43,727 nucleotides of DNA from Bacteroidota bacterium. Its GTDB lineage: Bacteria > Bacteroidota > Rhodothermia > Balneolales > Balneolaceae. The notes under the pieces are model-generated. The model was not told the DNA's origin and did no database searches. It saw nothing but the letters and a program-made list of their open reading frames with translations. Shown piece after piece: positions 1-43,727 of this stretch. Location of the stretch: positions 8,831 through 52,557 of the forward strand of contig PZPG01000005.1 of assembly GCA_003045995.1 (NCBI GenBank). Reading direction: 5' to 3'. Position numbers and translations under genes: made by a program. Each line of letters begins with the position of its first letter. Position 1 is the first letter of the stretch.

Positions 1-23
1 GGTAATTAGCGGCTCGGGAACCC

Positions 24-52
24 AACTCAATGACACTCCGACTCATTGAGTT
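24..52. repeat. Perfect 10-bp inverted repeat downstream of arcA
   Basis: The arms AACTCAATGA (24-33) and TCATTGAGTT (43-52) are exact reverse complements separated by 9 bases. The hairpin would form in the 3' tail of the arcA transcript, just beyond its tandem repeat. No T-run follows on the arcA sense strand, so it is not a classical intrinsic terminator. It could stabilise the transcript end or serve a gene to the left of the window. Confidence 0.6.
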
Positions 53-59
53 CATTGAA

Positions 60-119
60 TTCATGGACCTTCGCTTCATGGATCTTCGCTTCACGGAATC
101 TCGCTTTACGGAACTTAGC
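60..119 (-). repeat. 15-bp x4 tandem repeat spanning the arcA stop codon
   Basis: Four contiguous 15-bp units occupy 60-74, 75-89, 90-104 and 105-119 (plus-strand pattern TTCATGGAYCTTCGC with changes). The arcA stop codon (115-117) is inside the unit nearest the gene. The unit length keeps the frame, so each further unit places another in-frame TAA or TGA downstream on the arcA strand. A 9-bp duplication (ATTGAGTTC/ATTGAATTC) adjoins the array on its left. Confidence 0.85.
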
Positions 120-1359
120 TCCGCAACACGGGCAATGTCATACATCTCGCGCCGCCCCGCCCTCTGCAAAGTTCATGACCCTCAAACATAATGGCCACTT
201 TGCCCTCTTTTTCGGGGTCGAACCGTTTTCTGCCGGCATCATCAACCCCCTGAAACTCCCCGAGAAACGACTGCTGATCCATCACACGGTACCCGTGTTT
301 GTCTAACTCCTCGAACGTTTTCGTATTACGTTCATATCCAACCACAACCCCGGGTGCAAGACAAAACAGATTCGCTCCGTCTGTCCACTGTTCACGAAGC
401 TGATCTGTGTGACGCTCACCACCACATCGGATAAAATGAAGCGGTTTCCCAAGAACCTGCTCTAAAGCCTGCTTTAACGAAACATGTGTCTGCACCTGAA
501 CGCCATTGTTGCCCGAGGAGTAGATCTCCACTACATTGTGCTCTGTTTCGGTTATCGCCTGTGGGAAAACAACACATTCATCGTCATCGGCAAAGGTAAA
601 AATCGTGTCCAGATGCATCGAAGATCGCTTTTTCGGTATATCTACGGCCAAAACCTGCTCAACTCCTGTGGCAAACAACTGCTCTGCCACATGGATCAAA
701 CCGCTGAATGTTGTTCGTTCACTCATCCCCACCAGAACAACCTTCTCCGAAACCACCAACACATCCCCTCCCTCCAGAGACTGCCCTTTGGGAATAGAGA
801 TCGTTTTTTCCCTCACCGATGCAAATAACGGATGGTGCCTGGCGATCAACTCCATCAACAAGAACTCCCGCACTCTCGCCCGTTTTGCCGCGTTTGGCAG
901 GATGATGTGATCCCCGACAACGGCGGCAAGATCACGCGTAAAGATCAAATTTGGCGTCGGATGAAGCCGAAACCGCCCCCTCTCATGGATTCGCCCCTCA
1001 ATCGTAAAACGCAAAAGGTGGTCTGCATCCAGTTGTTTCAAATCTTCCAGCACCGGGTGCAGATTCTCGAAGTAAAGCTCCTGACTAAGTTGCTCCGCGA
1101 ACGACCTCCGAATGTCGGCATCCTGCATCGTCTCCCTTGCCAGGTCCGTGAGCTCCAGTATCGGAGCGTCGTCCGGCATCACCGTTCGAAACAGTTCCAG
1201 CATATCCAGATGCTCCCTTCGCGCATCCTCCTCAAAAATAATATCATCAAACAGAAGTTCATCTTTGGTTTCCGGATCGACCAGTGAGATCTCCGGCCCA
1301 GGCGTATGAACAATCACCCCCTGCAATCTGCCCGTTTCCGATGTGATGTGCAACTTCAT
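115..1359 (-). CDS. arcA: Arginine deiminase
   Basis: The 414-aa product matches arginine deiminase, which hydrolyses L-arginine to citrulline and ammonia in the cytoplasm. Visible guanidino-group-modifying motifs are FTRD (residues 140-143), EGGD (196-199), HLDT (249-252) and the C-terminal catalytic cysteine in the RCMTLP segment (Cys406). The length is normal for the family. The start, MKLHITSETG, fits the conserved N-terminus. No ornithine carbamoyltransferase or carbamate kinase gene lies next to it in the window, so a full ADI pathway operon is not shown here. It diverges from the SirB1-family gene across a 206-bp gap. Its stop codon lies in a 15-bp tandem repeat. Confidence 0.93.
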   Translation of the reverse strand: MKLHITSETGRLQGVIVHTPGPEISLVDPETKDELLFDDIIFEEDARREHLDMLELFRTVMPDDAPILELTDLARETMQDADIRRSFAEQLSQELYFENLHPVLEDLKQLDADHLLRFTIEGRIHERGRFRLHPTPNLIFTRDLAAVVGDHIILPNAAKRARVREFLLMELIARHHPLFASVREKTISIPKGQSLEGGDVLVVSEKVVLVGMSERTTFSGLIHVAEQLFATGVEQVLAVDIPKKRSSMHLDTIFTFADDDECVVFPQAITETEHNVVEIYSSGNNGVQVQTHVSLKQALEQVLGKPLHFIRCGGERHTDQLREQWTDGANLFCLAPGVVVGYERNTKTFEELDKHGYRVMDQQSFLGEFQGVDDAGRKRFDPEKEGKVAIMFEGHELCRGRGGARCMTLPVLRS

Positions 1360-1565
1360 AGATTTTTTCGTTCTTTTCCCTGAAAATACATGGTTCGCGG
1401 GGAATTTTCACCCTTATTTATTGGGTATCTTTTTTACCCGACATCTTATATTCCCGATCTGTCACAAAGTTCGTCTAACCCTTGCGAACGTTACAGCAAC
1501 CCTTTTTCGTTACGCCAAAAGAATTATCTTCTCTCTGCCATCGTCCATTCCAAATCCAGGTTGTG

Positions 1566-2432
1566 ATGTCCGTAAATGAAAGTGAGGTTCGTTCGCTGGT
1601 TTATCTTCTCGAGGATCCCGATCCATCCGTCCAGGACGGCATCAAATCCCGGTTTCTGGAACTAGGTGAACAGATCATCCCTATGCTGGATCGTTTCAAA
1701 AATGAAACCAATGCGGAACATGAGCGGACGTCCATCCGCGAAGTGATGTACGAACTCACACTCCATTCCGTTCTCGAAGATTTTACCGACCTGATTCAGC
1801 GGGGCGTCACATCACGAGAGGAACTCGAAGACGCTCTGCTCCTGATCTCACGCCTGGAGGAACCCACCCTCCGAACCGGAGAGTACAAACGCAAACTGGA
1901 TCAATTTGCCCGGGAGATCGGCCCTGAAATCTCCTACAACCCATCCCTCGAAGAGAAAATGAAGATCTTGCTCCGGTATGTATTCAAGGAGCTTCGCTTC
2001 CGGGGGGATGCAAAAAACTACCACAACTCCGACAACGCCTACTTGCACCGCGTAATTGACCGCCGGAAGGGATTGCCCATCATGCTTAGTATGGTTGTCA
2101 TCTTCCTCGCACGACGACTGCATTTGCCCTTCTACGGAGTAAACATGCCCATCCACTTTATGCTCATGTACCAACGGCCGGGCGGCAACATTCTCATCGA
2201 TCCGTTCGATGCAGGAAGAATCGTAAGCACCGACCAATGCTACTACTTCCTCAAAAGAAACAGCATCGACCCAAGACCGGAGCATCTGATCCGGGCCACC
2301 GAACTTCAAATTCTCGCACGGTGCATCCGCAATCTCATGCACAGCTACGCAAAAAAAGATCAAATGGAACGAGCCCAGGACCTTCAAATCATGCTGGACC
2401 TCACCGAACGCGCAGAAGAGACCTCGAAATAG
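1566..2432 (+). CDS. SirB1-family transglutaminase-like protein
   Basis: The reading frame is open from 1482, but the ATG at 1566 (MSVNESEVRS, 288 aa) is a better start because the upstream residues look like translated leader DNA. The middle (LEEKMKILLRYVFKE, then RRKGLPIMLSMVVIFLAR, then MPIHFMLMY and LIDPFDAGR) matches the SirB1/transglut_core2 family, a cysteine-protease-fold group with little known biochemistry. The N-terminal 100 residues are helical and carry a VQDGIKSRFLELGEQIIPML segment resembling a HEAT-like repeat. The gene is convergent with the glycosyltransferase gene, and its last codons are duplicated past the stop. Confidence 0.8.
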   Translation: MSVNESEVRSLVYLLEDPDPSVQDGIKSRFLELGEQIIPMLDRFKNETNAEHERTSIREVMYELTLHSVLEDFTDLIQRGVTSREELEDALLLISRLEEPTLRTGEYKRKLDQFAREIGPEISYNPSLEEKMKILLRYVFKELRFRGDAKNYHNSDNAYLHRVIDRRKGLPIMLSMVVIFLARRLHLPFYGVNMPIHFMLMYQRPGGNILIDPFDAGRIVSTDQCYYFLKRNSIDPRPEHLIRATELQILARCIRNLMHSYAKKDQMERAQDLQIMLDLTERAEETSK

Positions 2433-2451
2433 AGAAGAAACCTCGGAATAG
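2414..2451 (+). repeat. 19-bp x2 tandem repeat spanning the SirB1-family stop codon
   Basis: The unit AGAAGAGACCTCGAAATAG (2414-2432) is followed at once by AGAAGAAACCTCGGAATAG (2433-2451), with a decayed third start after it. The gene's TAG stop (2430-2432) is the last triplet of the first unit. Only two of the 19 positions differ. Confidence 0.85.
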
Positions 2452-2480
2452 AGAGAGACCCGGGCCGGGACATCACACCG

Positions 2481-5120
2481 TTAAAAAATCTGGAAATGCT
2501 TCAAGTCCGCTGAAAACCGTTTCGGATCCATCTGATGCGCCATCTTCAAAAACAACTCCGCCTCCTTCTCCTCCCCGGACTGCCGGTACAACTCCGACGC
2601 CAAAAACAACAAATCCGGACTGCTCGGATACCGCTTCAGCAGTGAATTCAACAGGCTCGCCGCCGCCTCCAGATCCTTATCCGCAATCGCAATCCGAAGC
2701 CGGAACAGATCAAACAGATCGTGCTTTTTCCCCGCCTTCTCCAAATAATAGCGGCATCGCGAATAGATATTCTTCTTAAAATAGTAGTGAATCATTAGCA
2801 CAAGCAACGACACAGGAAGCTCTGCCGAATCCAGCCGATCCTCGAGCGTGCGCATCAACTCGCGCTGATCAGCCATCACCAACGCCGAAATAATCGTAAT
2901 CCAATCTTCCGTTTCGTAATTCCCCCGCAAGATCTCCGTTTTCACCTCGCTGGTCAGGTACGCTTCAATCGCCTCCAGCCACTCCTTTTCAGGTTTTTCC
3001 GGGTTGATGGGAGAGCCTAACCGCTCAAAACGCTCCGCGGGCAAACCCTGATTTGGCAGGCTGTACTTCGGCACATCCCCCCACTTGTGCATATATGCCG
3101 CGCGATTGGCCCACTTCAGCTGCGGAACAAGTCGCAGTCCCATCAGATCGGAAACCGCCGGATCAACGAGTTGCACCGTGGTAAGTCCCGAGGCACAAAT
3201 TCTGCCTCCGTCCGCCACAATCTGCCGGCACAGATCCTCCATCTCGAAATAGACAGGGAAAAAGGACTCATCAAACCGAATATTTGCATCCTTTCGAAGC
3301 ATAAAACAGGCACTGTCTGCCATGGTAAGAGGAATTCGTTTTTTTCCGGACGCGCGTTCCGGCAACTGCTCCTCATTACGGCTATCCTCAATCATCGGCA
3401 CACTCATCACCACCTCCGAATCGGAATCCAGCAGATCTTTCAGGTGGTTGATCGTATCCGGCTCGACCTCTGTATCGGTGTGAAGTATCATACGGTAATT
3501 ACCATGCGCAGCATCCAACCCGATATTCACAGACGCCCCAAATCCCCGGTTCGACACTTGCGAAAACACCCTGATATTCAAAAAATTATCCTGTTTGAGC
3601 TGCTCGAGGTAGTTCACCGTGTCGTCCAGGCTCGCATTGTCGATTACAAGCAATTCGGTCGTCTTCGGATCAGCCGCAGCAGAAAGATAGATCAGCGCAT
3701 TCTCCAGAAGAGCCTTTCCGTGTCCCGTTGTCGGGATGATGACAGAGCACTCTATCTCCTCCTCCGAAAGCCGGGGGGTTGGTGCGGCTTTTTCCACGCC
3801 GGTGCCAGTCGTTTCCTCACCCTTCTCTTGAACCACCCCTGAACCACCCGCAGCATCCTTTGCGCCGGACACCCTCTCCTCTCCGGATGACCCTTCCTCC
3901 CCAGACGAGCCACCTAACCCGGACTCTCCTTCCGTCCCAGATGAACCTTCCCATCCGTACTCTCCCTCCACTTCAGACGATCCACCTACCCCGGATCCTC
4001 CTTCCGCCCCGGACCCTCCTTTCGCTCCATAGCCATCTTCCCCTCCGGATCCTCCTTCCGCCCCGGATCCTCCTTCCGTCCAGGACGAACCTTCCCCTCC
4101 GTACTCTTCACTCATACCCGATACAGCACCTGTCCCAGGCGTAGCACGCTGCTCATTCTGTCCTTCCACCAGATCTGTATCAAACAGAGAACGCTCTTTT
4201 AATTTGTATTTCAGCTCTGAAGCTTCCACATGGCGCCGCAACCGTTCGAGCAGAAAGATCTTCATCTTGGTTGCTTCTTTGTCTCCGGGATTGCGCTGCA
4301 AATAAGAGGATACCAGTTTCAGCGCCTCGGAATGATCCCCTTTGCGAATCCATTCCGCCGCCTCCTTCAATTGATTCTGATCCGCAGAGATCCGCTTATC
4401 ATCCGTTTCCAGCGAAAACAAACGTTCCAAAATGTGGGCACGTTTTTTGGGATCTCCATCCCCTGTTGTGGGTCGTAATGCAGAAAACAAAAACTCCTGC
4501 GCATCCCGCGTTCGTAGCGGATGATCCACATCTCGGGAAACCACAAAAAACGGATCAATCATCCGGCTTTGATGCCCAGGGTACAGTCGCAATGCTAGTT
4601 CAGCCCCAAAATGTTGCTCCAAAAACGGATTAAAATAGAGGTCCCGGGCATCGATTCTCTCCCGGTTCCAAAGAAAACATTCATCCGGAGGCATCAGACC
4701 ACCCTGAATTTTCTCCATCCACTCTTCATGAGTCATCGGAAGCCGTACATCCAAACTCCAAAACGATTCCATCTCACCTTCTGCTCTTTTGAGCGTATCC
4801 TCCAGGAGCATTTCCCGGAAATGCTGCGCTTTGGTCGGCACCCAGATATACGTACCGTTTGCCTGGGAGAGTGCTTCATTTAAACAATTTCCCCGACCAT
4901 ACGGTACCTCGCGCTCATAGAGGAAAAACGCATCATTACCGGTCTCGAGCACCGCATCCGAAACGCTCTTTTTTGCGGCGGGTGGCATCCCATCATCAAT
5001 TATAATCACTTCCACAGAACGGGTTTGAAGCGAACCCAAATCCGCAATCAATTTTAACAGCGTATCCTCGGGGAGATGAGATGTGAGAAGAATGGATAAT
5101 TTGACTCGTTCCGGTATCAT
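2481..5120 (-). CDS. Two-domain GT2 glycosyltransferase with TPR segments and repeat linker
   Basis: This is an 879-aa protein. Residues 1-215 have a GT-A-like fold (LSILLTSH, then VIIIDDG), but the place where a GT2 enzyme carries its DxD reads WVPTKA (93-98), so this half may be inactive. Residues 230-320 look like helical TPR repeats. Residues 336-425 are a Gly/Ser/Glu linker built of fifteen 6-residue units. The second GT2 domain starts at CSVIIPT (458), has VIDNAS (492-497) and carries a DxD-like TDTE (548-551), so it is the probable catalytic half. The C-terminus (about 750-879) is TPR-like. It transfers an unknown sugar, probably in surface glycan synthesis. The start lies 9 bp after the MarR gene, so the two are likely co-transcribed. 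Confidence 0.8.
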   Translation of the reverse strand: MIPERVKLSILLTSHLPEDTLLKLIADLGSLQTRSVEVIIIDDGMPPAAKKSVSDAVLETGNDAFFLYEREVPYGRGNCLNEALSQANGTYIWVPTKAQHFREMLLEDTLKRAEGEMESFWSLDVRLPMTHEEWMEKIQGGLMPPDECFLWNRERIDARDLYFNPFLEQHFGAELALRLYPGHQSRMIDPFFVVSRDVDHPLRTRDAQEFLFSALRPTTGDGDPKKRAHILERLFSLETDDKRISADQNQLKEAAEWIRKGDHSEALKLVSSYLQRNPGDKEATKMKIFLLERLRRHVEASELKYKLKERSLFDTDLVEGQNEQRATPGTGAVSGMSEEYGGEGSSWTEGGSGAEGGSGGEDGYGAKGGSGAEGGSGVGGSSEVEGEYGWEGSSGTEGESGLGGSSGEEGSSGEERVSGAKDAAGGSGVVQEKGEETTGTGVEKAAPTPRLSEEEIECSVIIPTTGHGKALLENALIYLSAAADPKTTELLVIDNASLDDTVNYLEQLKQDNFLNIRVFSQVSNRGFGASVNIGLDAAHGNYRMILHTDTEVEPDTINHLKDLLDSDSEVVMSVPMIEDSRNEEQLPERASGKKRIPLTMADSACFMLRKDANIRFDESFFPVYFEMEDLCRQIVADGGRICASGLTTVQLVDPAVSDLMGLRLVPQLKWANRAAYMHKWGDVPKYSLPNQGLPAERFERLGSPINPEKPEKEWLEAIEAYLTSEVKTEILRGNYETEDWITIISALVMADQRELMRTLEDRLDSAELPVSLLVLMIHYYFKKNIYSRCRYYLEKAGKKHDLFDLFRLRIAIADKDLEAAASLLNSLLKRYPSSPDLLFLASELYRQSGEEKEAELFLKMAHQMDPKRFSADLKHFQIF
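3846..4115 (-). repeat. 18-bp x15 in-frame tandem repeat in the GT2 gene
   Basis: This segment encodes residues 336-425, about fifteen 6-residue units of the type (A/T)EGGSG with variants such as GEDGYG, VEGEYG and EEGSSG. The period is 18 bp, so the frame is kept. The result is a flexible, acidic, glycine-rich linker between the two glycosyltransferase halves. Confidence 0.8.
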
Positions 5121-5129
5121 AGAGTTCTC

Positions 5130-5555
5130 TTACGGCTTTTTCTGTTCCAGTTTTTGCAATTCTGCCGACCCGTACTGCAGCAGCTTGCCGGTGGTCTCTG
5201 TAAATTTATCACCCACTTGGTTCAGAACCTCTTCCCACGCCTCTTGATAGATCTTTTTACCTTTTTTTGCGACGTTTTTACCCTCTTCGGTTAACGTTAC
5301 CATTGAAGAGTACCCATTTCTCTCCCGGGTAAGCAATCCCTCTTTTTCCAGCTTCTGCAAAAACCGCGTAATCGTAGAGGGCGCCAGAAACAACTGCTCC
5401 GACAATGTCTTTTGCGAACATTTTCCCTGTTCGTCGAGCGTGATGAGTAACTCGATATAGGATACAGCAAAACCAAGACTCTTGAGCCTGGCATCAAAAT
5501 AAGCCGTCATTTCACGGGAAAAGCGATTTAGAAGAAGGTGGAATTCTGGAAGCAT
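5130..5555 (-). CDS. MarR-family transcriptional regulator
   Basis: The 141-aa protein has the MarR winged-helix layout. An N-terminal dimerisation helix is followed by CSQKTLSEQLFLAPSTITRFLQKLEKEGLLTR-type recognition and wing regions (about residues 47-80, described here by their start and end), then a C-terminal helix. MarR proteins are dimeric, ligand-responsive repressors. It is the first gene of an operon with the glycosyltransferase (9-bp gap). Directly upstream, between it and scpA, lies a pair of nested inverted repeats that could be its operator, suggesting autoregulation. The ligand is unknown. Confidence 0.85.
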   Translation of the reverse strand: MLPEFHLLLNRFSREMTAYFDARLKSLGFAVSYIELLITLDEQGKCSQKTLSEQLFLAPSTITRFLQKLEKEGLLTRERNGYSSMVTLTEEGKNVAKKGKKIYQEAWEEVLNQVGDKFTETTGKLLQYGSAELQKLEQKKP

Positions 5556-5560
5556 ATGAC

Positions 5561-5627
5561 ACTTGTATATGCAACGAAAATCAACAATTCGAAGGCATTA
5601 TACAAGTTGTTTTTTGGTTGATTTTCG
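5561..5627. promoter_or_regulatory. Two interleaved inverted repeats, candidate MarR operator
   Basis: The first repeat is ACTTGTATATGC (5561-5572) paired with GCATTATACAAGT (5595-5607), exact except for one inserted base. The second is CGAAAATCAAC (5575-5585) paired exactly with GTTGATTTTCG (5617-5627). They interleave in the gap between the MarR start codon (5553-5555) and scpA. The placement suits an autoregulatory operator, but binding is inferred. Confidence 0.5.
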
Positions 5628-5691
5628 ATTCATTCCGGCTTTCGCGATATTCCGTATACTTGTGAACCTACCATCAACCCCAATCCTTACA

Positions 5692-6465
5692 ATGTATAAA
5701 ATTCGTCTGAAAAACTTCGAGGGGCCGCTGGATCTGCTACTCTTTTTCATCAAGCGCGACGAACTCGATATCTACGACATTCCGGTGGCACACATCACAG
5801 AGGAATTTTTGTCATACATCCGGCTGCTGGAGGAGCTGGATCTGGATGTGGCAAGCGAATTTATCTACATGGCCAGCCTGCTCATGTCCATTAAGGCGCG
5901 GATGTTGCTCCCTGTGGAGGAAAGCGAGGAGGAGGGGGTTCTGGATGAAAACGATCCGCGGTACGAGCTGGTGCAAAAGCTACTGGAGTACAAGAGGTAC
6001 AAGGAGATGGCCGGCAAGCTTGCAGACTCGGAGGAGGAGGTTCGAAAACGATATTCAAGGGGATTTGCGGATGCAGACACAGTTCAAAAGGAAACCACCG
6101 GAGAGGCGCTCAAAGATGTGACGTTATTCGATCTGATCGCCGCGTTTCACAAAGTTTTGGCAGATATCAAACGACAGAACCATGTTCACCGGGTGGATCG
6201 GGTGGAGTTTACGATCGAAAAGCAGTCCTCGGTGGTACTCGAAATGTTGCAAAAGCGGGGGCGTAGTTCGTTCCGATCAATGGTATCCAGTTTTTCCGGG
6301 GTGATGGAAGTCGTTGTAACGTTTTTAGCGGTCCTTGAGATGGTGAAAGAGCAGCAGATCGATCTCTACCTGGAAAACGAGACAGGGGACCCGACCGATT
6401 TTTATCTCGATTTGAAACCGATCGATGAGATGCTAGGAGAAAACAACCCCCCTGTGACGTCGTAA
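5692..6465 (+). CDS. scpA: Segregation and condensation protein A
   Basis: The best start is the ATG at 5692 (MYKIRLKNFEGPLDLLLFF, 257 aa); the open frame extends to 5563, but those codons overlap the putative operator. The FEGPLDLLL N-terminus and the following helices (DELDIYDIPVAHITEEFLSY, SLLMSIKARMLLP) are diagnostic for ScpA, the kleisin that bridges SMC heads in the bacterial condensin. The C-terminal winged-helix region (about 180-240) is present. The scpB partner is not in the window. The M28 gene begins 20 bp downstream on the same strand. Confidence 0.93.
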   Translation: MYKIRLKNFEGPLDLLLFFIKRDELDIYDIPVAHITEEFLSYIRLLEELDLDVASEFIYMASLLMSIKARMLLPVEESEEEGVLDENDPRYELVQKLLEYKRYKEMAGKLADSEEEVRKRYSRGFADADTVQKETTGEALKDVTLFDLIAAFHKVLADIKRQNHVHRVDRVEFTIEKQSSVVLEMLQKRGRSSFRSMVSSFSGVMEVVVTFLAVLEMVKEQQIDLYLENETGDPTDFYLDLKPIDEMLGENNPPVTS

Positions 6466-6484
6466 GTTTGGTAAAAAAGGCACT

Positions 6485-8317
6485 ATGATGAAAAAATGGA
6501 TCGATCGTTTTGGGTTTAGGTTTGGATTTGGGTTTCAGTTTTTGGTGATATTCGCGTTCATGGTGGTTGCCGTGCTCGGTTTTATCGTTGGGCTTGGACC
6601 TGCTGCTACCTGGGGTGATGGAAGAGCTGAAGGACTTAAAAACCCTGAATGGCTCAGCGCTTCTGACCGGTTGTATGCGTTTGCCGATGAGATAACGCCT
6701 GATCGGTTGCGTACTACATTGTTTGTGCTGGCAGATGATTCGATGGCCGGTAGGGAAACCGGAACTCCTGCCGAATGGAAAGCAGTAGAGATGATTGCAT
6801 CACACTATCTTGATGCGGGAATTGATCCATGTGCAAACTTGGACGAAGACGCAGGGTTACTCGATTTCCTGCAACCATACCCCCTGCAGGCACTTCGTCG
6901 GGATTCGCTGGTGTATGAAGTTCAATTCGGGGATAAGGTAGTTCGATCCACCGAGTCGGGTCGTTCATCAGCCGATTTCACACGAATTTTTGGCGGGGCG
7001 GAAGTACTGGACGCACCCATCGAATTTGCAGGATTTGGATTATACGACCCGGACCGTGGGATCCGCCACTGGGAGAAAAACTCAGCCAAAAAACGATTCG
7101 TACTCATTTTCGATGAGGTGCCTGATTTCACCCCCTCCCCCTCCTCAACACCCCCCTCAACGACCTCAACACCCCACTCAACGACCTCAACACCCGTCGC
7201 CAAACCCATTACCGAACGTATGCGGGACGGAACACTTTTGCGGGATCCCGGAATCGCAGGCATCTTAAAAATCACATCTGCCGATCCTGCGAAGTACGAA
7301 GCAAAAGACCAAGAAAACCGTCTCACATTTAACAAACCGGAGAATATTCAACCGGCAAATGAGTCCTCAAACAATCTTTCCACGCGTTTTTCGGGGTACG
7401 TTGGCTCGGTGCATCCCGAAATGGCAGCCAAACTCCTTGGTCTGTCATCAACCGCCGAATTGGAAACCATTCGCAAACAGATCACCCAAAACCCAAACGA
7501 CTTTACGTCCAGACAAACTGGTGTATCCCTCTCTTATCAGCCATTCGAGCGTATCGCCCCATTCACTTCCCACAACATAGCCGCCTGCCTCGAAGGTGCA
7601 GATCCGGAATTGCGAGACGAAACCGTGGTGATTATGGCTCACCTGGATCATATTGGAATCGGATCACCCGATCTGGATGGTGATCGCATTTACAACGGTG
7701 CAGACGACAACGGTTCCGGCACGTCCGCCCTGATGACTATTGCACAAATCTTCCAGCAGGCAGCCGATGAGGGAGTTCGACCGCGCCGGTCGCTTTTGTT
7801 TCTTCACGTTTCCGGCGAGGAGAAGGGGCTACTTGGGTCGCGGTACTACTCCAATCACCCTGTGATCCCGATCGAAAGAACAACTACTGCATTTAATATT
7901 GATATGATTGGGCGCAGCGACAGTAAACATCTTCAGCAAGGGGTTACCGAATATGTGTATTTGATTGGGGGTGATATCATTTCATCCGAGCTGGATAGAA
8001 TGGTGGTGACCGCCAATGAGAAAACATCACGCTATCTGCTAGACAGAGGGTATAATGACCTGAATGATCCGAATCAGTTCTATCGGCGTAGCGATCACTG
8101 GAATTTTGGCCGGTTTGGGGTGCCGTTTGTGTTTTTCTTTACCGGAGTGCACGAAGATTACCATCAGCCGGGGGATCATGCCGAAAAGATCGACTTTGAA
8201 AAGCTCGCAGGGGTGTCGAAAATTATTTTTGGTTCTGTGATTGAGGCAGCCAATAGCGACACCAAACCACAGGTAGATAATCAGGCGTTTATTGAAGCAA
8301 CCAACGGGCGGCGCTGA
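6485..8317 (+). CDS. M28-family zinc peptidase, exported
   Basis: The 610-aa protein begins with a hydrophobic segment (residues 17-40), either a signal peptide or an anchor. The catalytic domain is C-terminal, with MAHLDHIG (His386), GADDNGSGT, SGEEKG (Glu445/446), NIDMIG and a late HEDYHQPGDH segment that supplies further metal ligands. This is the M28 di-zinc aminopeptidase pattern. An N-terminal accessory region of about 300 residues precedes it and contains a Ser/Thr/Pro linker from a 21-bp repeat. AAAAAGG, 6 bp before the ATG, is a plausible ribosome binding site. It probably degrades peptides in the periplasm or outside the cell. A second ATG at 6488 is an equal alternative start. Confidence 0.88.
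   Translation: MMKKWIDRFGFRFGFGFQFLVIFAFMVVAVLGFIVGLGPAATWGDGRAEGLKNPEWLSASDRLYAFADEITPDRLRTTLFVLADDSMAGRETGTPAEWKAVEMIASHYLDAGIDPCANLDEDAGLLDFLQPYPLQALRRDSLVYEVQFGDKVVRSTESGRSSADFTRIFGGAEVLDAPIEFAGFGLYDPDRGIRHWEKNSAKKRFVLIFDEVPDFTPSPSSTPPSTTSTPHSTTSTPVAKPITERMRDGTLLRDPGIAGILKITSADPAKYEAKDQENRLTFNKPENIQPANESSNNLSTRFSGYVGSVHPEMAAKLLGLSSTAELETIRKQITQNPNDFTSRQTGVSLSYQPFERIAPFTSHNIAACLEGADPELRDETVVIMAHLDHIGIGSPDLDGDRIYNGADDNGSGTSALMTIAQIFQQAADEGVRPRRSLLFLHVSGEEKGLLGSRYYSNHPVIPIERTTTAFNIDMIGRSDSKHLQQGVTEYVYLIGGDIISSELDRMVVTANEKTSRYLLDRGYNDLNDPNQFYRRSDHWNFGRFGVPFVFFFTGVHEDYHQPGDHAEKIDFEKLAGVSKIIFGSVIEAANSDTKPQVDNQAFIEATNGRR
7143..7200 (+). repeat. 21-bp x2.5 in-frame repeat in the M28 gene
   Basis: Units occupy 7143-7163 and 7164-7184, with a partial third to 7200. 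They encode a 7-residue Ser/Thr/Pro pattern (STPPSTT, STPHSTT, STPV) in the accessory region before the peptidase domain. The two complete units differ at one base, which suggests a recent duplication. Confidence 0.8.
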
Positions 8318-8359
8318 CGGATAGAGTGAGTATAAGATCTACAACCACCCCCACAGCCT

Positions 8360-11300
8360 TTACCGGAATCCTTCCTGCAGATGAAACGCAGCCCAATAGT
8401 AGGGATGATTAAATTGCGGGTTTTCCAACATGGCTAGTTTTGCCAGGCGCAGACTTTCTCGATATGAGTACCCCTCGGCGATCGACTCATACAGTTCGAT
8501 CATAAAAAGGGCCGTAGAGCGGTCGTTCACTTTCCACATGGAGGAGATTACATTTTTTGCGCCGGCATAGAAAAATGCACGGGTGAAACCTACGAGTCCG
8601 TCACCTTTTCGATACTCTCCCAGAGCCGTTTCACATGCGCTAAGTACAACCAGGTCGGCAGATAGTTGAAGTCCGTACACATCCCCGGCATACAATCGTT
8701 GGGGCTCTCCACCCGAAGAGTAGAGAAGCAAGTTCGAAAGCGAGGGGTCGCTGTCCACAACTTCGGCATGGGTGGCGAAGTGCAGAAAACGATAGCTTCC
8801 CGGGTTGGTACTTAAAAAGTTGGCTTCTGTTGCGTCGCTACCCAAAAGATTGGCTGTCAGCCTGTTGCCAGTTCTTCCAGATTGTACAATTTCATCAATC
8901 CGACTGATCTCAAAAGCGCTCATGAGCAGAGGAGCATACGCCTGTGGGCCTCGAGTCGTATCTGCGACAGCTTCTGCGTCCGGCTCTTCAGCTACCTCCG
9001 CACTCGGCTCTTCACTACCCTCCGTACCCACTGCTGCACCGCGCTCAGCGCCGGATCTTTCAGTGAAATCTGCAATACTGCCCGACCGTTGTTCCATCAA
9101 TCCGTCTCCATCCTGAAAGTCCGAAAAAGGCGCCATCCCCAGAAATTCGTTTTCAGGCGCTTCTCTCTCTTCCGAACGCATTAACCAGAATTTCGACGAC
9201 TGAATTATCGAAACAGATTGCCGTCGAATCAAATAGGGCCAATCACCTGCATTTTTCAGATTCGAAGGCTCGGTTAGCAACAGATCAAAGGGGAGATAAT
9301 GCAACTCTTGGTCGGGTGATACCAGCAGATCCTTTCCGACAATAAATTCTTCAATCGGGGTAAGGAGCGTTTCATAGAGCTCTTCGAGGGATATTCTCAG
9401 CGTCTCCTGTTCTTCCGGATCCAGTGAATTCAGCCGTCCCATCAAACCCTGAAACACCTGCATGCGGGCTTTTAATGACTTGCTGTCCGACAGGTTTCGA
9501 ATTTGAACTTCCTCTTTTTGAACGACCAACGCAAAAACGTTTAGCTCCGAAATTGTGTAGATCACCATCGCTTCATCGGGGCGTAACTCCCGCTGTACAT
9601 CCTGTACCTTCGGAACAGAGCGGTTGATCATCTGAGCATAGTAGTCGGGGTACTGTTCCGCGATGTTGCGCTGCAAACGGTTCATCTGCTCTTGATTTTG
9701 CAGGAGCTGCTGTCGCAGTTGTAGTATTACGGAGTTTGATTCGGTTGAATCTGCCATGCCCAGCAGTTTCTGGCGAAGTTCCATTTGTGTTTGATACAGA
9801 TTTCGGCGCTCGGTGAAAAGCTCTTCCGGAAGGCCCGTTGATACTTCCGATTCCAGCTCGTTAAGGAGAACCGATGCCAGCCGGGATCTGGAACGTTCCA
9901 TCACTTCAAAAACCTGATTCATCCACTCTTTTTCCTTCGCGAGAGTACCATCATCATCACTCCCATTCCATGTAGCCTCCTGCCGATAAAGAAGATCTAA
10001 CTTTGTGGTATAAGCAGAGTAGTAAAGATGGTGAAAATCCGCTGCAGACTCGTCGCCACCCAGATTCGATTGCATGTGTTCCAGCAGAGATATCCCCTGA
10101 TCCGAAATTTCCAGTCCTCTTTCCAGGTGTGAAGGTGCTCCTGTTGTGTCGAAGAGGCGTCTGCTTATGGAAGTATTCAACAGTAACGCATTCATGGCCA
10201 TCACCGGATCTGCCACCTCCGAATAGCTCTGGTTATCGTTGTACGCACCGGCTACAAGCAAGGCTTGATTCAACGTTTCCTGAGCCTTCTCAAACGACCC
10301 CATATCGAATTCCAGCCTTGCTCGCTGGTAATCGATCTCCAAAAAGATGGGGTTCGTGTCTTCATAGTACAGATTTGCAATTCTTCTAGCATCTTCAAGC
10401 ATCTCTTTTGCCTCCTGAAACTTCTCAACGGAGCGGTAAAAATTCGATATATTGATACGTAAACGGATCATTTCGGGGTGATCGGGGCCTAGAACAGCCA
10501 TCCGAATCTCGAGCGACTTCTTGAAACTTCGTTCCGCCGATTCCATATCCCCATTGATTTTGTAGAGCTCTGCAATCGTTCCGTAGGTCATAGACATGGT
10601 GTACGTTTCTCCATCCCCCGACTTTACCAGTGCAATTTGCGCTTGTTCCAAATACTCCCCTGCCAGACCATATTCACCAAGCGAAAAATAACATGTAGCA
10701 AGATTGCGCAGAGACACTGCCATACTACTCCATGATATGTTTTTTTGGCTTTCTTGAATGCTTATCGCAGATATGTAGTACTCAACGGCTGATGCATAGT
10801 TTCCCATCAGATAGTGCACCATTCCTACGTTTCCAATTGCCGATATTAAAAATCTATGATTTTCAGGAAGCTGGGACCTCAACATATCAACATCCTGTAA
10901 AAACCACTCCATTGCCTTCTTGTTTTGCCCAAGTCGAGTATAAGAGCTGCCCAGAATTTGTGTCAGATCTGTTCGCAAAGACACGTAATGGATACCCAGG
11001 GAGTTCATTTTATTTTCCTTCAAATACAATTCTACTTCTTCCACCACATTGGCAAATAACCCTTGTTCGAAGAATACATTTGCATGGATCAATCGACGGT
11101 GCATCTCGGAATACTCAGAGAATTTCCCTCTGGCTTCCAGTTGAATGATTCTCTCTCTTATTTGATCTGCATCAACTTCCTGTTCAACATTGGTCAACAC
11201 TTTCACATTCAATAATAACCCCTTTAGCTGCAAACGTTGCCACTCCTCCAGGGTTACCCATCCATTTTTCTCCAAAAACCAATCATCCAACTGCTCGCTC

Positions 11301-11629
11301 CATAACCGATATTCGGTAACCCACTCGTCCATCGAAATCGATTTATTGATCTGACGACTTCTTAATCCAAACAAATTTGCTTGTAAGCAGATATCAGCGA
11401 ATTCCGATTCACCACAAGTTAGCTCCTCGATATGACGGAATTGCTGGATCGCCTCTTCATTGTTTAATTGGTAATAGTCATTCATAGCTGCTTCGAGCAG
11501 CACCCCAGGATCCGAAGAAACCTCCTGAGCAAATACGACTCCTCTGCCTGCCAGCAAAGAGAGCAGCAACATTATGAGCATTAATGTCCAGCATCGCCTA
11601 TAACAGAAACCCACACGGTTGTCATTCAT
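8360..11629 (-). CDS. Secreted TPR-CHAT domain protein
   Basis: The 1089-aa protein has an N-terminal signal peptide (hydrophobic residues about 13-34). A long series of TPR helices follows (about 190-480, e.g. AMSMTYGTIAELYKINGD-type units), then a coiled region, then a C-terminal CHAT domain. The caspase-like dyad is visible: LHFATHA (His954) and LSACETALG (Cys999). An acidic Ala/Glu/Pro linker (EEPSAEVA, EEPDAEAVA) interrupts the CHAT region. CHAT proteins are caspase/separase-like proteases, some of them activated in defence or stress systems through TPR sensors. Export and the absence of an obvious partner gene leave the substrate unknown. The start lies 15 bp after ftsY on the same strand. 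Confidence 0.88.
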   Translation of the reverse strand: MNDNRVGFCYRRCWTLMLIMLLLSLLAGRGVVFAQEVSSDPGVLLEAAMNDYYQLNNEEAIQQFRHIEELTCGESEFADICLQANLFGLRSRQINKSISMDEWVTEYRLWSEQLDDWFLEKNGWVTLEEWQRLQLKGLLLNVKVLTNVEQEVDADQIRERIIQLEARGKFSEYSEMHRRLIHANVFFEQGLFANVVEEVELYLKENKMNSLGIHYVSLRTDLTQILGSSYTRLGQNKKAMEWFLQDVDMLRSQLPENHRFLISAIGNVGMVHYLMGNYASAVEYYISAISIQESQKNISWSSMAVSLRNLATCYFSLGEYGLAGEYLEQAQIALVKSGDGETYTMSMTYGTIAELYKINGDMESAERSFKKSLEIRMAVLGPDHPEMIRLRINISNFYRSVEKFQEAKEMLEDARRIANLYYEDTNPIFLEIDYQRARLEFDMGSFEKAQETLNQALLVAGAYNDNQSYSEVADPVMAMNALLLNTSISRRLFDTTGAPSHLERGLEISDQGISLLEHMQSNLGGDESAADFHHLYYSAYTTKLDLLYRQEATWNGSDDDGTLAKEKEWMNQVFEVMERSRSRLASVLLNELESEVSTGLPEELFTERRNLYQTQMELRQKLLGMADSTESNSVILQLRQQLLQNQEQMNRLQRNIAEQYPDYYAQMINRSVPKVQDVQRELRPDEAMVIYTISELNVFALVVQKEEVQIRNLSDSKSLKARMQVFQGLMGRLNSLDPEEQETLRISLEELYETLLTPIEEFIVGKDLLVSPDQELHYLPFDLLLTEPSNLKNAGDWPYLIRRQSVSIIQSSKFWLMRSEEREAPENEFLGMAPFSDFQDGDGLMEQRSGSIADFTERSGAERGAAVGTEGSEEPSAEVAEEPDAEAVADTTRGPQAYAPLLMSAFEISRIDEIVQSGRTGNRLTANLLGSDATEANFLSTNPGSYRFLHFATHAEVVDSDPSLSNLLLYSSGGEPQRLYAGDVYGLQLSADLVVLSACETALGEYRKGDGLVGFTRAFFYAGAKNVISSMWKVNDRSTALFMIELYESIAEGYSYRESLRLAKLAMLENPQFNHPYYWAAFHLQEGFR

Positions 11630-11644
11630 AGTAGATAAGGTTTG

Positions 11645-12613
11645 TTATTGTATTGTACCACCCTCCCCAAACAGAGCATTCACAAATGATTCACGATCGA
11701 AAAGTTGAATATCACCAATTCCTTCCCCAACACCAATATATTTTACAGGAACATCCAACTCATTGGAAACCCCAATGACAATTCCTCCCCGTGCCGTACC
11801 ATCCAGTTTGCTTAGCACCAACCCGGTCACATCCACCACTTCCCGGAAAGCCCGGGCCTGCTGCATCGCATTTTGACCTGTGGAAGCGTCCAGAACGAGT
11901 AAAATTTCATGAGGAGCGCCCTCCACCACTTTCCCCATCACGCGCTTGATCTTGGCCAGCTCCTCCATCAGCGATTTCTTATTATGAAGCCGGCCTGCTG
12001 TATCGATCAGCGCAACATCGGCCCCCCTGGCGACGGCCGCAGACACTGTGTCGTACGCCACGGCTGCCGGATCCGCATTCTGTCCCTGCTGAATGATCTC
12101 CACATCCGCACGCTCACTCCAGATTGTCAACTGATCTACCGCCGCCGCACGAAACGTATCAGCTGCCCCTAAGATCACCCGCTTCCCGGCTTGCTTGTAC
12201 ATGTGTGCCAGCTTTCCGATGCTGGTAGTTTTGCCCACCCCATTCACACCAACCACCAAAATTACATGCGGTTTATGATCAAACGCAGCATCAAATGCTG
12301 CCGGCCGACCTGATTCATGTTCACGCAGCAGCGCAACGATCTCCTCCCGTAACATTCCCTGGAGCTCCTGCTGTGTCACAAATTTGTCACGCGCAACCCG
12401 CGCCTCGATCCGATCGATAATCTCCACGGTGGTTTTAACTCCAACATCCGAAGAGATCAATATGTCCTCCAGCTCGTCCAGTGTGGCGGCATCTACCTCT
12501 GTTTTTCCAGCAAAGGCACGGCCCAGTTTATTCAGAAGACCTTCGCGGCTCTTCTCAACACCCTGTTCCAGTTTTTCCTTCTTTTTTAACCCTAGTTTTT
12601 CAAGCCAACTCAT
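11645..12613 (-). CDS. ftsY: Signal recognition particle receptor FtsY
   Basis: The 322-aa NG-domain protein carries the SRP GTPase motifs GVNGVGKTT (122-130), DTFRAAA, DTAGR (204-208) and LSKLDGTARGG. It is the membrane docking receptor for SRP-ribosome complexes. The acidic A domain of E. coli FtsY is absent, as in many other phyla; a short Lys/Glu-rich N-terminus remains. It follows the phosphatidyltransferase gene, with the 14-bp repeat array filling most of the gap. The gene ends in a small ACAATACAATAACAA repetition over its stop. Confidence 0.96.
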   Translation of the reverse strand: MSWLEKLGLKKKEKLEQGVEKSREGLLNKLGRAFAGKTEVDAATLDELEDILISSDVGVKTTVEIIDRIEARVARDKFVTQQELQGMLREEIVALLREHESGRPAAFDAAFDHKPHVILVVGVNGVGKTTSIGKLAHMYKQAGKRVILGAADTFRAAAVDQLTIWSERADVEIIQQGQNADPAAVAYDTVSAAVARGADVALIDTAGRLHNKKSLMEELAKIKRVMGKVVEGAPHEILLVLDASTGQNAMQQARAFREVVDVTGLVLSKLDGTARGGIVIGVSNELDVPVKYIGVGEGIGDIQLFDRESFVNALFGEGGTIQ

Positions 12614-12638
12614 GAAATCATCCGTTTAATTGTCCTTC

Positions 12639-12736
12639 CTATCTATGCCTTTCATCTCATGTGATCCATTTCGTGCTATCCATATCATGCCTTCCATCAA
12701 ATGCATTCCATCAAATACCATCCATTTCGCGCTATC
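12639..12736 (-). repeat. 14-bp x7 tandem array from the phosphatidyltransferase stop codon to ftsY
   Basis: Seven consecutive 14-bp units fill 12723-12736, 12709-12722, 12695-12708, 12681-12694, 12667-12680, 12653-12666 and 12639-12652. On the gene strand they follow GATAGCRYGAAATG-like patterns and nearly always end in ATG. The first unit starts at the second base of the TGA stop (12735-12737). The array ends about 25 bp before the ftsY start, so it makes up almost the whole spacer. Confidence 0.85.
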
Positions 12737-13385
12737 AATTAAACTCTGCCCCTCGAAGGATCATTTGATAACGGCGGAAATACGCCACAAAAGAGATCGC
12801 CATCATAACAAGCGACCCAATCATAAAAACACTATGAACCTCTTGTGCATCCCGAAAGAAAAACACGGCAATCCAGTACGCTGCGAGCACATTAACGGAA
12901 ATCTTGCCACTGAGAGTCGACATAGCCACCTTTCCACGTACTTTTTTAATGTAGTACGAGCCAAGCATAATTAGCAGATCGCGTACCACTCCAAGTAAAA
13001 AAAACCAGAGTGGAATCCACCCCAGCCATACGGTGTAGACAAACAAAATAAACGCCAGAAGTTTGTCAGCGATTGGATCCAAAATCTTGCCAAGCTCAGA
13101 GATCTCCCTCGTAAGCCGTGCAACGAGACCATCAAGATAGTCCGACAAAATCGCGTACGCAATGAGTGCAAGGATCCACGCATCTACCTGCAAACCGTTG
13201 TGAAAATGCAATAATACAATCGGAATTCCAATCAAAACCCGGGAAAGAGAGATAAAGTTCGACCATGTGAAAATCGCATCCTTCACAAGAACTTTCTTTC
13301 CATCGATGTTAATTACGTCGCTCATGGGTAGATCCAAACTCCTTTCCAAATCTTTGCTATCTTCCGCCACCGATGCAATTGCCAT
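12735..13385 (-). CDS. CDP-alcohol phosphatidyltransferase (PgsA-like)
   Basis: The 216-aa integral membrane enzyme has the full family signature D-x2-DG-x2-AR-x8-G-x3-D-x3-D at residues 82-107 (Asp82, Asp85, Gly86, Arg90, Gly99, Asp103, Asp107). It condenses a CDP-diacylglycerol with an alcohol such as glycerol-3-phosphate. The best guess is phosphatidylglycerophosphate synthase, but the family does not fix the acceptor. Several hydrophobic helices follow. An alternative start is the ATG at 13325 (MSDVINIDGKK), giving 196 aa. It lies upstream of ftsY and is divergent from the Nudix gene. Confidence 0.85.
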   Translation of the reverse strand: MAIASVAEDSKDLERSLDLPMSDVINIDGKKVLVKDAIFTWSNFISLSRVLIGIPIVLLHFHNGLQVDAWILALIAYAILSDYLDGLVARLTREISELGKILDPIADKLLAFILFVYTVWLGWIPLWFFLLGVVRDLLIMLGSYYIKKVRGKVAMSTLSGKISVNVLAAYWIAVFFFRDAQEVHSVFMIGSLVMMAISFVAYFRRYQMILRGAEFN

Positions 13386-13492
13386 AGTTTCCGGTAAAAA
13401 ACATGCGTCGCCCGTGCGTGTGTTACGGCCGGATTCGCAATCGCATCAACCCGTGTAAAAAATAGTGTATTTATCCATTTTATGTTTGATGA

Positions 13493-14089
13493 ATGATGAA
13501 AGAAAAAAACGATCCGGATCAGAGCGCATTGTGGGAAACCCACCTGAGTTCCAAACATGTATATGACGGGCCTCTGTTGCAGGTATATGTAGACACCGTG
13601 CAGCTACCCGATGAGACAAAAACCACGCGAGACTGGATTCGTCATCCTGGGGCGAGTGCCGTCCTTCCGGTGTTTGAGGATGGTTCCGTGATGCTATTGA
13701 AACAGTTTCGGTATCCGGCCCGACGCATTTTTGTGGAAGTGCCGGCAGGAAAACTGGATCCGGGTGAGTCTCCGAAAACCACGGCTGAGCGCGAATTATT
13801 CGAGGAAACCGGGCTCAGCTGTCGCCATCTGGAGCCAGTCGGATCGCTTTTTCCGGCCATTGGGTATGCCGATGAGGAGATTTTTTCCTTTGTGGCCTGG
13901 GGTCTGGACGAGCAGGAGCAGGGGCTCGATGATGATGAGTTCCTGCTAAAGCTGCGAATTCCGTTTGCCAGAGCGTTGCAGATGATCGCTTCCGGGGAGA
14001 TTAAAGATGCCAAAACGATTTCGGTGCTGGTTCAGACGCGGATGTGGTGGGAGAAAAACGGGCCGTTTCCGGTGGATTTTTCGGGTTGA
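13493..14089 (+). CDS. Nudix hydrolase, ADP-ribose pyrophosphatase type
   Basis: The 198-aa protein has a complete Nudix box at about residues 85-107, from GKLDPGES to RELFEETGL (G-x5-E-x7-REUxEExGU). The upstream MLLKQFRYPA and VEVPAGKLDPGE segments are typical of ADP-sugar pyrophosphatases (NudF/ADPRase type), which hydrolyse ADP-ribose to AMP and ribose-5-phosphate. A second ATG follows directly at 13496. It stands alone between a divergent and a convergent gene. Its stop is inside a perfect 15-bp tandem duplication. Confidence 0.9.
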   Translation: MMKEKNDPDQSALWETHLSSKHVYDGPLLQVYVDTVQLPDETKTTRDWIRHPGASAVLPVFEDGSVMLLKQFRYPARRIFVEVPAGKLDPGESPKTTAERELFEETGLSCRHLEPVGSLFPAIGYADEEIFSFVAWGLDEQEQGLDDDEFLLKLRIPFARALQMIASGEIKDAKTISVLVQTRMWWEKNGPFPVDFSG

Positions 14090-14106
14090 TGTTTTTCGGG
14101 TTGATG
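14077..14106 (+). repeat. Perfect 15-bp x2 tandem repeat spanning the Nudix stop codon
   Basis: TTTTTCGGGTTGATG occurs at 14077-14091 and again, identically, at 14092-14106. The stop codon TGA (14087-14089) is in the first copy. The second copy carries an in-frame TGA 15 bp later. Identity between the copies suggests a recent event. Confidence 0.9.
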
Positions 14107-14187
14107 GGACGAGTTCTTGCACAAGGCCTCGTATTCACCCGATGGCAAGCAATCTATCACATATGTGCCGTCGACTTGGAACATACC

Positions 14188-14238
14188 TCTGCCACAGCAT
14201 TGCTTCTGCTACAGAATTCCTTCCGCTACAGCATTCCC
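14188..14238 (-). repeat. 17-bp x3 tandem repeat spanning the stop codon of the 93-aa gene
   Basis: Units 14188-14204, 14205-14221 and 14222-14238 follow TCYGCYACAGMATTSCY on the plus strand. The minus-strand stop codon (14226-14228) is in the unit nearest the gene. The sequence is unrelated to the Nudix repeat on the other side of the same convergent gap. Confidence 0.85.
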
Positions 14239-14507
14239 TCCGATTTCGCCAGCCGGATCAGCGAATCTTCCAGTGCATCCCGGTTCAGCTCTCCGCGACC
14301 GGCCAGCTCCTCCACTTCATCACCGGTAAACATCATCAAACAACCGGCATCGCGTAACTTTTGATCAAAATTTCTTGGGTCGGTTAACCGGATGCGATCT
14401 ACGTCCAGCGGTTCCGGTGAGAGCCTTACATCCATCAGGCAGAAAAATTGATCTTCTGGTAACTCCCCAAACGAAATCACATCCAATCGGTATTTTCTTT
14501 GCTCCAT
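14226..14507 (-). CDS. Hypothetical protein, 93 aa
   Basis: I do not recognise this small acidic soluble protein. It starts MEQRKYRLDVISFGELP and ends with a helical acidic stretch (GDEVEELAGRGELNRDALED). Two cysteines are present and there is no membrane segment. It begins 27 bp after the HTH gene on the same strand, so the two likely form an operon. The pairing of a DNA-binding protein with a small partner could suggest a toxin-antitoxin-like or regulatory module, but nothing in the sequence proves that. Confidence 0.65.
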   Translation of the reverse strand: MEQRKYRLDVISFGELPEDQFFCLMDVRLSPEPLDVDRIRLTDPRNFDQKLRDAGCLMMFTGDEVEELAGRGELNRDALEDSLIRLAKSEGML

Positions 14508-14534
14508 ATTCTTTTTTATCCGGGCTAATACATA

Positions 14535-14939
14535 TTAACTCTGGTAGCGCTCTAAAAAGTCTCTGGCTTTCAGGAGCTCTAAGACCTCTTTTGTTTCTGC
14601 ATTCATAATTTTCACCTGAAACAGACTCAAAATGGCCTGCTCCTGCAAGACTTCTAGTGTCTCCTCCACAGATTCACAGGTCGCAGATTCGCTCACAAGA
14701 TCATTCACCCCCTGAATCAGATAGGTTTTGGTGATCCGTTTTGGAGCTTCCTCCTCCGGCGAAGACTCTTCAAAGTATTCCCGCAGAGCATCCTCCGTAA
14801 CAAACCACTGAACCCCCAACTTCCTGCCTTTCAGTTTCCCGTCCCGAAGGTACGCCCGAAGTGTCATTTTGCTTAATCCAAGCGACTCATGCAGATCATC
14901 AATCGAAAAAAGTGTTAATGAGCCAATTTTTTTTGGCAT
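14535..14939 (-). CDS. Helix-turn-helix (HTH_17/excisionase-like) protein
   Basis: The 134-aa protein starts with a MerR/excisionase-type helix-turn-helix: FSIDDLHESLGLSKMTLRAY, then GKLKGRKLGVQWFV, then TEDALREYFE, over residues 11-56. This layout is typical of HTH_17 DNA-binding domains. The remaining 75 residues are acidic and helical with no recognised family. It is the first gene of a two-gene operon with the 93-aa unknown and may regulate it. No integrase or phage gene is nearby, so an excisionase role is unlikely. Confidence 0.7.
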   Translation of the reverse strand: MPKKIGSLTLFSIDDLHESLGLSKMTLRAYLRDGKLKGRKLGVQWFVTEDALREYFEESSPEEEAPKRITKTYLIQGVNDLVSESATCESVEETLEVLQEQAILSLFQVKIMNAETKEVLELLKARDFLERYQS

Positions 14940-15226
14940 CTCAAGCCTCCATTATCATACATTACATGATGTTTGAAAATATATCAATTGAACATTACTT
15001 ATACAATACAGGTACAATGGAAATTTCATTTGGTTCACAGGGTCAGATCCCTGTATATTTGAAACAGTTATTAAAAAATCAGAGACGATTTTACTCTTTT
15101 CTGCCTGCCTTCTCTCCTACGTTTCTTCTCCACTGGTCTCCGCCAAACTTTGCGTAACTCATCCTTGAAATACAACTTTATCATAATTCTATTGTAGTGT
15201 AACTGAGATCTGGCTCGCACACCTCA
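14940..15226. other. AT-rich intergenic region with no recognised gene
   Basis: This stretch lies between the HTH gene start and the repeats behind gyrA. It should contain the promoter of the HTH operon on the minus strand. Short open frames exist, but none has a convincing start or protein-like composition. I see no tRNA or hairpin terminator. Confidence 0.5.
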
Positions 15227-15260
15227 CCCGTATATAATCAAAACCCATATATAATCAGAA
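15227..15260 (-). repeat. 17-bp x2 tandem repeat further downstream of gyrA
   Basis: CCCGTATATAATCAAAA (15227-15243) is followed directly by CCCATATATAATCAGAA (15244-15260), with two differences. It has the same period as the array at the gyrA stop, 7 bp away, but an unrelated sequence. Confidence 0.85.
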
Positions 15261-15267
15261 GCTGGGT

Positions 15268-15318
15268 TCCCTGCGAGATTTGTCTCTTGCAGGGTTTTGT
15301 CTCTTGCAGGATTTGTTA
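15268..15318 (-). repeat. 17-bp x3 tandem repeat spanning the gyrA stop codon
   Basis: Units 15302-15318 and 15285-15301 are clear copies of a TCTTGCAGGRTTTGT-like 17-mer. A third, decayed unit occupies 15268-15284. The gyrA stop (15316-15318) is the first triplet of the array on the gene strand. Confidence 0.85.
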
Positions 15319-17787
15319 CTCAATTACGGGCGCTTCTCCCTCATCATCATCTTCGTTCACAACCCGAGTAACGGCTCCGATTTTTCCGTCATCGTCCAGT
15401 CTCATGATCCGGACACCTTGCGTATTTCGTCCCATGGTACGGATTCCCTTGCATTGCATTCGAATCACTTTACCCCGCTCTGTGATAACCATTAGATCAT
15501 CGTTGTCCGAAACCTCTTTCAGCGCAATCAGTTTCCCGGTTTTTGAGGTTACTTTCATCGTAATCACCCCTTTTCCACCACGGCTCTGCTCCCGGTAATC
15601 ATCCACTTGCGAACGCTTGCCATAGCCATTTTCCGAAATGGCCAAAACCGTTGCCTCATGCGTATTGCGTATCACCACCATGTCCACAATTTCGTCACCC
15701 TTACCGATTGTCATGCCACGTACCCCGGAGGTATTTCGTCCCATCTCCCGAACGTCACTTTCATTGAATCGGATCGCTCGCCCGTTGCGGTTCCCCAAAA
15801 TAATGGTACTATTTCCGTCGGTAAGAGACGCGCCCAGCAGGGAATCGCCTTCACGGATGTTGATCGCAATAATTCCATCCCGTCGCGGACGGCTGTACGC
15901 CTCCAGCGAGGTTTTTTTCACCTGACCCTCTACGGTAGACATGATGATAAAGTGATTCTGGATATACTCCGGATCTTCCAGTGTTTTCACAGGAACAAAC
16001 GTCTTGATGCGATCCTCTTTGTCGATATCGATTAGGTTCACAATTGCACGACCCCGTGCAAGCCGCGATCCCTCCGGAATCTCATACACTTTGAGCCAGT
16101 AACAACTTCCTTTCTCGGTAAAAAACAGGATATAGTTGTGATTGGTGGCTACAAACAGATGTTCTACATACTCATCATCCTTGGTCGTTGTACCCTTCAT
16201 CCCCTTCCCGCCCCGCTGCTGACGCCGGTAATTGCTCACAGGCATCCGTTTAATGAACCCTTTGTTGGAGATCGTGACCACTACGTCCTCATCCGCGATC
16301 ATATCCTCAATACTGAAATCTTCAGCAGAGTATACAATTTCGGTGCGCCGTTTGTCGCCGTATCGCTCCTTAATCTCGGTAAGTTCCTCCTTAATAATGG
16401 TCTTCTGAACCTCCCGATCGGATAGAATCCGCCGGAATTCGGTAATTTTATCGATGATCTCCCGATACTCCAGGTCGATCTTGTCACGCTCCAGACCCGT
16501 AAGCTTCTGAAGCCGCATATCCAGGATCGCCTTTGCCTGAATGTCTGTGAGCGCAAACTTCTTACGAAGCTCATCGTTGGCTTCTTGCGGATTTTTGGAT
16601 GCCCGGATCGTCTTTATCACCTCATCCAGATTGTCGAGTGCGATCTTCAACCCCTCCAAAATGTGGGCTCTCGCTTCCGCCTGATCCAGATCGTAGATCG
16701 TGCGACGGATAATCACCTCAATCCGATGCTCAATAAAATGCTCGATTAGCTCTTTCAGCGCCATCACCTTGGGTCGCCCTTTTACGAGCGCCAGATTGAT
16801 GATTCCGAACGTCTGCTGCATCTGGGTATATTTGTAAAGCTGATTCAGAACCACCCCGGCATTGCCTCCCCGCTTGAGGATAATCACAATACGCATTCCC
16901 TCCCGATCCGACTCGTCCCGGATTTCGGAGATCTCCGTGATCTTCTCCTGATTCACGAGCGATGCAATTTTTTCGATCAGGGTGGCTTTGTTAACCTGAT
17001 AGGGAATCTCCGTCACCACGATCTGCTCACGGGAGTTGCGCAGCTCCTCCACATTCGCCCGGGCGCGCATGACCACTTTTCCGCGACCCGTTTCGTAGGC
17101 CTCTTTGACCCCCTCATACCCGTAGATGATTCCACCGGTTGGAAAATCGGGCGCAGTGATGTGCTGCATTAACTCCTGATTGGTGATTTCACCGTTCTCG
17201 ATGGTAGCAATCACCCCGTTAACAACTTCGGTCAAATTGTGCGGTGGCATGTTGGTCGCCATCCCCACGGCAATCCCGGATGCCCCGTTAATGAGCAGGT
17301 TCGGAACCATCGAGGGAAGCACCACCGGCTCCTCGAGGGTATCATCGAAGTTGCTCTGAAAATCAACCGTCTGCTTGTTGATGTCGGTAAGCAGCTCCTC
17401 CGCAATGCGCTGCATCCGAACTTCCGTATATCGCATGGCAGCTGCCGAGTCGCCATCTACCGATCCAAAGTTCCCCTGCCCGTCCACCAGCGGATACCGC
17501 AGCGAAAAGTCCTGCACCATCCGAACAATGGAGTCGTACACGGCGCTATCTCCGTGCGGATGGTACTTACCCAAAACCTCCCCAACAATCCGGGCACTCT
17601 TTTTGTAATTCCGGTTGTGAAGCATCCCGAGGTCGCTCATTCCATAGAGCACTCGTCTGTGCACCGGTTTCAAACCATCGCGCACATCCGGTAACGCCCG
17701 GGACACAATCACCGACATCGAATAATCGATGTAGGACGACTGCATTTCATCTTCAATCGTAATAGGAATTATCTTTTCGCTAGCCAT
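15316..17787 (-). CDS. gyrA: DNA gyrase subunit A
   Basis: The 823-aa protein is GyrA, the breakage-reunion subunit that introduces negative supercoils with GyrB. The catalytic tyrosine is Tyr120 in [10 protein letters not shown]. The quinolone-determining region reads [11 protein letters not shown], with Ser81 and Asp85 intact, the usual susceptible residues. The GyrA box QRGGKGMKG in the C-terminal beta-pinwheel separates it from ParC. It lies directly downstream of gyrB (49-bp gap), likely in one transcript, which differs from E. coli, where the two genes are apart. Confidence 0.97.
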
Positions 17788-17836
17788 TCCGTTGTCTTTT
17801 TTTGCTTAAAAAATCCAGTTATTACCTATTGAGTAC

Positions 17837-20228
<2,392 letters not shown>

Positions 20229-20474
20229 ATGGCACGACGAGATGATATTACCGGAAAAGGGGCTCTAAACGGGTACCGGTCTTCCAAAGCCAACAACAAA
20301 ACCAAGCATCGGTTTCAGCTGAATCTGCAGAAGCGACGTTTCTACATCCCGGAAGAGGATCGTTGGGTAACGCTGAAAGTATCTGCAAAGACGCTTCGTA
20401 CGATTAATAAAAACGGCATCTCTGCTGTCTTGAAAAAGGCGAAAGAGAAAGGAAGCCTTTTAAAGGAGGTCTAA
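20229..20474 (+). CDS. rpmB: Ribosomal protein bL28
   Basis: The 81-aa protein is bL28, a component of the 50S subunit. It has a basic composition and the characteristic TKHRFQLNLQKRRFYIPEE and WVTLKVSAKTLRTI segments. It is the first gene of a tight operon with rpmG (3-bp gap between stop and next ATG) and the DUF4295 gene, ending at an intrinsic terminator. Confidence 0.95.
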   Translation: MARRDDITGKGALNGYRSSKANNKTKHRFQLNLQKRRFYIPEEDRWVTLKVSAKTLRTINKNGISAVLKKAKEKGSLLKEV

Positions 20475-20477
20475 ACC

Positions 20478-20642
20478 ATGGCGAAAGGAAATCGAATTCA
20501 GGTTATTCTGGAGTGCACCGAGAAGCCGGGAAGTTCACGATATGTGACGATGAAGAATCGGCGAAATACCACAGAGCGGATTGAGCTCAAAAAATACAAT
20601 CCGGTGCTGAAAAAGCATACGGTTCACAAAGAGATTAAGTAA
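20478..20642 (+). CDS. rpmG: Ribosomal protein bL33
   Basis: The gene encodes 54 residues starting [20 protein letters not shown] and ending [10 protein letters not shown]. It matches bL33 of the zinc-free (Cys-minus) type, having one cysteine and none of the CxxC pairs. A strong AGGAGGT Shine-Dalgarno overlaps the end of rpmB, 7 bp before the ATG. It is part of the 50S subunit, near the E site. Confidence 0.95.
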
Positions 20643-20667
20643 GACGTTTACGTAAGGAGATCACGTT

Positions 20668-20835
20668 ATGGCAAAGAAACAGGCATTTGGTGAAGAAGCT
20701 CAGGCGATGAAAGCTTCGCAAAGAAAGATGGCGAAAGTGGTGATCGCAAAGAAAGGAGATCACGGCAAGTACAACTATCGCGAATCCATGATGGATCAGG
20801 AGAGCGTGAACGAATTTATTCAGAAGAATAAGTAA
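20668..20835 (+). CDS. DUF4295 small basic protein, probable ribosome-associated protein
   Basis: The gene encodes 55 residues, MAKKQAFGEEAQAMKASQRK and onward to SVNEFIQKNK. It matches DUF4295, a short basic family found after rpmB-rpmG in the Bacteroidota and relatives. From memory, a lineage-specific large-subunit protein of this kind has been reported in a Flavobacterium ribosome structure; I treat that identity as likely but not proven here. AAGGAGATCACGTT upstream supplies a ribosome binding site. It is the last gene before the terminator. Confidence 0.85.
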   Translation: MAKKQAFGEEAQAMKASQRKMAKVVIAKKGDHGKYNYRESMMDQESVNEFIQKNK

Positions 20836-20873
20836 CGTTTGTCTTTTGTGCCGGAGTTATTAAAAGTTCTTAG

Positions 20874-20905
20874 AGCTGTGTTCATATGAATGCAGCTTTT
20901 TTTTT
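20874..20905 (+). terminator. Intrinsic terminator of the rpmB-rpmG-DUF4295 operon
   Basis: AGCTGTGTTCAT (20874-20885) pairs with ATGAATGCAGCT (20886-20897) except for a two-base internal mismatch, and a run of nine T (20897-20905) follows. It begins 39 bp after the DUF4295 stop. It is the clearest rho-independent terminator I see in the window. Confidence 0.75.
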
Positions 20906-20934
20906 GCCTATATTTTGGCCGGCTTTGGGAGGTG

Positions 20935-20970
20935 GAGCTGGCGGGTCTGCTAGAGCTGGCGGCACGTAGG
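20935..20970 (+). repeat. Partial 18-bp x2 tandem repeat upstream of yqeY
   Basis: GAGCTGGCGGGTCTGCTA (20935-20952) and GAGCTGGCGGCACGTAGG (20953-20970) share their first ten bases and little beyond them. It is older or weaker than the other arrays and is not anchored to a stop codon. The rest of the 20906-21062 gap shows nothing recognisable. Confidence 0.45.
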
Positions 20971-21062
20971 CAGATCCTGCGTGGCCCGGAAGTTTTGCCA
21001 TCCGGTGAGCGAACCCCATCAACCCGAATAAAAAACAATCTGAAACCCGGAATTCACAAGTT

Positions 21063-21524
21063 ATGGCAACGAAAGACACAATTTTGAACGACTTGAAGGA
21101 GGCGATGAAGGCACGGGATGCGGCGAGGTTGCAAGTGCTTCGATCGCTGAAGGCGAAAATTTTGGAAAAGGAGATTAGTCTGCGGAGTGGTGGGAAGGCG
21201 GAAATTTCGGAGGAGCAGGTTGTGGAGGTGCTTGTGAAGGCGGCGAAGCAGCGGCGGGAGTCGATTGATCAGTTTGAGAAGGGGGGACGGGAGGATTTGG
21301 CGCAGACAGAGCGGGCGGAACTGGAGATTATTGAGTCGTATCTGCCGGCGCAAATGGGAGAGGAGGAGATTCGGGCGGCGGTACGGCAAGGGATTGAGGA
21401 GACTGGCGCGGCGGGAATGCAGGATATGGGGCGTTTGATGGGGTTGATGATGGGGCGATTGAAGGGCAAGGCGGACGGGTCGGCGGTGAACCGGATTGTG
21501 AAGGAAGAGTTGGGGGCGTTGTGA
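21063..21524 (+). CDS. yqeY: YqeY/GatB-domain protein
   Basis: The 153-aa protein matches the YqeY family, a stand-alone homologue of the C-terminal domain of GatB (tRNA amidotransferase). Typical segments are MKARDAARLQVLRSLKAKI at the N-terminus, IESYLPAQM in the middle and DMGRLMGLMMGRLKGKADG near the end. The molecular role is not well established; a tRNA-binding or amidotransferase-linked function is assumed. Its TGA overlaps the GTG start of cvpA (GTGA), which implies translational coupling. Confidence 0.9.
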   Translation: MATKDTILNDLKEAMKARDAARLQVLRSLKAKILEKEISLRSGGKAEISEEQVVEVLVKAAKQRRESIDQFEKGGREDLAQTERAELEIIESYLPAQMGEEEIRAAVRQGIEETGAAGMQDMGRLMGLMMGRLKGKADGSAVNRIVKEELGAL

Positions 21525-22255
21525 ATTGGTTGGACATGATGCTGCTGATTCCGATTGCGCTGTTTGCGTGGCGGGGGTTTTCGAATGGGATTGTGGGAGA
21601 GGTACTCGGGATCGCGGGTTTGATTGTGAGTGTTTTTTTGACGTTTGCGTATATGAAACCGGCAGCAGCTCTGTTTGAACCGTATTTCGATACGGCGGAT
21701 TATGCGGTGATTGCGGCGGGGACGGTGATTTTTGTGGGTACGCTGATTGTGTTTCAGCTGGCGGCCTGGTTGCTGAAGTCGATTCTGAAACTGGCGAAGT
21801 TGAATTTGGTGAACCGGTTGGCGGGGCTCGGGTTTGGGGTGTTGAAGGCGGCGGTGGTGCTGAGTGCGGCTCTTTTGCTGCTGGCGGGGTTTCGGTTGCC
21901 GCCGGAGCAGATTCGTAAGGAGTCGGTGCTGTATCCGGTAGTGACGCCGGTGGCCCCGGTGGTGTATGATGCGGTGGCATTGGTGTGGCCTGGGGTAGAG
22001 GGGTTTAAAGAGACGATGGAGGAGGCGCTGGATCAGAGCAATCCGTTGCGGTTGTTGCCTTTTTTGAATCCGGATGAGTCTGGGCGGGGTTCGGGACGGG
22101 ATTCGGGACGAGGTTCCGGGCGGGATGCAGACCGAAACTTGGACGATGGCTCGATGGTTAGGATGGGGTGGAACGGCTTTGAAGGTACGGCTGTGACGGA
22201 GCAAGTAGGACGGAGCGACTGTGACGGACGTAACATAATGTGGCACAAAGTATAA
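21521..22255 (+). CDS. cvpA: CvpA-family membrane protein
   Basis: The 244-aa protein starts at a GTG overlapping the yqeY stop. Four hydrophobic helices in the first 130 residues (MNWLDMMLLIPIALFAWRGF, then GIAGLIVSVFLTF and so on) match the CvpA family, known from colicin V production and envelope stress. The C-terminal tail is low complexity and charged, including four SGRG/SGRD units from a 12-bp repeat. The tail end (CDGRNIMWHKV) looks recently acquired and is not family-like. tyrS follows after 32 bp. Confidence 0.85.
   Translation: MNWLDMMLLIPIALFAWRGFSNGIVGEVLGIAGLIVSVFLTFAYMKPAAALFEPYFDTADYAVIAAGTVIFVGTLIVFQLAAWLLKSILKLAKLNLVNRLAGLGFGVLKAAVVLSAALLLLAGFRLPPEQIRKESVLYPVVTPVAPVVYDAVALVWPGVEGFKETMEEALDQSNPLRLLPFLNPDESGRGSGRDSGRGSGRDADRNLDDGSMVRMGWNGFEGTAVTEQVGRSDCDGRNIMWHKV
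22079..22126 (+). repeat. 12-bp x4 in-frame repeat in the cvpA tail
   Basis: The four units TCTGGGCGGGGT, TCGGGACGGGAT, TCGGGACGAGGT and TCCGGGCGGGAT encode SGRG, SGRD, SGRG, SGRD (residues 187-202). The result is a charged, flexible segment after the last membrane helix. Confidence 0.85.
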
Positions 22256-22287
22256 AGTAGCATAAAAGCAGGACTGAGGAATTGTAG

Positions 22288-23505
22288 ATGATGTCTTTTT
22301 TACCGGTTGATGAACAACTTGAAGTAATTCGGCGCGGGACGGTGGAGATTGTTCCGGAGCCAGAATTGAAGGAGAAACTGGAGCGGTCGCGGAAAACGGG
22401 CCGTCCGTTGCGTGTGAAGCTGGGATGCGATCCAACGCGACCGGATCTGCACCTTGGACACTCTGTGATTTTACGAAAATTGCGGCAGTTTCAGGATCTT
22501 GGACATCATGCGATTCTGATCATCGGGGATTTTACAGCGCTCATTGGCGATCCTACGGGGCAAAATAAGACACGCCCGTCGCTCACGGCGGAGGAGATCC
22601 GGGAAAATGCTCAGACCTATTTGGATCAGGCCGGAAAAATTCTGGATCGGGAAAAAACAGAGATTGTATACAACTCGGAGTGGTTGTCGCCGATGTCGTT
22701 TGAGGATGTGATCCGCCTTACGTCGCGCCTCACGGTTGCCCGTATGATTGAGCGAGACGATTTTTCGAAACGATTCGAAGCCAACGAGCCGATTTCACTG
22801 CATGAGTTTCTCTATCCGCTGGCACAGGGACGGGACTCGGTGCATCTTCGGTCCGACATCGAGTTGGGCGGAACCGATCAGAAATTTAACCTGCTGGTCG
22901 GGCGTGATCTGCAACGGGATGACGATCAGGAACCGCAAATTTGTATCATGATGCCGTTGCTCGAGGGAACGGACGGGCATCTGAAAATGAGTAAATCCTA
23001 CGACAACTATATTGGAATCGATGAGCCCCCGGTAGACATGTATGGTAAAACGCTCTCGATCCCGGATTCGCTGATCTACACCTATTTTGAGCTGGTCACA
23101 GACCTGCCACTAGACGAACTTTCTGCTGTGAAAGAGCGGGCAAAAACAGATCCACGAAATGCGAAACACGATCTGGCGTTCACAATTACGCGCATGTACC
23201 ATGGAGAGGATCAGGCGGTGCAAGCACGGGAACACTTCCAAAAAACAGTGATTCGGAAGGAGATGCCGGAGGATGCGCCGGTGGTGGAACTTCCTGCCGG
23301 GCAGCCGGTTCGCCTGATGGATCTGATTGCAGAGAACAGTTTCACACAGAGTAACGGAGAGACGAAGCGCCTGATGAAACAGGGTGGCGTAACGCTCGAC
23401 GGGGAAAAAGTGACCGACATTCATGCGGAAGTTTCTGTGGAGGCCGGCGCAGAGCGGGAACTAAAAGTAGGCAAGCGCACCTTTGCGCGATTAAGAGGGA
23501 ACTAG
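22288..23505 (+). CDS. tyrS: Tyrosyl-tRNA synthetase
   Basis: This is a 405-aa class I synthetase that charges tRNA-Tyr. The HIGH-type motif is HLGH (55-58, in DPTRPDLHLGHS), the KMSKS loop is at 233-237 and the C-terminal S4-like RNA-binding domain covers about 335-400 (GVTLDGEKVTD). The sequence resembles the TyrRZ branch (GCDPTRPDLHLGH, ALIGDPTGQNKTRP). A second ATG at 22291 is an alternative start. comEC follows after 39 bp. Confidence 0.95.
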   Translation: MMSFLPVDEQLEVIRRGTVEIVPEPELKEKLERSRKTGRPLRVKLGCDPTRPDLHLGHSVILRKLRQFQDLGHHAILIIGDFTALIGDPTGQNKTRPSLTAEEIRENAQTYLDQAGKILDREKTEIVYNSEWLSPMSFEDVIRLTSRLTVARMIERDDFSKRFEANEPISLHEFLYPLAQGRDSVHLRSDIELGGTDQKFNLLVGRDLQRDDDQEPQICIMMPLLEGTDGHLKMSKSYDNYIGIDEPPVDMYGKTLSIPDSLIYTYFELVTDLPLDELSAVKERAKTDPRNAKHDLAFTITRMYHGEDQAVQAREHFQKTVIRKEMPEDAPVVELPAGQPVRLMDLIAENSFTQSNGETKRLMKQGGVTLDGEKVTDIHAEVSVEAGAERELKVGKRTFARLRGN

Positions 23506-23544
23506 TTTGTAAGGAAACCCCCGTTTTGGTGTCATAGGGGTACC

Positions 23545-26241
23545 ATGGAACGTCAAGAGAGATGGGCGCCCTACCTGAGCGGAGTACCGGCACTGAAAGT
23601 ATCCCTGCTGTTTCTAATTGGAATCGGGCTTGCCAATTTACATTTCGCTACATCAACCCCGCGCATGATGCTTATTGCCGGGTGCGGCCTCATTCTGTTT
23701 TGGATTGCCACTGAATGGTTGTCTCAGCGTAATCCGGGTTGGTTTACAGGTTTGCCGGCTTCTGCCGCATATTTTCTGCTAATTCTGTACGCCGGCTGGT
23801 TTGTGGTGCAAATGCAACAGTACCAGCACACCAAAAACGCAGAACTCATTGCCCCCCTAAAGCTTCTTGCCTGGGAGGAACCGGTGGTTATCGGGGTGAT
23901 AGAGGAGCGTTCCCGGCCGGTCGAAAACCGTGAACGGATCCGGCTGCGTGTTCGGACCACACTGTTGACGGATGATCATTCGCCGGTCGACGATGCATTC
24001 GATGCGAGCTCGGGTGCAAGTCACAATATCATTCCCATTGAGTGGCATCAGCCGTACACGTTGCTCCTGTACCGGGATCTGAGTGCCGAAAATGGTGGTT
24101 ATGGTCCCCAGTCTCGGTCGGTAGAGGACGCGTCGGAAGAGATCTTGGCGGTTGAGAACTTGTCGGAAGAGGACTTGGCAGTAGAGAGCTTGGCAGAAGA
24201 GAACTTGGCGGTCGGAGACCCATCAGCGAGAGGCTTAGCGGTGGGAGATTCCCTCCGCGTACGGGTTCGATTGTATCCCTCGCCGGAAAAGCGTAACCCT
24301 CACGATTTTGATACTGCACAGTGGCTGAAAAGTCAGGGGATTGATGCGCAGGGTCGTCTTCTGGAGATTCTTACTAGTTCAGGATATCCTGGCCGAACGA
24401 GTGGCTGGACTGTTCTCAAAACCCGGTTCTGGCCGAGCATACGGCAGTCCGTTTTGGAGCGGATCGACCGGTTATTTCCGGATCCGGAAGAGGGGGGCAT
24501 GGCAAAAGCACTCTTTTTGGGCCAAAAAGAGGCGTTGAGCGGGGATACAAAAACTGCTTTTTCCCGATCGGGTTTGTCGCATGTAATGGCGGTGAGCGGT
24601 TTGCACGTGGGGTTTGTAGTCGCTCCGTTTTGGCTGCTAATCCCATGGATTCGCTCATCAACCCGAAAAAAAGCCGCTGGATTTCTGCTTCTGTGCCTGT
24701 TACTGCTGTTCTACGCGGGGCTTACGGGATTTAGTGCCTCGGTGATGCGTGCGTCGCTGATGGCGGTACTGCTGACCTTCGGAAAACTGTTCAGCCGGCA
24801 GGGACACTCGATAAATCTGGTCTGTGTTGTGCTGTTGATGCTGCTTGTGATCGATCCCGGAATGCTGTTTCAGGTGGGGTTTCAGCTCTCTTTCACGGCG
24901 GTTTTCATCATTTTGCTGCTCATGCCGGCGGCGCAACGTCAAATCCCGAACCGGCTTCGGTACTCCCGTGCAGGGCCGCTGATCTCGGTGATGCTGGTCT
25001 CTGCCGTGGTTCAGGTTGGATTGTTTCCGGTGCTGACCGCGTATTTTGGGGAGTTTTCGGTGATTGGTCCGATTGCGAATCTTTTGGTAGTGCCGTTGCT
25101 TTCGGGGCTGGTACCAGCAGGGTTGCTGATCTCAGTGGTGCCGGGTTTGCCGGAGTGGCTGACGGCGATTCCGGTGATGGTGATGCGCCCGCTTCTTCGC
25201 TGGATCCCCTATGCAGCCGAAACATTTGGCTCTACGCCGGTTTCGTTTCTTCGCTTCTCCCACGACTCGGTTTGGTTGCACTTAGTTTGGGCAACCGGGG
25301 TCTTGCTGCTTGCCTCCTGGCGACGGTATCGGATTCGATGGACTCTGCTGATTCTGTTGCAGGCAGGCGTGGCAATCTTGCTATTTCGTTCCATCATGGA
25401 AGGTTCCGGTGTGCGGGAACTAGAGATAACTTTTCTGGATGTGGGTCAGGGTGATGCGATTCACATCCGGACTCCAGGAGGACAGCATCTGCTAATCGAT
25501 ACCGGCCCGGCCATGAGAGGGCGGGATGCTGGTGAAGACATTCTTATCCCGTATCTAGAGTATGCCGGGGTAGATACGATAGAGGCGATCTTTCTCTCTC
25601 ATCCGCATGCCGACCACATTGGCGGTACGGAGGCAATTTTACGGACCGTTCCTGTAAAGCGGGTGTTTGAAACCCCGTTTCCAGCGGAATCTTCGGTATA
25701 TCGCCGCTACCGGGAGATGGCTGAACGTCGTGGCGTGCAGGTGGTTCCGCTTAGTACCGGCGAGATCGTTGAGGTGGATCCCGCGATACAGATTTTTGTT
25801 CTCTCGCCTTATGGGGCGGGGCTTAGCGGCGGCAACATCAACAATCGCTCGATGGTGCTTCGAATCGATTACGGAGAAACAACATTCCTTTTTACCGGGG
25901 ATGCGGAAAAAGCACTGGAGCAGGAGCTGGTTCAAGCGTATGGAGATTTTTTGAATGCCGATGTGTTAAAAGCGGGGCATCACGGTAGCAACACCAGCTC
26001 ATCGGCGTCCTTTGTAAGTATGATCTCACCGGATTGGACGGTGGTCTCCTGTGCGTTTGAAAATCGTTTTCGCCATCCGGGGCGGGAGGCGGTTACAAGA
26101 ATTCATGATTCTGGGTCGGAGATGCTATTTACGTCGCTGTCGGGAGCCATTCAGATTCGATCGGATGGAACCCAGCTGAAGTATCGTACCGTGGTAGGGA
26201 GCAATCCCATCAAACCGAACAACCTGAGCATGGATACGTGA
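23545..26241 (+). CDS. comEC: ComEC/Rec2 DNA-uptake channel protein
   Basis: The 898-aa polytopic membrane protein has three parts. The N-terminal DUF4131-like region has two helices and a soluble OB-like part. The Competence domain holds about eight helices (residues about 330-610, including SGLSHVMAVSGLHVGF). The C-terminal metallo-beta-lactamase domain (about 630-880) carries SHPHADHIGG (His686 first), FTGDAE and KAGHHGSNTS. ComEC moves single-stranded DNA through the inner membrane during natural transformation. A 40-residue linker of four 10-residue repeats interrupts the N-terminal soluble part. No other competence gene is adjacent. Confidence 0.93.
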   Translation: MERQERWAPYLSGVPALKVSLLFLIGIGLANLHFATSTPRMMLIAGCGLILFWIATEWLSQRNPGWFTGLPASAAYFLLILYAGWFVVQMQQYQHTKNAELIAPLKLLAWEEPVVIGVIEERSRPVENRERIRLRVRTTLLTDDHSPVDDAFDASSGASHNIIPIEWHQPYTLLLYRDLSAENGGYGPQSRSVEDASEEILAVENLSEEDLAVESLAEENLAVGDPSARGLAVGDSLRVRVRLYPSPEKRNPHDFDTAQWLKSQGIDAQGRLLEILTSSGYPGRTSGWTVLKTRFWPSIRQSVLERIDRLFPDPEEGGMAKALFLGQKEALSGDTKTAFSRSGLSHVMAVSGLHVGFVVAPFWLLIPWIRSSTRKKAAGFLLLCLLLLFYAGLTGFSASVMRASLMAVLLTFGKLFSRQGHSINLVCVVLLMLLVIDPGMLFQVGFQLSFTAVFIILLLMPAAQRQIPNRLRYSRAGPLISVMLVSAVVQVGLFPVLTAYFGEFSVIGPIANLLVVPLLSGLVPAGLLISVVPGLPEWLTAIPVMVMRPLLRWIPYAAETFGSTPVSFLRFSHDSVWLHLVWATGVLLLASWRRYRIRWTLLILLQAGVAILLFRSIMEGSGVRELEITFLDVGQGDAIHIRTPGGQHLLIDTGPAMRGRDAGEDILIPYLEYAGVDTIEAIFLSHPHADHIGGTEAILRTVPVKRVFETPFPAESSVYRRYREMAERRGVQVVPLSTGEIVEVDPAIQIFVLSPYGAGLSGGNINNRSMVLRIDYGETTFLFTGDAEKALEQELVQAYGDFLNADVLKAGHHGSNTSSSASFVSMISPDWTVVSCAFENRFRHPGREAVTRIHDSGSEMLFTSLSGAIQIRSDGTQLKYRTVVGSNPIKPNNLSMDT
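24133..24252 (+). repeat. 30-bp x4 in-frame repeat in comEC
   Basis: Four units (24133-24162, 24163-24192, 24193-24222, 24223-24252) encode residues 197-236: SEEILAVENL, SEEDLAVESL, AEENLAVGDP, SARGLAVGDS. Divergence increases from the first to the last. The insertion sits in the soluble part of the N-terminal domain, where other ComEC proteins have a short loop. Confidence 0.85.
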
Positions 26242-26358
26242 AGCCTGTTCATTTTTTCCGTATTTTTGTGGGATAGGATAGGATAGTATGTTGTGATATG
26301 TACGATTTTGATGATAATTTTGTTGAACTAGTTGAAATAAACGGGGAATTGGAATCCA

Positions 26359-26553
26359 ATGAGTGAAAAAAAGGAACGTATTTCTTTCGAAGACGCTTTA
26401 AGGGAATTGGAAGATGTTGTTGAAAAACTAAGTCGGGAGGATGTTTCTCTGGAAGATTCTGTTCGGCTGTATGAAGAAGGGTTAAAACTTTCGGGAATCT
26501 GTTCAGATATTCTGGAAAAAGCCACTCAGAAAATCACAGAATTGAATCCCTGA
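26359..26553 (+). CDS. xseB: Exodeoxyribonuclease VII small subunit
   Basis: The 64-aa protein matches XseB: ISFEDALRELEDVVEKLSRE, then LEDSVRLYEEGLKLSG, then a short C-terminus. Several copies bind the XseA catalytic subunit to degrade single-stranded DNA. xseA is not in the window. It lies between comEC and dxs on the same strand. Linkage of xseB with isoprenoid genes is common in bacteria and supports the call. Confidence 0.9.
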   Translation: MSEKKERISFEDALRELEDVVEKLSREDVSLEDSVRLYEEGLKLSGICSDILEKATQKITELNP

Positions 26554-26563
26554 ATTGAATCCT
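26539..26563 (+). repeat. 13/12-bp x2 tandem repeat spanning the xseB stop codon
   Basis: GAATTGAATCCCT (26539-26551) is followed by GAATTGAATCCT (26552-26563) and the start of a third copy. The stop TGA (26551-26553) spans the junction. The loss of one base puts a second TGA in frame 12 bp later. Confidence 0.85.
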
Positions 26564-26592
26564 GAATAACACACTATCGAATCTCACTGTTT

Positions 26593-28518
26593 ATGGAAGA
26601 TTATCTGCCCACTCCCGGCCCGCTTCTGAAAGATATCAAGACCCCGGCCGATCTTCGGAAGTTGAAGCCGAATCAGTTACAGCAGGTTTGTGACGAACTG
26701 CGGGATTTTATCATCGATCTGGTATCGGTTCACGGGGGGCATTTTGGCGCCAGTCTTGGGGTTGTCGAGCTTACAGTTGCCCTTCACTATATCTATCAGA
26801 CACCCAAAGATCTGTTGCTGTGGGATGTGGGTCATCAGGCCTACGGGCATAAGATTTTAACAGGACGGCGGGATCAGTTTCACACGAACCGTAGGTATAA
26901 AGGGATCTCCGGGTTCCCCAAGCGGTCGGAAAGTGAATACGATGCGTTTGGTGTGGGACACTCCAGTACGTCGATTTCTGCGGCTTTGGGTATGGCGGTC
27001 GCACGGGATCTCAATCAAACCGACAAAAAAGTAGTAGCTGTGATCGGGGACGGGGCGATGACGGGTGGTATGGCTTTTGAGGCGATGAATAATGCGGGGG
27101 CGCTTAAGTCGGACATGCTAGTGATTCTCAACGACAACAACATGTCGATAGATCCGAATGTGGGTGCTTTGAAGGAGTATCTGGCCGATATTACGACGAC
27201 CAAGACATTTAATAAGATGCGGGACGAGATCTACGACCTGCTCGGGCATTTGAAGGGAGCAGGGACGGCGATGCGGAAAGTTGGGTCCCGCCTGGAAAAA
27301 GCGGCTATGGCAGCTATTACACCCGGATCGCTGTTCCATGCGCTGGGTTTTAAATATTACGGACCGGTGGATGGTCATAATGTTGAGACGTTGCGGCGCC
27401 ATTTGGAGGATTTACGCGAGGTGAAGGGGCCGAAGTTGCTGCACATTGTAACGGTGAAGGGGAAAGGTTTTGCGCCGGCGGAACGGGAACAGACCAAATG
27501 GCATGCACAGAGCAGTCCGTTTGATAAGATTACCGGAAAATCTCTGGCGAAGCCCTCGAGCGGGCCTAAGAAGGGGCCGAAGTATCAGGATGTGTTTGGA
27601 GACGCGCTTGTGGAGCTGGCTGCGAAAAACGAAAATATTGTGGCAATTACGCCGGCTATGCCGAGTGGCTCGAGTCTTTGGCCCATGATGAATACCTTTC
27701 CGGAGCGCTCGTTTGATGTGGGGATTGCAGAGCAACACGCCGTCACCTTTGCTGCAGGGCTGGCAGCCGAAGGGAAAAAGGCGTTTTCAGCGATCTATTC
27801 TACCTTTTTGCAACGCGCCTACGATCAGGTGATCCACGATGTGGTGATTCAGAAACTTCCGGTTGTGTTTTGCATCGACCGGGCAGGGTTTGCCGGGGCT
27901 GACGGGCCAACCCATCACGGTTTATACGATGTATCCTATTTGCGAGCGATTCCGAACATGATTGTTTCATCGCCGATGAACGAGCAGGAGCTCCGCGACA
28001 TGATGTATACTGCATCGGAGTATAATGAAGCGGCTTGGGCTATTCGATATCCGCGTGGAAACTCTACGGGAATGGATGTGCGGGAAGGGTTTCAGTGGAT
28101 GGAGATCGGCAAGGGGCGTGAGATCCGGAAGGGAGAGGGGGTTGCGATTCTTAGTTTTGGACCCATCGGTAATTATGTGACGGAAGCGTTTGACGTGCTG
28201 GATGCTGAAGGAGTTCGACCGGGTCATTACGATATGCGGTATGCAAAGCCATTGGATACGGAGTTGCTCGATCGGGTTGCCGCGGAGTATGATCATCTGA
28301 TTACCATCGAGGATGGCACACGTTTGGGTGGGTTTGGTTCGGCGGTTTCAGAATATCTGATGCAACGGGGTGCCGATTGCTCTCTTACGATCCTGGGAAT
28401 TCCCGATCGGATTGTGGAGCATGGGACTCAGCGGGAGCTTCATGACGAAGTTGGAATCGGGCCTGACGGTATTGTCCAGGCGGTTCGAAGTTGTCTGGAA
28501 CCCTCTTTTCGCAGCTAA
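26593..28518 (+). CDS. dxs: 1-deoxy-D-xylulose-5-phosphate synthase
   Basis: The 641-aa enzyme condenses pyruvate and glyceraldehyde-3-phosphate with thiamine diphosphate, the first step of the MEP isoprenoid pathway. It has the TPP-binding GDGAMTGG...NDNNMS segment (Asp153), the conserved FGASLGVVELTVALHY and WDVGHQAYGHKILTGR, and a transketolase middle domain with AEQHAVTFAAGLA. It ends LEPSFRS. Its last codons overlap the longest possible frame of queA, so the two genes are packed closely. Confidence 0.96.
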   Translation: MEDYLPTPGPLLKDIKTPADLRKLKPNQLQQVCDELRDFIIDLVSVHGGHFGASLGVVELTVALHYIYQTPKDLLLWDVGHQAYGHKILTGRRDQFHTNRRYKGISGFPKRSESEYDAFGVGHSSTSISAALGMAVARDLNQTDKKVVAVIGDGAMTGGMAFEAMNNAGALKSDMLVILNDNNMSIDPNVGALKEYLADITTTKTFNKMRDEIYDLLGHLKGAGTAMRKVGSRLEKAAMAAITPGSLFHALGFKYYGPVDGHNVETLRRHLEDLREVKGPKLLHIVTVKGKGFAPAEREQTKWHAQSSPFDKITGKSLAKPSSGPKKGPKYQDVFGDALVELAAKNENIVAITPAMPSGSSLWPMMNTFPERSFDVGIAEQHAVTFAAGLAAEGKKAFSAIYSTFLQRAYDQVIHDVVIQKLPVVFCIDRAGFAGADGPTHHGLYDVSYLRAIPNMIVSSPMNEQELRDMMYTASEYNEAAWAIRYPRGNSTGMDVREGFQWMEIGKGREIRKGEGVAILSFGPIGNYVTEAFDVLDAEGVRPGHYDMRYAKPLDTELLDRVAAEYDHLITIEDGTRLGGFGSAVSEYLMQRGADCSLTILGIPDRIVEHGTQRELHDEVGIGPDGIVQAVRSCLEPSFRS

Positions 28519-29534
28519 CTTTTTCGAGAATTTTGAGCGGGGCAATTCACGATTACGATTACGATCTGCCACAAGAGCTGATCGCGCAGAAACCGGCAGA
28601 ACCCAGGGATCACTCCCGACTGCTTATCTACAACCGGGCCGACCGGTCTGTCCGGGATGATCTTTTTACGAATATCGGTCGTTATCTGCCCAAAAACAGC
28701 GCGCTCGTAGTGAACAATAGCCGTGTGGAGCGGTGTCGCCTATTGTTTCATGAGGAGAAAACAGAACTCTTTGTTACCAAGGCTTTCGACCCGTTTACGA
28801 TTGAAGCGATGGTTCGGCCCGGGAAACGTTTCAAGCCAGGAACACGAACCGAACTGTTTCCAGGTGTGTTTGCGGAAACCCTCTCTGTAACGGAGGATGG
28901 TTTGCGCCGGATCCGATTGTCCGAAGAGATCGACAGTGACCGGTTTGAACCTTTTCGATACACTCCCTTTCCCCCCTACATTGAGCGCGACGAATCGCTG
29001 GCCGGACGATATCAAACCGTCTATGCCCGGGATGAAGGAAGCAAAGCTGCTCCCACAGCGGGTCTTCACTTCACGCCGGAACTGATGCAACGGCTAACCG
29101 GCGCCGGCCATCCGTTTTGTGAGGTCACACTCCACGTGGGGATGGGCACGTTCGCACCAGTGAAAACCGACCGGATTGAGGAGCATGTCATGCATAGCGA
29201 GTGGTTTCAGGTGAGCGAAGAGCAGGCGAAAAACCTGAATGCACATACAGAGCGAACTGCCGTCGGAACCACATCGATTCGGGTGCTGGAGTCGATGCGA
29301 ACCGAAAACGGGCAATTTGTTCCGCAGTCCGGCGACACCGACATTTTTATCCGACCCGGGTACACCTTCCGGCATACCGATCATATCATCACCAACTTCC
29401 ATCTGCCCAAAAGTACTCTCTTAATGCTGGTGTCGGCATTTATCGGGCTCGAAGAGATGCATCGAATCTACCGCCACGCCATTGAGCAACGTTACCGGTT
29501 CTACTCCTTCGGGGATGCGATGTTGTTACTGTAA
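28491..29534 (+). CDS. queA: S-adenosylmethionine:tRNA ribosyltransferase-isomerase
   Basis: QueA adds the epoxycyclopentanediol precursor of queuosine to tRNA from S-adenosylmethionine. Diagnostic segments are YDLPQELIAQKPAEPRDHSRLL, AAPTAGLHFT and HVGMGTFAPV, described by their key residues, plus TNFHLPKSTLLMLVSAF near the end. The ATG at 28491 (347 aa) overlaps dxs by 28 bp and adds 14 residues that are not family-like. A TTG at 28533 (MSGAIHDYDYDLP, 333 aa) is nearer the usual start. The choice between them is open. Confidence 0.93.
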   Translation: MSGTLFSQLTFSRILSGAIHDYDYDLPQELIAQKPAEPRDHSRLLIYNRADRSVRDDLFTNIGRYLPKNSALVVNNSRVERCRLLFHEEKTELFVTKAFDPFTIEAMVRPGKRFKPGTRTELFPGVFAETLSVTEDGLRRIRLSEEIDSDRFEPFRYTPFPPYIERDESLAGRYQTVYARDEGSKAAPTAGLHFTPELMQRLTGAGHPFCEVTLHVGMGTFAPVKTDRIEEHVMHSEWFQVSEEQAKNLNAHTERTAVGTTSIRVLESMRTENGQFVPQSGDTDIFIRPGYTFRHTDHIITNFHLPKSTLLMLVSAFIGLEEMHRIYRHAIEQRYRFYSFGDAMLLL

Positions 29535-29633
29535 AGAGGCGCTGTTACTGCCAAACGTAGACATCCAATTCACCGAGCTACTTTACTCGCCGCCTGACTC
29601 CGTATCTCTGAGTTACTGCCTGGCGTCCGTCTC

Positions 29634-29855
29634 TTACTCCGGCTCCCCCGACACTTCTCCGGCCTGTGCTTCCCGGTACGCTTTTACAATTGTCTGGTTC
29701 ATGTGCCGCTTGTAGTGTTTATACTCGTACACACGAACCGTGAATTCGGAGTGAAAAGACCCGTCATTGCAATCGACGTGCACTTTTTCGGGCTGATCAC
29801 TCTCCGAAATCACAACTTTAATATCGCCGAGGTTGTACGACTCGATGGGTTTCAT
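29634..29855 (-). CDS. Hypothetical protein, 73 aa, coupled to the S9 peptidase
   Basis: I do not recognise this protein (MKPIESYNLGDIKVVISES to AQAGEVSGEPE). The ATG at 29853-29855 shares one base with the stop of the S9 peptidase gene (TAATG on the minus strand), a classic coupling arrangement. It is soluble, mixed alpha/beta in appearance and rich in His, Tyr and Lys in the middle (VYEYKHYKRHMN). The frame is open further upstream, but that part lies inside the peptidase gene. Confidence 0.6.
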   Translation of the reverse strand: MKPIESYNLGDIKVVISESDQPEKVHVDCNDGSFHSEFTVRVYEYKHYKRHMNQTIVKAYREAQAGEVSGEPE

Positions 29856-31948
29856 TAGTTCTTCACGGGAACTGGTGCGTCCCAATGTGGCATTTCGGCA
29901 CCGGCATCCCCAGTCATGAGGTAGGTGTCGAACCACTCCAGCATCCGTACATTGTAGTCGTATCGCGATGCTGCTCCCCGGTTTCCGTGACCTTCACCAG
30001 GATAGAAAACCAGACGCACTGGTACTTCAGGCTTCCGCACTTTCAGGTGGCGGTACAGTTCCAGGGACTGCGCCGGATGTACCCGTGTATCTTCGGCTCC
30101 GTGCATAATCAAGATCGGGGTCTGGGCACGATCGACCCAGTAGATGGGGCTTCTTCTCAGATAATCCATCCATTTGTCATCGGAGTCCCACATCCGCTCA
30201 CGGGAATGAACCAGATACAGTTCGTCCGGAATGTCGCTCGTACCCCACTTTGAAAGGTTGTTGCTGATTCCCACAAACATCACCGCAGCAGCAAATCGAT
30301 CGGAGTAGTAGGTGCTCATCCATGCAGAGGCGTATCCGCCGTAGGATCCTCCCGTCACCCCGATCCGTTCTGCATCGGCAATTCCAGCCGAAATAAGGTA
30401 ATCCACCCCGTCCACCACGTCGTCAAACTCTTTTCCGGACAGATCGGCCTGGCTGCTGTAGGCAAATTCCGTTCCCCGCCCGGTACTTCCGCGATAGTTC
30501 GGGTAGAATACGGCATATCCTTTTCCAGCTGCCATCTGCCCTGGCATGGAGTAGGCTGTAAGCCATCCGTTCGAGTAGTGTGCCTCGGGACCACCATGAA
30601 CCACCGTGATCACCGGATACCGCGTACCCTCCTCGTATCCAACGGGGTAAATCAGCATTCCGTCAATATCAAACATGCCGTCTCGTGTTTTGTAGGTAAC
30701 GACCTCCTGCTTCCCAAGCTCAACCTCCTCCAGCCAATCGTTGTGGAAGGTTTTTCGCTCCGGGCTTCCCCCGTCTTCGATAAGGAACAGTTCGGACGGA
30801 TGTGCCGGTGTGCTTGCCGTAATTGCGATAAGCCCGGAACCGTAGCTCATTCCGCCAATGGCCATCGCATCACCCCGAACAAAAACTTCTTTGGAACTGC
30901 CGTCGGGCGCAATGGTTCCGATGACGCCGGATGTACTTTCGCTGGCCAAAAAGGTGATTTCATTGTCGTCGGTCCACGCGATCTGCTCATATTTGCCCTC
31001 GAAGGAGCCGTCGATCATTTCGGGGGTGCCGCCGCTGGCTGAGACCGTTAGAATCCGTCCGTCGGTGGGGTCGTGAATATCTTTTCCGGCACGAATGGCC
31101 AGTTGTTCGCCGTTCGGACTCCATACAATCTGCCCGATCTTTCCGGCATTGTTGACCTCGGCGATTACGTCACCGGATTGTGCGTCCACGACTTTCACCT
31201 TCTGGTACATGTAAAAGTCATCGATGTTGGGTGTTGGCGTGGTGGTGATCGCAAGCCGATCGCCGGAGGGGCTCCACTCGGTCATATGAACCATGCCCTC
31301 TGCATTGATGCGCATCGCATTGGCATCGGCCTCTGTCACGTTTACAATGTAGGCGCGCCGGAAGGTTTGGTTCTCCTCATACACGTCGGCTTTGTAGGGC
31401 AGGGGGGATGAGGATGTTTCGGCGGGCTCCGACGAGGTAAATACGATATGCGAGCCGTCTGAGTTCCACTGATAGCCGGAGATACTTCGCTCGTAGCTGT
31501 AGATTTTCACCGCTTCGCCACCGTCGAGCGGGAGTTCGTAGAGGGCGCGTCCGTTGTCGCCGGAGCGGCTGGCCAGGAAGGTGATCGCTTCATGGCCGGG
31601 TCGAAACTGTACCGAGCCCACGGAACCGACGGTGTAATAGGGTTTGGCTTCGCCGGTTTCGGTGTTCATTACGTACAGATGGCTGGATGCGCTGCTGTTG
31701 GATTCGTAGGGATCAGCCGGAACGCTAACGGTGTAGGCAACGGCCGATCCGTCTGGTGACAGGATTGCATTGCTTACGCTTTGCATCTTTGCGATATGGT
31801 CCGGGGTGATGGACTGCGCTTCGGCGGCTTGCGGTTGTGCGATAGTGGCCAGGTTTAGTATCGCCAGGCTAAGCACCATCAAGGTCATAAAAGTGTTGGT
31901 TCCCTTGGTTTGTCTCTTGGTTTGATGTATGAAATCGTTCATGGTCAT
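29855..31948 (-). CDS. S9-family (prolyl oligopeptidase-like) serine peptidase, exported
   Basis: The 697-aa protein has an N-terminal signal peptide (FMTLMVLSLAILNLATIAQP), a beta-propeller region of WD/PD40-type blades (about 50-410) and a C-terminal alpha/beta hydrolase domain. The nucleophile motif is GGSYGGYA (Ser near residue 535), followed by the acid in HGAEDTRVHP and the histidine in PGEGHGNRG. It resembles dipeptidyl-peptidase/acylaminoacyl-peptidase enzymes that cut short peptides in the periplasm. A second ATG lies two codons inside. It is divergent from the alkaline phosphatase gene. Confidence 0.92.
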   Translation of the reverse strand: MTMNDFIHQTKRQTKGTNTFMTLMVLSLAILNLATIAQPQAAEAQSITPDHIAKMQSVSNAILSPDGSAVAYTVSVPADPYESNSSASSHLYVMNTETGEAKPYYTVGSVGSVQFRPGHEAITFLASRSGDNGRALYELPLDGGEAVKIYSYERSISGYQWNSDGSHIVFTSSEPAETSSSPLPYKADVYEENQTFRRAYIVNVTEADANAMRINAEGMVHMTEWSPSGDRLAITTTPTPNIDDFYMYQKVKVVDAQSGDVIAEVNNAGKIGQIVWSPNGEQLAIRAGKDIHDPTDGRILTVSASGGTPEMIDGSFEGKYEQIAWTDDNEITFLASESTSGVIGTIAPDGSSKEVFVRGDAMAIGGMSYGSGLIAITASTPAHPSELFLIEDGGSPERKTFHNDWLEEVELGKQEVVTYKTRDGMFDIDGMLIYPVGYEEGTRYPVITVVHGGPEAHYSNGWLTAYSMPGQMAAGKGYAVFYPNYRGSTGRGTEFAYSSQADLSGKEFDDVVDGVDYLISAGIADAERIGVTGGSYGGYASAWMSTYYSDRFAAAVMFVGISNNLSKWGTSDIPDELYLVHSRERMWDSDDKWMDYLRRSPIYWVDRAQTPILIMHGAEDTRVHPAQSLELYRHLKVRKPEVPVRLVFYPGEGHGNRGAASRYDYNVRMLEWFDTYLMTGDAGAEMPHWDAPVPVKN

Positions 31949-32109
31949 AATGTTTGGTTTTGATGGACTGATATCAGTGCTCGAAAATAGGAAATATCGC
32001 GGAATATTCGTGTATCAATTCCAGGTAACGGAAAGTTCATTCGCGTTTCAGCGGGAAAATTCGGATTTTTAAGTACTCATTTAACAACTTTTCAACCCAC
32101 TCGATTACC

Positions 32110-33696
32110 ATGAAAAAAGGAAAAAACGTCTCTCGTCTCGAATTTTTGAAAACAGGATTGCTTACCGCCGGAGCGATTGGAACCGGGGTTGCCGGATCAG
32201 GAATCACTGGGTCGAGAGCTGGATCAGGAGCGGGTGGGGCCGGAGTGATGTCGAACCAGCACGCAGGAGAAGCCAAGAATGTGATTTTTCTGGTGAGTGA
32301 TGGGATGAGTTCCGGAACGCTCACGCTAGCTGAGTTAGTGAAGCAAGGGAAAATGGGGGCACCAACGCATTGGATGAAGATGTATGCGTCCGACCCGTCT
32401 GGATTGGCGGGGGTGAGTGGGGTGGTGGGGTCGAATGGTGCATCTGGGGTGAACGGAGCTGCAGGGGGGTTTGGCAAACCATATCATCGGGGCCTTATGG
32501 ATATGGCGTCGCTTAGTTCTCTCGTGACGGATTCAGCAGCAGCGGCATCGTCGTGGGGGTGCGGGCATCGCATCAATAATGGAGGGGTGAACTGGGGTCC
32601 ATATAATGAGCAGTATAAGCCGGTTTTGGAGATCTTTCGGGATGCGGGAAAGGCAACCGGTTTGGTGACAACGACGCGTATTACACATGCAACACCGGCT
32701 GGATTCTCTGCAAATGTGCCAAGCCGGAATATGGAGAATGAAATTGCCGTGCAGTATCTGGAGCGGGAATTTGATTTGCTGATGGGTGGCGGAAGGCGCC
32801 ATTTTACGGAGGAGCGGCGCCCTGATAAGCGGAATTTGTTGCAGGAATTTGAGCAGAAAGGATACAAGGTTGCACTTAGTAAGTCGGAGATGGAGGGGGC
32901 TGCTGGGGAAAACGCTACGGGTAAATTGCTCGGTCTTTTCTACGATTCACATCTTCCCTACACGGTAGATCATCAATCCCTTCCTGAACTGCAAAACAGT
33001 GTACCGACACTGGCAGAAATGACATCGGTTGCCCTTCAGCGACTCAGTGACTCCGGCAAAGATGGATTTATTCTGCAAATTGAGGGTGGACGGGTGGATC
33101 ATGCAGCTCATGGAAACGATGCAGCAGGATTGATTTACGATCAGATTGCATTTGATGACGCGATAAAGGTGGTGATGGATTTCACGGAAAACCGGGATGA
33201 TACGCTTGTGATTCTCACGACCGATCATGCCAATGCAAATCCCGGCCTTGTGGGGCTTGGTTCTTCCTACTCACAATCGAACGACATGCTTAAAACCATT
33301 TTTGAGGCACGGCATAGCATGGAGTGGATGTTTGAGGAGATGGACTATTCGTGGTCGGATGGGGTATTAACCGGCTTGAAAGTGAAGCAAATTCTGGACT
33401 TGATCGAATATACCACGCGGATTCAGCTGGCGAATGAGGAAGCGCTGATGATTAAACGGGCATTTGAGGGTACACTAGAGGTGCCATTTCGGAATCGTCA
33501 GGGGCCCGGAGCGGTGATCGGTAGTGTGCTGGCGAACTATAATGGAGTAAATTTCTTGAGCACCAATCATACATCCGATTTTGTGGAGCTGGCAGCGTGG
33601 GGGCCTGGCAGTGAGGGGCTCCCGGGGATCACTCGCAATACCGATCTTTTTGATCTGATGGTGACGATGGCGGGGGTAGGTGAGTTTGCCGAGTAG
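32110..33696 (+). CDS. Alkaline phosphatase, exported
   Basis: The 528-aa metalloenzyme of the alkaline phosphatase family releases phosphate from monoesters. NVIFLVSDGMS gives the first metal aspartate, VTDSAAAASSWGCG holds the nucleophile Ser142, and GRVDHAAH, TTDHAN and the late NHTSDFV supply the other Zn ligands. The N-terminus (SRLEFLK, then a hydrophobic stretch) resembles a Tat signal, but with a single arginine. Two Gly/Ser/Ala-rich stretches (about 25-48 and 96-118) look like insertions. Phosphate regulation is plausible but no Pho box is visible. Confidence 0.92.
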   Translation: MKKGKNVSRLEFLKTGLLTAGAIGTGVAGSGITGSRAGSGAGGAGVMSNQHAGEAKNVIFLVSDGMSSGTLTLAELVKQGKMGAPTHWMKMYASDPSGLAGVSGVVGSNGASGVNGAAGGFGKPYHRGLMDMASLSSLVTDSAAAASSWGCGHRINNGGVNWGPYNEQYKPVLEIFRDAGKATGLVTTTRITHATPAGFSANVPSRNMENEIAVQYLEREFDLLMGGGRRHFTEERRPDKRNLLQEFEQKGYKVALSKSEMEGAAGENATGKLLGLFYDSHLPYTVDHQSLPELQNSVPTLAEMTSVALQRLSDSGKDGFILQIEGGRVDHAAHGNDAAGLIYDQIAFDDAIKVVMDFTENRDDTLVILTTDHANANPGLVGLGSSYSQSNDMLKTIFEARHSMEWMFEEMDYSWSDGVLTGLKVKQILDLIEYTTRIQLANEEALMIKRAFEGTLEVPFRNRQGPGAVIGSVLANYNGVNFLSTNHTSDFVELAAWGPGSEGLPGITRNTDLFDLMVTMAGVGEFAE

Positions 33697-33721
33697 GGTT
33701 CTCAGGTGGGTTTCTCGAATC

Positions 33722-34201
33722 TTACGAGGAGCGTTCCCCGAGGGTTTTCCGCATGAATGCCGTTAAACTTTGCACATCCATGTAGCCCCGCTTACGGTCC
33801 AAAACACGGCCTTCAGCATTGAGTATAACTGTGAAGGGGTAGGCTGTAACCCCCATTTTGAGCGCAAAATCGGCGGCAGTCATCTCATCACCCAGAAAAT
33901 AAACGATCTCCTCTGAATTACCATCTACTTTTACCGGGTGGAAGCCTCTGTCGATGACGGCTCGGGTGGATGGGGCCGGGTACACTTCTCTCGCCATTTT
34001 TCGGCAAAACTTGCATCCGGTTTCGTAGATATCAACCAGAATGAGCTTGTTGTCGTTGGATGCACGCTCGAAGGCTTCAGCGAGGGAGATCCAGTCGGGT
34101 TCATTCTCAATTTCATCCGGGGCAATCTCTCGGATGGAGAAGTAGAAGAAGACACTCAGAAAGAGGGCTGCCAGGAGAGTGATTAAAAGTTTTCGGTTCA
34201 T
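33722..34201 (-). CDS. Membrane-anchored thioredoxin-like protein
   Basis: The 159-aa protein has an N-terminal membrane anchor (residues 4-22) and a thioredoxin fold with the redox pair CKFC (Cys63, Cys66). The sequence GVTAYPFTVILNAEGRVL contains the conserved cis-proline. It is probably a periplasmic disulfide oxidoreductase or a donor to a specific partner, similar to thioredoxin_7/DsbD-gamma-like proteins. It is convergent with the alkaline phosphatase gene. A 12-bp tandem array begins 3 bp upstream of its ATG. Confidence 0.85.
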   Translation of the reverse strand: MNRKLLITLLAALFLSVFFYFSIREIAPDEIENEPDWISLAEAFERASNDNKLILVDIYETGCKFCRKMAREVYPAPSTRAVIDRGFHPVKVDGNSEEIVYFLGDEMTAADFALKMGVTAYPFTVILNAEGRVLDRKRGYMDVQSLTAFMRKTLGERSS

Positions 34202-34204
34202 GCT

Positions 34205-34313
34205 TGTTCTCGCGCCTGTTTTTTTCGCCTGTATTTACAATTGTATTCACACTTGTATTTACGCTTGTATTTACACCTGTTCTCGCGCCTGTTCTCGCGT
34301 CTGTTATCACGCC
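34205..34313 (-). repeat. 12-bp x9 tandem array upstream of the thioredoxin gene
   Basis: Nine units begin with TGT on the plus strand at 34205, 34217, 34230, 34242, 34254, 34266, 34278, 34290 and 34302. All are 12 bp except the second (13). Two sub-types alternate in blocks: TGTTCTCGCGCC and TGTATTTACACT. The array touches the thioredoxin leader (start codon 34199-34201), so it would be part of its promoter or 5' UTR. Confidence 0.85.
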
Positions 34314-34525
34314 TTTTTTTGGTTTCGTATGACAAGAGTTTCTATGGCTACCATAGGCAGAAAAATACGAAAAAAACGGTATTTTTCGGGGCTACGAATC
34401 ACAATAGGAAGAATTTGTTTGAACGGGATGATCCGAATTCCTGTTAGTTTCGTACTTGGAGGGATCGGAAAAGGTTTACCAAAAATTGTTTCTGAACGAA
34501 TGAAAAGAGAATTTACAACAAGGGT
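34314..34525. other. Intergenic region before the RND adaptor gene
   Basis: This is AT-rich DNA with no recognised gene. An open frame across it on the plus strand has no protein-like character. It should hold the promoter of the efflux operon; I cannot fix its position. Confidence 0.4.
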
Positions 34526-35869
34526 ATGTACAACATGGGCATGGATATTTTAGGTATCAAAGGTTCTGGTTTAACGCGTTGGTTTTGGCTTTTCGTTTTG
34601 ATGGGTCTTGTTGTATCGCTGACTTCTTGTGGTGGTGGAGAGGAGGAGGTGGCTCCGGAGGGAGCAGAGGGTACAGGGATCATCCCTGCGGTGGAAGCCG
34701 TGGAAGCACGGTTTGGGAGGCTGCCCCTGGAGGAGCGGTTGAGCGGAATTGTTCGTTCTCAAAATCAGGTGGAGGTGGTGTCCCGTATTACGGCGCTTAC
34801 CGACCAGGTGTTTGTGCAAAATGGGGATCCCGTGGAGAAGGGGGATCTTCTCGTGAAGTTGTCGGACCGGGAGTACCGGGAGCAATTGCGTCAGGCGGAA
34901 GCCAATCTGCGTATCGCCAATGCCCGGCTGCGACAAGCGGAGGTTCTTCTGGAGGAGGAGCGGAGAACATCAACCCGACAAAAACAACTTTTTGACAGGG
35001 GTTTACTTAGTGATGTGGATCTGGAGCAGACAGAGGCGGCACTTGCCTCAGCAGAAGCGGGGTTTGATTTAGCGGAGGCGCAGGTGGAGCAAGCGGAAGC
35101 AACGGTGGAGGAGCGTAAAGAGAATTTGGCGCAAACGGAGATTCGTTCGCCGGTAAGAGGGACCGTTGGGAACCGCAATGTGGAGCCAGGAATGCAAGTT
35201 TCGCCCGGGTCGTCGCTGTTTACCGTGGGGGATCTGAATGATGCGACGGTGACGGTGAATCTAACGGAAAGGATGCTTTCTTATATTGAAGTGGGACAAA
35301 CGGTGCAGGTGGTGTCGGATGCGATGGAGGATACGTTTCTGGAGGGGGCCGTTTCCCGAATTTCGCCGTTTTTGGGTGAGGGGAATTTTAGTACCGAAGC
35401 GGAAATTGATCTGGCAAATACGTCCGGTGTGTTGATTCCGGGCATGTTTGTAACGGTGGATATATTTTATGGGGAAAGTGAACAGGCAACGATTATTCCG
35501 CTGAGTGCGATCTACCGGCATCCGAGAACAGGGATTACAGGTGTGTACGTGTCCTCGACGTTTGGCACCGAAACGCCACTTCCAATCCAAACCGATACAG
35601 ATGATCCGGGACCCTTGAGTATGCCAACAGACGTGGAATTTCGCCCGGTGCAGGTGGTGGCTAAAGGGAGAGAGTCGGCTGGGGTGACGGGGATTCAGAG
35701 CGGGGAGTGGGTGGTTACGGTGGGGCAGAACCTACTGATCGGTGGTGAGGGTCGGGCGCGTATTCGTCCATTAACCTGGGAACGAATGATGAGCTTGCAG
35801 CGACTGCAACCGTCGGATTTATTAAAAAATGTGATGGAATCGAGAACGTCACCGGATAACTCTCTTTAG
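34526..35869 (+). CDS. RND efflux periplasmic adaptor (membrane fusion) lipoprotein
   Basis: The 447-aa protein has a lipoprotein signal (LTSC, lipidated Cys35). Its architecture is that of a HlyD/AcrA-type adaptor: a barrel-sandwich half (VVSRITALTDQVFVQNGDPV), a long alpha-hairpin with Glu/Ala heptads (about 115-205), the second half (TEIRSPVRGTVGNRNVEPG) and a beta-barrel domain. It bridges the inner-membrane pump and an outer-membrane channel. In-frame ATGs at 34535 and 34541 are alternative starts. The pump gene follows after 20 bp, the second half of which is a duplicated gene end. Confidence 0.92.
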   Translation: MYNMGMDILGIKGSGLTRWFWLFVLMGLVVSLTSCGGGEEEVAPEGAEGTGIIPAVEAVEARFGRLPLEERLSGIVRSQNQVEVVSRITALTDQVFVQNGDPVEKGDLLVKLSDREYREQLRQAEANLRIANARLRQAEVLLEEERRTSTRQKQLFDRGLLSDVDLEQTEAALASAEAGFDLAEAQVEQAEATVEERKENLAQTEIRSPVRGTVGNRNVEPGMQVSPGSSLFTVGDLNDATVTVNLTERMLSYIEVGQTVQVVSDAMEDTFLEGAVSRISPFLGEGNFSTEAEIDLANTSGVLIPGMFVTVDIFYGESEQATIIPLSAIYRHPRTGITGVYVSSTFGTETPLPIQTDTDDPGPLSMPTDVEFRPVQVVAKGRESAGVTGIQSGEWVVTVGQNLLIGGEGRARIRPLTWERMMSLQRLQPSDLLKNVMESRTSPDNSL

Positions 35870-35888
35870 ATGATAACTCTGTATAGAT
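35855..35888 (+). repeat. 17-bp x2 tandem repeat spanning the adaptor stop codon
   Basis: GATAACTCTCTTTAGAT (35855-35871) is followed directly by GATAACTCTGTATAGAT (35872-35888), with two differences. The TAG stop (35867-35869) is in the first copy. The second copy ends one base before the pump's ATG, so the repeat makes up the whole spacer and displaces any Shine-Dalgarno sequence. Confidence 0.88.
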
Positions 35889-35889
35889 C

Positions 35890-38800
35890 ATGAATATAAC
35901 CAAGCTTTCTGTCGACCGTCCTGTCGCAACCGTGATGGTGTTTTTGATTATTCTGGTCCTGGGCTTTGCAGGATTTCGGTTTCTTCCTGTAGATCTGCTG
36001 CCGCCGATCGAGTACCCTCGGTTGAGTGTTTCCGTGAGTTATCCGAATGCGGGCCCGGAAGAGGTGGAAACGATTATCACCGATCAACTGGAGAATGCAC
36101 TGTCGGGGGTGGCGAATCTGGAGCGTATGACCTCCAACTCGTCGGAAGGGAATAGCTGGGTGAGTCTCAATTTCTCCCGGAATACGAATATGGATGAGGC
36201 GGCGAATGATGTTCGTGCTGCGTTGGATCGGGTGCGGCGAAGTTTACCGGAGGAGGCGGATGCCCCACGAGTCCGGAAGTTTGATCCGAATGATTCGCCG
36301 ATTGTGGTGTTGGGGGCAGAATCGTTCCGACCCCTGGATGAACTGACTCGAATTCTGGAGCGGGACATCAGCAAGCGGATCGAGCAGGTGCCGGGAGTGG
36401 GTGCGATTGACGTCTGGGGGGGAGTGTACCGGGAGATTCGGGTGGATTTAAAGCGGGACCGACTGATTGCGACTGGACTTACGGCTTTGGATGTACGGAA
36501 TGCGCTGGTCAGTGAAAATAGCACATTGCCGGGCGGGGATGTGAAGGATGGTCTTTCACAGCTCTATATTCGAACGCTGGGTGAGTTTACGTCGATGGAT
36601 CAGATCTCGGAAACGATCATTCGTACGGTGGATGGGAAGCCGATCCGCGTAAAAGATGTAGCGGAGGTGAGGGACGATTACCAGGAGATCGGACGCCTGG
36701 TGTGGATTAACAATACGCCGATGGTGCGTTTGGGGATCCGGAAGCAAACCGGCGCAAACACCGTGGCTGTGTCGGAGGGAATTCAGAAAGAGATCGATCG
36801 AATTAACCTGGAGCGAGATGATCTGAAGCTTACAGTTGTGACCGATCAAAGCACGTTTATACAGAATTCGATCGACAATGTGCAACAGTCGGCTGTTTGG
36901 GGGGCGTTGCTTGCGATTTTTATCCTTTATTTGTTCCTGCGCAACGGTTCCACGACGTTTATCATTTCACTTGCGATTCCGGTGTCACTGATTGCCACCT
37001 TTGGACTTCTCTACTTCAACGGATTAACGCTGAATCAGATGAGTTTTGGGGGGCTTGCGCTTGGAATCGGGTTGATTGTGGACAACGCGATTGTGGTTCT
37101 TGAAAATATTGTAAGGCAACGAAATCGCGGAGAATCCCTCCGGAACAGCTCTCTTACCGGAACGCGGGAAGTACGGGGAGCCATCATTGCGTCGACTCTT
37201 ACCACATCCGTTATATTTATTCCTGTAGTATTTATGCAAACGGTAACGGGGTCGTTGTTTCAGCAGCTTGCGCTTGTTGTAGTGTTTTCGCTGTTTTGTT
37301 CCCTGTTTGTCGCACTGTCTCTGGTGCCAATGCTTGCTTCTAAAATCATGACGGTTCGACCGTTTCATCGGGGTGATGGAAGTGCTATTGCAGGTGATAG
37401 AGGTCTGGCTGAAGAAAATCCTACGCCCGAGGGCAACAAAAGAGCTCGCCCGTTACGACTGGCCGGCGTTCAGCGGTTTTTGGCTGCGATGGAGAACTGG
37501 TATGCGGATGTGCTGGAGCGCGCAATCGGTCGGAAGGGTCTGATTTATGGGGCAACGCTTGTGTTGGTTTTACTTTCGGCGTACGGGGCCACTTGGATTC
37601 CGGCAGAGCTTGCTCCGCAAACGGAGGCAGATGAGGTAGAGATTGAGTTTAATTTGTCGCAGGGTATGAACATTGCCGCCTCGTATGAGTATTTGAAGGA
37701 GCTGGAGGCAAAGGTAATTGATCTGATTCCAAAGGATGAGATCCAGTTTTTTACGTCGGATGTTCGTGGTGGTGAGGCGGAAATTGAGATTGCCATGAAG
37801 GAGCAAGGCGAACGAACGATGAGTACCTATGAGCTTGCAGATCAGATGCGGGATCAGATCGAGGGGACCATTCCGGGTGGCGAATTTCGGGTTCGGGCGC
37901 AGACAGGATTGTGGATATTACGGCGTATTTTTGGAGGGGGAGGGGATGATGCGATTCAAATGGAGCTACGTGGATACGACTTAAACTTGGCTGACCAGCT
38001 GGCAGATGACATTGTGGCTCGAATGGAGAGGATTCCAGGGGTTCGCGGAGCACAGTCGGGTCGTCGTGAGGGTCGACCAGAACAGAATATCATTTTTGAT
38101 CGGGAGAAGATTGCCGCACTTGGGTTAACCGCAAGGGATGTGGCTCAAGCGATTCAATCGAATGTGGGCGGAGTCAGGGCCGGTGTTTTTCGTGATGGTG
38201 GGGATGAATATGATATCACGGTGCGGCTACGAGAGGCGGATCGGTTTAGTACACTCGATATTGAGAATATCTCTGTACGATCGGCGACCGGAGATGTGAT
38301 TCCACTAAGTAGTGTGATTCGGCAGGAACCTTCACGCGGTCCAACATCGATCGGTCGGGTGAATGGTCAGCGATATACCACAATTTCGGCGAATCTGGAG
38401 GAGGGAGTGACGTTGAGTGAAGCCGTGGAGGCGATTCGTGCTGAATTGTCGACCATGGTGTTACCGGATGGCTTTTCGATTGTGTATGGTGGCGAATATG
38501 AAGAGCAGCAAAAGGCGCAGCGTGATTTTTTGGTTTCGATCGTGCTGGCAATTGTGCTGATCTACATGGTGATGGCTGCACAATTTGAGCGGTTGATCGA
38601 TCCTCTGATAGTGATGTTTTCGGTTCCTGTGGCCATGATTGGTGTGGTACCGATGCTTTTGGCTACCGGAACGTCGTTTAATATGCAAAGTATTATGGGG
38701 CTAATGATGCTGATCGGCATCGTGGTCAATAACGCCATTGTATTGGTGGATTACATCAATCTGATGCGCAGAGAGAAGGGAATGCCTGTATATGAAGCGG

Positions 38801-39105
38801 TGGTAGAATCGGCGCGGCGACGTCTGCGTCCGATTTTAATGACCACATTAACTACCGTACTTGCACTGCTTCCACTCTCTTTTGGACTGGGTGCCGGAGG
38901 GGAAATTCAGGCATCCCTTGCCCGTGTGGTAATTGGCGGGCTGGCCGCATCAACCCTGGTTACCCTGCTTCTAATTCCGGTGGTCTATTTAAGTATCGAC
39001 CGAATTCGCGTGATGGTACGAGAACGACGAGAGCTGCGTGAGCGAAATGCAGGAGAGGTAATTAGCCCTGATTTTGGTTTTGAAGGATCAGCCACATCCA
39101 AATAA
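35890..39105 (+). CDS. RND-family efflux pump, inner-membrane subunit
   Basis: This 1071-aa HAE1-type transporter is of AcrB length with two six-helix halves, each followed by a large periplasmic loop. The first helix is followed by FRFLPVDLLPPIEYPRLSV. TM4 holds the proton-relay site as VDNAIVVLEN (Asp398, Asn399), one acidic residue instead of AcrB's pair, and TM10 reads NNAIVLVDYI. A charged, low-complexity segment lies in the central cytoplasmic loop (about 495-520). No outer-membrane channel gene follows. The last 44 bp overlap the convergent DUF2752 gene. Confidence 0.93.
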   Translation: MNITKLSVDRPVATVMVFLIILVLGFAGFRFLPVDLLPPIEYPRLSVSVSYPNAGPEEVETIITDQLENALSGVANLERMTSNSSEGNSWVSLNFSRNTNMDEAANDVRAALDRVRRSLPEEADAPRVRKFDPNDSPIVVLGAESFRPLDELTRILERDISKRIEQVPGVGAIDVWGGVYREIRVDLKRDRLIATGLTALDVRNALVSENSTLPGGDVKDGLSQLYIRTLGEFTSMDQISETIIRTVDGKPIRVKDVAEVRDDYQEIGRLVWINNTPMVRLGIRKQTGANTVAVSEGIQKEIDRINLERDDLKLTVVTDQSTFIQNSIDNVQQSAVWGALLAIFILYLFLRNGSTTFIISLAIPVSLIATFGLLYFNGLTLNQMSFGGLALGIGLIVDNAIVVLENIVRQRNRGESLRNSSLTGTREVRGAIIASTLTTSVIFIPVVFMQTVTGSLFQQLALVVVFSLFCSLFVALSLVPMLASKIMTVRPFHRGDGSAIAGDRGLAEENPTPEGNKRARPLRLAGVQRFLAAMENWYADVLERAIGRKGLIYGATLVLVLLSAYGATWIPAELAPQTEADEVEIEFNLSQGMNIAASYEYLKELEAKVIDLIPKDEIQFFTSDVRGGEAEIEIAMKEQGERTMSTYELADQMRDQIEGTIPGGEFRVRAQTGLWILRRIFGGGGDDAIQMELRGYDLNLADQLADDIVARMERIPGVRGAQSGRREGRPEQNIIFDREKIAALGLTARDVAQAIQSNVGGVRAGVFRDGGDEYDITVRLREADRFSTLDIENISVRSATGDVIPLSSVIRQEPSRGPTSIGRVNGQRYTTISANLEEGVTLSEAVEAIRAELSTMVLPDGFSIVYGGEYEEQQKAQRDFLVSIVLAIVLIYMVMAAQFERLIDPLIVMFSVPVAMIGVVPMLLATGTSFNMQSIMGLMMLIGIVVNNAIVLVDYINLMRREKGMPVYEAVVESARRRLRPILMTTLTTVLALLPLSFGLGAGGEIQASLARVVIGGLAASTLVTLLLIPVVYLSIDRIRVMVRERRELRERNAGEVISPDFGFEGSATSK

Positions 39106-39481
39106 TTGCCATAATACTCAGGAGTGCCCATCGTAGTACGGGTTGATTTTGTAGCAATTTCTCGCCACTGGACACTACAGAATACAGAGAAATTTTTTTA
39201 CGTATCAAGTCCAGAATAGACCAAACGGGAAGAACCATCATACCCATTAACACAATGTACGCCAATGGGTTGAAGAGGCTGGATTGGATAGGATCGGAAG
39301 AAAGAATTTGTAAAATAGTGCGGGTTGTACCGCAAGATGGGCAGGGATAACCGGTTATGCTGTTAATAGGACAGACCAGAAGACCTGTGGTACTAGTTCG
39401 AACCCACCAAAGGTAAATAAACCCCGCAATCGAACCGCCCAGGGTGAGACGATAAAATGTACGGGGATTTACGCCTCTCAT
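39062..39481 (-). CDS. DUF2752 membrane protein
   Basis: The 139-aa protein has three predicted membrane helices and the diagnostic CPSCGTTR motif (47-54) after GYP, as in DUF2752. The function is unknown; the paired cysteines suggest a metal or redox role. It overlaps the 3' end of the RND pump gene by 44 bp on the opposite strand. It is followed upstream by a TM2-domain gene, a frequent neighbour of DUF2752 genes in this lineage. Confidence 0.85.
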   Translation of the reverse strand: MRGVNPRTFYRLTLGGSIAGFIYLWWVRTSTTGLLVCPINSITGYPCPSCGTTRTILQILSSDPIQSSLFNPLAYIVLMGMMVLPVWSILDLIRKKISLYSVVSSGEKLLQNQPVLRWALLSIMAIIWMWLILQNQNQG

Positions 39482-39509
39482 AACAGCCTTTACCTTATGG
39501 GATCACCTT

Positions 39510-39854
39510 TTAGAGAATCTGAAGTACCTGCTCAAAATTCACATCTTTGGCTCGACCCATAATTAGGAACCAATCAACAATCGTCCAGATTCCAAGGCCA
39601 CCACAAGTGAGTAGTTTAGCGATACCCAAACCAACATCGCCCACCACGAAACGGTCTACGCCAAACACCCCGGCAAGAAGAGAAATCACTAATAACAAAA
39701 CGGGATCTTTCATCGGAAGACTCATCAACCGGTACATCAGATCTTCGTCACCCTCTTTTAATTTTTGTGAGATGATGTGAAGTTGGTGTGGCTGAAAATA
39801 TTTGTTGTTCGCCATCATGTACAGATTTACTCTTTGCTGATTCTCCTTATTCAT
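39510..39854 (-). CDS. TM2-domain membrane protein
   Basis: The preferred start is the ATG at 39854 (MNKENQQRVNLYMM, 114 aa); a longer frame overlaps the WYL gene. The C-terminal half is a TM2 domain: two helices (LLLVISLLAGVFGVDRFVVG and LGIAKLLTCGGLGIWTIVDW) with the typical G-x-H/D-RF turn and a polar loop. The function is unknown. It lies 25 bp after the WYL regulator on the same strand and 28 bp before the DUF2752 gene. Confidence 0.85.
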   Translation of the reverse strand: MNKENQQRVNLYMMANNKYFQPHQLHIISQKLKEGDEDLMYRLMSLPMKDPVLLLVISLLAGVFGVDRFVVGDVGLGIAKLLTCGGLGIWTIVDWFLIMGRAKDVNFEQVLQIL

Positions 39855-39879
39855 AATTTTATCCTTTTCTTTCCTAATT

Positions 39880-40842
39880 TTAAAAGGGTTCGATGGATTT
39901 GGAAACTCTGTCAATCAAATCCCTTCGTTTCTGAATCAAGCTGTTCGGAGACTGAACGACCACCTTATCGCTAAACTGAAGCAACCACTGATTGAGAAAG
40001 TCTAGATTATCGAACCGAAGCTCAACCTTAATTATTTTAGAACTAACCGCCTCATACTTAATTATTTTCGTTGGTATATTCGCCTTAAACGCGCGATCTA
40101 TCGATTTATCGATGTGGAGTACCACTTTTTCTCCGAGGTTGCTAGAATTAAAAATAAGTGCTTCTGCGTTAAAATCGTCCGGGGTCTCAAAAATCTGATC
40201 CGTAACTGATAGATCAGTGATCTGATCGAGGATAAAATTACGGGTTTCACCTCGAATGTGTGAAAACCCGATCATATTCCAGTGATCTTTGTAAAACACA
40301 AGCAGATAGGGGTCGACCTTTCGGCGTGTCGTCTGGTTTTTTTTCAAACTCTTATAGGTAAACTGTATGGTTTGCTGCTCGGCAATGGCGGAACTGATGA
40401 GGTACCAGTTCCCTCCCTCTTTTTTTTCATGCCCGAAATTCAGAAATGGATCAACGATCGTCTTATTATGAAGTGAATTCATGAAGGCGCGCAACTTATC
40501 CGGCAACAGCTCCTTTACTTTGATTTCAACTCCTTTTGCATCATTCACCAGATTCCGGTCTACCTGGGATTTTACAAAGTTTAGACCTACCATAATGGTG
40601 GCTAACTCTCTCGTTGTGAACATCAACGGTGGAATATTGTACCCCGAAATCACACCATATCCCTTAAATGGATCGTGTGTAACCGGAACATTTAGTTCGG
40701 AAAGTGTATTCAGGTCTCTGTAAATCGTACGTTTGGTTACCCCAAACCGGTCTGCCAGCTCCTGTGCGGTTAGCCTCTCTTTGGATTGCTGAAGCATCAA
40801 GATCAGCTTCATCCTCCTCTCTGTACTTTTTAGTTTCGACAT
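39880..40842 (-). CDS. WYL-domain transcriptional regulator (YafY type)
   Basis: The 320-aa protein has an N-terminal DeoR-like winged helix (LTAQELADRFGVTKRTIYRD, about 24-43) and a WYL domain (about 135-215, including IQFTYKSLKKNQTTRRKVDPYLLVFYKDHWNMIGF described by its ends). C-terminal YafY-type extensions follow. WYL domains bind nucleic-acid or nucleotide ligands and control stress, repair or defence genes. It leads an apparent operon with the TM2 and DUF2752 genes. A sigma-70-like promoter lies just upstream. Confidence 0.88.
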   Translation of the reverse strand: MSKLKSTERRMKLILMLQQSKERLTAQELADRFGVTKRTIYRDLNTLSELNVPVTHDPFKGYGVISGYNIPPLMFTTRELATIMVGLNFVKSQVDRNLVNDAKGVEIKVKELLPDKLRAFMNSLHNKTIVDPFLNFGHEKKEGGNWYLISSAIAEQQTIQFTYKSLKKNQTTRRKVDPYLLVFYKDHWNMIGFSHIRGETRNFILDQITDLSVTDQIFETPDDFNAEALIFNSSNLGEKVVLHIDKSIDRAFKANIPTKIIKYEAVSSKIIKVELRFDNLDFLNQWLLQFSDKVVVQSPNSLIQKRRDLIDRVSKSIEPF

Positions 40843-40879
40843 ATGCTCACATTAGAATCCCATGTAAATATAGAAATCT

Positions 40880-40907
40880 AATATACATATTTGATGCCTT
40901 TTTTCAA
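40880..40907 (-). promoter_or_regulatory. Candidate sigma-70-type promoter for the WYL gene
   Basis: On the minus strand TTGAAA (40902-40907) is followed after 16 bp by TATATT (40880-40885), 38 bp before the start codon. This matches the general -35/-10 pattern. Bacteroidota-type promoters differ from this, so the call is tentative. Confidence 0.35.
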
Positions 40908-40912
40908 CTTTG

Positions 40913-41560
40913 TTATGCGTCCGGATTGGTAAGCTTCACCAGCGCTTTCCCTTCATAGAATGGTTCTTCTTCTCCAAATTGAAAGGATCGGATCTCTGCT
41001 TCAACCGGATAGGGCGCGTCCTTCAACTCTTTGCGGATATCCTCCGCACCTTTCCAGAGGAGGATCGTTTCCCACCCTGAATTACGCACTTTTTGAAGCA
41101 GGTCGGGGATTTTAAAGGCGTGCTTTGAAACAATCCCACAATCTGGTTGCAGCTGGTGCAATGCAATACTTTGAGCGACTGTTCCTGTATTTCTAAGGCC
41201 GCATTCGGATATAATAGCTTCAACTACACGAATCTTTTTGCGAACATTATCATTCAGAATCCACCGTGTTCCTGGAGTTTGTATGGCCAGGGGTATTCCG
41301 GGAAGCCCCCCTCCTGTTCCGGCATCCACCCAGCAGCTATGGAGGTCGATCCATCCCAAAGGCACTGGAAGTAGTGAATGAACAATATGTTCCCGAATTG
41401 TTTCACGTGAAACATTTCGGCTCATGATATTGATTTTCTGATTCCATATGAGAACTTGATCGATATATCTTTCAAGTGCAGTTTCTCTTTTTTGATAAAT
41501 CTCTCGCGCTTTTTTTAGGATATCCACGCCTACCGGTTTCTCTATCACAGAATGTTTCAC
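40913..41560 (-). CDS. rsmG: 16S rRNA (guanine527-N7)-methyltransferase RsmG
   Basis: The 215-aa enzyme (GidB) methylates G527 of 16S rRNA; its loss gives low-level streptomycin resistance. Key segments are WNQKINIMSRN (39-49) and the SAM-binding VDAGTGGGLPGIP (78-90). The start is GTG (41558-41560), supported by a strong TAGGAGG six bases upstream. That GTG is itself part of a parS-like sequence. Residues 49-54 (NVSRET) are encoded by a perfect parS. It follows mnmG with 10 bp between stop and start, the classic gidAB arrangement. Confidence 0.94.
   Translation of the reverse strand: MKHSVIEKPVGVDILKKAREIYQKRETALERYIDQVLIWNQKINIMSRNVSRETIREHIVHSLLPVPLGWIDLHSCWVDAGTGGGLPGIPLAIQTPGTRWILNDNVRKKIRVVEAIISECGLRNTGTVAQSIALHQLQPDCGIVSKHAFKIPDLLQKVRNSGWETILLWKGAEDIRKELKDAPYPVEAEIRSFQFGEEEPFYEGKALVKLTNPDA
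41399..41414. promoter_or_regulatory. parS: parS site (perfect 16-mer) inside rsmG
   Basis: TGTTTCACGTGAAACA matches the known ParB-binding parS consensus at all 16 positions and is a perfect palindrome. It lies in the rsmG coding sequence, encoding the NVSRET segment. ParB-CTP clamps load at such sites to organise and segregate the origin region. Confidence 0.9.
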
Positions 41561-41568
41561 GTGAAACC
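41553..41568. promoter_or_regulatory. parS: Second parS-like site over the rsmG start codon
   Basis: TGTTTCACGTGAAACC matches parS at 15 of 16 positions and lies 154 bp from the first site. It covers the GTG start of rsmG and touches its Shine-Dalgarno sequence, so ParB binding could affect transcription or initiation there. Confidence 0.8.
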
Positions 41569-41570
41569 TC

Positions 41571-43466
41571 CTACTGTTTCAGGTAGATCATCAGTACCGA
41601 CAAATCACTAGCCGACACACCACTAATTCGGGAAGCCTGCCCAATCGTCTCGGGTCTGATCTTTGTAAGCTTGATTCGTCCTTCAGAGGACAGACTTTTA
41701 ATCCGCTCATAGTTCAGTTGCTCCGGTATCCGGGTGTTCTCCTTTTGGCTTAGTTCATGAACCATCTCAAACTCTCTTTTGATGTACCCCTCATATTTCA
41801 GCTGGATTTCCACCTGCTCAATTACTTCGTTGGACGTCGTGATCTCATCTACCTTCTCTTTCAGATTGCTGTCCGCTCCGATGATGTCACCAAGACTTAA
41901 TTGGGGTCTAGGGACAAGAGATCGGGCTTTCATGGGCTGAGGTAGTTTTGCTGTACCTTTTTCCTCGAGCATTGGATCTAAAACCTCTGGTCGAACCGTG
42001 TAGTCCGAGACAAGCTGAAACAAAAGATCGATCTCCTCCTTTTTCTTTCGATATCGCATCACACGCTCCTCCCCTGCTAATCCAATTTTATACCCCAGTT
42101 CTGTAAGGCGGAGGTCGGCATTGTCTTGTCGTAGTAAAATTCTGTGTTCGGCACGGGATGTGAACATACGATAGGGTTCTTCTGTACCTTTGTTGATTAG
42201 GTCATCAATCAATACCCCAATATATGCTTCGGATCGTTGCAAAATAAACGGCTCCGCATTGTCGACATATCTTGCTGCATTGATTCCAGCCATTAACCCT
42301 TGGCAGGCAGCTTCCTCATACCCTGTTGTTCCATTGATCTGTCCCGCAAAAAACAATCCGCTTACCTTTTTGGTTTCTAAGGTGCGCTTGATCTGATACG
42401 GCGGAAAATAGTCGTATTCAATAGCGTATCCAGGTCGTAACATCACCACATTTTGAAACCCTGGAATTCTTCTAAGTGATTGGTACTGAACGTCTTCCGG
42501 TAATGATGTGGAAAATCCATTCAGATACATTTCGTAGGTATTCCAACCCTCGGGTTCCAGAAACAACTGATGCCGATCACGGTCTGCAAAACGATGAATT
42601 TTATCCTCAATGCTCGGGCAGTAACGTGGCCCAACTGATTTGATCCGACCATTGAACATGGGGCTTCTGTCGAAACCTTCACGAAGATTGTTGTGAACCT
42701 CCGGGTTTGTATATCCGATCCAACATGTAAGCTGATCATCCAATGACGGTAGTTGATCCGTCATGAATGAGAAAGGCGATGGATTTGCATCTCCATACTG
42801 GATTTCAAGTTGATCGTAATCGACCGATCGTCCATCTAGCCGTGGCGGTGTTCCCGTTTTTAACCGTCCCACATCAAACCCGAGTTTTACTAAGGATGCA
42901 GTAATTCCAACGGAGGCTCTCTCCCCCGATCGTCCGCCTCCATACTGAGATTCCCCAATATGAATGAGTCCGTTGAGGAATGTGCCACTCGTAAGAATCA
43001 CAGAACGTGCACGAAATTGTTGTCCCGTTTGCGTAACAACTCCTTCGATGGTTTTGCCCGAAGGGTCTGTGAGGAGATCGACGACGTGATCCTGGCGAAA
43101 ATGCAGCATGTCCAGTTTCTCGAGTTCCTCTCTCATGATTGAAGCATAGAGCATGCGATCACTTTGACATCGCGGACTCCACATGGCAGGGCCTTTGGAG
43201 CGATTCAACATTCGGAACTGCACACCACTCCGGTCACTCACAATTCCGCTGAGACCTCCAAGCGCATCGATCTCTCGAACAAGTTGTCCTTTTGCAACTC
43301 CTCCCATGGCCGGATTGCACGACATCTTTGCAATGGCATCCATATTCATTGTGATCATGAGCGTTTTCGCACCCATCGCGGCAGCAGCTCCGGCAGCCTC
43401 ACTGCCCGCATGCCCTGCCCCGACAACAATTACATCGTATGTTTGATGAAGATGACCCGTATTCAT
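41571..43466 (-). CDS. mnmG: tRNA uridine-5-carboxymethylaminomethyl modification enzyme MnmG
   Basis: The 631-aa FAD-dependent enzyme (GidA) forms the cmnm5U34 modification in tRNA with MnmE. It has the Rossmann GAGHAG (16-21) and the conserved [25 protein letters not shown] and [16 protein letters not shown] segments, described by their cores. The C-terminal helical domain ends SVLMIYLKQ. The length is standard. The start [16 protein letters not shown] fits the family. mnmE is not in the window. It is upstream of and coupled to rsmG. Confidence 0.96.
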
Positions 43467-43467
43467 G

Positions 43468-43477
43468 ATACTAGTAT
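43468..43477. repeat. Short palindrome at the mnmG start
   Basis: ATACTAGTAT is a perfect 10-bp palindrome directly upstream of the mnmG ATG (43464-43466), flanked by TTCAT and ATGAA, which extend the symmetry loosely. It may be a regulatory site or chance. Confidence 0.3.
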
Positions 43478-43510
43478 GTTATGAATCTGTTTTTAGAAAC
43501 TATTATAGTA

Positions 43511-43586
43511 CTCTGTACTTTGTTGATTCTATTGTCCTGTGGTGATACTATTTTCCTGTGGTGATACTACTGTCCTGTGGTGTTAC
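43511..43586 (-). repeat. 19-bp x4 tandem repeat upstream of mnmG
   Basis: Units 43530-43548, 43549-43567 and 43568-43586 are close copies of TATTGTCCTGTGGTGATAC. A fourth, decayed unit occupies 43511-43529. If a minus-strand gene ends at 43583, its TAA stop lies in the unit nearest that gene, as in the other arrays. Confidence 0.85.
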
Positions 43587-43727
43587 ACTATTCTGTAATC
43601 CGTTCTCGTTCCCTTCAACGTGTATTTTCTTCCAATAATATGAGATATTCTACTATCTTCATGTATGGGGTTGGCGCTGAACTCCGAGAGATTGCCGGAG
43701 TTGGAGATTGTTGAAGTTGGAGATTGT
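43583..43727 (-). CDS. Possible C-terminal fragment of a gene running off the right edge
   Basis: A minus-strand frame is open from the edge to a TAA at 43583-43585 (48 codons), ending HIIGRKYTLKGTRTDYRIV. I do not recognise it. The main support is indirect: the TAA begins a 19-bp tandem array, as at nine other gene ends here. A different frame (ending YLILLEENTR, stop near 43616) is also open from the edge, so the call is weak. Confidence 0.25.
   Translation of the reverse strand, partial: QSPTSTISNSGNLSEFSANPIHEDSRISHIIGRKYTLKGTRTDYRIV
43679..43726. repeat. 16-bp x3 tandem repeat at the right edge
   Basis: Units GAACTCCGAGAGATTG (43679-43694), CCGGAGTTGGAGATTG (43695-43710) and TTGAAGTTGGAGATTG (43711-43726) are in tandem and may continue past the window. 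Two units share 13 of 16 bases. Confidence 0.75.

Follow-up and report, generated by a model that had tools for sequence, protein, structure and literature searches.

The two 16-bp palindromes in and at rsmG are very probably the chromosome centromere of this bacterium, a member of the Balneolaceae (Bacteroidota), namely the parS of a type Ia ParABS system. They lie in a stretch of 43,727 nucleotides (hereafter the window) taken from an assembly of 2.37 Mb in 117 contigs that is 97% complete. The reading draws on their sequence and uniqueness in the genome, their conservation, the selection acting on them as DNA, their proximity to DnaA boxes and to a change of GC skew, and the presence of ParA, ParB and SMC in the genome; the binding and spreading of ParB and the resulting segregation would be those of known ParABS biology.

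Features of the mnmG-rsmG-WYL locus (positions in the window)
Feature	Position	Strand	Description
parS site 1	41399..41414	.	Perfect 16-bp palindrome; rsmG codons 49-54 (N-V-S-R-E-T)
parS site 2	41553..41568	.	15/16 match; spans the rsmG GTG start and the final two Shine-Dalgarno bases
rsmG GTG start codon	41558..41560	-	Falls in the second half of the parS palindrome
rsmG Shine-Dalgarno AGGAGG	41567..41572	-	Shares bases with the mnmG stop (41571-41573) and with parS site 2
rsmG (gidB)	40913..41560	-	16S rRNA G527 methyltransferase, 215 aa; PF02527 GidB
mnmG (gidA)	41571..43466	-	631 aa; TIGR00136, 847.8 bits
WYL-domain regulator	39880..40842	-	Downstream of rsmG; PF13280, 61 bits

In a pattern search of the window, site 1 was TGTTTCACGTGAAACA, an exact match to the parS 16-mer inside rsmG just as the initial annotation had stated, and site 2 was TGTTTCACGTGAAACC. 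The annotation was also right that site 2 matches at 15 of 16 bases and covers the GTG start, but the site overlaps the Shine-Dalgarno sequence and does not merely adjoin it. The minus-strand sequence at 41573-41553, TAGGAGGTTTCACGTGAAACA, thus holds the mnmG stop TAG, the Shine-Dalgarno AGGAGG, parS and the GTG start together, and the only mismatch of site 2 (G in place of T at parS base 1) coincides with the penultimate G of the Shine-Dalgarno. Three parS matches with at most three mismatches were observed in the window, against a mean of 0.22 and a maximum of 2 in shuffled sequences. Copies scattered round the chromosome had been named as evidence against the initial reading; a search of the whole genome (2,373,183 bases, at most two mismatches) returned only the two clustered rsmG sites, 154 bp apart, and the reversed control pattern gave zero matches over the same bases at the same tolerance. 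By our own arithmetic, a genome of such size is expected to contain about 0.03 sites with at most one mismatch by chance, so that two of them within 154 bp are not a chance occurrence.

The gene that follows rsmG is the WYL-domain regulator and not parA or parB, as had been noted at the outset. RsmG matches the Pfam GidB profile at 70.6 bits (cut-off 27), though it stays under the TIGR00138 equivalog cut-off (71.4 versus 99.5 bits), and on these profile scores it is a divergent member. Upstream of mnmG, at 43520-43600 of the window, there are short imperfect tandem repeats resembling TGTCCTGTGGTGATACTA.

Does the genome encode the proteins that such a centromere requires? Profile search found one ParB (TIGR00180, 187.6 bits; ParB_N, HTH_ParB and ParB_C domains), the lack of which would have spoken against the initial proposal, and parA lies directly upstream of parB (L003:2291-3088 and 1249-2271, contig C17). 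A full-length SMC is also present (991.7 bits). The parS sites are on contig C81 and not beside parAB, a neighbourhood that is common for such centromeres but does not define them. When aligned with solved ParB and Noc chains, the protein reads GKNRTTVTNTIRLLQLP...ITSGHA, which places R173 and G201, and its four specificity positions read R-T-Q-G. The corresponding residues are R173, T179, A184 and G201 in Caulobacter ParB and Q, K, K and R in Noc, and R173 and G201 are conserved in all ParB orthologues (PMC7383237). The protein should therefore read parS, as predicted from its sequence. It is very improbable that the palindromes instead serve Noc, the nucleoid occlusion protein, or some other regulator of CACGTG-type sites. 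The same ParB does score on the TIGR04285 Noc model, at 240 bits against a cut-off of 315; however, its specificity residues are of the ParB type and do not match the Noc set Q173 K179 K184 R201, parA adjoins its gene, and the DNA sequence is exactly canonical parS and not NBS. Moreover, the two sites are near the origin, whereas Noc sites are scattered round the B. subtilis chromosome according to the accessible text of PMC4331003.

The sites are conserved across the order. Among 59 genomes from five families, our own included, 51 carry sites with at most one mismatch, mostly exactly two each, and nearly all genomes with a contig spanning the locus have two or three parS at mnmG-rsmG-WYL, a gene order that is itself kept across the order. 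The nearest named relatives belong to the Balneolaceae. All 29 loci fetched from Balneolaceae relatives have sites in or around rsmG, with RsmG proteins that share 32-57% identity with the query. Sites of the other four families are located at the 3′ end of mnmG, within rsmG or immediately beyond the WYL gene, always within mnmG-rsmG-WYL where that locus was recovered. As for the genomes that seem to lack parS at this tolerance, G006 and G024 carry sites with two mismatches beside mnmG or rsmG (two adjoining mnmG in G024), five others (G001, G012, G044, G052 and G056) have contigs that end in or next to mnmG, and in G026 no mnmG match was found. One genus (L027-L029 and related genomes) has the parS variants TGTTTCATGTGAAACA and TGTTTCACATGAAACA, with the peptide VSHET, and other genomes have the variant TGTTCCACGTGAAACA, with the peptide VPRET.

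Within a gene, parS can be read as GTT TCA CGT GAA ACN (VSRET) or as TTT CAC GTG AAA CAN (FHVK), while the third frame is closed by a TGA stop. At the rsmG start it is the FHVK frame that is used, with initiation at the central GTG or at an ATG or GTG created immediately upstream; sites within the gene that encode a VSRET peptide use the other frame. In almost all loci the in-gene sites give V-(S/P)-(R/H)-E-T, which could be taken to mean that the motif is a by-product of RsmG protein conservation and no DNA element. This interpretation is scarcely credible. All 42 RsmG VSRET peptides are written in the exact parS codons, at a background probability of about 0.0076 each, whereas the VSR of the NLVSR motif, two residues upstream, uses parS codons in 0 of 26 cases. 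Because most loci of this codon test had been fetched for carrying one or more parS-like sites, the count of 42/42 is in part ascertained; the control next to it and the almost complete occurrence of sites among relatives that were not so selected limit this effect. The peptide also moves with parS: depending on the lineage, VSRET stands at residue ~10-14, 29-34, 43-54, 148 or 175, and lineages with no parS at codon 50 have unrelated residues there. The codon usage thus indicates that the parS sites are selected as DNA and are so strictly kept that they set part of the RsmG sequence. In evolutionary terms, rsmG would have adapted its peptide to parS, with VSRET inside the gene and MK.. or MFHVK.. 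at its start. With parS at lineage-specific positions and the RsmG peptide moving along with it, the locus is a clear natural example of a protein shaped by a centromere.

The association extends over the phylum. An exact 14-bp core of parS was found in 138 of 198 Bacteroidota genomes drawn from the phylum, usually in one or two copies. Outside the order, mnmG was within 1.5 kb of the core in all 30 loci of a first set from other families and within that distance in 21 of 30 loci of a second set, with five more within 2 kb on a wider reading, which brings parS to within 2 kb of mnmG in 56 of 60 sampled parS-bearing genomes. The four exceptions are a locus on a 6-kb contig, one with rsmG and the WYL gene but without mnmG in the 20 kb read, and two with none of these genes. 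These loci gave no match to parA or parB. As the likeliest history we infer an ancestral mnmG-rsmG-parAB-parS cluster close to oriC, in which parS remained after the loss of parAB. Two further arrangements were seen: family f21 has two cores separated by ~1.9 kb, apparently one on either side of mnmG, and other families of the class to which our genome belongs (L237-L241, L248 and L256) have extra parS clusters near murQ-mfd or recF-like genes, ~4-5 kb from mnmG-rsmG, with up to seven sites per genome.

The position of site 2 invites the idea that it is primarily an operator, at which bound ParB blocks or modulates transcription of rsmG, and perhaps of the WYL gene, and so couples rRNA methylation to origin copy number. 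The overlap between parS and the rsmG start region is found again in most loci of the Balneolaceae and in several further families, and G072, elsewhere in the phylum, has a core adjoining the rsmG start. A similar idea was put forward for mycobacterial gidB (PMC2346475), and some parS-adjacent genes are silenced by ParB in P. aeruginosa (PMC7022226). However, the sites drift: some genera have none on the rsmG start (in G004, G022 and G032 they lie at codons ~50 and ~148 and ~510 bp upstream), one site in family f4 is beyond the WYL gene, and across Bacteroidota the sites are mostly before mnmG or after its stop. In B. subtilis, parS-adjacent genes are unaffected by the loss of Spo0J (PMC7022226), and overlap with a Shine-Dalgarno in DNA does not alone control translation. 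We thus regard a primary operator role as unlikely. Likewise unlikely is a centromere that doubles as a Balneolaceae-wide operator, in which ParB at the start-region parS would tune rsmG and the WYL gene with origin dosage. The putative link between ParB and rsmG expression, raised in the initial annotation, is not needed to explain the site.

If the sites are a centromere, how close are they to the origin? Between dtd and purM, a stretch of 350 bp (C81:70939-71289; L161:1972-2322) contains ten DnaA-box-like 9-mers; it is outside the window but belongs to the same contig, at 20.7 kb from parS site 1. We predict this cluster, which is syntenic in relatives and far from dnaA, to be oriC. DnaA boxes upstream of dtd were found in 24 of 28 loci, at ~0.6 per kb against a background of ~0.05 per kb, and in all 24 genomes with parS and dtd on one contig the two are separated by 9-68 kb (median 24 kb). 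In the single-contig relative G033, whose dtd is at 320.5 kb and whose parS is at 348.8 kb, strand-balanced GC3 skew turns from negative to positive at 315-335 kb and returns at 2.05-2.23 Mb, half a chromosome off. In G018 the skew flips at ~895-905 kb; the box cluster of this genome is at 895 kb, and its parS is at 963 kb. The skew of the second single-contig relative, G043, is noisy, and denser sampling is compatible with a change near 235-285 kb, where a first coarse sampling had suggested a later minimum. The description of the region as origin-proximal is supported by the DnaA-box cluster, the 24 genomes and the G033 skew.

On our own contig, GC3 skew flips not at the DnaA-box cluster but at gyrB-rpmB (window ~19.8-21.3 kb, in the gyrB / rpmB-rpmG region at 17837-21300), probably owing to a local rearrangement. 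The gyrA-gyrB-rpmB-tyrS block is inverted relative to G018 and G033 and stands ~20 kb from the WYL gene, which makes the local skew of this contig an unreliable marker of the origin. An origin at gyrB-rpmB, suggested by this skew and by weak DnaA boxes (window 18.9-20.1 kb), was rejected because gyrAB of the relatives adjoins the WYL gene without a skew flip and because the strong box cluster is at dtd-purM. Likewise rejected was dnaA as an origin marker, since it is 255-737 kb from parS in relatives; its use as a plotting landmark, as first recommended, would have been misleading. For parB the distance is 0.67-1.36 Mb in single-contig relatives: parS is 478 kb from dnaA and 1.36 Mb from parB in G033, and 255 kb and 670 kb, respectively, in G043. 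Just upstream of dnaA, at C69:4010-4277, there are three exact DnaA boxes and one variant, an arrangement that suggests autoregulation.

Taken as a centromere, the two sites would work as follows. ParB, encoded far away on another contig, would load as a CTP-dependent clamp at both sites, slide across mnmG-rsmG-WYL and recruit SMC, and ParA would pull ParB, which would make the newly replicated origin region the first to separate. Closeness to oriC, rather than to parAB or dnaA, is probably what holds the sites at mnmG-rsmG. They fall in coding sequence because this conserved parS address of the phylum is gene-dense. What we describe is an ordinary ParABS centromere in an instructive place. 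It suggests a simple rule for Bacteroidota, with parS beside mnmG-rsmG and both parAB and dnaA far off. Under such a rule, nearness to the origin and nearness to the par genes can be told apart as constraints on parS, and in metagenome-assembled genomes of the phylum parS would mark the origin better than dnaA does.

Since parS in or at gidB has already been published for Thermus and mycobacteria, the kind of arrangement is known; in our incomplete coverage of the literature, we did not find it described that parS moves within rsmG across the lineage and takes the peptide with it, nor that mnmG is its address throughout the phylum. Thermus thermophilus HB27 has a single chromosomal parS within gidB, near oriC, and binding of ParB to it was demonstrated by EMSA (PMC4409726). 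Our genome resembles it in having few parS sites, within rsmG and near oriC, at which ParB would likewise bind. However, parA comes right after gidB in Thermus, parAB is ~6 kb from oriC and there is one site (PMC4409726), whereas our genome has two sites and its parAB on another contig (0.7-1.4 Mb off in single-contig relatives). Mycobacterium bovis BCG and M. smegmatis have parS at gidB and within parA, and regulation of gidB by ParB was proposed there; in M. bovis BCG the gidB parS overlaps a promoter (PMC2346475). As in our genome there are two copies, both exact in the mycobacteria, one of them upstream of or at the gidB 5′ end (PMC2346475). The mycobacterial gidB, parA and parB are together, with the second site in parA (PMC2346475); in our genome rsmG is followed by the WYL gene and itself contains the second site.

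In a gut consortium that included Bacteroidetes, the accessible text of PMC10197239 describes parS clusters that mark ori by Hi-C and GC skew. In both cases the origin is marked by parS, whereas dnaA is not always a marker of it; that text reports no link to mnmG-rsmG, and it states that no known condensin was found in two gut Bacteroidetes, whereas our genome has a full-length SMC. With the Spo0J-parS system of B. subtilis our genome shares an identical 16-bp palindrome and sites in coding sequence, but B. subtilis has about ten sites over its origin-proximal region and our genome has two (PMC7022226). Across such systems, ParB is described as leaving the genes next to parS unaffected in B. 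subtilis and as repressing some of them in P. aeruginosa (PMC7022226).
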